Positions 1-39,693 of a DNA stretch of 39,693 nt are shown piece after piece. The translations under genes and the position numbers were made by a program. This stretch comes from Ardenticatenia bacterium (GTDB lineage Bacteria; Chloroflexota; Anaerolineae; 4572-78; NAK82), in the NCBI GenBank assembly GCA_003130875.1, contig QEXY01000038.1, positions 1-39,693 of the forward strand, given 5' to 3'. Numbering within the stretch: the stretch's first letter is position 1; every line of letters begins with the position of its first letter. Under the pieces are notes generated by a model. It searched no databases. It was not told the origin of the DNA and saw only the letters and a program-made list of their open reading frames with translations.

Positions 1-867
1 CCAGACTGGATCGGACGCCGCAAGATCTTGGACGTGCACGTGCGTGGCAAACCACTCGGCGGCGATGTGGACCTGGATAAGATCGCCAAGACCACTGTCG
101 GTTTTGTGGGCGCTGATCTCGAGAACCTGGTCAACGAGGCAGCCATCCTGGCAGCACGCCGCAACAAGAAAACCATCGATATGGCCGAGTTCGAGGAAGC
201 CATTGAGAAGGTTATGTTGGGCCCGGAGCGCAAGAGCCGCATCCTCACCGAGAGGGAGAAGGAGATCATCGCTTACCATGAAGCGGGTCACGCGCTGGTC
301 GCACGCATGACTCCGGGTGCGGATCCGGTGCAAAAAGTGAGCATCGTCGCGCGCGGCATGGCCGAGGGATATGTGCTCCATCTCCCCGAAGACGACCGCA
401 CGCTCATCAGCAAATCACGCTTGATGGCCGAGATGGCCGTCTATCTGGGCGGCCGTGTGGCTGAGGAGGTGGTGTTCGACGATATTACCACCGGCGCGCG
501 CCAGGACCTGGAACACGTGACGCGCATCGCCCGTTCCATGGTTACGCGCTACGGGATGAGCGAAAAGCTCGGCCCGATCACCTTCGGCGAAAAAGAGGAG
601 CTGGTCTTCCTGGGCAAGGAGATCGGCGAGCAGCGCAACTACAGCGAGGAAGTCGCCTATATCATCGACGAAGAGGTACGCAACCTGGTCGATCAGGCAT
701 ATCAGCACGCACGCGATATCATCACCCGTTACCGCGACAAGCTGACACTGATCGCCACACGCCTGATGCAAGAAGAGACGCTTGACGCCGAGCAGTTTGA
801 GAGTCTCTTCGCCGACACACCGCCACAGCCCAAGATCGAGCTCAAGCCCCAGCCGGTCAGCGTGTGA
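1..867 (+). CDS. ftsH: ATP-dependent zinc metalloprotease FtsH, C-terminal part (5' truncated by window)
   Basis: This is the C-terminal part of FtsH, the membrane-anchored AAA+ protease that degrades misfolded membrane proteins and short-lived regulators. The frame is open from base 1, so the transmembrane N terminus and the Walker motifs lie outside the window; the TTG at 28 is not a real start. Visible here are the end of the AAA+ domain (GFVGADLENLVNEAA, the second region of homology helix) and then the peptidase domain with its zinc-binding HEAGH motif (codons at 277-291). Further on come the GGRVAEE segment and the helical end of the M41 domain. The tail is short and Pro-rich (PKIELKPQPVSV). 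The TGA stop at 865-867 lies 9 bp from the stop of the convergent acyl-CoA ligase gene. Identity is firm from the HEAGH context and the AAA+/M41 order. Confidence 0.97.
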   Translation, partial: PDWIGRRKILDVHVRGKPLGGDVDLDKIAKTTVGFVGADLENLVNEAAILAARRNKKTIDMAEFEEAIEKVMLGPERKSRILTEREKEIIAYHEAGHALVARMTPGADPVQKVSIVARGMAEGYVLHLPEDDRTLISKSRLMAEMAVYLGGRVAEEVVFDDITTGARQDLEHVTRIARSMVTRYGMSEKLGPITFGEKEELVFLGKEIGEQRNYSEEVAYIIDEEVRNLVDQAYQHARDIITRYRDKLTLIATRLMQEETLDAEQFESLFADTPPQPKIELKPQPVSV

Positions 868-876
868 AACAGCAGG

Positions 877-2580
877 CTACACTTGCATCTCCTCTTCGGC
901 CAGGCGCCGCCGCAACACCTTGCCCACTCCCGACTTCGGCAAGCTGGGGCGAAACTCAACATACTTGGGCACCTTATAAGGCGCCAGACGCTCCCGGCAG
1001 AAGGAGCGGATTTCTTCCTCATCCGCCTGTGCTTCGGGTCGCAATACGATAAACGCTTTGACGCGTTGATCCGCTCCACCTACCGGCACGCCGATCACTG
1101 CAGCTTCCAACACCGCGGGGTGTTCGTATAGCACATCCTCGACCTCACGCGGATAGACCTTGAGCCCTCCCCCGGCGATGATCGTGTCCTTCTTGCGATC
1201 CACAATGCGAAAGTAGCCATCCACGCTCATCACCGCGATGTCACCTGTGTGCAGCCATAGCTTGCCTGTGTGATCGCGCCGCAGGACGTTGGCGGTCTCC
1301 TCCGGCATGCCCCAGTATCCTGCCATCAGCTGCGGCCCGCTGACGCACAACACTCCCGGCTGCTCCGGTCCTAAGCTCCGTGTCTCGGTCTCGCTGTCCA
1401 CGATTTTACAATCGGTGTCCGGCAACGGCAGACCGATGGTGCCGATGCGATCTTCGCCGTGGAGCGGGTTGCAGTGCGTAATCGGAGACGCTTCGGTCAA
1501 CCCATACCCCTCTACCAACACGCTGCCAGTGATCCGCTGGAATTCCTGCTGGACTTCGCGGGGGAGCGGCGCAGCGCCGCTGATGCACGCCTTGATGGAA
1601 CGCAGCTGATACTGCCCTGCCCGCACCCCGGGATGTTGATTCATCGCCAGGAACATTGTGGGCACCCCCGGGAACAGAGTGACCTGATGCGCGTCGACCG
1701 CTGCCAAAAGATTGTCCAGCTGCCGCGGATCGGCGATCAGCACCTGGGTGTAACCGCGATACACCGACTGATTCATGCACATGGTCAGGGAGTAGCTGTG
1801 CGTGAGCGGCAGCGCAGTGAGCACTGTCTCCTCGCCGGGTTTCAAGGGGGTCAGCCAAAAAGCGATCTGCACCGCATTGGTGACGAGGTTTTGGTGCGTC
1901 AGCTGTGCCCCTTTAGGCAGGCCGGTGGTACCTCCAGTATAGAGCAGCGCAGCGATGTCCTCTGGCAATACCCGGATAGGGGACGTTTGCGCAGGCGCAA
2001 CACGCAACAGGTCTAGCAGACGGTATACGTGGATTTCTTCGTAAGCATCGCTTGCGCCCTGGTCAGGGGATGTTGTCTGTCTACCCGCACCTAGAAGCGA
2101 TTCCCATGAACGCGCGGCAAACTCCTCCAAACCAGTCAGCACGACATGGCGCAACCCGCTACCGGTAGCCACATCCTGCACCTGTTCCCATTTGGCCTCC
2201 CAACATAATGCCACCGTGGCGCCAGCGTTGTGCACCTGATGCGCGAACTCGCGTGCTACATAGGCGATGTTGACCGGCACCGCGATGCCGCCGATGCGCC
2301 AGATGGCGAAATAGCCGAGCACCATCTGGGGACAATTCGGCAGATACAGCGCAACGCGGTCTCCTTTGTGCACACCGAGATGCTGCAAAGCGGCAGCAAG
2401 TCGATTCACCAGGTCGTTCATCTCACGGTAGGTGATAGTGTTCTGGGCGAAGATCAACGCCGCTTTGTCCGGATAACGCCGCGCAGTCTCCATTAGCAGG
2501 TCGTTGAGTGAAACCGCAGGGTAATCCAGGCTGGCAGGCACCTGGGGTGGATAATGGGCATGCCACACTCTCGCTTCCAT
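877..2580 (-). CDS. Long-chain fatty-acid--CoA ligase (AMP-forming, ANL superfamily)
   Basis: A 567-aa adenylating enzyme that activates a carboxylic acid, probably a fatty acid, with ATP and transfers it to CoA. All ANL core motifs are present in order: the Ser/Thr/Gly-rich phosphate loop (YTGGTTGLPKG, residues about 214-224), the YGLTEASP motif, the HTGD motif, the hinge RIVDRKKDTII and the C-terminal catalytic lysine in PKSGVGKVLRR. The ATG at 2580 is chosen over an upstream in-frame start at 2685. A good promoter lies at 2637-2664, so the upstream start would fall outside the transcript, and a GAGGAG-type ribosome site precedes 2580. The exact acyl chain length cannot be read from sequence; medium-chain or other acids are possible. 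It stands alone, convergent with ftsH, with no beta-oxidation genes beside it. Confidence 0.93.
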   Translation of the reverse strand: MEARVWHAHYPPQVPASLDYPAVSLNDLLMETARRYPDKAALIFAQNTITYREMNDLVNRLAAALQHLGVHKGDRVALYLPNCPQMVLGYFAIWRIGGIAVPVNIAYVAREFAHQVHNAGATVALCWEAKWEQVQDVATGSGLRHVVLTGLEEFAARSWESLLGAGRQTTSPDQGASDAYEEIHVYRLLDLLRVAPAQTSPIRVLPEDIAALLYTGGTTGLPKGAQLTHQNLVTNAVQIAFWLTPLKPGEETVLTALPLTHSYSLTMCMNQSVYRGYTQVLIADPRQLDNLLAAVDAHQVTLFPGVPTMFLAMNQHPGVRAGQYQLRSIKACISGAAPLPREVQQEFQRITGSVLVEGYGLTEASPITHCNPLHGEDRIGTIGLPLPDTDCKIVDSETETRSLGPEQPGVLCVSGPQLMAGYWGMPEETANVLRRDHTGKLWLHTGDIAVMSVDGYFRIVDRKKDTIIAGGGLKVYPREVEDVLYEHPAVLEAAVIGVPVGGADQRVKAFIVLRPEAQADEEEIRSFCRERLAPYKVPKYVEFRPSLPKSGVGKVLRRRLAEEEMQV

Positions 2581-2636
2581 AGTCCCCCTGTCTCCTCTGT
2601 CATCCCCAAGGACAAATGGCACATCCTTGACGCTGG

Positions 2637-2664
2637 AGTATAAGGATGGCGATCCCCCTGTCAA
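2637..2664 (-). promoter_or_regulatory. Promoter of the acyl-CoA ligase gene
   Basis: The minus strand reads TTGACA (2664-2659), a 16-bp spacer, then TATACT (2642-2637). Initiation would fall near 2630, giving a leader of about 50 nt before the ATG at 2580. This supports the shorter start of the ligase gene. Confidence 0.65.
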
Positions 2665-2723
2665 GGTGGACGGTGACCTTTCCACACTCGAACCACGACC
2701 GCCCGAGAGCGAAAAGATTTTTT

Positions 2724-2808
2724 ACCGCAGAGCACGCGGGGATCCTTTCTCTGCGCCCTCTGCGTGCTCTGCGATAAGATTTCTGCCGCTTGCTGACGCA
2801 CGGCGTGG
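2724..2808 (+). repeat. Dispersed intergenic repeat, copy A (stem-loop plus GCCGCT motif)
   Basis: A perfect 12-bp inverted repeat (CGCAGAGCACGC at 2726-2737 and its complement at 2762-2773) encloses further GCAGAG-type units. It is followed by GCCGCTTGCTGACGC at 2785-2799. The same order of sequence blocks recurs in opposite orientation at 11465-11530, so this is a dispersed repeat and not only a local hairpin. It lies between the trpB2 stop and the ligase promoter, and may also fold in the 3' end of the trpB2 transcript. No U-run follows it. Confidence 0.7.
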
Positions 2809-2834
2809 AAACCGGTGAAAAATCTCCTAAGGCT

Positions 2835-4214
2835 CTATATCGCCTCGACCTTGGGAAGGTCGGCGAGTGACTTCTCCAGCGCTTCCGGCGGGAACTCGAA
2901 GTCCTCCAGCTTGCCGTTCAGGTAAGCATCGTATGCCGACAGATCCAGGAGACCATGGCCACTCAGGTTGAAGGCGATGACGCGCGGCTTGCCCTCCGCC
3001 TTGGCTTGGAGTGCCTCGTCCACCGCCACGCGCACGGCATGGGCCGATTCGGGAGCAGGCAGGATGCCTTCGGTGCGCGCAAAGGTGACAGCGGACTCAA
3101 AGACTGGATTCTGGTAAACGGCCACTGCCTCCATCAGGCCCTGATCCACCAATGCTGCCACAATGGGCGCCATGCCATGATAGCGCAGCCCGCCGGCGTG
3201 GATGCCGGACGGCACAAAGGTGTGCCCCAATGTGTGCATCTTGATCAACGGGGTTAAGTGCGCCGTGTCCCCATAGTCATAAGCATATTTGCCACGAGTG
3301 AGGCTGGGGCAGGCACGCGGCTCCACCGCAACGAAGCGCGTGTTCAGCCCCTTGTGCAGACGCTCGCGCAGGAACGGCAGGGCAAAACCGGCAAAGTTCG
3401 AACCCCCTCCCACACAGCCGATCACTACATCGGGATAGTCGTCCGCCAGCTCGAACTGTTTGAGCGCCTCTTCGCCCACCACGGTCTGATGCAGGATCAC
3501 GTGATTGAGCACGCTGCCCAAGCTGTACTTCACGGTTCCGCCACTCGTCGCCGCGACTTCGACTGCCTCGCTGATAGCAATGCCCAGGCTGCCGGGCGAA
3601 TCGGGATCCTGTTCCAAAATCCTGCGGCCAGCTTCGGTCAACGGCGAGGGGCTGGGATGCACCTTGGCGCCATAGACTTCCATCAGATTGCGCCGGTACG
3701 GTTTTTGATAGTAGCTCACCTTGACCATGAAGACTTCTACCTCGATGTCGAAGAAGGCCCCCGCCATGGAGAGCGCGCTACCCCACTGTCCCGCACCGGT
3801 CTCGGTGGCCAGCTTTTTGACCCCTTCTTGTTTATTGTAGAAAGCTTGCGCGATGGCCGTGTTGAGCTTGTGGCTTCCCGCCGGGCTCACCCCCTCGTAT
3901 TTGTAATAGATACGCGCCGGTGTGTCCAGGAACTTCTCCAGCCTTCGGGCGCGGATCAGGGGGGAAGGTCGGTAGAGCTTATACATCTCTCGCACCGGCT
4001 CTGGAATCTCGATGTACCGCTCGGGGCTGACCTCCTGCATAATCAATGCCATCGGGAAGAGAGGGGCGAGATCGTCCGGGCCCACCGGTTGTAATGTGGC
4101 CGGATGAAGCACCGGTGGCAATGGTTTCGGCAGGTCGGCCAGGACGTTATACCACGCTTTGGGGATGTCCTGCTCGCTCAGAAGAAATTTGGTTCGATCG
4201 TTTTGGGTTGTCAT
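2835..4214 (-). CDS. trpB2: Tryptophan synthase beta chain, TrpB2 type
   Basis: A 459-aa PLP enzyme that condenses indole with serine to make tryptophan. It is of the longer TrpB2 class, with an N-terminal extension relative to the roughly 400-aa TrpB1. The PLP Schiff-base lysine sits in SHKLNTA (K116), the catalytic glutamate in TETGAGQWG (E138), and the PLP phosphate is held by GGGSN (about 269-273). The ATG at 4214 is preferred to the in-frame TTG at 4220 because AAGGAGG lies 10 nt upstream of it. No trpA or other trp gene is adjacent, so it probably salvages indole or works with distant partners. Expression is under a tryptophan T-box leader (4262-4693), which independently supports the assignment. 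Confidence 0.95.
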
Positions 4215-4279
4215 GGTCAATTTCCCTCCTTAAATGATAAATGTTTTTCATAACGGATTGCCCAAGTAGCCTAAACACA

Positions 4280-4337
4280 AAAGCCCTTTCGCCTGCTATG
4301 CTCCGGATTGCCGGAACTCTGAGGACGAAAGGGCTTT
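4280..4337 (-). terminator. T-box regulated intrinsic terminator
   Basis: The minus strand forms a 12-bp stem AAAGCCCTTTCG / CGAAAGGGCTTT (arms 4337-4326 and 4291-4280), followed by a T-rich run (TTTTGTGTTT counting the stem end). The 34-nt loop holds a smaller hairpin (TTCCGG...CCGGAG). The 5' arm lies just after the T-box sequence, as expected for a terminator that competes with the antiterminator. Confidence 0.85.
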
Positions 4338-4410
4338 GTCCGCCGCTTCCGCGGTGCCACCTCAATTAGACCGCATGCCACTCGATAGGCGTCAATGTGC
4401 GCCAAGCAAA

Positions 4411-4437
4411 AGACCCGTGTGAAACGCACACGGGTCT
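4411..4437 (-). ncRNA. Stem III-like or second terminator-like hairpin in the T-box leader
   Basis: A perfect 11-bp stem (AGACCCGTGTG / CACACGGGTCT) with a 5-nt loop lies between the Stem I/II region and the T-box. On the transcript strand it is followed by a short T-run (TCTTTTGC), so it resembles an intrinsic terminator. By position it may simply be T-box Stem III. Confidence 0.7.
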
Positions 4438-4699
4438 CGAGTGCACCAGTCTCACTCTACGGGTACGCCGTTGAGCACTTCGCGAAAGTGCTCTCCTTAA
4501 TACCCAGCTCTCTGATAACGGTAGAGTTTCCGGCGCCGCCTACTCGTCCGATGGACTGACTTTGGGGGCGCAACTCCCGGGCCCATTCCCCACCCGCGCA
4601 CATACTGACCTCGCACCTTACGTCAGCTCTCTGAATGCCGCTTGAGTGGGTACTATTCCCGTTCGCAGCCGTTGGAGTATTCTCTTTTATTTACCCTTT

Positions 4700-4728
4700 A
4701 TTATATGACCGAATGGCCTGATTGTCAA
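4700..4728 (-). promoter_or_regulatory. Consensus sigma-70-type promoter of the trpB2 T-box transcript
   Basis: TTGACA (4728-4723), an exact 17-bp spacer and TATAAT (4705-4700) match the housekeeping consensus perfectly. The predicted start near 4693 leads straight into T-box Stem I. Regulation therefore appears to act by attenuation and not at initiation. The 130 bp between this promoter and the next gene (4859) shows no other feature. Confidence 0.88.
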
Positions 4729-4858
4729 GTCGCGCGCCGCCGGGCGTGCTAGGGGCGATTTCACTCGCTGGTTGGTTGGACCGCTGGTACGGGCGCGACA
4801 CACTGTGCCCATACGACGCGCGCAACCATATTTGTGCCTATGAAGCCCCACTGTCATC

Positions 4859-5578
4859 TCATTGGCGAACTGATACCTGACCAGCGTTCCATTTGCTGAG
4901 TATCCAGTTGAGCCCATCTACCTCTTTCTTGCAGATTTGTGCGACCTCGGCGTTCAGCGGTTTAGGACCGCCTGAAAGAGCTGGTGTGGCAGCTACCGTT
5001 ATAATGATACAGGCCGGACTGAAGAGTTCCTTGGTCAAGAATCCGATAATATCGCCCTCAAGCAATTTGAGCGCAGCCTCACCATGCTGCACGAGCGAGT
5101 TTCCCTCTACAGTGAGAATATAGTCCTCAAGGGTGCGAAGTAGGGTGTCTTGGTCGAATATCCCGCTGGCCAGGTTGCCCGTGTCATCACAGCCCAAGGT
5201 GGCCCCATAGAATACCACGTGGAATATATCACTGGAGCTCTTCTCCGGGATGTTCTCCACTACGCAGGCCGCCTTGCCCACGCCGGCAATATCGAACTCG
5301 AGCACGACCGTCCCTTTCCACCACCACTTTTCTGTAATAGCAATCAGCACCGGCTCAGGAAATGAGCGCTCCCAGATGGCTCTCTCTCCATTCTGGTTGA
5401 ATCCATCAATCCGGAGATAAGTGAACTTCTCGCCACCAGCGATGGTGAAGACGATCTGCTGGCCGTTAGAGCCCGCTAGAGCAGGTGCAGGCCATAATTC
5501 CCCAGACGTCAACATCAGCAACGTTCCAATGAGGGTGCCAATCAGCCATCGGTTAAGAAGTGTAACACAGGTTTTCAT
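4859..5578 (-). CDS. Exported protein of unknown function
   Basis: A 239-aa protein I do not recognise. It begins with a typical signal peptide: MKTCVTLLNRW, a hydrophobic core, then a likely cleavage after PALAG (about residue 36). It should be exported. The mature part starts with a short beta-rich segment and has scattered cysteines (four or five), which could form disulphides outside the membrane. The C-terminal third is more helical. The start is well supported by AAGGAGGGG 5-8 nt upstream of the ATG at 5578. The gene stands alone between ychF and the trpB2 leader, so context gives no function. Codon use looks slightly less GC-rich than its neighbours, which may mean it is a lineage-specific or acquired gene. 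Confidence 0.75.
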   Translation of the reverse strand: MKTCVTLLNRWLIGTLIGTLLMLTSGELWPAPALAGSNGQQIVFTIAGGEKFTYLRIDGFNQNGERAIWERSFPEPVLIAITEKWWWKGTVVLEFDIAGVGKAACVVENIPEKSSSDIFHVVFYGATLGCDDTGNLASGIFDQDTLLRTLEDYILTVEGNSLVQHGEAALKLLEGDIIGFLTKELFSPACIIITVAATPALSGGPKPLNAEVAQICKKEVDGLNWILSKWNAGQVSVRQ

Positions 5579-5635
5579 CTTACCCCTCCTTATACTTGTA
5601 GCGAACGCTCGCGTAATTTGAAAATCGCTCCGATT

Positions 5636-5670
5636 AGCCCTGCATAGTTCCGTACACGGAGTTCGGGGCT
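5636..5670 (-). terminator. Nested hairpin downstream of ychF, possible terminator
   Basis: An outer AGCCC/GGGCT pairing (5636-5640 with 5666-5670) encloses an inner TCCGT/ACGGA hairpin (5649-5660). It lies about 100 bp after the ychF stop. On the minus strand it is followed by only a weakly T-rich stretch (GATTTTC). It could equally be in the leader of the exported-protein gene. Confidence 0.3.
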
Positions 5671-5768
5671 CTTCTATATGATCCCAGATAAAGTTTTAAT
5701 ATGTCATTTCATCAGTCCTTTAAGGGTGGAGAGTAGTGGCGCCAGCAGGCCGTTGCCAGGTGCTTCCC

Positions 5769-6908
5769 TCAGGCGACAAAGTGCACGTGGATCACATCGC
5801 CATCCTGCACCACATAGTCACGCCCTTCAGAGCGCAGCCGACCTGTCTCGCGTGCATGGGCCAGCGAACCTGCTGCCAGCAGCTCATCCCAGCGAATCAC
5901 ATCCGCGCGCACGAACCCGCGTTGGATGTCGCTGTGCACCTGGCCGGCGGCATGCCAAGCGGTCAGGCCGCGGCGCAACGTCCAGGCACGCACCACTTCA
6001 CCGCCGGTAACCGTGAAGAAGGTGATCAGGTCGAGCAGGCGATAGCTGGCATGCACGAAGCGATCCAGCCCGGGCTCGCTGAGTCCCAGCTCGGCACGAT
6101 ACGCCGCTGCCTCTTCGGGTGGCCACTCGGCTAGTGCTGCTTCGCACTCGGCACACAACACGATCGCCTGACTGCCCTCTTGGGCAGCTGCCTCAAGGAC
6201 ACGCGCGGCCAGCGGGCCACCATCCGGCAATGCGCTCTCCGCGACATTCGCCACCAACAGGCGCGGCTTATAGGTGAGCAGGAACAGCTCATTCAGCAAT
6301 CCGCGCGTCGCATCCTCACCCCCACTCTCCGCCTTGGTTGCGTGACCCGCTGCAGAAGTGGGAACGAAGGTGCGCGCTGGCTGTCCGGTGGCCAGGTGAT
6401 CGCGCAGCTGCGCCAGAGTGGTGAGCTCCCATTCGTAAGCTTTGGGATTGCTTTTGGCAGCACTCTTCGTGCGCTCGATGCGTCGCTCCACTGTAGCGAG
6501 GTCCGCCAACGAGAGCTCTAGGTCGAGCACACCGAGATCGGCAACCGGGTCCAGTTCTTCGGAGACATGGGGCACGTCGGGATTCTCAAAGCAACGCAGT
6601 ACCATCGCCAGTGCGTCCATTTCGCGAATGGCAGCCAGGAATTGGTTTCCCAGGCCCTCGCCACGGTGCGCGCCGCGTACCAAGCCAGCGATGTCCACAA
6701 ATTGCACCGTGGCGGGCACCACCTTGGCCGGTTTGATCAGTCGGGCAAGGGCGTCTAGGCGCGCATCCGGCACCGTCGCGACCCCAATGTGTGGCTCGAT
6801 GGTGGTAAAGGGATAACGCGCTACCGCCACGTTAGCCCGCGTCAGCGCATTGAACAGCGTGCTTTTGCCCGCATTAGGCAAACCGACAATCCCCACTCGG
6901 AGTGGCAT
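5769..6908 (-). CDS. ychF: Redox-regulated ATPase/GTPase YchF (OLA1 family)
   Basis: A 379-aa Obg-like P-loop NTPase, a family that binds ribosomes and hydrolyses ATP in preference to GTP. The G1 loop is GLPNAGKST (residues 9-17), followed by RYPFTTIEPHIG (switch I) and DIAGLV (G3). A central coiled-coil insertion (EDLATVERRIERTK-like) comes next, and the C terminus is a TGS domain ending in VVQDGDVIHVHFVA. Length is close to the family norm of about 363. The ATG at 6908 has a weak AGGTG site 6-10 nt upstream and lies only 3 bp after the stop of the MBL-receiver gene. It is therefore probably cotranscribed and perhaps translationally coupled. Confidence 0.96.
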   Translation of the reverse strand: MPLRVGIVGLPNAGKSTLFNALTRANVAVARYPFTTIEPHIGVATVPDARLDALARLIKPAKVVPATVQFVDIAGLVRGAHRGEGLGNQFLAAIREMDALAMVLRCFENPDVPHVSEELDPVADLGVLDLELSLADLATVERRIERTKSAAKSNPKAYEWELTTLAQLRDHLATGQPARTFVPTSAAGHATKAESGGEDATRGLLNELFLLTYKPRLLVANVAESALPDGGPLAARVLEAAAQEGSQAIVLCAECEAALAEWPPEEAAAYRAELGLSEPGLDRFVHASYRLLDLITFFTVTGGEVVRAWTLRRGLTAWHAAGQVHSDIQRGFVRADVIRWDELLAAGSLAHARETGRLRSEGRDYVVQDGDVIHVHFVA

Positions 6909-6911
6909 ATG

Positions 6912-8234
<1,323 letters not shown>

Positions 8235-8277
8235 AGCGCTCTTCCTTAGACGGTTCAGCGTTCAAAGCGACATCCTC

Positions 8278-10338
8278 TCAGCTTGAGAGGGTCTGCTGCA
8301 ATTGCGCTTCGAGATCTCCGGCATCCACTACAGGTGGCCGACAGGAGAAACCGTGGCATATATATGCCGTGGCGCGGCCATCGCGCATCTCGCGCCCCTT
8401 TAATACTGGGATATGCTGCATGGCCTCGCCCCCCGGCGTGTTGAAGGCAATCTCCACATGGGGACGATAACGGCCGGAGAGCACGTCCAGCAAATCTAGC
8501 GTGTCCGAAGCCTCAGGCAAGCCCACCACGGCAACCAGAACCGGTGGTGCCAGATAGTATGCCGCAACACTGAGCCAATGTCCAAAACCGCTTGGGTATT
8601 GTTCTATAAGTGCCGACATGACATGCAGAATTTTCTCCGCAGCATCCCGGTAACGACGCTCGCCAGTATAGGCCGCCAAACGCAGTAGAACATCAGCCGC
8701 CAGCGCATTTCCAGATGGCGTGGCGCTATCCTGCAGCTGCCGGGGACGCACTAGCACATGTTCGTGATCGTCCCGCGTGTCGAAGAATCCCCCTTCGGAA
8801 TCTATGAACCGCTCTAATATGACATCCGCCAGCGCACGCGCCTGAAGAAACCAACGCACCTCGAACGTGGCCTGATAGAGTGTCAGCAGCGCCGCGGCAT
8901 AGGCGGCGTAGTCCTCCAGATAGGCCTGATGCCGCGCTCCTGTTCCCTGACACCATGCGCGCATCAGCTGATCCTCCAGCATCATCTCGCGCAGCACGAA
9001 TTCGGCGTTGCGCCGGGCGACTTCCAGATAGTCCGGGCGCTTCAAAACGCGCCCAGCTTCGGCAAAAGTGCCCATCATCAGCCCATTCCACGCGGTGAGC
9101 ACCTTTTCGTCCTTGGCCGGCGGGATGCGCTGCGCGCGCGCCTGAAACAGGGTTTGGCGCGCGCGTTCTAGCACTGCACGTACAGATGTCACATCGCGCT
9201 GCATGGAAACAGCAAGATCTTCTTCCTCCATAGCGATGTGCAAAATGTTCTTGCCATCGAAGTTGCCGCGTTCGGTGACGCCAAAATGTCGTGCTACCAA
9301 CTCCACGTCGGGCTGGCTCACCAGCGCGGCAATCTCGTCGTAGCTCCAGATGTAAAACTTACCCTCCTCCCCTTCGCTGTCGGCATCTTGGGCGGAATAG
9401 AACCCTCCTTCGGGATGGGTCATCTCCCGCACAATATAATCGAGGGTCTGTTCGACGACGCGGCGATAAAGCGGAACGCCTTCCACCTGCCAGGCATGCA
9501 AATAAACTCGGGCCAATAGGGCATTGTCGTATAGCATCTTTTCGAAATGAGGCACCAACCAGCGCACATCGGTGGCATAACGGTGAAATCCCCCTCCCAA
9601 CTGATCGTATATGCCGCCATGTGCCATACGGATAAGGGAGCGACGCACCATCTGCAAAGCGCGCTCTTCCTGCGTGCGAGTGTAATATCGCAACAGAAAC
9701 TCCAACGGCATAGCAGGCGGAAACTTAGGTGCCTTTCCGAATCCACCATAGATCGCATCAAACGTGTTCGAGAGACCTGTATAAGCGCGATCCAGCGTTT
9801 GGACGGTTATCCCGTCCCCATGCTGGCGAGGCAATCGCATACTCTGCTGTAGATAGGCCAGCACTTGTGTCCCGCCTTCTATGAGCTTGTCGCGCTCCTC
9901 TCGATACGCCCGCGCCACTGTCCGCAACACGCGCTTGAACGAGGGTATGCCATACCGATCCTCAGGCGGAAAGTAGGTGCCACCGTAGATAGGCTTGCCA
10001 TCAGGGGTCAGGAAGACCGACATCGGCCATCCGCCCTGACCGGACATAGCTATGACGGCAGTCATGTAGATAGTATCCAGGTCAGGCCGCTCCTCCCGGT
10101 CCACCTTGATGTTGATGAAGTGTTCGTTCATAATGGCAGCCGTCTCGAGATCCTCAAACGACTCGTGTGCCATGACATGGCACCAATGACAAGAGGCATA
10201 GCCGATGCTCAAGAAGATCGGCTTGTCCTCAGCTCGGGCGCGCGCAAGAGCTTCCTCGCTCCATGGATACCAATCCACTGGATTGTCGGCATGCTGCAGT
10301 AGATATGGGCTGCTCTCACCACTCAGACGATTAGGCAT
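8278..10338 (-). CDS. Thioredoxin-domain protein of the YyaL/SPATA20 (DUF255) family
   Basis: A 686-aa cytosolic protein with no signal peptide. The N-terminal thioredoxin-like domain carries CHWCH in the conserved context [18 protein letters not shown]. The following [10 protein letters not shown] and VDREERPD segments are diagnostic of the family. The rest (about 200-680) resembles the (alpha/alpha)6 barrel of N-acylglucosamine epimerase and glycosidase-like proteins, with [10 protein letters not shown] and [10 protein letters not shown]. The biochemical role of this family is not settled; some annotations call it a cellobiose epimerase or thymidylate kinase relative without good support. 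The ATG at 10338 has AAGGTG 6 nt upstream. The tlyA stop lies 83 bp upstream and the MBL-receiver gene starts 43 bp downstream. Confidence 0.93.
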
Positions 10339-10421
10339 TTGATCACCTTCACTTTCTTCTTCATCAACCGAACCCGTTTCCGATCCAAATCAAAGGTATA
10401 CCTTGGCTATGCCCGCAGCAC

Positions 10422-11204
10422 TCAACCCAACGCGCACTCGATTGCTGCTGCCGGGTCGATTGCACTGGGTGGCGCAGCCCGACGCAGATGTATGAAAAAC
10501 TCGACGTTCCCAGCCGGCCCGACGAGCGGCGAGCGCATCAACCCCCACACTGTCAAGCCACAGTCCATAGCGGCCCGGATCACCCGTTCCAGCACCTGGC
10601 GATGCACTCGCGGGTCACGCACCACGCCGCCGCGCTCCACGAATGCGCGCCCTGCCTCGAATTGCGGCTTCACCAGTGACAGCACGGGCGCTGAAGGGCT
10701 GCTCAGCCATTTCACAACCACCGGCAGCACCTTAGTCAACGAGATGAATGAGACGTCAATGGTTACTATATCTACTGCTTCGGGCAACTGTTCCAAATAG
10801 CGCACATTGGTACGTTCCATGACGATCACGCGCGCATCCTGGCGCAGTGACCACGCCAGCTGGCCATATCCGACGTCGATCGCATACACCCGCAACGCAC
10901 CGCGCTGCAACAGGCAGTCGGTAAAACCACCTGTGGAAGCGCCCACATCGGCGCATACGGCACCCTGAACCGAGATGGCAAAAACATCCAGAGCGGCGGC
11001 CAGCTTCAACCCACCCCGCGATGCATAGGGCAGGTGGGCACGCACCTCCACTTGCGCATCGCTGCGCACCCGCATCCCCGGTTTTCTGGCCACTTCGCCT
11101 TCTACCAGGACCTCTCCAGCCAGGATCAGCGCCTGTGCCTGACTTCCGGAAGACACGAGCCCCCGCTCGACCAACAAATGGTCCAAACGCACCTTATTGG
11201 ACAT
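10422..11204 (-). CDS. tlyA: TlyA family rRNA 2'-O-methyltransferase / hemolysin-like
   Basis: A 260-aa protein with an S4 RNA-binding domain (about 5-65: RLDHLLVERGLVSS, then LILAGEVLVEG) followed by an FtsJ-like Rossmann methyltransferase. The SAM-binding motif is DVGASTGGFTD, and DVSFISL and LVKPQFE are also present. TlyA proteins methylate 16S and/or 23S rRNA riboses and have been linked to capreomycin sensitivity; which sites are modified here cannot be told. Length matches the family (about 250-270). The ATG at 11204 is only 11 nt from the -10 box of a strong promoter, so the leader would be a few nt at most and there is no Shine-Dalgarno site. Confidence 0.94.
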   Translation of the reverse strand: MSNKVRLDHLLVERGLVSSGSQAQALILAGEVLVEGEVARKPGMRVRSDAQVEVRAHLPYASRGGLKLAAALDVFAISVQGAVCADVGASTGGFTDCLLQRGALRVYAIDVGYGQLAWSLRQDARVIVMERTNVRYLEQLPEAVDIVTIDVSFISLTKVLPVVVKWLSSPSAPVLSLVKPQFEAGRAFVERGGVVRDPRVHRQVLERVIRAAMDCGLTVWGLMRSPLVGPAGNVEFFIHLRRAAPPSAIDPAAAIECALG

Positions 11205-11215
11205 TTTGCATGTGT

Positions 11216-11244
11216 ATCATAAACGAAGCCATGCCATGTGTCAA
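11216..11244 (-). promoter_or_regulatory. tlyA promoter giving a near-leaderless transcript
   Basis: TTGACA (11244-11239), a 17-bp spacer and TATGAT (11221-11216) on the minus strand. Initiation 6-7 nt after the -10 box would leave about 4 nt before the tlyA ATG at 11204. It probably drives the run tlyA, DUF255, MBL-receiver, ychF. Confidence 0.78.
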
Positions 11245-11464
11245 TCAAGCCTGTAATGAGCCGATAGATCGTTACCAGCCTCTGGGTCACAGATGAGAAG
11301 CCGATCGGCCACAATGCCATCTAACAACACCGGCGGGAAAAGGGCGATCCCCTCATCCCTGCGATACCCCCTCCCACGCCCCGTACACCGGATAGACGCA
11401 CGGGCGTGCGCGACGCGGCCTCCGCTGGTCACAGCGCCGCAGAATATGCCGGATGGTGTGAACT

Positions 11465-11530
11465 GAGCCGCGCGCGTGAGCAAACGGCGGAGATCTTACC
11501 GCCGAGCACGCCGGGAGCGCAGAGAATGAA
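11465..11530 (-). repeat. Dispersed intergenic repeat, copy B
   Basis: The minus strand here aligns block by block with copy A at 2752-2808: a TTCTCTGCG block, then GCGTGCTC, then a TAAGAT block, then GCCG(T/C)TTGCT(C/G)ACGC. Conservation of several separated blocks across unrelated loci supports a mobile or recombinogenic repeat. Confidence 0.7.
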
Positions 11531-11580
11531 CAGGGGAAAAAAACCTCCACGTGCCTGGCGTTCTCGGCAGTGTGTTTTGT

Positions 11581-11606
11581 GCCGCTCCCTAACGGTCGCG
11601 GCTCGG
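11581..11606 (+). repeat. GCCGCT...CGCGGCTCGG repeat unit, copy C
   Basis: A 26-bp unit that starts GCCGCT and ends CGCGGCTCGG. It is the approximate inverse of copy D 28 bp downstream and shares its core with copies A and B. Confidence 0.6.
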
Positions 11607-11634
11607 ATAGGTGGTCGCGGCGCGGATGGTATAA

Positions 11635-11660
11635 CCGAGCCGCGCGCGTGAGCAAGCGGC
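11635..11660 (-). repeat. GCCGCT...CGCGGCTCGG repeat unit, copy D
   Basis: The minus strand reads GCCGCTTGCTCACGC, then GCGCGGCTCGG. It differs from copy B at only one position over the shared 24 bp and is inverted relative to copy C. The C-D pair could form a cruciform. Confidence 0.6.
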
Positions 11661-11835
11661 CCAAACTATTCCCTCACGGTGCGGCGGCACGTACAACGTC
11701 AGACGCCCCCCCAGACCCGTCGCTTGATGGGCCGGCACCACCGGCTGTTCCCACCCCGCCGGTGTGCGACGTGGTGCAGTGTGCGGGCGGCGCGAGCGGT
11801 CCTGCAGTCCTGCCGCTCCCTCAGCCTGATCGCGC
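11661..11835 (-). pseudogene. Decayed IS481-like transposase N-terminal fragment
   Basis: The minus-strand translation contains the phrase QAEGAAGLQDRSRRP, then APRRTP. This closely resembles the segment after the helix-turn-helix of IS481-family transposases (a WLxRYRAEGxAGLxDRSRRP-type signature). A weak continuation reads ATGLGGR...YV...REGIV. Upstream, the helix-turn-helix is not readable in the same frame. Downstream, the catalytic DDE core is missing, as the sequence runs into repeat copy D. No terminal inverted repeats were found. It appears to be an old insertion remnant in a repeat-rich spacer. A chance resemblance cannot be fully excluded because the fragment is short. Confidence 0.5.
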
Positions 11836-12087
11836 ACCACCGGACGCGCGGTGCACCACGTTCGCGCCGTGGCGTGGATGCTGCCCAGCTTGTGGGACGG
11901 ATGCACCCACAGCTCCCTTGCCTTCACCGAGTGCATCGCGTATCCTTCCCGATAGGCCCGTTCGGCCATATTGATGCTCCTCTTGGTGCAGGTGTTGCCA
12001 CAACCCGTGGTTGTAAGGAGCGCCGCCTTTTGTCCAGATCGCCTCGAGCACCTGGTAATGCTCTCCTGGCGCAAGTACTCCCCTTTT

Positions 12088-12116
12088 TTGACAGCCCGAT
12101 TCCCGGGCTCTATAAT
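12088..12116 (+). promoter_or_regulatory. Perfect consensus promoter of the DUF177-rpmF run, with a dyad in its spacer
   Basis: TTGACA (12088-12093), a 17-bp spacer and TATAAT (12111-12116). The spacer region contains the inverted repeat AGCCCG-ATTCC-CGGGCT (12093-12109). The initiation site would fall at about 12123-12124, that is, on the ATG of the next gene, so a leaderless mRNA is predicted. Confidence 0.85.
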
Positions 12117-12123
12117 GCTTGCT

Positions 12124-12693
12124 ATGTCTCAAGAAACGCTTTTCAGATCTCTGAGCGCTCTACAATTTAACGTAGCCCAGCTGCTCAAGCAGGCGACGGG
12201 AGCCAGTCGCAGCTACGAGATTGACATCCCGTTCCCCGAGTTGGATGAACATCTCGTCCTCCTGGCACCGCTACGTGGCCATGTACATTTTCTACGAATC
12301 GGTGTGGGGGTGCTGGCAAGCGGCACGTTCTCAACCACGGTGGAACTCACGTGCGTGCGCTGCCTGAGTGAGTTTCGCCTGCCGATAGAATTTGAGTTGG
12401 AGGAAGAATTTACTCCTACGATTGATATTGTCACCGGGATCAAAGTGCCTCTTCCACCTGATCAAGATACTGCAACGCTGATTGATGAGCACCATATTCT
12501 CGACCTGACCGAAGTGGTGCGCCAGGATCTCTGGCTTAGTCTGCCCACCTCGCCCATCTGTCACCCTGACTGCAAGGGCTTATGCCCCCGTTGTGGTCAG
12601 AACCGCAACCTGGGGGAGTGCAACTGTCATGCTGAAGAAATCGACGTGCGCTGGATAGCGCTGTCAAGAAAAGGTCATAACCTAGAGGAGTGA
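12124..12693 (+). CDS. DUF177 / YceD family protein
   Basis: A 189-aa protein of the DUF177 (YceD) family, which sits next to rpmF in very many bacteria and has been linked to 23S rRNA accumulation. It has the usual beta-rich N-terminal half and CVRCLSEF in the middle (residues about 77-84). A Cys-rich C-terminal cluster (CHPDCKGLCPRCG, then CNCH) is likely to bind a metal. Longer in-frame starts exist upstream (back to 11971), but the consensus -10 box ends 7 nt before the ATG at 12124, so only this start lies on the transcript. There is no Shine-Dalgarno sequence, consistent with leaderless translation. rpmF follows 15 bp downstream. Confidence 0.9.
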   Translation: MSQETLFRSLSALQFNVAQLLKQATGASRSYEIDIPFPELDEHLVLLAPLRGHVHFLRIGVGVLASGTFSTTVELTCVRCLSEFRLPIEFELEEEFTPTIDIVTGIKVPLPPDQDTATLIDEHHILDLTEVVRQDLWLSLPTSPICHPDCKGLCPRCGQNRNLGECNCHAEEIDVRWIALSRKGHNLEE

Positions 12694-12708
12694 AAGGAGT
12701 CATCGCAC

Positions 12709-12915
12709 GTGGGTGCTTTACCGAAGCGAAAGGTATCACCATTACGACGTGATCGTCGACGCGCACATTATCTGCGCTTGCAAGTGAACAACATGATAGC
12801 ATGCCCGCAATGCCATACTATGAAATTGGCCTATCATGTGTGCCCCAATTGCGGCACTTACCGTGGCGTGGAGGTGGTGGAGAAGAAGGAGAAAAAGGCG
12901 CGTAAGAGTGACTGA
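12709..12915 (+). CDS. rpmF: 50S ribosomal protein L32
   Basis: A 68-aa ribosomal protein of the large subunit, of the zinc-ribbon form. It starts MGALPKRKVS, with the typical basic stretch RRDRRRAHYLRL. Two CxxC knuckles follow (CPQC and CPNC, spaced 10 residues) and then a lysine-rich tail. The start is GTG at 12709, with AAAGGAGT about 9 nt upstream. The position directly after a DUF177 gene is the usual arrangement. In many genomes plsX and fabH follow, but here fabD comes next after 103 bp. Confidence 0.96.
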   Translation: MGALPKRKVSPLRRDRRRAHYLRLQVNNMIACPQCHTMKLAYHVCPNCGTYRGVEVVEKKEKKARKSD

Positions 12916-13018
12916 GCGGGGTTAGAATGGGTTGTCTTGATTCCACTTCTCCCCTCAACTCATCCTGAACGTTGCCTTGCTTTTCCATCTTGTGATTGTG
13001 AGGGGAATTAATCGAGTG

Positions 13019-13951
13019 ATGGACAAAACAGCGCTGGTGTTCCCTGGGCAGGGTTCCCAGGTGGTCGGCATGGGGCGTGATGTTGCCCAAGCCTATCCGG
13101 CGGCGCGCGAAACCTTTGCCGAAGCGGATGCGGTATTGGGCTTTGCCCTCTCGCGAATGTGCTTTGAGGGGCCTGAGGAGGCTCTCCAGGACACCTACAA
13201 CACCCAGCCTGCCATCTTCACCACCAGTATTGCCATCTTGCGTGCGCTGCAGAGCGCCGGCTTTGCAGTGCAACCCGCTTTCCTCGCCGGACACAGCCTC
13301 GGCGAGTACAGCGCCCTGGTGGCAAGTGGCGCGCTCGCATTCACCGATGGATTGCGCCTGGTGCGGGAGCGCGGACGGTTGATGAAGCTGGCGGGCGAAC
13401 GCAATCCGGGCGGCATGGCGGCCGTGCTGAAGCTGGAGGATCAGACTGTCGAGGAAATCTGCCGTCAGGCCAGTGCGGAAACAGGCCGTATCGTCCAGAT
13501 TGCCAACTACAACGCCCCGGGGCAGGTGGTGATTTCAGGTCACAACGAAGCCCTGGAGCGAGCCATCCAGTTGGCCGAAGCGGCTGGCGCGCGGCGTGTG
13601 ATACGCCTCGCTGTCAGTATCGCGTCCCATTCACCCCTAATGGCCAGTGTTACGGACGAGTTCCGTCAGGTGGTATGGGATACCCCCCTTCAGATGCCGC
13701 AAGTAGCGGTCGTGGGCAACGTTACTGCGCGCCCTCTGACAAGTGTCGAGGAAATTCGTGAAGAGATGGTACGTCAGCTCACCTCTTCCGTACGTTGGGT
13801 GGAGTCGATTGGCTATATGGCGTCTCAGGGCGTGGACCACTGTATTGAGATCGGCCCCAAGGATGTGCTGACGGGCCTGATCCCTCGCATCCATCCTGGG
13901 ATGAAAGCCACCGCCTGTGGCACGCTGGCTGCCCTCCAGGCGCTGTTCTGA
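13019..13951 (+). CDS. fabD: Malonyl-CoA--acyl carrier protein transacylase
   Basis: A 310-aa enzyme that moves the malonyl group from CoA to ACP for fatty-acid elongation. It has the PGQGSQ oxyanion motif at residues 9-14 and the nucleophile serine in GHSLGEYSA (S93). The catalytic histidine is in ASHSPLM, with NVTA and the terminal GPKDVLTGL region. The ATG at 13019 is selected; an in-frame GTG immediately before it (13016) is possible, with GAGGGG about 10-13 nt upstream. Longer starts lack a ribosome site and family similarity. It lies between rpmF and fabG. Confidence 0.95.
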   Translation: MDKTALVFPGQGSQVVGMGRDVAQAYPAARETFAEADAVLGFALSRMCFEGPEEALQDTYNTQPAIFTTSIAILRALQSAGFAVQPAFLAGHSLGEYSALVASGALAFTDGLRLVRERGRLMKLAGERNPGGMAAVLKLEDQTVEEICRQASAETGRIVQIANYNAPGQVVISGHNEALERAIQLAEAAGARRVIRLAVSIASHSPLMASVTDEFRQVVWDTPLQMPQVAVVGNVTARPLTSVEEIREEMVRQLTSSVRWVESIGYMASQGVDHCIEIGPKDVLTGLIPRIHPGMKATACGTLAALQALF

Positions 13952-14034
13952 AAAGTCCTTTCATCTATGCTACGTTGAGACGTTCTTGTTTAGATGCCTC
14001 CGCTCAGGTGGCGGAGAAAGGGGAGGAAGACAAC

Positions 14035-14778
14035 GTGCGCTTTGAGGGAAAAGTTGCCTTGATCACCGGCGCTGGACGAGGTATCGGCCGAGCCATTGCT
14101 TTGCGGCTGGCACAAGAGGGCGCCAATGTCGCGGTCGTGGATCTCAACGGCGATAACGCACGCGACACAGCCGACTTGGTGCGCAACCTGGGGCGCCAAG
14201 CCCTGGTCATTCAAGCGGATGTGTCAGATCCGGACGCGGTACAACATGCCGTGAACCAGACCATCGAACAACTAGGCGATTTGCACATCCTGGTTAATAA
14301 TGCCGGGATCACGCGCGACATGTTGATCATTAAGATGAAAGATGAGGACTGGAGGAAAGTGATCGATGTGAACCTGACCAGCGCTTTCCTCTGCTCTCGT
14401 GCTGCGGTGAAGCATATGCTGCGCAAACGCTACGGGCGCATTGTGAACATCTCCTCGGTGGTGGGGTTGGCTGGCCAGGCAGGTCAGACTAATTATGCGG
14501 CGTCCAAGGCAGGGCTTATCGGGTTTACCAAATCGCTCGCCAAAGAGGTGGGGTCACGTGGCATCACCGTCAACGCCGTAGCGCCTGGTTTCATACCAAC
14601 CGCGTTGACTGAAGTGCTCCCCGAAGAACAGCGTGCTGCTGCGATTGCGGCGACCCCGCTAGGGCGTTTGGGCACAGTGGAAGATGTGGCGAACGCGGTG
14701 GCTTTCCTCGCCTCGGACGAAGCCAGCTTCATCACCGGACAGGTGCTTTCGGTTGATGGCGGTCTGGTGATGCAATAA
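14035..14778 (+). CDS. fabG: 3-oxoacyl-[acyl-carrier-protein] reductase
   Basis: A 247-aa short-chain dehydrogenase that reduces beta-ketoacyl-ACP with NADPH. Motifs: the cofactor loop TGAGRGIG near the N terminus, DVSDP (adenine pocket), NNAGITRD, the catalytic Ser in NISSVVGLAG, and the YAASK tyrosine-lysine pair. The C terminus FITGQVLSVDGGLVM is typical of FabG. The GTG at 14035 is chosen because GGGGAGGA lies 7 nt upstream; the longer frame from 13975 adds 20 residues with no similarity to the family. It follows fabD by 83 bp, and no acpP or fabF follows. Other SDR substrates are conceivable, but the fabD neighbour favours fatty-acid synthesis. Confidence 0.93.
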   Translation: MRFEGKVALITGAGRGIGRAIALRLAQEGANVAVVDLNGDNARDTADLVRNLGRQALVIQADVSDPDAVQHAVNQTIEQLGDLHILVNNAGITRDMLIIKMKDEDWRKVIDVNLTSAFLCSRAAVKHMLRKRYGRIVNISSVVGLAGQAGQTNYAASKAGLIGFTKSLAKEVGSRGITVNAVAPGFIPTALTEVLPEEQRAAAIAATPLGRLGTVEDVANAVAFLASDEASFITGQVLSVDGGLVMQ

Positions 14779-14851
14779 GCCAACTCGAGAGTGTTGGCAC
14801 ATCTCGCACAGATGGACCTGGGAGAACGCAAAGATTGGGGCTCTCGAGGGC

Positions 14852-14880
14852 TTGCAAATTGCATCAATATGTAGTATGAT
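14852..14880 (+). promoter_or_regulatory. Promoter of the Asp23-nusB-tat run
   Basis: TTGCAA (14852-14857), a 17-bp spacer and TATGAT (14875-14880). The surrounding sequence is locally AT-rich compared with its GC-rich flanks. The predicted start is near 14887. Confidence 0.65.
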
Positions 14881-15057
14881 AGACATTGCAATATTATGTC
14901 GTGTCCCTGCCAAGACAGAGAGGCTCGTGCCGGTGAGCTCAAGGAGAGGTAAGGACAGATCATTAACAAGTGCAAATGCCGAGTGTCTTGAAAAAGATTC
15001 GGTTGTCTCAGTCTTTCTGTGTCAGAATCTCGCGTGCAAGATGAAACAATGGGTCTG

Positions 15058-15071
15058 GCTATCATGATAGC
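15058..15071. promoter_or_regulatory. 14-bp perfect palindrome just before the ribosome site
   Basis: GCTATCATGATAGC is a perfect palindrome ending a few nt before the CAGGAG ribosome site of the Asp23-like gene. Adjacent bases (CTGG before, CCAG after) could lengthen an RNA hairpin that partly covers that site. It could be an operator or a translational control element. Confidence 0.4.
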
Positions 15072-15088
15072 TCCAGGAGCATAGCACA

Positions 15089-15442
15089 GTGGAGCAAACG
15101 CTGGGAACGGTAACGATTCACCCATCTGTGGTTGCTACTGTGGCACGCCTGACCGCATTGGCTATACCGGGTGTGGTGCGCCTGGGCAGCAGTCAACGGC
15201 ATACAGTGGGACGCATGCTGTCTCGATCGAGCCCCGGACGCGGTGTGGAAGTGAGCTTCTCTGATGGAGCTATCACGGTGGAACTGCATGTTGTAGCAGA
15301 TGCGCAGGTCAACCTGATGGAGCTGGGACAGCGGGTGCAGAGTGAAGTGAGTCGAGTCATCCGTAACTTGATTGGCATGGAAGTGCAGGCGGTTCATGTC
15401 CGCATTCAGGATGTCGACACGCCGTTGGCCAGGGCTTCTTGA
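15089..15442 (+). CDS. Asp23/Gls24 family envelope stress-type protein
   Basis: A 117-aa small cytoplasmic protein of the Asp23/Gls24 (DUF322, YloU-like) family. The opening GTVTIHPSVVATVARLTALAIPGVVRL is the family hallmark, with a later VELHVVADAQVN strand and a C-terminal helix plus VHVRIQDV strand. Members are linked to cell-envelope homeostasis, and a gene of this family beside nusB is a common arrangement. The start is GTG at 15089, with AGGAG about 10 nt upstream. It is followed by nusB after 39 bp and is probably cotranscribed with it. Confidence 0.88.
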   Translation: MEQTLGTVTIHPSVVATVARLTALAIPGVVRLGSSQRHTVGRMLSRSSPGRGVEVSFSDGAITVELHVVADAQVNLMELGQRVQSEVSRVIRNLIGMEVQAVHVRIQDVDTPLARAS

Positions 15443-15481
15443 AAAATTCTTACTCCCTGTCGCAGAAATGGGGATCCGACG

Positions 15482-15937
15482 ATGATAAAAGGACGGCATC
15501 ATGCGCGTATAGTGGCGCTTCAGGCTCTGTATGAGTTGGATATGGCCCGGCACACCCCTGAATATGCGCTGGGATGCCGCCTTAAAGAACATCCCTTGCC
15601 TCGCGCTGGGGTGGCATTTGCCTTCTCTCTGGTCGAAGGGGTGCTAGATCACAAACAGCGCATTGACCATCTGATCCGTCAGCTGGCACCTGAGTGGCCG
15701 GTGGAACAAATCGCTGTGATCGATCGCAACATCTTGCGCATTGCGATCTTCGAGATCCTGTACACACCTGATACCCCTCCAAAAGTGGCGGTCAACGAGG
15801 CGGTCGAGCTGGCCAAGATGTTTGGCAGCGACAGCTCACCCCGTTTCGTGAATGGGGTGTTGGGCACACTGATCAACCGCTATGTGAAGCAGGTCGCTCC
15901 ACCCAATCTGACGATGGACAAGAACTGGCAGAACTAG
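15482..15937 (+). CDS. nusB: Transcription antitermination factor NusB
   Basis: A 151-aa helical RNA-binding protein that, with NusE (S10), binds boxA in rRNA leaders and supports antitermination. The N-terminal HHARIVALQALYELDM, the central DRNILRIAIFEILY and the conserved VAVNEAVELAKMFGSDSSPRFVNGVLG segment are family signatures. Length is normal. The ATG is at 15482. It lies between the Asp23-like gene and tatA/B (12 bp gap), so it is probably part of the same operon. Confidence 0.96.
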   Translation: MIKGRHHARIVALQALYELDMARHTPEYALGCRLKEHPLPRAGVAFAFSLVEGVLDHKQRIDHLIRQLAPEWPVEQIAVIDRNILRIAIFEILYTPDTPPKVAVNEAVELAKMFGSDSSPRFVNGVLGTLINRYVKQVAPPNLTMDKNWQN

Positions 15938-15949
15938 GTTATTACTAAA

Positions 15950-16537
15950 ATGGATATCCTGGGCGTTGGCCCACTTGAGCTGCTCGTTATTTTGGTGTTT
16001 ATTTTAATCTTTGTCGGGCCTGAGCGATTGCCGCATGTAGCGCGCCAGATAGGCAAGGTATATCGGCAGCTCCACGAGATGTCCCGTACGGTGGCGGCCC
16101 AATGGCAGGAAGAGTTGAGCGCCGCAGCGGAGCTGGAAGGTGACAAGAAGGATCTGCGCAAAGCATTGTCTGAACCCCTGCAGGCAGCCAAAGCGGATGC
16201 CGAGCGAATCTTAACCGCTTCATTGAGCACTGCTCCCCATGAGTCACCTGGCAACGCCAAGCCCTCTGCCGGTAGTGCAGTGGCCTCGTTGCCGGTAACG
16301 GTCACAGCACCGGATGGCCGGGCTGCGGATGCACTTCCGGCCTCCCGTACTTCCCCAGAAGTGGCCCAAGAGCAGGAAGAGCAAAAAGCAGACGCGAGCG
16401 TCTCGCTGCCCGAGATGGTCGCACCAGCCCCTGCAGCGACAGACGCAAGTTCTGCGGCTTCCCCCGAAGATATAACTGACCCAGTGCCGCCTGTACCCTC
16501 ACCATCGGATGGTGACCCCGAGCATGGCGACCAGTGA
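15950..16537 (+). CDS. Sec-independent protein translocase TatA/TatB
   Basis: A 195-aa component of the twin-arginine translocase, which exports folded proteins. It has a single N-terminal membrane helix (PLELLVILVFILIFVG), the PERLPHVARQIG hinge and an amphipathic helix to about residue 70. A long Ala/Pro/Glu-rich low-complexity tail follows. The PERLP hinge and the long charged tail are closer to TatB than to short TatA proteins, but the two families are hard to separate and I leave the symbol open. The tail overlaps the start of tatC by 14 bp, indicating translational coupling. Confidence 0.9.
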   Translation: MDILGVGPLELLVILVFILIFVGPERLPHVARQIGKVYRQLHEMSRTVAAQWQEELSAAAELEGDKKDLRKALSEPLQAAKADAERILTASLSTAPHESPGNAKPSAGSAVASLPVTVTAPDGRAADALPASRTSPEVAQEQEEQKADASVSLPEMVAPAPAATDASSAASPEDITDPVPPVPSPSDGDPEHGDQ

Positions 16538-17309
16538 GGAGCTGATCACTTCGGAGAAAACAGAAATCGCGGAAGCTGAGGATGAACTCGGCCCGCGTAT
16601 GACGCTGCTGGAACATCTCAGGGAGCTGCGCGATCGACTGATCCGCATCGTCCTGTCCTTGGTCGTTGCAACTGCGATCGGGTTTATCTTCTCTGACTAT
16701 CTCATCGACATCCTGGCCATTCCCATCGGTGGCCGCATGGCACTTGAGGCGATCGACGTCACCGAGAATATGGGGGTGTTCATGCGCGTCTCCCTGTTGG
16801 CGGGGGTGACCATAGCCATGCCCTTTGTGTTGTATCAGGTGCTCGCTTTCATCGTGCCTGGACTGACCAAGAGCGAGCGGCGGCTGTTATGGTATGTGCT
16901 CCCTGGCGCGACCGTGCTTTTCATCGGGGGGGTTTTGTTCTGCTACTTCCTGATGCTACCTGTCGCCGTGCCTTTCTTGATCAACTTTTTGGGCATCCCC
17001 ACCAAACCGCGGCCCAGCACCTATTTCGGCTTCGTCACCCGTATGATGCTCTGGATCGGCGCTTCCTTCGAGATGCCGCTGATCATCGCGTTTTTGTCGC
17101 GCATTGGAATTATCACGCCTCAAGCGCTGAGCAAGTTTCGCCGCTACGCCATTGTATTAATTGCTGTCGTCGCCGCTGTGATCACACCCACCGTGGATCC
17201 AGTCAATATGGGCTTGGTGATGGCGCCGCTGTTGGTGCTGTATGAATTGGGTGTCTTCCTTTCCCGCATTATGTACCGCAAGCGCCAGCCACGGCCAATG
17301 ACTGTATAG
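16524..17309 (+). CDS. tatC: Sec-independent protein translocase TatC
   Basis: A 261-aa polytopic membrane protein, the signal-peptide receptor of the Tat pathway. It has a charged N-terminal extension, then the hallmark MTLLEHLRELRDRLI and six predicted membrane helices. Between the first helices lies the conserved FMRVSLLAGVTIAMPFVLYQ segment. The loop GLTKSERR and the late FEMPLIIAFLSRIGIIT are also typical. Two in-frame ATGs (16509 and 16524) are possible; neither has a strong ribosome site, and the second is used here because the overlap with tatA/B is shorter. The gene ends 117 bp before the CpgS-like gene. Confidence 0.95.
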   Translation: MATSEELITSEKTEIAEAEDELGPRMTLLEHLRELRDRLIRIVLSLVVATAIGFIFSDYLIDILAIPIGGRMALEAIDVTENMGVFMRVSLLAGVTIAMPFVLYQVLAFIVPGLTKSERRLLWYVLPGATVLFIGGVLFCYFLMLPVAVPFLINFLGIPTKPRPSTYFGFVTRMMLWIGASFEMPLIIAFLSRIGIITPQALSKFRRYAIVLIAVVAAVITPTVDPVNMGLVMAPLLVLYELGVFLSRIMYRKRQPRPMTV

Positions 17310-17426
17310 AGCCAGCGGCATGCGCTCCACTCCATCCCATCGTGCACACAGCAGATCTCCAACTCTGATCTCGCACAATCTTGGTAACGTGAGCGTTTCG
17401 TCTTGTCCATCGGAAGGAGGCCGGGC

Positions 17427-18761
17427 ATGACACGACGCACGCGCGTCATCATTATGGGTGCAGCCGGACGCGACTTTCACAACTTCAATATGGTGTTCCG
17501 AAACAACAGCGATTATGAAGTGGTTGCGTTCACGGCCACTCAAATCCCCAACATCGAACATCGTGTTTATCCTTCTGAGCTGGCCGGGCCGTTGTATCCG
17601 CATGGCATTCCCATCTACCCAGAGGAACAGCTGGGCCAGCTGGTGACCGAGCTGCATGCTGATCAGGTGGTCTTTGCCTATTCGGACGTCTCACACGAGT
17701 ATGTGATGCACAAGGCGTCGTGGGTGCTGGCGTTGGGCGCTGACTTCCGCCTGCTGGGCCCAAACGCCACCATGTTGCACAGCGCCCGTCCTGTGGTAGC
17801 AGTCGGAGCGGTGCGCACTGGAAGTGGCAAGAGCCAGACCACTCGCCGCGTATGTGAGATCTTGCGCCAGCTGGATTGGCGCATCGTGGTGGTACGTCAC
17901 CCGATGCCTTACGGTGACCTGACACGTCAGGCGATACAGCGCTTTGCTGATTTCGCTGACCTGGATCGCCATCAGTGCACCATCGAAGAACGCGAGGAAT
18001 ACGAACCCCACCTGGAACGTGGCACGGTCGTATATGCCGGTGTGGACTACGCGGCGATTCTGCGCCAGGCGGAGCAGGAGGCGGATATTATCGTCTGGGA
18101 TGGGGGGAACAACGACTGGCCGTTCTTCAAGCCGGACCTGAGCATCGTGGTCACTGACCCGCATCGTGCTGGCCATGAACGGAGCTACTATCCCGGCGAG
18201 ACCAACCTGCGCATGGCAGACGTGGTGATCATCAACAAGATCGATACGGCTGACCTGGCACAGACTGCTCGAGTGCGGGCCAACATTGAGCTGTTGGCTC
18301 CTCAAGCGATTGTCATCGATGCTGCATCGCCCATCTATGTCGCCGACCCGACAGTCATACGGGGCAAACGGGCGCTGGTGGTCGAGGATGGTCCAACCCT
18401 GACCCATGGTGAGATGAGTTATGGCGCTGGAGTGGTGGCTGCCAGGCGTTTTGGCGCTGCCGAACTGGTCGATCCCCGGCCCTACGCGGTGGGCAGCATC
18501 GCTGAGACGTTTCGGAAATACCCCCACATGGGCCCCCTGTTGCCTGCCATGGGCTATGGAGAACAGCAGATCAAGGACTTGGAAGCGACGATCAACGCCA
18601 CACCTTGTGACGTGGTGATCGCTGCCACACCGGTCAATCTATGCCGCGTGCTGCACCATGTGAGGCATCCGATGCAACGGGTGCGCTACGAGCTCCAGGA
18701 GATCGGACGCCCCACGTTACTGGACGTGTTGAGTGAACGCTTCGCGCCACCTCAAGGTTAA
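17427..18761 (+). CDS. Cyclic 2,3-diphosphoglycerate synthetase-like P-loop protein
   Basis: A 444-aa protein resembling CpgS, the enzyme that cyclises 2,3-diphosphoglycerate in methanogens. The N-terminal Rossmann-like part starts RVIIMGAAGRDFHNFN. A P-loop domain follows with GAVRTGSGKSQTTR (about residue 130), DIIVWDGGNNDWPF and VVIINKIDTAD, which look like switch and NKxD-type motifs of a G3E/SIMIBI-like fold. The C terminus contains MSYGAGVVAAR and HMGPLLPAMGY. In bacteria the family has no firmly established product that I know of, so the name is by homology only. The ATG at 17427 is clear: AAGGAGG lies 6 nt upstream. Its stop overlaps the stop of convergent larC in the palindrome GTTAAC. 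Confidence 0.82.
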   Translation: MTRRTRVIIMGAAGRDFHNFNMVFRNNSDYEVVAFTATQIPNIEHRVYPSELAGPLYPHGIPIYPEEQLGQLVTELHADQVVFAYSDVSHEYVMHKASWVLALGADFRLLGPNATMLHSARPVVAVGAVRTGSGKSQTTRRVCEILRQLDWRIVVVRHPMPYGDLTRQAIQRFADFADLDRHQCTIEEREEYEPHLERGTVVYAGVDYAAILRQAEQEADIIVWDGGNNDWPFFKPDLSIVVTDPHRAGHERSYYPGETNLRMADVVIINKIDTADLAQTARVRANIELLAPQAIVIDAASPIYVADPTVIRGKRALVVEDGPTLTHGEMSYGAGVVAARRFGAAELVDPRPYAVGSIAETFRKYPHMGPLLPAMGYGEQQIKDLEATINATPCDVVIAATPVNLCRVLHHVRHPMQRVRYELQEIGRPTLLDVLSERFAPPQG

Positions 18762-19933
18762 CGCACCAGGTGTTGTGCTGCCAGTTCCGCGGCGTGATAG
18801 ATCTCGCGCAAGGGAACGTTGTGCTGCTCAGCCAGACGGCGACAATCCTCGTACTCCGGCTTGACGCGTGTCCGGGTTTCATCCCAGCGGGTCACCTTTA
18901 CCCGCACGATGCCATAGGGTGTTTCCACTTCCTCTATGGAGCGCGGCAGGCAATAGCGCGTGACATAATGCTGGCGCACACCTAACGTCGTGCTCTCGGC
19001 GAACAGGATTTGGGCCAGCTGGTTCGCATCGCCTGGATGGCATAGCACACTGATGGTGCTGGCAGGGCGTCCCTTTTTCATGTGGACAGGAGTGAGAAAG
19101 ACATCGAGGGCACCTGCATCCAACAGACGTTCCATCACATGTTCGTAGAACTCCGGATTCATGTCATCGATGTTGGTCTCAAGCATCGCCAGCGTCTCCG
19201 TCGCGGCGTGTAACGCGTCCGGCGCGCTGCCGATGAGCACACGCAGCACATTGGGGATCGGCAGATCGTACGTGCCGGCGCCATAGCCGATCCGGTGCAG
19301 CGTCATCGCCGGGAGCGGTCCGAACGAGGTGGCCAGGGTAGCCAGAAGCGCCGCTGCAGTGGGCGTGACCAGCTCAGCTTCCACCGGGCTCCCTACAATT
19401 GGCACGTCAATGAGCAGTCCCAACGTGGCCGGCGCCGGCAGCGGTATTCTCCCGTGCGCACCTTGCACCCAGCCACGCCCGAGAGGCAACGGCGAGACTA
19501 CCACCTGCTCGATATCCAGGGCATCCAGACCGATCAGCGTGCCGACGACATCCACAATGGTGTCGACTCCACCGAGCTCGTGCAGGTGCACCTGCTCGAG
19601 CGGTACACCGTGAATAGCTGCCTCGACGCTCCCAATGCGCCGAAAGATCTCCACTGATCGCTGCTTCACCGAGGGGGCTAAGGTGCTTTCCATCACGATC
19701 CTTTCGATGTCGGTCAGGTGACGCGAAGGGGGTTGTTTCGTCACCTGTACCTCCACCTTGGTGGCGCTGAGACCCATCTTGACCTCGCGCCGGTGGACGA
19801 TCTCGAACTCGTCCATCGGTAGCTTGGCCAGCTCGGCGCGCAACACCTCTACCGAGAGACCAGCATCCACCAGGGCGCCCAGGATCATGTCGCCGCTGGC
19901 GCCAGCTATGCAATCAAAGTAAGCGATACGCAT
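18758..19933 (-). CDS. larC: Nickel insertion protein LarC (pyridinium bis-thiocarboxylate nickel chelatase)
   Basis: A 391-aa enzyme that inserts nickel into the pincer cofactor of lactate racemase and related LarA-type enzymes, in a CTP-dependent reaction. It starts with the family hallmark YFDCIAGASGDMILGALVDAG. It continues with HLHELGGVDTIVDVVG and PTAAALLATL, and the second half has ETNIDDMNPEFYEHVMERL and HMKKGRP. Unlike Lactiplantibacillus, where larC1 and larC2 are joined by frameshifting, this is one continuous frame. Its start overlaps the end of larE by 20 bp, so the two are cotranscribed and coupled. Confidence 0.95.
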   Translation of the reverse strand: MRIAYFDCIAGASGDMILGALVDAGLSVEVLRAELAKLPMDEFEIVHRREVKMGLSATKVEVQVTKQPPSRHLTDIERIVMESTLAPSVKQRSVEIFRRIGSVEAAIHGVPLEQVHLHELGGVDTIVDVVGTLIGLDALDIEQVVVSPLPLGRGWVQGAHGRIPLPAPATLGLLIDVPIVGSPVEAELVTPTAAALLATLATSFGPLPAMTLHRIGYGAGTYDLPIPNVLRVLIGSAPDALHAATETLAMLETNIDDMNPEFYEHVMERLLDAGALDVFLTPVHMKKGRPASTISVLCHPGDANQLAQILFAESTTLGVRQHYVTRYCLPRSIEEVETPYGIVRVKVTRWDETRTRVKPEYEDCRRLAEQHNVPLREIYHAAELAAQHLVR

Positions 19934-20738
19934 CGTGCATACTCCCTGTCCGATAGCCTGCTAAGTCGAGCGTCACATAAACGTAACCCAGCGCACGCAG
20001 TGCCTGGATGACCTCCGAGCGATGTTCTAAAACTATTGCAAAATCGGCTGGCGCCACCTCGATGCGTGCCAGGTCGCCGTGATGGCGCACCCGCAACTGG
20101 CGCACACCCAGCCGGCGCACAACTGCCTCGGCCTGTTCGATGCGCCGCAGCAGTTCAGCGGTGATGGGCGTTCCATAGGGCACGCGCGATGCCAGACATG
20201 CTGCTGCCGGCTTATCCCAATTGGGCAATCCCAGCATACGTGCCAGGTCGCGAATCTCATCTTTGGTGAGACCGGCTTCCTGCAAAGGGCTGCGCACCCC
20301 CCATTCGCGGGCAGCGCGGCTGCCAGGACGATGGTCATTCAGGTCATCTGCATTCGCACCATCCACCACGACGCTGAAGCCCTCGCGATGCGCATACCGT
20401 GTCAGCGCCTCCAAGATGACCCGCTTGCAAAAGTAGCAGCGTTCCAGCGTGTTTTCGACATAGCGCGCGTCGTCCAGCTCGTGCGTCTCAATCAGGGCGT
20501 GGCGTACCCCGATTTGCCGGGCGAGGACACATGCCTCTGCGCGCTCGCTCGCTGGCTGACTGGGCGAGACGGCGGTCAGGGCGATCACGTGTTCGCGTCC
20601 CAAGACATCACACGCCACTTTGAGCAGCAATGTGCTGTCTGTACCTCCCGAATAGGCTACCGCAACCCGCCCCATCGCGCGCAAAAAATCCTCCAACCGT
20701 TCCCGTTTAGTCGGCGCGGTGGTAGATATATCTTGCAT
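19914..20738 (-). CDS. larE: LarE, ATP-dependent sulfur transferase of nickel-pincer cofactor synthesis
   Basis: A 274-aa PP-loop enzyme that adenylates the nicotinate-derived precursor and adds sulfur. The PP-loop is SGGTDSTLL (residues 30-38). Three cysteines are at the positions expected for the cluster-binding form of LarE: CYFC (C101, C104) and AACLAS (C181). In the sacrificial form only the last is used. This suggests a [4Fe-4S]-dependent, catalytic LarE. The ATG at 20738 has a CAGGGGG site 8-10 nt upstream. larC follows with overlap. larB and larA, needed for a full pathway, are not in the window. Confidence 0.93.
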   Translation of the reverse strand: MQDISTTAPTKRERLEDFLRAMGRVAVAYSGGTDSTLLLKVACDVLGREHVIALTAVSPSQPASERAEACVLARQIGVRHALIETHELDDARYVENTLERCYFCKRVILEALTRYAHREGFSVVVDGANADDLNDHRPGSRAAREWGVRSPLQEAGLTKDEIRDLARMLGLPNWDKPAAACLASRVPYGTPITAELLRRIEQAEAVVRRLGVRQLRVRHHGDLARIEVAPADFAIVLEHRSEVIQALRALGYVYVTLDLAGYRTGSMHDAYRLL

Positions 20739-20809
20739 TACTATTCCCCCTGCCTACAGAATATCCTCACAGTAAGCTATCCGGCATCCCCATACCAGTC
20801 CGACAGGCG

Positions 20810-20838
20810 ATTATGCCTGAGAAGGTTGTCCCTGGCAA
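20810..20838 (-). promoter_or_regulatory. Putative larE-larC promoter
   Basis: The minus strand reads TTGCCA (20838-20833), a 17-bp spacer and CATAAT (20815-20810). Initiation near 20803 would give a leader of about 65 nt. Confidence 0.5.
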
Positions 20839-20890
20839 TCCGGCTGGGAGGACGGGTGCATATTATTTTGGGAAGGGGTGGTGGTTCAAA

Positions 20891-20940
20891 CCGAGCCACG
20901 TGCGTCGACGGTGTAAGGACGACCAGCCGCTCGTGGCTCG
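20891..20940. repeat. Hairpin related to the GAGCCGCG repeat family, copy E
   Basis: A perfect 9-bp inverted repeat, CGAGCCACG (20892-20900) and CGTGGCTCG (20932-20940), encloses 31 nt. The left arm with following bases (CCGAGCCACGTGCGT) resembles repeat copy D. It lies between the MFS gene stop and the larE promoter. A smaller hairpin, GGATTG/CAATCC, lies at 20959-20976. Neither has a U-run. Confidence 0.5.
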
Positions 20941-21006
20941 AATAACCCGCGTAACGCTGGATTGCCGCTTCAATCCGCCCCCAAATTTGAACACACCCTG
21001 GAAGGA

Positions 21007-22494
21007 CTAGTTTTCTTTCCTAAATGTGGAGGGTGATGGCATCTGCCCTACTGCCAGACGCTGTGCCACCTGTGCGCGCTCACGCCAAAGCGCATAGATG
21101 CTGAGCACCAGCCCCAGCGCGACCCAGAAGACGACGAAGTCGATCGTCTCGCGCAGCGCCACAATCTGCACCGCGGAGGGTGCCATCGTGGCACCCCCTG
21201 GGATTGCGCCGCCAGCATGCACCATCACGCGCCCAGCCCACACCGTACTCAACACCGAAATGCCCACCGTCTGCCCCAGTGTGCGCGTCAACGCCAGGAT
21301 GCTCGAGGCGACGCCCAGCCGGGCACGCGGCGCTGCCCCCATAATCGCGCTGTTGTTGGGCGATTGGAAGATGCCCACTCCCAACCCCACCGGCAGCAAG
21401 CGCAGCGCATAACCCAGCGGCGTGGTGCTGAGATCGAGCGAACTGACCGCGATATAGCCTCCCAACATGGCCAGCAACCCCACCACCGCAATGGGCCGCA
21501 CCCCCACACGGTCGGAAAGCGCGCCGGACAGCGGTGCTACCAATCCCATCGCAATGGGATGCACAGCCAGCAGCACACCCACATGCAGCGAATCAAGTCC
21601 CAGGATGCCCTGCAGATAAAACGGCATCAGGATGAGCGTCCCGGAAATTGCCACGAAGGTCACGAAACCAGTGATCAGGTTGACGCTAAACAGGGGATTC
21701 CCAAACATGCCAAAATCCACGATCGGTTGCGCGCTGTTCCGTTCGATGAGGATGAAGGCGCACACGAAGACCAGGAAACCGGCCAGCAGGGCCAGGATGG
21801 GCAGCGCATCGAAGCCGATGCGCTGTGCGAACGTCAGCGCCAGCAACAGGCTCAGCAAGCTGAAAAACATGGTGGTCGCGCCCGCGAAATCGAAGCGCTG
21901 CCCACCGGTCGGCTTGCGCTGCGGCACAAAGCGCGTCACCAACAACACGCCGGCGATACCCACCGGCAGATTGACGAAGAAAATCCAATGCCATGACAGG
22001 TAATGCAACAAGATTCCGCCCAATGCGGGCCCCAGCACGATGCCCACTGACACGGTGGCCCCGCTGATGCCCAACGCGCGGCCACGCTCGGTGGGTGGAA
22101 AGGCCTCAGTGATGATTGCCGGCCCCAGCGCAACCACCATCGCAGCACCGACTGCCTGTAGTACCCGAAACACGATCAGCATGTAGATCGAAGCGGACAG
22201 CCCGCACGCCAACGAACCCAGCGTGAAGATGACCATCCCGCCGGCATAGATCTGTTTCTTGCCGAACATATCCGCCAGCCGTCCGACCGAGAGCATCAAC
22301 GTGGCCACCGTCAGCAGATAGGCCAGCACGACCCATTGCACGATGGCCAGTTCACTATTAAAAGCACCTACCAACGTGGGCAAGGTGACATTGACGATGC
22401 TGCCGTCGATTGTGCCCAAGAAGGTGCCCATCGCCACCGCAGCCATCACGTACCATTTGCGTCGATAGTCCGGCGGAACGTCCCAGCTGCTCAT
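21007..22494 (-). CDS. MFS multidrug transporter, DHA2 (EmrB/QacA-like, 14 TM)
   Basis: A 495-aa inner-membrane drug:proton antiporter-type protein. TM1 has the DHA2 motif GTFLGTIDGSIVNVTLPTL. Motif A follows as GRLADMFGKKQIY, motif C as SGATVSVGIVLGPALGG, and about 14 hydrophobic segments are visible, with the SWHWIFFVNLPVGI phrase typical of EmrB/QacA proteins. The substrate cannot be told. Its ATG (22494) overlaps the stop of the upstream ABC exporter gene by 4 bp (ATGA-type), so it is translated from the same message. No TetR-type regulator is adjacent; the nearest regulator is the divergent response regulator at 26369. Confidence 0.94.
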   Translation of the reverse strand: MSSWDVPPDYRRKWYVMAAVAMGTFLGTIDGSIVNVTLPTLVGAFNSELAIVQWVVLAYLLTVATLMLSVGRLADMFGKKQIYAGGMVIFTLGSLACGLSASIYMLIVFRVLQAVGAAMVVALGPAIITEAFPPTERGRALGISGATVSVGIVLGPALGGILLHYLSWHWIFFVNLPVGIAGVLLVTRFVPQRKPTGGQRFDFAGATTMFFSLLSLLLALTFAQRIGFDALPILALLAGFLVFVCAFILIERNSAQPIVDFGMFGNPLFSVNLITGFVTFVAISGTLILMPFYLQGILGLDSLHVGVLLAVHPIAMGLVAPLSGALSDRVGVRPIAVVGLLAMLGGYIAVSSLDLSTTPLGYALRLLPVGLGVGIFQSPNNSAIMGAAPRARLGVASSILALTRTLGQTVGISVLSTVWAGRVMVHAGGAIPGGATMAPSAVQIVALRETIDFVVFWVALGLVLSIYALWRERAQVAQRLAVGQMPSPSTFRKEN

Positions 22495-24302
22495 CCGATC
22501 ACTCCGATGCTTTCGATGTATTCCAACGACTGATGACGGAAATAGGTATTATACAATTCGGCGTAGTGCCCGCCGCGCGCCAGTAGCGCTTCGTGTGTGC
22601 CCTCTTCAATAATGCGCCCACGCTCCAGCACAATGATACGATCGGCGTGGCGGATAGTGGAGAGGCGGTGGGCGATGACGATGGCGGTGCGGTCGCGCAT
22701 GATCGTCTCCAGACCGGCCTGGATCTGTGCCTCGGTGAAGGGGTCGACGCTGGCGGTCGCTTCATCCAGGATGAAGATGGCCGGATTTTTGAGCAGCACG
22801 CGCGCCAGTGCCACCAGCTGGCGTTGGCCCATGGAGAGATTGGCACCGCGCTCGCCAACATCGGTGTCCAACCCGTTGGGCAGGTCGTCCAGCCAATCGC
22901 CGTAACCGATCTGGCGGGCTGCCTGCAGTACCTGCTCATCACTTGCTTCCGGCAACGCGTAGCGGATGTTCTCGCGCACCGTGCCGGAGAAGAGGAAGGG
23001 CTCCTGTGGCACCAGACCGATGTGGCGCCGGTATTGCTGCAGGTCGAGGCGGCGGATGTCACGTCCATCCACCAGGATCTGTCCATCTTGGAACTCGTAA
23101 AAACGAGCGATCAGGCGCGCAATGCTGCTCTTGCCCGCGCCAGTGTGTCCCACCAGCGCCACCGTCTCCTTGGGCCAGATAATCAGATTAAAATCGCGCA
23201 GCACCGTCTCCTGATCGGTGTACTTGAAACAGACGTTGCGAAACTCAATCTTGCCTTCCAGATGCTCCACTGGCTCAGTGGCGATCTGGTGCACCTTGGG
23301 CGAGGCATCGATCAGCGCAAACACGCGCTCGGCCGCCGAGAGACCATCTTGAAACTGGCTCCAGAACGAGGCGATGCTGAGCATAGGCCACCAGAAGTAA
23401 CCCGCCGCCATCATAAACAGATACCATTCCCCCGGACTGATGCCGCCCACTTGTACCACCAAGCCGCCGGCATAGACCAGCAGAGCAATTCCAAAGCCAG
23501 AAGTCATCTCCATCACCGGGAAGATGGTGTTGAGCACCAGCCCGCGCTGCAGCCCCACGCGGTATGCCAGCCGGTTGTTTTCCGCAAAGGTGGTGTATAG
23601 GGCGCTCTCCTGGCGGAATGCCTTGGCGACGTGGATGCCGGAGATCGACTCCTCGATCTGCGCATTGATGCTGGCTGTGGTACGTCGTGCGTTCTGCGTG
23701 ACACGCCGCGCGATGTGACGGAAGCGCAATGCGATGAGCACGGCAAATGGCGCCATCGCCACCAGCAACAGCGTCAGCCAGACGTTGATGGCGAGCAGCC
23801 AGACGAGCAAGATCATCACCATGACAATCTGTCCCAACAGGCGTGCCACCAACGTGATCACATCGGAAAAGCTCTCTGTGTCCGAGGTGACGCGGCTGAC
23901 GATCTTGCCCGAGGCGAACTCGTCGAAAAAGGACATATCGTGTCCGATGGTGGCGGCGAAGACGTCCTGGCGCAGGCGCAGCACGACGTCGCCCACCACG
24001 CGCGCGCTGAAATGCTGCTGAATGTAGTTGAAGAACCAGCCTGCCACGCCCAGTAATACCACTGCCCCACTCAGAAGCATCAGCCGCAAGACGGTAGGTT
24101 CCTGCGCGGCCAGGTCGATCACCCGCGCGACCAGGATGGTGCCGAAGCTGTCCGCCGCCGAGGAGAACACGATGCCGAGCACCACTGCGACCAGCTGCCA
24201 GGTGTGCGGCCGGAAGTAGGCGAGAATGCGCTGCAATAGCTCGCGATCTGAATATTGGCGGTCGTATGCCTCGGTGTCGAGTCCGTCGAGAATGAACCCC
24301 AT
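22491..24302 (-). CDS. ABC exporter subunit (fused membrane and ATPase domains), partner 1
   Basis: A 603-aa half-transporter. The type I exporter membrane domain (six TM helices) spans about 25-310, followed by a nucleotide-binding domain. Motifs: Walker A GHTGAGKSS, Q-loop VPQEPFLF, signature LSMGQRQL (the second Gly of LSGGQ replaced by Met), Walker B IFILDEATASVD with the catalytic Glu intact, and H-loop IAHRLST. The altered signature fits a heterodimer in which this subunit forms half of the degenerate ATP site. The partner gene lies 11 bp upstream. This is a multidrug or lipid-linked exporter of the BmrCD/TM287-288 kind by architecture. Confidence 0.94.
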   Translation of the reverse strand: MGFILDGLDTEAYDRQYSDRELLQRILAYFRPHTWQLVAVVLGIVFSSAADSFGTILVARVIDLAAQEPTVLRLMLLSGAVVLLGVAGWFFNYIQQHFSARVVGDVVLRLRQDVFAATIGHDMSFFDEFASGKIVSRVTSDTESFSDVITLVARLLGQIVMVMILLVWLLAINVWLTLLLVAMAPFAVLIALRFRHIARRVTQNARRTTASINAQIEESISGIHVAKAFRQESALYTTFAENNRLAYRVGLQRGLVLNTIFPVMEMTSGFGIALLVYAGGLVVQVGGISPGEWYLFMMAAGYFWWPMLSIASFWSQFQDGLSAAERVFALIDASPKVHQIATEPVEHLEGKIEFRNVCFKYTDQETVLRDFNLIIWPKETVALVGHTGAGKSSIARLIARFYEFQDGQILVDGRDIRRLDLQQYRRHIGLVPQEPFLFSGTVRENIRYALPEASDEQVLQAARQIGYGDWLDDLPNGLDTDVGERGANLSMGQRQLVALARVLLKNPAIFILDEATASVDPFTEAQIQAGLETIMRDRTAIVIAHRLSTIRHADRIIVLERGRIIEEGTHEALLARGGHYAELYNTYFRHQSLEYIESIGVIG

Positions 24303-24313
24303 GGTGTCCTGCT

Positions 24314-26155
24314 TTATCCAAGTGTTTTCGGCAAAGGTGCCGTGCCCGCGCGGCCGATATCGCCGGTTGCGTCGAGATCCACAGTTTGTGGAGCGCGTTC
24401 CCTGGTGTACTGGGCGAAAATCCGTCGGTAGTCCGGGCTGCGTTGTAGCAATTCTTCGTGGGTGCCCTGCGCCACCAGCTCGCCGCGCCGCAACACCAGG
24501 ATGCGATCTGCCCAGCGAATCTGGCTCACGCGATGGGTGATGAGGAAGGTGGTCTGCTGGCGGCTGATGCGCCGGATGGCACGCTGAATCTGATCCTCCG
24601 TGGCGCTGTCGATGGCGCTGGTGCTGTCATCCAGGATGAGAATACGCGGACGGGTGAGGAATGCGCGCGCGATGGCAATGCGCTGACGCTGCCCTCCCGA
24701 AAGGGTCACACCGCGTTCGCCCACCTGGGTGGCATAGCCGTCCTTGAATGCCATAATGAAGTCATGCGCCTGGGCATCGCGTGCCGCGCGTTCGATCTCC
24801 TCCTGGGTGGCATTGGCACAACCGAAGGCGATGTTCTCCGCAATCGAACGCGAAAAGAGAAAGACATCCTGCTCGATGGTGGAGACTTGCGAGCGCAGCG
24901 CATCCAGGTTCCAATCGCGCACGTCAATCCCGTCCACCAGCACCCGCCCGCTCTGCACATCGAACGTGCGGTTGATCAGTTTGGTGAGCGTGGTCTTGCC
25001 CGAACCGGTCTGCCCAACGATGGCGACCGTCTCGCCCGGATGGACGGTGAAGCTGATGTTCTTCAGCACAGGTGCCCCGTTATAGCTGAATGTGACATTC
25101 TCAAAGGTGACCTCACCGCGCATCGGCTGTGCCACCCCGCCGACGTTTTCATCCAACTCGGTCTCAGTGTTGATCAGTTTCAGGATGCGCCTGGCGCCGG
25201 CGATGCCCATCTGCACCAGGTTGAAGGAGAAGAGGCTGATGTAGGTGGCGAAATGGAATGTCCCCAACAACCCCATAAACGCTACCACCTGTCCCAAGGT
25301 GATGGCACCGTTGCGCCAGATAAGCAAAGCATGGAAGAACCCAGCGCCCCAGGCAATGCTGAAGGCCAATAGAGGCCAATAGCGCGCCTGAATCTCGCCC
25401 TGTTCGACGAAGAGATCGCGATAGCGGCGCGTGTTGCGCGTAAACTTGTCCCATTCATAGCGCTCGCGCACGTTCGCCTTGACCACTTCGATGCCGCTGA
25501 TCGCCTCGGCCAGGCCAGCGTTCAACGTGCCGAACTGTTCGCGCAGCGCCATGCTGACCGGCGCCAGCCGCCGCGTGTAGTCCCACACGGTGAAGCCGAG
25601 CATCACCAGAAAGATACACGGCACCAGCAGCAGCTCCACATGGATGCGGCTGATAAGCAATAGGGGCATCAAGATGGCCATGGACGAGTCGACAATGAGC
25701 ATCAGCCCCGGACTGAACATCAGGTTGAGGGTGTGCACATCGTTGGTGGCACGCGCCATGATGTCCCCCACACGCTGACGGCTGTGGAATGTCTGGCTCT
25801 TGCCCAACAGACTGAGGTAGAGCTCATCGCGCGCATTGCGCTCGATGCGTTGCGCCAGAAACTCGACCGAGTAGTTGCGCGCCAGCGCTATGACACCCTG
25901 TCCCAATGCCACGGCCAGGATGCTCAGCGCCATGCCGCCCAATGCTGTCACGCTCCAGTTCGCACTGGTGATCAGGTCGAACGCCCTGCCGATCAACACC
26001 TGAATATAGCCGTAGCACAGGTTGTTCACGACAGCGGCTACGAGCAGGCCAGGCAGGAACAACGGATAGCGGCGCGCGTGCGAGATGATCCAGCGCAGCG
26101 GGCCGGAATGGTTATAAGCATATGCTGTTGCGACGCGAAACTCGCTCTTGCCCAC
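24314..26155 (-). CDS. ABC exporter subunit (fused membrane and ATPase domains), partner 2
   Basis: A 613-aa half-transporter. The membrane domain has six helices; the nucleotide-binding domain has Walker A GQTGSGKTT, Q-loop STIEQDVFLF, a canonical signature LSGGQRQR, and Walker B ILILDDSTSAID. In the last, Asp replaces the catalytic Glu. With the LSMGQ of partner 1 this builds one degenerate and one competent site, the usual asymmetry of heterodimeric exporters. The GTG at 26155 is preferred: AAGGA lies 7 nt upstream and the longer frame starting at 26227 reaches past the promoter. It is first in a run of three export genes. Confidence 0.93.
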   Translation of the reverse strand: MGKSEFRVATAYAYNHSGPLRWIISHARRYPLFLPGLLVAAVVNNLCYGYIQVLIGRAFDLITSANWSVTALGGMALSILAVALGQGVIALARNYSVEFLAQRIERNARDELYLSLLGKSQTFHSRQRVGDIMARATNDVHTLNLMFSPGLMLIVDSSMAILMPLLLISRIHVELLLVPCIFLVMLGFTVWDYTRRLAPVSMALREQFGTLNAGLAEAISGIEVVKANVRERYEWDKFTRNTRRYRDLFVEQGEIQARYWPLLAFSIAWGAGFFHALLIWRNGAITLGQVVAFMGLLGTFHFATYISLFSFNLVQMGIAGARRILKLINTETELDENVGGVAQPMRGEVTFENVTFSYNGAPVLKNISFTVHPGETVAIVGQTGSGKTTLTKLINRTFDVQSGRVLVDGIDVRDWNLDALRSQVSTIEQDVFLFSRSIAENIAFGCANATQEEIERAARDAQAHDFIMAFKDGYATQVGERGVTLSGGQRQRIAIARAFLTRPRILILDDSTSAIDSATEDQIQRAIRRISRQQTTFLITHRVSQIRWADRILVLRRGELVAQGTHEELLQRSPDYRRIFAQYTRERAPQTVDLDATGDIGRAGTAPLPKTLG

Positions 26156-26189
26156 GTTCACATCCTTGGTTGAAAAAAAGCAAAATGCA

Positions 26190-26195
26190 ATTATA
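26190..26195 (-). promoter_or_regulatory. -10 element of the ABC/MFS export operon
   Basis: TATAAT at 26195-26190 on the minus strand, in an AT-rich stretch, would start transcription near 26183, about 28 nt before the GTG at 26155. No clear -35 box is seen at 17 bp (GGTTTT), so the promoter may need an activator. Confidence 0.5.
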
Positions 26196-26237
26196 CGCCC
26201 GCATAAAGGGGAAAACCAAAAAAACAATTACGGCAGA

Positions 26238-26266
26238 TTGTATCCCCCGGAGCGTCATGGTACACT
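26238..26266 (+). promoter_or_regulatory. Promoter of the response-regulator gene
   Basis: TTGTAT (26238-26243), a 17-bp spacer and TACACT (26261-26266), divergent from the export operon promoter about 45 bp away. The start near 26273 leaves a leader of about 95 nt. Confidence 0.5.
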
Positions 26267-26290
26267 ATCGCTGCTGAACGGTGTTTCCGA

Positions 26291-26339
26291 CCCGCTTTCC
26301 CCTGCCGGGAAGGGGAACGACCTGCGCAGGCTGAGCGGG
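26291..26339 (+). ncRNA. Structured leader of the response-regulator mRNA
   Basis: A possible three-way junction. The outer stem is CCCGCT (26291-26296) with AGCGGG (26334-26339). Inside are a hairpin TTCCCC/GGGGAA (26297-26302 with 26312-26317) and a short palindrome CCTGCGCAGG (26321-26330). It matches no riboswitch class I know. It could be a decayed intergenic repeat of the common CCCCTGCCGGGG type. Confidence 0.35.
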
Positions 26340-26368
26340 ATCACGCCGCGTTGAAGGGAGGAGATGCA

Positions 26369-27037
26369 ATGGCGCCCATCAGCGTCCTGGTGGCAGAGGA
26401 TCAAAAGATCCTCAGGGATACCTATGTCAACATCCTGAACGGGATGCCCGACATCCGGGTGGTCGGGGCAGTGGCGGATGGGGAAGCGGCCGTGGAAGCG
26501 GCGCAGCGCTTGCGACCGGATGTGGTGTTGCTCGACATTCAGATGCCCAAGCTGAACGGCATCCAGGCGGCAGAACGCATCCGCGCGTTTGCGCCGCGCA
26601 CCGGTCTGGTGCTTTTCTCCCATTATAGCGAACGCCAGTATGCCGAGGCATTTTTGCGCAGCGGCACTGCTGGTAAAGCGTATCTGCTCAAGACAAAGCT
26701 CAGCGAGCCAGAGGAGCTACATCGCGCGATCCAGGTGGTGGCCGAAGGCGGCGCCATCTTGGCGCCAGAGATTCAGGATGAGCTGATCCGCATTGCTTCC
26801 GCTTCGCCCGACTCGCACTTCAAAGAGCTCACCAGCCGTGAGATGGAAGTGCTCAGCCTGATGGCAGAAGGCTATACCAACATCAGCATTGCGCGCAAGC
26901 TGTGCATCAGCGAACGCACCGTGGAAAGCCACGTCAACAACATCTTCGGCAAGTTGGGGCTCACCGCCGAGGCAGAGCGCAATCCGCGGGTGATGGCTGT
27001 GCTTCTCTTCCTGCGGGTGGGTCAGCAGATCTCCTGA
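26369..27037 (+). CDS. NarL/FixJ-type DNA-binding response regulator
   Basis: A 222-aa two-component regulator. The receiver domain (1-120) has the acidic pair E10/D11, phospho-acceptor D56 in LLDIQMP, the switch Ser in VLFSHY and the conserved Lys in YLLKTKL. The LuxR-type helix-turn-helix at about 145-205 reads LTSREMEVLSLMAEGYTNISIARKLCISERTVESHVNNIFGKLGL. The ATG at 26369 has GGAGG 7 nt upstream. No sensor kinase is in the window, so it is an orphan locally. It is divergent from the ABC/MFS export operon, which is a plausible target, and 24 bp upstream of the XPB/Ssl2-like gene. Confidence 0.94.
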   Translation: MAPISVLVAEDQKILRDTYVNILNGMPDIRVVGAVADGEAAVEAAQRLRPDVVLLDIQMPKLNGIQAAERIRAFAPRTGLVLFSHYSERQYAEAFLRSGTAGKAYLLKTKLSEPEELHRAIQVVAEGGAILAPEIQDELIRIASASPDSHFKELTSREMEVLSLMAEGYTNISIARKLCISERTVESHVNNIFGKLGLTAEAERNPRVMAVLLFLRVGQQIS

Positions 27038-27061
27038 GCGCGCGACATAGCGGCGGCGGTG

Positions 27062-28756
27062 ATGAAGCGCACACTGCTCGCATCGCTGGTGGACTATGAT
27101 ATTGTCATGCTCAACGCGTTGGCAAGCATGCGCGGTGCTACCCTGGGCAGCCAGAATCCACTCCATGCCGCGCGCGAGCTGGCTGAGCAGCTGCTTGCGC
27201 CTACATCGCTGGCTCTCACCCTCGCCGAACTCTCCGGCGACGCGCGCGAAGCGCTGAGTGCCCTGCAACGCGCCGGCGGCTGGATGGAAAGCCCTCGCTT
27301 CACCCGCCGCTTCGGCACAGTGCGTCCCATGGGACCCGGCCGCATGCAGCGTGAACGGCCATGGGAGACGCCGGCAAACGCCACCGAGGCGCTGTATTAT
27401 CGTGGTTTGATCTTCCAGGGTTTCCACCGTGTGGACGAACACCTAGTGGAAGTCTTCTACATCCCACAGGATGTGTTGCCCTTGTTGCCCCCGCCGCCAC
27501 CTCCACCTGCCCCGCCCACATTGCCCACGCTGAGCCCCCCGGCACAGCGCCTCAGCGCTGCCACCGCCCTGGTGGAGGATGTCTTCAATCTACTGGTATA
27601 CGTATATCGCCATACCGTCCTCCTGGGAGGCGACGACCAGCCAAGCGCAGCACATCATAAGGCAATCCGTGCACGGCTGATGCCGTTGCTGCCTGCCGAA
27701 TCGCCTTACGGCTCAGAGGATGACCGCCTCACGTTCCTGTTGCACCTGTGTCGTACGGCCGGTTTGGTGGCCCGCCACCAAAACCACCTGGTACTCCGGC
27801 GCGAAAATGTGCGCCGCTGGTTGCAGAGCCCTCCGGCCGAGCGCTTTGCGATGCTGCAGGCTGCCTGGCGCGATGACGTCACCTGGCATGACCTGCGCTA
27901 TGTGCCCATCCTGAAGCTGCCCTCGCCGGACTGGCACAGCGATCCCTTGCCAGCACGCCGCATGGTGTTACGTGTGCTGGCACAATGTCTACCGGGAACA
28001 TGGCACCGCATAGACGACCTGGTTGCCGCGATCAAAGCGTACGAACCGGACTTCCAGCGTCCGGATGGAGATTATTCCGTCTGGTATCTGCGCGATCGCG
28101 ACAGTCGTCCACTATTGGGTTTCGAACATTGGGACGAGGTGGAAGGCGCGCTGATCCGCCATCTGGTCACACAACCGCTTTACTGGTTAGGTGTGGTCGA
28201 TCTGGGATGGGAGGGGACAGACAGGCCGCCGACCACCTTTTGCGTGACACATTGGGCGGCGACGCTGTTGGGGCAGGCACAGCCGCCGGAGAAATCCACT
28301 CCTGACGTGTCCGCGTTTGTTATCATGGAGGACTTCACCGTGCGCGTTGCACCGCATGCCCGTTTGGATGAACGCTTCCACCTGGCGCGCTTTGCCGAGC
28401 TGGTCAGGCGGGAAGATGCCGTGGCAGTCTACCGCCTGTCTCCCGACGGAGTTCGGCAGCTGGTGCGGCAGGGGGTACGGGCAGAGCAGATTGCGAACTT
28501 CCTGAGGCGCATCAGCGGCGGCCATGTGCCAGACCACGTGCTGGAGTCTCTGAGGCACTGGTGCAGAGGCAACACGGTACACCTGGAACGGGCGGTCGTG
28601 TTACACCTGGCCGATGCGGCGCAGCTGGCGCAACTGCGTCGCGATCCGGTCGTCCGGGCGTGGCTGGGGAAACAGATCGGCCCGACCAGCATATTGGTGC
28701 CCGCGGTGTATGAGGCACAGTTGCGCCGCTGGCTGCGCGAGCATGGATATCTGTAG
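27062..28756 (+). CDS. XPB/Ssl2-like helicase-associated domain protein (no helicase core)
   Basis: A 564-aa cytosolic protein. The N-terminal helical part contains LAELSGDAREALSALQRAGG and then MGPGRMQRERPW, a phrase I associate with Chloroflexota 'helicase-associated' proteins. A proline run (residues 143-149) forms a flexible linker. The C-terminal part (about 400-564) resembles the XPB/Ssl2 N-terminal domain, ending in GPTSILVPAVYEAQLRRWLREHGYL. No Walker motifs or helicase motifs exist, so it is not itself a helicase. Winged-helix-like repeats may be present. An ATG at 27062 and a GTG at 27059 are both possible, and the ribosome site is weak. The closeness to the response regulator suggests cotranscription. 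Its function is unknown. Confidence 0.68.
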   Translation: MKRTLLASLVDYDIVMLNALASMRGATLGSQNPLHAARELAEQLLAPTSLALTLAELSGDAREALSALQRAGGWMESPRFTRRFGTVRPMGPGRMQRERPWETPANATEALYYRGLIFQGFHRVDEHLVEVFYIPQDVLPLLPPPPPPPAPPTLPTLSPPAQRLSAATALVEDVFNLLVYVYRHTVLLGGDDQPSAAHHKAIRARLMPLLPAESPYGSEDDRLTFLLHLCRTAGLVARHQNHLVLRRENVRRWLQSPPAERFAMLQAAWRDDVTWHDLRYVPILKLPSPDWHSDPLPARRMVLRVLAQCLPGTWHRIDDLVAAIKAYEPDFQRPDGDYSVWYLRDRDSRPLLGFEHWDEVEGALIRHLVTQPLYWLGVVDLGWEGTDRPPTTFCVTHWAATLLGQAQPPEKSTPDVSAFVIMEDFTVRVAPHARLDERFHLARFAELVRREDAVAVYRLSPDGVRQLVRQGVRAEQIANFLRRISGGHVPDHVLESLRHWCRGNTVHLERAVVLHLADAAQLAQLRRDPVVRAWLGKQIGPTSILVPAVYEAQLRRWLREHGYL

Positions 28757-28765
28757 GGGGACAGA

Positions 28766-29323
28766 TCACTCCGCCACGTTCATGACCTCAAAGTAGGGGA
28801 ATGTCTCGAATGTGACCTCGCCTGGGCAGCCAATTTCGCCGCGGAATACCCGGATGTAGCCTTCAAAGGTTCTCAGGTTGTCAGGGTCGTACATCCGCGC
28901 GTTGGGTGGTGGCTGCCATTTGACATCGGCGACCATTTTGTCGCCCGCAGCATCGACAAAGTTTGTCCGGCGGTCCAGGCCTACATATCCCTGACACAGA
29001 GGAAGGGTTGCAGCGATCAGCCCATAACCGCGTATGTGCACCCGAAGATCGCGGAATGCCTCGGGATTCCCCACCACATCACCGATGGACACCAGTGTAA
29101 ACGTTGGCGTGCCGCTCGGTCGCAATGCCGGCGCTGCGGAAGTCAATGATATGGTCACGGGCGATGGGATGGCAAGCGTTTCAGCAGAATGGGGTAGCGC
29201 CGATGCAGAGGTCACCGGTTCGGTCGATTGGGGGGTCGTCGGTACCGGAGGGCGAGCACATCCGATAAGGAGGAAACAGATAACCGTTAAGGTCGCCACA
29301 AAGCCGATCGGTATGTTCCTCAT
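28766..29323 (-). CDS. Predicted lipoprotein of unknown function
   Basis: A 185-aa protein with a type II signal peptide: MRNIPIG, a hydrophobic core and the lipobox LLIGC (Cys at about residue 22), so it should be lipid-anchored outside the membrane. A Ser/Thr/Pro-rich linker of about 50 residues follows. A compact domain (about 75-185) begins TLVSIGDVVGNPEAFRDLRVHIRGYGL, which looks like an OB-fold-type strand pattern seen in bacterial lipoproteins of the tOB kind. Two or three cysteines lie in that domain. There is only a weak GGGGTG site before the ATG at 29323. It ends 9 bp from the stop of the convergent XPB/Ssl2-like gene. Confidence 0.78.
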   Translation of the reverse strand: MRNIPIGFVATLTVICFLLIGCARPPVPTTPQSTEPVTSASALPHSAETLAIPSPVTISLTSAAPALRPSGTPTFTLVSIGDVVGNPEAFRDLRVHIRGYGLIAATLPLCQGYVGLDRRTNFVDAAGDKMVADVKWQPPPNARMYDPDNLRTFEGYIRVFRGEIGCPGEVTFETFPYFEVMNVAE

Positions 29324-29340
29324 AGCTTTTTCACCCCACT

Positions 29341-29361
29341 ATGGTCATCTCGCGTGACCAT
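29341..29361. promoter_or_regulatory. Dyad symmetry upstream of the lipoprotein gene
   Basis: ATGGTCA-TCTCGCG-TGACCAT: 7-bp perfect arms with a 7-bp spacer, 18 bp before the lipoprotein ATG. Operator-like, but no promoter boxes could be placed around it. Confidence 0.35.
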
Positions 29362-29422
29362 CCCAGGCTGGATGAAAATACGGAGTGCAATTGTCGCGAT
29401 GGTCGTGGAGCGTCATGCATCG

Positions 29423-29460
29423 CTCCAGGGGATCATGCAGTGGGGCATAATCCCCTGGAG
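29423..29460. terminator. Strong hairpin between the secreted-protein and lipoprotein genes
   Basis: A perfect 11-bp stem, CTCCAGGGGAT (29423-29433) with ATCCCCTGGAG (29450-29460), and a 16-nt loop, 22 bp after the secreted-protein stop at 29482. It lacks a U-run on either strand, so it may stabilise the mRNA end or act with a factor instead of being a classic intrinsic terminator. Confidence 0.45.
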
Positions 29461-29481
29461 ATGCCACGTCGATGCCCACGC

Positions 29482-30453
29482 TCACTTGTACATTTTAATC
29501 GTCAGCACGACCGGGTCTTCCTGCTGCTCGTCGATTATGAAGTCCTCTGCAACGATGATCTGATATCCCTTGGCGGCCACCACCACGGTATAGGTGACGT
29601 TGCGTTCCAGCTCCTTCGGACAGGTGAATTGCCCACGAGTGTCCGTCTTCGCACCTGTGTAGACGTCCTCCTCGGCGAAATCCTTATCGGCCCATTCTTG
29701 CATTCCCACGCCGGGATTGAGCACGACAAACAGCGCGTCGGCAATGGGTTTCTTGGTCTTGCCGTCGATGATTTTACCCTGCACCGTCACCGTCTCAGCG
29801 ACGGGTTCTTCCTCTTCTTCGCCGAAGTCCCAGATGTCCTCAACGTCGCTGGGCTCCTCTTCGGTTACTTCTTCCTCCTCTGTGGCTTCTTCCTCTGTGG
29901 CTTCTTCGGTCTCGAGGGGCTCTATATCGTCCTTGGTGCCACCGCCGACAGTGATCTCACCTTTGCTGGCCAGCTTCTTGTTGATATACCATTCTACCTG
30001 CCAGTCTCCCTCCGGAAGCGGAGAGCCATCCTCGTAGCCGATGTACCACCAGAAGACACCGGACTTATTGTCGGGTGACTCCTTGTGGCTGTCGCTGAAC
30101 ACCGGCTCGGTGTCGAAACCACCATAGTAGTACACCACCCCGATGGTGGTGTTCTTGGGGATACAGTTGTACTCAAAACCGGAGGCGATCACCGTGGTGC
30201 CGGTGGGGTAACGCTTCACAATCTTATCTGGGTAGACATTGCCCTTCTTGTCGGTGGCGAACCAGAGGGCAGGATTGCTGATTTGCATCTTAGTGCATGC
30301 GGCTGCTTGTGGCAGCGCGTCGTTCCCGGCTGACTCGACATTGCCCGCCGCAGCGCGCCAGGCCGGCGTGCTGGCGAACGCGCCCAACACAGAGACCAGC
30401 ACCAAGACGAGGGTGCTCAATATGGAGAGAAACACTTTCATTTGCGTTTTCAT
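29482..30453 (-). CDS. Secreted protein with acidic linker and carboxypeptidase-regulatory-like C-terminal domain
   Basis: A 323-aa exported protein. The signal peptide covers about residues 1-28 (MKTQMKVFLSILSTL, hydrophobic core, AFAST). A first beta-rich domain (about 50-175) has paired cysteines and WYIGYEDGSPLPEGDWQVEWY, suggesting an Ig-like or C2-like sandwich. Then comes a very acidic linker with repeated TEEEA/TEEE units (about 185-225). The C-terminal domain (about 228-323) opens VTVQGKIIDGKTKKPIADALFVVL, typical of CarboxypepD_reg-like beta-sandwiches. It begins 19 bp after the PrsW-like gene ends, so the two are probably one operon. The ATG at 30453 has AAAGGA about 11 nt upstream; a second ATG at 30441 is possible. 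Confidence 0.8.
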   Translation of the reverse strand: MKTQMKVFLSILSTLVLVLVSVLGAFASTPAWRAAAGNVESAGNDALPQAAACTKMQISNPALWFATDKKGNVYPDKIVKRYPTGTTVIASGFEYNCIPKNTTIGVVYYYGGFDTEPVFSDSHKESPDNKSGVFWWYIGYEDGSPLPEGDWQVEWYINKKLASKGEITVGGGTKDDIEPLETEEATEEEATEEEEVTEEEPSDVEDIWDFGEEEEEPVAETVTVQGKIIDGKTKKPIADALFVVLNPGVGMQEWADKDFAEEDVYTGAKTDTRGQFTCPKELERNVTYTVVVAAKGYQIIVAEDFIIDEQQEDPVVLTIKMYK

Positions 30454-30472
30454 CTCGGTTTACGTCCTTTCC

Positions 30473-31900
30473 TCAAAACGTCAGCCGTTCCACAAACTGT
30501 TGGAACGACGGCTCCACATCGGGGAGGTTCTCCGGGGTGGTGAGCAAAGTGATGATGACGGCGCGATTGCCATCCACCACAATGTAATCCTCGCCCTCCA
30601 CCACGCGCGGCAAAGTTTTCAGCAGGGTCATCGGATCGACGTAGGCGAAACGCTGCCACAGTGCCGGCTTGCCGTTCAGGGTGACCTCCTTCGATTCCAG
30701 CACCTTATAGGCAGCAAAATCGCTGCCGCGCTGCACTGCCAGCGCAGCCACCACTTGCTGAGCGCCTTCTCCCGCTTGCAGCTCTATTGTCTGGATGGCG
30801 AATTCAGCGCCACTGCCCAACACATCCGCCACACGGAATACATCCCCCTCACGCGTCGCTACCCCGTAATGGTCGGGATAGACCCCCTTGAATCCGGCCA
30901 CCTCAAAGGAGGTGACACCACCGGTGACGGAAAGCCAGGTGATAATCCCCACAATGATAAGCACGACGAACAGGGCAATCGTGGCGAAGTTCGACCGACG
31001 ATCACCCACTGCGGCGTCCACCGCGGCGCGCCGCCCCTGCGCCTGGGTGCGCGCGATGTCCCGTTGGATGAGTAGTGCCACCACGACCGCCACGATCAAT
31101 GCCAGCGCGCCGGCCAGGAAGAGCCCGCTGACCGTCGGCAAGACGGCGCTCACCTGCCCCATAATGATGTCACCGGTCTCCAACCGGCTGCGCAGGATGG
31201 TGAACAAGCCGTTGAGCAGCGTAGCGAGGAGGAAACCGAGCGGCAACCACAGGACACGCTCGCGTTCCAGCTTGGCACGCCCCAGGAAGTAGCCCAGCAC
31301 ACCGGCGAAGGCGGCATGCGCCAGCGCCACCTCGGCGACGGTCACCTCGGCGCTACCCAGTGCTGCGCCCTCGCTTGCCAAGACGAACTGGATGTTCAAG
31401 GCGGTGGCGTATCCCAGGCCCGCTGCCGTACCGTAGACCATCCCATCGCTACGCTCATCAAACTCATCCGTGTCATAGATGAAAAGGCGCACGGCTACGT
31501 AAATCAGGAAGGTCTCGATCGCCCCCACCACAAAGATGGAGCCCAACACCAGGGACACCGAACTGCGATACAGCCAGTCCGAGACACGGAACAGCTGATC
31601 GGTCACTGGAATCCCGATTGCACCCGCCAGTGCCAATCCTACTAGAAAAATCTTGAACACTTCCTTCTTCGGTTCTGGCTCCAGCCGGTCCTGCACATAG
31701 AAGAAGATCAGCCACAACGCCGCCGGAACGAGCGCCAGCAGCACACCCACCACCAGCAAAGCCGTTCCGCTCAAGGTCGGCTGGAAGGCGCTCTCCAGCC
31801 CGATCACAATGCCCACAAACACCAGCACACCGACAACTGCCAGGATGGCCGATTGCCACCAGGCAGCTCGCTGCCTATCCACTACCTGTTGTGTGCTCAT
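30473..31900 (-). CDS. PrsW-like multi-pass membrane protein with degenerate protease motifs and a C-terminal extracytoplasmic domain
   Basis: A 475-aa protein. About eight hydrophobic segments (20-265) align in order with PrsW glutamic-type intramembrane proteases. The EExxK motif is replaced by E129-T130-F-L-I. The second motif (GxGFAxxEN) reads GLGYATALN, so its Glu is Leu168. Only the His motif AHAAFAGVLGYFLG (H195) remains intact. Loss of two of the usual acidic residues suggests a non-proteolytic relative. A further TM (about 318-340) leads to a C-terminal domain of some 130 residues outside the membrane, with strands such as VNGKPALWQRFAY-like. The ATG at 31900 has AAGGAGG 11 nt upstream and a promoter at 31991-32019; longer starts would precede the promoter. 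Confidence 0.75.
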   Translation of the reverse strand: MSTQQVVDRQRAAWWQSAILAVVGVLVFVGIVIGLESAFQPTLSGTALLVVGVLLALVPAALWLIFFYVQDRLEPEPKKEVFKIFLVGLALAGAIGIPVTDQLFRVSDWLYRSSVSLVLGSIFVVGAIETFLIYVAVRLFIYDTDEFDERSDGMVYGTAAGLGYATALNIQFVLASEGAALGSAEVTVAEVALAHAAFAGVLGYFLGRAKLERERVLWLPLGFLLATLLNGLFTILRSRLETGDIIMGQVSAVLPTVSGLFLAGALALIVAVVVALLIQRDIARTQAQGRRAAVDAAVGDRRSNFATIALFVVLIIVGIITWLSVTGGVTSFEVAGFKGVYPDHYGVATREGDVFRVADVLGSGAEFAIQTIELQAGEGAQQVVAALAVQRGSDFAAYKVLESKEVTLNGKPALWQRFAYVDPMTLLKTLPRVVEGEDYIVVDGNRAVIITLLTTPENLPDVEPSFQQFVERLTF

Positions 31901-31990
31901 TCTGCATTTTTCCTCCTTCAGGGTGACTGAGAAACTGGATGTACCGTAAACGTAGCAAGGGTGTGCAGCTGGCAGATGGAAATCACCACT

Positions 31991-32019
31991 ATTATAAATC
32001 ACTTTTTGGAAGTTGACAA
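31991..32019 (-). promoter_or_regulatory. Promoter of the PrsW-like / secreted-protein operon
   Basis: TTGTCA (32019-32014), a 17-bp spacer and TATAAT (31996-31991) on the minus strand. The start near 31984 leaves a leader of about 85 nt that includes an AAGGAGG ribosome site. Confidence 0.75.
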
Positions 32020-32088
32020 TAGGGATTTTGAAATTTTCAGAAATCTCACGTTTTGCAATTTTTGATAATTTTTTCGGGTGCTCTTCGA

Positions 32089-32118
32089 TTGACAAATTCA
32101 GCCTCCGAATGCTACACT
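32089..32118 (+). promoter_or_regulatory. Promoter of the SIS-domain gene
   Basis: TTGACA (32089-32094), an 18-bp spacer and TACACT (32113-32118). The -10 box is inside the perfect dyad TACAC-TTCG-GTGTA, so a repressor bound there would block initiation. Confidence 0.7.
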
Positions 32119-32148
32119 TCGGTGTACAGGAAGGGAACGATAGTTCCC
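32113..32148 (+). promoter_or_regulatory. Two adjacent perfect dyads overlapping and following the SIS promoter -10 box
   Basis: TACAC-TTCG-GTGTA (32113-32126) and GGGAAC-GATA-GTTCCC (32133-32148), separated by 6 bp. They may be operator half-sites in DNA or stable tetraloop hairpins at the 5' end of the transcript. Confidence 0.5.
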
Positions 32149-32187
32149 AACAGCCCCATGTTCCAACCCGAAAGGACACAGGACACC

Positions 32188-33228
32188 ATGGCAACACCTG
32201 GTAGTCACACCTACGCTGAGATCACCTCGCAGCCGGTTGCCTGGGCTGAGGCGGTGCACCAGGTCAGGGCGCAATCCTCTCGCCTGGCTGCGCTGGCGCC
32301 CTCATCTTACGCTCAAACTCTGTTCACGGGTTGCGGCAGCACGTACTACCTTTCGCTGGCTGCCGCGGCGTTGACGCAGGCGCTTACCGGGGCTGTGTGT
32401 CGCGCGTTGCCCGCCTCGGAGCTGCTCCTCTACCCCGATTCTGCCTATCCCGCTCGCGGCGCGCGCACGCTGCTGATCGCGGTGTCACGCTCGGGCAGCA
32501 CCACAGAGACACTGCGCGCAGTGGAACGCTTCCGCCAGGAAGGTCGGGGTGATGTGGTGGTGGTCTGCAACTACCCCGACGCGGCGCTGGTGGCCATGGG
32601 GGATGTGACCATCTTGCTCCCCGCCGGCCGTGAGGAGAGCGTCGCGCAGACGCGTTCGTTTGCTTCGATGTATGTCGCTTGCGTCGCCATGGCGGCCGTG
32701 TGGGGCAACGTGCCCGGCGCGCTGGACTCCCTCGAACGGCTGCCCCCCGTCGGTGAACGCCTGCTGGGCCAGTATGAGGCATTGGCCAGGCAATGGGGCG
32801 AGAACACGACGCTGAACCAAATCTTTTTCCTGGGCTCCGGGCCGCGCTACGGTCTGGCGTGTGAGGCAGCCCTGAAGATGAAAGAAATGTCCCTCACCGT
32901 GGTGGAACCGTTCCACTTCCTTGAGTTCCGCCACGGGCCGATGTCCATGGTCACACCTCAGACGCTGGTGGTGGGGTTGCTCTCCGACACGGCGCGGGCG
33001 CAGGAAGAGGCCGTGATGCAACAGATGGCCCATTTGGGTGCGCAGACGCTCACGCTGGGCGAGAATCGGACGGATGTCGCCTTCGACTCCGGCGTGCCGG
33101 AGCAGATGCGCGGTGTGCTCTACCTGCCGATATTGCAGCTGATGGCCTATTATCGCGCGCTCAGTAAGGGCTTGGATCCCGACCGGCCACACAACCTCTC
33201 CAAAGTGATCGAGCTGGATGTCCTCTAG
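32188..33228 (+). CDS. SIS-domain sugar-phosphate isomerase/deglycase-like protein (GlmS isomerase-half type)
   Basis: A 346-aa protein with two SIS domains, the fold that binds phosphosugars, and no glutaminase domain. SIS 1 (about 30-165) has FTGCGSTYYLSLAAA and the phosphosugar loop AVSRSGSTTETL. SIS 2 (about 195-340) has FLGSGPRYGLACEAALKMKEMS and then EFRHGPMSM, which matches the isomerase half of GlmS and its AgaS/FrlB/NagB-II relatives. It ends in the GlmS-like DxPxNLxKV(I)E tail (DRPHNLSKVIELDVL). The substrate may be an amino-sugar phosphate or a fructosamine phosphate. The ATG at 32188 is used (AAAGGA upstream); an in-frame ATG at 32158 would add ten residues. It overlaps mobB by 11 bp. 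Confidence 0.9.
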   Translation: MATPGSHTYAEITSQPVAWAEAVHQVRAQSSRLAALAPSSYAQTLFTGCGSTYYLSLAAAALTQALTGAVCRALPASELLLYPDSAYPARGARTLLIAVSRSGSTTETLRAVERFRQEGRGDVVVVCNYPDAALVAMGDVTILLPAGREESVAQTRSFASMYVACVAMAAVWGNVPGALDSLERLPPVGERLLGQYEALARQWGENTTLNQIFFLGSGPRYGLACEAALKMKEMSLTVVEPFHFLEFRHGPMSMVTPQTLVVGLLSDTARAQEEAVMQQMAHLGAQTLTLGENRTDVAFDSGVPEQMRGVLYLPILQLMAYYRALSKGLDPDRPHNLSKVIELDVL

Positions 33229-33787
33229 CGTCGCCAAGGGGCCGGCGGTGGTGTGCTTCGTCGCCCGCAGCGGCACCGGCAAGACCACCCTCTTGGAGAA
33301 GCTGATCCCCCGTCTCAAGGCACGGGGGTTGCGCGTGGGCGTGCTCAAGCATCATGCCCATGCCACCGCCTTCGATGTCCCCGGCAAGGACAGTTACCGC
33401 ATGGCACAGGCGGGCGCCGACATCGTGATGGGGGCATGTGCCGCTCAGGTGGCCATCTTCTATCCCGCGGAGGGACCGCCAGACCTCGAAGCGCTGATCG
33501 CGCGCCATCTCCAGCAGGTGGATCTGGTACTGGTAGAGGGCTACAAAGAAAGCTCTCACCCTAAGATCGAAGTGTGTCGAGCTGCCCACGCGCTGCGCGA
33601 TGCCCACGGCGTACCCCAATTGATGGCCCGGCCTGAGGAGCTGCTCGCCGTCGTCAGCGACTGCGCGCTGGATGTGCCGGTGCCCCACTTCGATCTGAAC
33701 GACGTCGATCGCCTGGCGGAATTTCTCCACCGCTGGATGCAACGGCGAGCCGATGCAGGTGAAATGGCGCGCGGGCGAGGGGTTTAA
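33218..33787 (+). CDS. mobB: Molybdopterin-guanine dinucleotide biosynthesis protein MobB
   Basis: A 189-aa P-loop GTPase-like protein that assists MobA in attaching GMP to molybdopterin. The P-loop is ARSGTGKTTLLEKLI, followed by VGVLKHHAH and DSYRMAQAGAD. The typical VEGYKESSHPKIEV motif comes later. All are MobB signatures. The ATG at 33218 lies inside the end of the SIS gene, so translation is probably coupled. No mobA, moeA or molybdoenzyme is in the window. It ends 21 bp from the stop of the convergent alpha-2-macroglobulin gene. Confidence 0.94.
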   Translation: MSSSVAKGPAVVCFVARSGTGKTTLLEKLIPRLKARGLRVGVLKHHAHATAFDVPGKDSYRMAQAGADIVMGACAAQVAIFYPAEGPPDLEALIARHLQQVDLVLVEGYKESSHPKIEVCRAAHALRDAHGVPQLMARPEELLAVVSDCALDVPVPHFDLNDVDRLAEFLHRWMQRRADAGEMARGRGV

Positions 33788-33808
33788 CCACCCTGCCCGC
33801 GCACACGC

Positions 33809-36800
33809 TCAACGCGGCTGCCCGATGTAGAGCATGCGCCCTTCGCTGCGCCCGAAGACCTCGGGGAAGTAGAACTCCCAAGCCACCGTGGGAATGACGT
33901 GAAAGTCACCCGGCGTGGTGGCGCGCATCGTGTAACGATATTCATACGTCCCCTTGGGCAGGTAATCGGCGAACAAGACCATCTTCTCGTCGCGCAGCTC
34001 GCTGCGGCTGTACCAGTGCCACCAGTGCCATGGCATGGCACGGTCCGTCTCCTCTGCCGCGCGTCGCAGCCCGGGCCGCTGTGCCAGCAAGCTGGTGGTC
34101 GCCAGTCCGGTGTCGATCGCCTCGGCACCCGCCGGCAGCATATCCTCGACCACCAGGTAATGCAGGTCATGCGGCGCGATGATCGTCAGATCCACGCGAA
34201 TCACGTCGCCCACCTTGGCCTCTTTCACGTCCGGGCAGCGCACTCCCTGATCGCACGTGGCGAGCGTATAACGCCGCTGTACAATGATGCCGCGGTTGAC
34301 GGCGGGCAGCTGCTCCACCGGCAGGTAGACGTGCAGGTGGGCGGTGTAATACAGCGAACCCGGGCCGGCGCCGCGGGCAATGACGAGCTGGTTGGAGACC
34401 TGCTGTCGCAGCTGCGCGATGTCCACCCGGATGTCCTCGCTGCGCTCCACCGTCTGCGGAGAGACTTCCGTGTCGGCCAGCGTCTCCCCGTTGAGCTGCA
34501 CCGTGTAATGATACGTCGCCTGCAGCTCACCCGTGTGGCGCATCCAGTCGGTCAGGGCAATGAGTGCCCAGGCGGTCTCCTGCGTAGTCGCCCAGACATC
34601 CGCCTTCCGCGCGACCATCAGCCAGCGCACCACGTTGGGAATCAGGGCATTGTTGGGATCGAGGCGCACGAGAGCGTCCAGCACGATGGCGGTCGTGCGC
34701 GTGTCCGAGTTCATCGCCCACCAGTCGGTTTCCTCTTCCTCCCAGTGCGCGCCTGTGGCACTCAGGATGGCTGCACTGTTGAGGTCGGAGAGCAGAGTGT
34801 CGATCCAGTCCCTGCCGTATCCCTGCCGCTCCAGTGCCATAGCGAGATACGCGCGCGCATACCAGCTAAGGCGAGCACGATATGTGTATAGCTCCTCAAG
34901 GTAGCCTGCGGGCGCCTGGCCAGCTTCGGCCAAAACGTAGAGCAACCACGCCTGTTGGTTCGCTGCGTACGCCGTCTCCAGCTCGCGCACCGAGGTCAAA
35001 CGGCTGTGCAGGAAATCCAGCCCACGTTGCAGCACCGTCTCGTCCACGGCGAAATCCGCCTGGCGTGCCATCAACAGGCCGAAGACGACATAGGCGCTGA
35101 CGTGCGGGTTGCTCTCCCGCTCTGGCCACCACCCCCAACCGCCATCGGGATTCTGCTGGACGTAGAGTTTGCCCAGTGCGTGCTCCACTAGCCGGGTCAG
35201 CTGGTCGGCCAGCTCGGGCCGGGCGATGCCCAACTGCTGCAACGCGCGATAGGTCAACACGTTGGGCAGGAAACGGCTGACAGTTTGTTCAGTGCACTCG
35301 TAGGGATAGTGTTCGAGGTAGCGCAATCCGTCGCGGATGCTGGCCGCCAGCGATGGGTCGATGCGCACCTGAAGCATACCGCGTCGGCTGTCGTAGCGCG
35401 GCGGCAGCGCGATCCGCTCGGTGACGCGCCCCTCGCCCGCAAGCGTGCCCGCCGTGCCCACGACCTCGGGTGCAGTGTAGCGATAGACCGCCAGCGTGCC
35501 CTCCGGCCCGGTGGTCAGTCGGGGCTTGCTGGCGTCACTGTAGCCGCGCTCCTGGGCAATCGCGACGAAAGCCAGGTCGGCGTAGGGGGCATCGGTCACC
35601 TGCGCATTCCAGGTGACGGTTGCCTCACGCCCCGCCTCGATGCGCACTGTCTGCGTCGCCACGTCCTGCAAGGTGACACCGGTCGCGATGAGACTCACCG
35701 CAACGTCCAATGTGTTCTCGGTATTATTGCTCACCGCCGCGCCCAGCACCACGCGATCTTCCACCACCAGGAAGCGCGGAGTGATAGGGCGGATGAGCAG
35801 CGGCTTGGCAGCGATCACCTCCGCCAAGCCCTCGCCGACCTGCGTGGCCGGGTTGATCGCCAGGCCGCGCACCACCCATGTCGTGATATTGTCCGGCAGC
35901 GGGATGCGCACCTGGGCCTCGCCGCGCGCATCGGTGGTCACGATGGGGTTCCAATAGGCGGTGTCGGCGAATTCCTGGCGCAGCGTCACGCCTGGCGGCA
36001 GGGCTGCCTCCACCCCTTTTGCTTCCCGTGTCAGCGAAGGGGACATAGCGGTGGGAACGGGCAATAGCATGCCCTCTTGCATCATCCGCTCTTCATCGGC
36101 GGTGGCCAGCCCCAGCTCCGTCTCCATCTCCTCTAGCTGGCGGTTGGCGGCGATGGCCAGGCTGGCTGCCGTCTGGATGCCGATGCCACGGCGGAAATAG
36201 AACCCCTCGCGCAGCACATGGGGCGCACGCGGCATCAAGCTCAACACCGCTTTGTCCACCACATCCAGGGAGAGCTCCGCCTGCAGCGGCTCCCCGCGCT
36301 GATCGGTGACCTTGACCGTGCAGTCCAGCGTCTCACCGGGCGCGACCCGGCTGCGCGCCGGCGTGATGGTCACCTGGAGCTCTTGTTCTTCTGTGGACAC
36401 ATCCAGCGGCAACAGCCCCACCTTGTATTCGGCAGGGCGACCGTCCGCGCGACTGCCCTTGATCAACACCACCGAGACATAGATGTTGGGCGCATCCGTT
36501 GGCTCGATGGGCAGGCGGTAGACATAGGTGTTCGTCTCGAGGTAGATGACTTCGTGACGTCGGATGCGGTTGCGCTCGACGGTGACCAGCGCGTAATGGG
36601 GTTGCTCATAGGGCGAAGGGATGAGGATCTCAGCCACCTCGCCGGGTTTATAGGATGTCTTGTCCGCGACCAGGTTGATGCGATCGTGGTTCTCGCGCCG
36701 CCAGGTGACCCGTTCCTTGCCGGTGACCCAGACGAAGAGGCTGGCGCGCACCTCACGTCCTGCGTCATCCCGACCCGAGACCACCAGGCGATAGGTGCCG

Positions 36801-39693
36801 GCTTGCGGGGGCGTGAAGGTGGCCACCGCCTCACCCCGTGCGTCGGTGCGCACGCTGATTGTCTCAACCGGGATGTCCTTTTCTTCATATTCCCAGCGGC
36901 CACTCCCTGGCGCGTCTTCCACGTAGCGGTTGTGCCATTCGCGCCGATAGACCTGCAGCTGCAGCGACTTGTCTGGCAGCCTGGTGCCCTGCCAATCCAC
37001 CGCCACCAGGTCGACCGGGAAGGGCTCGCCTGCACGCCCCATATAACGGCCCGCGCGCAGGCCGGCATAGAAGTCGCCCTGGTGCATCACCCAGCTGGTG
37101 CGCCCGGCGATGACCTGGTTGTCCCGTCCGGTGGCCGTCGCTTCGAGGGTCAGGCGCGTGCTGCGCGCAAGCGGCTTGCCATCCTGGCCCACCAGCTGTG
37201 CCGGAATAGAGATTGTCAGGCGGCCAGCGTCGTCGGTGGTGCCGCTGCCGCTCAGGATGGGCACAGGCGGGCTGGGCGGGCGCCACCAGCAATCGAAGCA
37301 CTGCCACGGGTCGTCCGTCTCGGTGAACGTGTAGCCACCACCCCAGGGCGGTTTGAAGACGTAGCGCTCAGCCAGCAGATTCCACTGCACCGGCGCCTGG
37401 GCCACGCTGCCGCCGAAGAAGTAACGCACTTCCACGGTCGCCTCGACCGGAGTGCCCTGGGCCACTTCGGAGACCTCCGGAGTCACCGTCACTTCGAACT
37501 CAGGTGGACGATATGCCGCCACCTGAAACGTGGTCTGGTAGCTGTATCGGGCAAATTCGACAGCGATGACATAGGGGCCAAGGGGAGCGCCCTCGCCGAT
37601 GAGCCAGCTGCTCTCGAAGGTGCCGTTGTCATTCAGCAGCAGTTCCGTGTCATAGACCGTCTCATAGTTGGGGTCGGTAATGGTAACCCGTACCCGATCA
37701 GCATCGGAGAGGGCATAGACGGCATCGTCCTCAGCGCGCAAGGCTCCTTTTAGATAGACCGTCTGGCCGGGTCGGTAGATGGGGCGGTCGGTGTAGAGCA
37801 CCACACGCGCCTTGGTCCACTCATAGGCGGCCGGCAGGCCGAAGTCCCACGCGCTGGTGCCGCGTGCCCAGCGGCTGGAGACGGCGGCGAAAGGCGCCGG
37901 GGAATAAACGATCAGGTTGCGATGGCGTTGCTCGTCCAGTGCGAACCCCGCCACTCCCTGGCCATCGGTCGTCTGGACGTCCACCACCTGCTCGGTATCC
38001 ACATCATAGAGTTGCACGGGGAGCGCTGCGACCGGCGCGCCGTCGGCCAGATCGGTCGCCCACACCAGCGCATCGCGCGGGCCATATTTGAACGTCAGGT
38101 TGAGTGCAGAGACGACCAATACGTGGGTGCGATTCCAACGCTCCCGGCGCTCTGCAGGCAGCTGCGGGGAGTCGACGCGCAGCAGGTACAGGCCCGGCTC
38201 CAGAGGCCCACCTCCTTCGACCAGCTCGATGCGCGCATAGCTGGGTTTATTGAGCGGCGCCTCGAGCGTCTCGCGCCAGCGTCGCACCAGGCTCGCGCGC
38301 GACGGACGATATTCATCCCATTGCCACTCCGGATAGGTGATCATGTCCGGGGAAAGGCGATAGAGCGCCAGGTCGAGTTCGGTGAGGTTAACAAAGGTGA
38401 CGAGGACGCGCGCCGGCGCCGCCGCGTCGTAGGTGCCCACCAGGCCGGGCGTGAGCAGACGGAAGTCGGGCGAGAGCGCTGCGGTGCGAAAGTGCACGCT
38501 CAGCTCTTCAGCCGTCGCATTACCGTAGGGATCGCGGATGCCCGGCGCGATGGCAATCCAATACTCCGTAGAAGGCTGCGCGCCAAACTGGATGCTGAAA
38601 GTGTGATCCCATTCACGGTAATAGGTGATCACCTGCGAGGCGGTGATGTTCGGGCTGAAGGTCAGATGGGGCAGCACGGTGGCGGGGTCGATGGGGACGT
38701 TGAAGCGGATGGTGAAACCCGTGTAGGGATGCGCCGCCTGTTCACCGTCTTGCGGATCGGTGGCCACCACTTTGGGCAGCGGCACCGTGCGGAAGGCGAA
38801 GGTGTAGTCCTGGGGCATGCCGCGTGGTCCGCCCGCCGCGGCGCGCACACCCTGGGTGACCTCAACCCGATAGAGGGTATCGAACTCCAGCTGCTGGGTG
38901 GGGGTGAAATGCAATGTGTTGCCCACCACCTGCAGCGTGCCGGGTATCTCTTCCCCATCGCGCCTCAGGTGGAAGGCTTCCCTGGCCGATTCGGGGTCGA
39001 TCGCCATGTTGAACTGCACCTGGATCTCAGGGCGGACACTGATCATCTCGGCGCCGTCACCTGGCTGGGTGGCGACGACCATAGGGGGCGCCGTGCTGAA
39101 CGACCAGGTATAATCTGCTGCCAGCAAACCACCGGTCGTGTCGGTGAGACCACGCGGGATGATAGCCGTATAGGTGCTGCCACCCGCCAGCGGTTCCGCC
39201 GGACGGAAGACGTACACCGAGGTGTTGACCCATTCGCCCGTGCCCGCCACGGGGGGTTGGAGCTGGAGCGGCTGGGGGAAGCTCGCCTGTTCAGCCAGTG
39301 CAGCCAGCGGCACCACCGGACGGTTGAACATCACCGTGATAGCCGTGCCCGTCGGGTCAACGTCCTGGGTGCCATCTGCCGGGATGACCTGGGCGACCTC
39401 GAGGAACCCGACCGCGGCAAAGCGCAGGCGGAAGGGCTCGCGTAGCGGCAGCTGGTCTTGGGAGCGCGCCACCTGGGAGATACGCAATTCGTACGACTGG
39501 CCGCGCTCCCACGGGGCATTGGGCCAGAAGCGCAACGTCTGCGCGTCCGCCCATTCAAAGCGCCCGGCGACGGGCGGTGAGATCTGGAAGGCGCCCTCCA
39601 CCGATGGCGCGTCCATCGGTTGGTCGAAGATGATTTCAAGGGCGGCGTCCAGGGGCAGCTCCTCGCCGGGGGCGGGGGTGCTCTGGATCACGC
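33809..39693 (-). CDS. Bacterial alpha-2-macroglobulin family protein, thioester-containing (N terminus beyond the window)
   Basis: At least 1960 residues of a very large envelope protein thought to trap proteases. The frame is open to the window edge, so the signal peptide or lipobox is not visible and the GTG at 39691 is not a reliable start. In order: four tandem SbsA/Big_5-type Ig-like domains (with phrases such as ADGTQDVDPTGTAITVMFN, and HFTPTQQLEFDTLYRVEV), then macroglobulin domains (YTDRPIYRPGQTVYLKG). The A2M domain follows with WNPIVTTDARGEAQVRIPLPDN. The thioester site is YECTEQTV (Cys codon at 35296-35294), and then a helical thioester domain with GGWGWWPER. The receptor-binding-like C terminus ends in GRMLYIGQPR. 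No pbpC neighbour is visible. Confidence 0.94.
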   Translation of the reverse strand, partial: VIQSTPAPGEELPLDAALEIIFDQPMDAPSVEGAFQISPPVAGRFEWADAQTLRFWPNAPWERGQSYELRISQVARSQDQLPLREPFRLRFAAVGFLEVAQVIPADGTQDVDPTGTAITVMFNRPVVPLAALAEQASFPQPLQLQPPVAGTGEWVNTSVYVFRPAEPLAGGSTYTAIIPRGLTDTTGGLLAADYTWSFSTAPPMVVATQPGDGAEMISVRPEIQVQFNMAIDPESAREAFHLRRDGEEIPGTLQVVGNTLHFTPTQQLEFDTLYRVEVTQGVRAAAGGPRGMPQDYTFAFRTVPLPKVVATDPQDGEQAAHPYTGFTIRFNVPIDPATVLPHLTFSPNITASQVITYYREWDHTFSIQFGAQPSTEYWIAIAPGIRDPYGNATAEELSVHFRTAALSPDFRLLTPGLVGTYDAAAPARVLVTFVNLTELDLALYRLSPDMITYPEWQWDEYRPSRASLVRRWRETLEAPLNKPSYARIELVEGGGPLEPGLYLLRVDSPQLPAERRERWNRTHVLVVSALNLTFKYGPRDALVWATDLADGAPVAALPVQLYDVDTEQVVDVQTTDGQGVAGFALDEQRHRNLIVYSPAPFAAVSSRWARGTSAWDFGLPAAYEWTKARVVLYTDRPIYRPGQTVYLKGALRAEDDAVYALSDADRVRVTITDPNYETVYDTELLLNDNGTFESSWLIGEGAPLGPYVIAVEFARYSYQTTFQVAAYRPPEFEVTVTPEVSEVAQGTPVEATVEVRYFFGGSVAQAPVQWNLLAERYVFKPPWGGGYTFTETDDPWQCFDCWWRPPSPPVPILSGSGTTDDAGRLTISIPAQLVGQDGKPLARSTRLTLEATATGRDNQVIAGRTSWVMHQGDFYAGLRAGRYMGRAGEPFPVDLVAVDWQGTRLPDKSLQLQVYRREWHNRYVEDAPGSGRWEYEEKDIPVETISVRTDARGEAVATFTPPQAGTYRLVVSGRDDAGREVRASLFVWVTGKERVTWRRENHDRINLVADKTSYKPGEVAEILIPSPYEQPHYALVTVERNRIRRHEVIYLETNTYVYRLPIEPTDAPNIYVSVVLIKGSRADGRPAEYKVGLLPLDVSTEEQELQVTITPARSRVAPGETLDCTVKVTDQRGEPLQAELSLDVVDKAVLSLMPRAPHVLREGFYFRRGIGIQTAASLAIAANRQLEEMETELGLATADEERMMQEGMLLPVPTAMSPSLTREAKGVEAALPPGVTLRQEFADTAYWNPIVTTDARGEAQVRIPLPDNITTWVVRGLAINPATQVGEGLAEVIAAKPLLIRPITPRFLVVEDRVVLGAAVSNNTENTLDVAVSLIATGVTLQDVATQTVRIEAGREATVTWNAQVTDAPYADLAFVAIAQERGYSDASKPRLTTGPEGTLAVYRYTAPEVVGTAGTLAGEGRVTERIALPPRYDSRRGMLQVRIDPSLAASIRDGLRYLEHYPYECTEQTVSRFLPNVLTYRALQQLGIARPELADQLTRLVEHALGKLYVQQNPDGGWGWWPERESNPHVSAYVVFGLLMARQADFAVDETVLQRGLDFLHSRLTSVRELETAYAANQQAWLLYVLAEAGQAPAGYLEELYTYRARLSWYARAYLAMALERQGYGRDWIDTLLSDLNSAAILSATGAHWEEEETDWWAMNSDTRTTAIVLDALVRLDPNNALIPNVVRWLMVARKADVWATTQETAWALIALTDWMRHTGELQATYHYTVQLNGETLADTEVSPQTVERSEDIRVDIAQLRQQVSNQLVIARGAGPGSLYYTAHLHVYLPVEQLPAVNRGIIVQRRYTLATCDQGVRCPDVKEAKVGDVIRVDLTIIAPHDLHYLVVEDMLPAGAEAIDTGLATTSLLAQRPGLRRAAEETDRAMPWHWWHWYSRSELRDEKMVLFADYLPKGTYEYRYTMRATTPGDFHVIPTVAWEFYFPEVFGRSEGRMLYIGQPR

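What the first reader, a model, noticed from the sequence alone, without database searches (positions are those of the whole stretch)
4262..4728. Tryptophan T-box with matching specifier, T-box base and perfect promoter controls an orphan trpB2
The specifier TGG (4585-4583), the T-box TGGC whose C would pair with G73 of tRNA-Trp, and the downstream trpB2 all agree. T-box control of an isolated trpB2, with no trp operon, implies that this beta subunit responds to tryptophan starvation by itself, for example in indole salvage. The leader is about 430 nt, longer than usual.
Basis: partly seen in the sequence, partly recalled or inferred. Interest (0 to 1): 0.6.

Follow-up and report, generated by a model that had tools for sequence, protein, structure and literature searches.

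The report
Tryptophan T-box with extra terminator, trpB2
A real tRNA-sensing RNA switch turns on a second tryptophan-making gene when tryptophan runs short; such switches are known, but this one carries an unreported second stop-signal hairpin that recurs only in the tryptophan switches among those examined in its bacterial phylum.

Summary
A transcriptional Trp T-box (RF00230, 95.8 bits, above the gathering score) lies at 4675-4318(-). UGG is in the specifier position (4585-4583) and the T-box is UGGC. The genome's tRNA-Trp has anticodon CCA and G73. The leader has a perfect promoter, an antiterminator/terminator pair and a trpB2 behind it. The genome is Chloroflexota, class Anaerolineae.

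The genome does hold a complete trp operon (trpE-GD-C-F-B1-A), behind its own UGG T-box, so trpB2 is the second unit of a two-unit Trp regulon. T-boxes on trpE and a trpB-like gene in Chloroflexota were reported in 2008.

Two things look new. (1) Stem III of this leader contains a second intrinsic-terminator-like hairpin (T0, 4436-4408). It recurs in 29 of 54 Trp T-boxes (1.1 expected) and in 0 of 22 non-Trp T-boxes of relatives. Its loop is UCAC/UCAU in 30 of 31 cases, against 22 of 414 ordinary terminators. (2) In relatives, trpB2 sits beside a gene resembling the O-phosphoserine-making kinases SbnI/SerK, in three cases behind a Trp T-box. That fits TrpB2 being O-phosphoserine dependent. The function of T0 is inferred, not shown.

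The parts
4700..4728 (-). sigma-70-type promoter, TTGACA (4728-4723), 17-nt spacer, TATAAT (4705-4700)
   Evidence: exact match; coordinates
4318..4675 (-). T-box leader, RF00230 core (Stem I to antiterminator)
   Evidence: 95.8 bits, E 5.7e-20
4583..4585 (-). specifier codon UGG in the Stem I specifier loop (GAA-UGG-G-CC)
   Evidence: same position in most Trp T-boxes of relatives
4541..4544 (-). Stem II S-turn AGUA
   Evidence: aligned to AGUA of RF00230
4516..4521 (-). F-box CCGUUA of the Stem IIA/B pseudoknot
4461..4505 (-). linker hairpin GGGUA...UACCC between Stem IIA/B and Stem III
   Evidence: shared with the genome's trpE leader
4453..4457 (-). purine string GAGUG (RRRxG) before Stem III; its AA partner follows Stem III at 4367-4366
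   Evidence: motif definition in PMC7583486
4368..4452 (-). enlarged Stem III of the discriminator domain
4408..4436 (-). T0: terminator-like hairpin GACCCGUGUG-CGUUU-CACACGGGUC plus UUUU, nested in Stem III, loop region with UCAC
4349..4363 (-). T-box sequence GAGGUGGCACCGCGG; UGGC (4359-4356) pairs with GCCA of tRNA-Trp
4273..4337 (-). T1: the usual T-box terminator (AAAGCCCUUUCG...CGAAAGGGCUUUUGUGUUU), -33 kcal/mol, exclusive with the antiterminator
4224..4231 (-). Shine-Dalgarno AAGGAGGG
2835..4214 (-). trpB2, 459 aa, TrpB-like PLP enzyme
   Evidence: NF009057 738 bits (cut-off 366), TIGR01415 666 bits (cut-off 519); nearest solved structures 6hul, 4qys, 6hte

Best explanation
The region is a transcription-attenuating Trp T-box riboswitch that controls trpB2, the second unit of a two-unit tryptophan regulon in an Anaerolineae (Chloroflexota) bacterium. 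When tryptophan is short, uncharged tRNA-Trp pairs with UGG in Stem I and with UGGC in the antiterminator, terminator T1 does not form, and TrpB2 is made together with the trp operon. TrpB2 most likely condenses indole with O-phosphoserine, catching indole from outside or lost by TrpA/TrpB1. The leader also belongs to a lineage-specific variant: Stem III carries a second terminator-like hairpin (T0) with a UCAC loop and a U-tract, transcribed just before the decision region. I think T0 is most likely a built-in brake. It would make RNA polymerase pause, or terminate part of the time, after Stems I and II have been made, giving scarce tRNA-Trp time to dock and lowering basal read-through. Shown by sequence and statistics: the T-box, its specificity, the second Trp unit, and the conservation and Trp-restriction of T0. 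Inferred: regulation in vivo, phosphoserine use, and the role of T0.
For: T-box, specifier, T-box base and tRNA-Trp G73. Second UGG T-box on a complete trp operon. A T-box lies within 3 kb upstream of 22 of 43 trpB2 genes of relatives; some leaders were cut by contig ends. T0: perfect hairpin plus T-tract in 29 of 54 Trp T-boxes, 1.14 expected from dinucleotide shuffles, 0 of 22 non-Trp T-boxes, Fisher p 3e-6. Loop UCAY in 30 of 31 against 22 of 414 ordinary terminators. 29 of 31 T0 leaders also keep T1. T0 is 96% identical among three congeners, while the Stem III stretch after it is 34% and the linker hairpin 60% identical. T0 forms with probability near 1 in the nascent RNA. TrpB2 and SbnI/SerK-like kinase: adjacency in 9 sampled genomes, and operons T-box-trpS-trpB2-kinase (L257), T-box-trpB2-kinase (L258) and T-box-kinase-trpB2 (L017).
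Against: No expression data. T0 is missing from the genome's own trpE leader and from several Trp T-boxes (Chloroploca, Thermoflexus-type trpS), so it is not required for Trp sensing. In the window the T0 U-tract is only four U. No conserved RNA competitor of T0 was found, so if it is regulated, the partner is unknown. The window's own genome has no recognisable SbnI/SerK-like gene.
Confidence: 0.72

Rival explanations
1. T0 is a second, regulated attenuator. A protein or RNA binding the UCAC loop decides termination at T0, so the leader needs two signals before trpB2 or trpE is expressed.
For: The loop motif is conserved although the stems differ in sequence (30 of 31). Hairpin and U-tract occur together. 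T1 is kept in 29 of 31 leaders. T0 is restricted to Trp leaders.
Against: No binding partner is known. No conserved competing RNA strand was found upstream or in T1.
Confidence: 0.25
2. T0 is a structural cap of Stem III, not a terminator. The UCAC loop docks on the GUGA of the purine string or the GGUGG of the T-box and shapes the aminoacylation-sensing domain.
For: UCAC is complementary to the GUGR of both strings in the T0 leaders (read). Stem III is part of the discriminator (PMC7583486).
Against: The GUGR strings are conserved in T-boxes in general, so no covariation can be seen. This does not explain the U-tract.
Confidence: 0.2
3. T0 is a non-functional insertion (a stray terminator or small mobile palindrome) that happens to sit in a tolerant loop.
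For: Stem III is known to tolerate insertions (PMC7583486). Some Trp T-boxes lack T0.
Against: Presence in many families, restriction to Trp T-boxes, conserved loop and position, and higher conservation than its flanks.
Confidence: 0.08
4. trpB2 here is not a tryptophan synthase but another PLP enzyme that happens to lie behind a Trp T-box.
For: NCBIfam names the family only 'TrpB-like PLP enzyme'.
Against: Trp T-box control, with trpS or the kinase-like gene in the same operon in relatives, and similarity to solved TrpB2 enzymes over the whole length.
Confidence: 0.06

Closest known systems
T-box riboswitch, transcriptional class (Rfam RF00230), Trp-specific
   Same: Stem I with UGG specifier, Stem II S-turn, F-box, RRRxG-Stem III-AA, UGGN antiterminator, competing terminator.
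   Different: Stem III carries a second terminator-like hairpin with UCAC loop and U-tract (T0). There is also an added linker hairpin between Stem IIA/B and Stem III.
T-boxes on trpE and a trpB-like gene in Dehalococcoides (Wels et al. 2008, PMC2494555)
   Same: Same phylum, and the same two Trp-related targets in one genome.
   Different: Different class. The passages read do not describe a terminator in Stem III, and the gene is only called trpB-like.
Tandem or partially duplicated T-boxes
   Same: More than one decision-like element in one leader.
   Different: Only one specifier hairpin and one T-box sequence here; only the terminator-like part is doubled, and it lies inside Stem III.
TrpB2_o genes (Merkl 2007, PMC1854888); O-phosphoserine-dependent TrpB2 (Busch 2014, cited in PMC11917138)
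   Same: A trpB2 outside the operon in a genome with an operon-borne trpB1.
   Different: Substrate untested here. By bit score the protein is nearest to the chain in 6hul (from memory the operon-linked S. solfataricus type). T-box control is not part of that definition.

Membership tests
T-box riboswitch (RF00230) | covariance model match above the gathering score | tested here: met
   95.8 against 93 bits, full length 1-219
T-box riboswitch (RF00230) | specifier codon matching the regulated pathway | tested here: met
   UGG at 4585-4583 in the covariance alignment; downstream trpB2
T-box riboswitch (RF00230) | UGGN pairing with the NCCA end of the cognate tRNA | tested here: met
   UGGC at 4359-4356; tRNA-Trp CCA with G73 in the same genome
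T-box riboswitch (RF00230) | mutually exclusive antiterminator and intrinsic terminator | tested here: met
   the 3' side of the antiterminator (CCCUUUCGUCCUC) overlaps the 5' arm of T1; T1 -33 kcal/mol with U-tract
T-box riboswitch (RF00230) | RRRxG-Stem III-AA discriminator motif | tested here: met
   GAGUG 4457-4453 and AA 4367-4366
T-box riboswitch (RF00230) | tRNA-dependent read-through | not testable with these tools
   needs in vitro transcription or a reporter
canonical T-box architecture without a second terminator | no intrinsic terminator-like hairpin between Stem II and the T-box | tested here: not met
   T0 at 4436-4408; 29 of 54 Trp leaders against 1.14 expected
TrpB2 | family models TIGR01415 / NF009057 above cut-off, TrpB1 model below | tested here: met
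   666 of 519 and 738 of 366 bits; TIGR00263 145 of 392 bits
TrpB2_o | outside the trp operon in a genome with an operon-borne trpB1 | tested here: met
   trpB1 (TIGR00263 620 bits) in the C37 operon
TrpB2 | use of O-phosphoserine instead of serine | not testable with these tools
   only indirect: kinase-like neighbour in relatives
SbnI/SerK serine kinase (neighbour in relatives) | equivalog model score above cut-off | tested here: not met
   L017: 94 of 350 bits; best in class 114; but PDB SbnI matches at 4e-19, and the HE and DGxxR motifs are kept in the proteins read

The most novel reading that the evidence does not exclude
Trp T-boxes of Chloroflexota are two-gate switches: besides the tRNA-controlled terminator T1, a second terminator nested in Stem III with a conserved UCAC loop is regulated by a separate, still unknown signal or factor, so that trpB2 or trpE transcription integrates two inputs.
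Probability: 0.25. Interest if true: 0.75.

Novelty: new variant of a known kind. Interest (0 to 1): 0.52.

Why it matters
T-box control of trpB2 itself adds a member to a known kind. The embedded terminator T0 matters because Stem III was only recently recognised as part of the aminoacylation sensor, and reviews list insertions there as unexplained. Here is one that is frequent, specific to one amino acid among the T-boxes examined, and carries a conserved loop, so it can be tested directly. Annotation pipelines that trim T-box sequences at a poly-U could also mistake T0 for the regulatory terminator. Independently, trpB2 sitting beside a gene resembling serine kinases that make O-phosphoserine, in three cases behind a Trp T-box, gives genomic support for the biochemical finding that TrpB2 enzymes use O-phosphoserine.

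Tried and rejected
(1) A leader peptide with Trp codons overlapping T0 (classical attenuation): by eye, the GTG-started frame that crosses T0 in the window is broken by a stop in L007, so it was rejected; no systematic search was made. (2) An RNA competitor of T0: complementarity of the T0 5' arm to the upstream leader, and of the T0 3' arm to T1, is no better than with partners shuffled among leaders. (3) The UCAC loop binding tRNA-Trp: the genome's tRNA-Trp has no GUGA or GUGG (read). (4) A UCAC-GUGA pseudoknot: compatible in the leaders read, but the partner is invariant, so there is no covariation test; left open. (5) T0 as a generic terminator of these genomes: loops differ. (6) The automated T0 calls in L009, L209 and L219 were inspected and discarded as false; the stricter hairpin test also gives none there. 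(7) The first tRNA-Trp pattern was too strict and found nothing; a looser one worked. T0 outside Chloroflexota could not be tested: there was no second scan of genome contigs and no Firmicutes locus at hand. In the phylum-wide pattern search, L242, L243 and L245 are matches without a T-box and were discarded.

Full report
WHAT IS THERE. The minus strand of 4728-4214 holds, in order: a perfect sigma-70-type promoter, a T-box leader, a Shine-Dalgarno sequence and trpB2. RF00230 matches 4675-4318 at full length with 95.8 bits against a gathering score of 93. The alignment places UGG (4585-4583) in the specifier loop, in the context GAA-UGG-G-CC. The S-turn AGUA, the F-box CCGUUA, the purine string GAGUG before Stem III, the AA after it, and the T-box GGUGGCACC are all present. 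Terminator T1 (AAAGCCCUUUCG...CGAAAGGGCUUUUGUGUUU, -33 kcal/mol) overlaps the 3' side of the antiterminator. The whole leader folds better than shuffles (z -3.6). The tRNA-Trp found in the genome has anticodon CCA and discriminator G73, which fits the C of UGGC.

THE GENE. The 459-aa product scores 738 and 666 bits to the TrpB2-type models NF009057 and TIGR01415 (cut-offs 366 and 519) and fails the TrpB1 model (145 of 392). The nearest solved structures are the TrpB entries 6hul, 4qys and 6hte. Its nearest relatives are Anaerolineae and Ardenticatenia MAGs at 94-96% identity.

THE CLAIM OF NO TRP OPERON. This is wrong for the genome. Contig C37 carries trpE, a trpG-trpD fusion, trpC, trpF, trpB1 and trpA in a row, behind a second T-box, also with UGG (96.4 bits). 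A search of the genome for RF00230 finds just these two T-boxes. trpB2 is therefore one of two Trp T-box units. By Merkl's scheme (PMC1854888) it is a trpB2_o: outside the operon, in a genome with an operon-borne trpB1.

HOW COMMON IT IS. Of 43 trpB2 genes in class-level relatives (window included) whose upstream DNA was read, 22 have a T-box within 3 kb upstream on the same strand; some others are cut off by contig ends. The operon varies: T-box-trpB2; T-box-trpS-trpB2 (L009, L011, L116, L117, L124); T-box-(trpS)-ATPase-like gene-trpB2 (L151, L152, L153, L155). Wels et al. 2008 (PMC2494555) already listed T-boxes on trpE and a trpB-like gene in Dehalococcoides. T-box control of trpB2 in this phylum is therefore a known kind.

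THE UNEXPECTED PART: T0. Between Stem II and the T-box, inside Stem III, the leader has a second terminator-like hairpin (GACCCGUGUG-CGUUU-CACACGGGUC-UUUU, 4436-4408). It is 96% identical among three congeners, while the rest of the 3' side of Stem III is 34% and the linker hairpin 60% identical. I examined 76 T-boxes: those found with trpB2, plus others of at least 275 nt taken without regard to gene. A perfect hairpin of at least 6 bp followed by a T-rich tract occurs in 29 of 54 Trp T-boxes, where dinucleotide shuffles give 1.14, and in 0 of 22 T-boxes of other specificity (Fisher p 3e-6). T0 occurs in both trpE leaders and trpB2 or trpS leaders. A looser definition gives 31 T0 leaders; 30 have UCAC or UCAU at the loop, against 22 of 414 other terminators in the same DNA. 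29 of the 31 also have T1. A pattern for the T0 layout matched 20 of 400 Chloroflexota genomes, and the reversed control 1; most matches inspected are followed 58-83 nt later by a T-box and three are chance. One true match (L244) lies outside the class of the window. Caution: specificity classes were assigned from specifier, T-box base and downstream gene, partly by hand, and T0 was detected by foldability, so stem covariation is not independent evidence. The loop conservation, the Trp restriction and the shuffles are.

WHAT T0 MAY DO. In the nascent RNA T0 forms with probability near 1, so it can act before the tRNA-dependent decision. No conserved RNA strand competes with it. It may be a brake or pause, a second regulated terminator, or a structural cap of the discriminator domain. 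I favour the brake, because Trp tRNA is scarce (general knowledge) and only Trp T-boxes carry T0, but this is inference. The review PMC7583486 states that Stem III belongs to the aminoacylation sensor and that insertions in T-box domains are unexplained. I found no description of a terminator there in the papers read, and the library holds open-licence papers only.

WHAT TRPB2 MAY DO. TrpB2 enzymes use O-phosphoserine (Busch et al. 2014, as cited in PMC11917138). In relatives, a gene similar to SbnI/SerK, kinases that make O-phosphoserine, lies beside trpB2. In the class sample, 9 of 82 genomes with such a gene (G029, G450, G500, G504, G512, G517, G561, G563, G566) have it on the same strand 71-506 nt downstream of trpB2; G548 and G572 have it within about 2.4 kb. 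By a rough count, chance would give well under one. L257 reads T-box-trpS-trpB2-kinase-like, L258 T-box-trpB2-kinase-like and L017 T-box-kinase-like-trpB2; L017, L257 and L258 all have T0. The proteins score below the SbnI equivalog cut-off, so kinase activity is a prediction. They keep the HE and DGxxR motifs seen in the SbnI alignment. The window's genome has no such gene detected, so its phosphoserine would have to come from the serine pathway (general knowledge). An earlier count said at least 10 genomes with expectation 0.04; on recount the adjacent genomes named are 9, plus L017 from a separate search.

VERDICT. The T-box is a new member of a known kind; the T0-bearing leader is a new variant. 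Its function is open and directly testable.

Noticed in passing
L257, L258, L017; G029, G450, G500, G504, G512, G517, G561, G563, G566: trpB2 lies beside a SbnI/SerK-like (ParB-fold serine kinase) gene; in L257, L258 and L017 the operon is behind a Trp T-box. Suggests co-regulated supply of O-phosphoserine for TrpB2.
   Followed up: partly
L151, L152, L153, L155: A conserved gene that reads like an ATP-binding AAA/ABC-type ATPase (GxxGxGKST motif, not run against family libraries) sits between the T-box (or trpS) and trpB2 in four genomes of different families; its link to tryptophan is unknown.
   Followed up: no
window 4505-4461 (-) and relatives: A linker hairpin (GGGUA...UACCC with variable tip) between Stem IIA/B and Stem III is shared by Trp T-boxes with and without T0, including the genome's trpE leader.
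   Followed up: no
L219, linker of the T-box at 31-312: A non-Trp T-box linker contains a hairpin reading GGTTCGAACCC followed by TTTT, resembling a tRNA T-arm.
   Followed up: no
window 12088-12116 (+): A second exact TTGACA-17-TATAAT promoter-like site.
   Followed up: no
G042, G043, G054, G333, G464, G466, G468, G472, G511, G571, G582 trpB2 matches: Several relatives show one stop codon inside the trpB2 match; decay, sequencing error or recoding was not examined.
   Followed up: no
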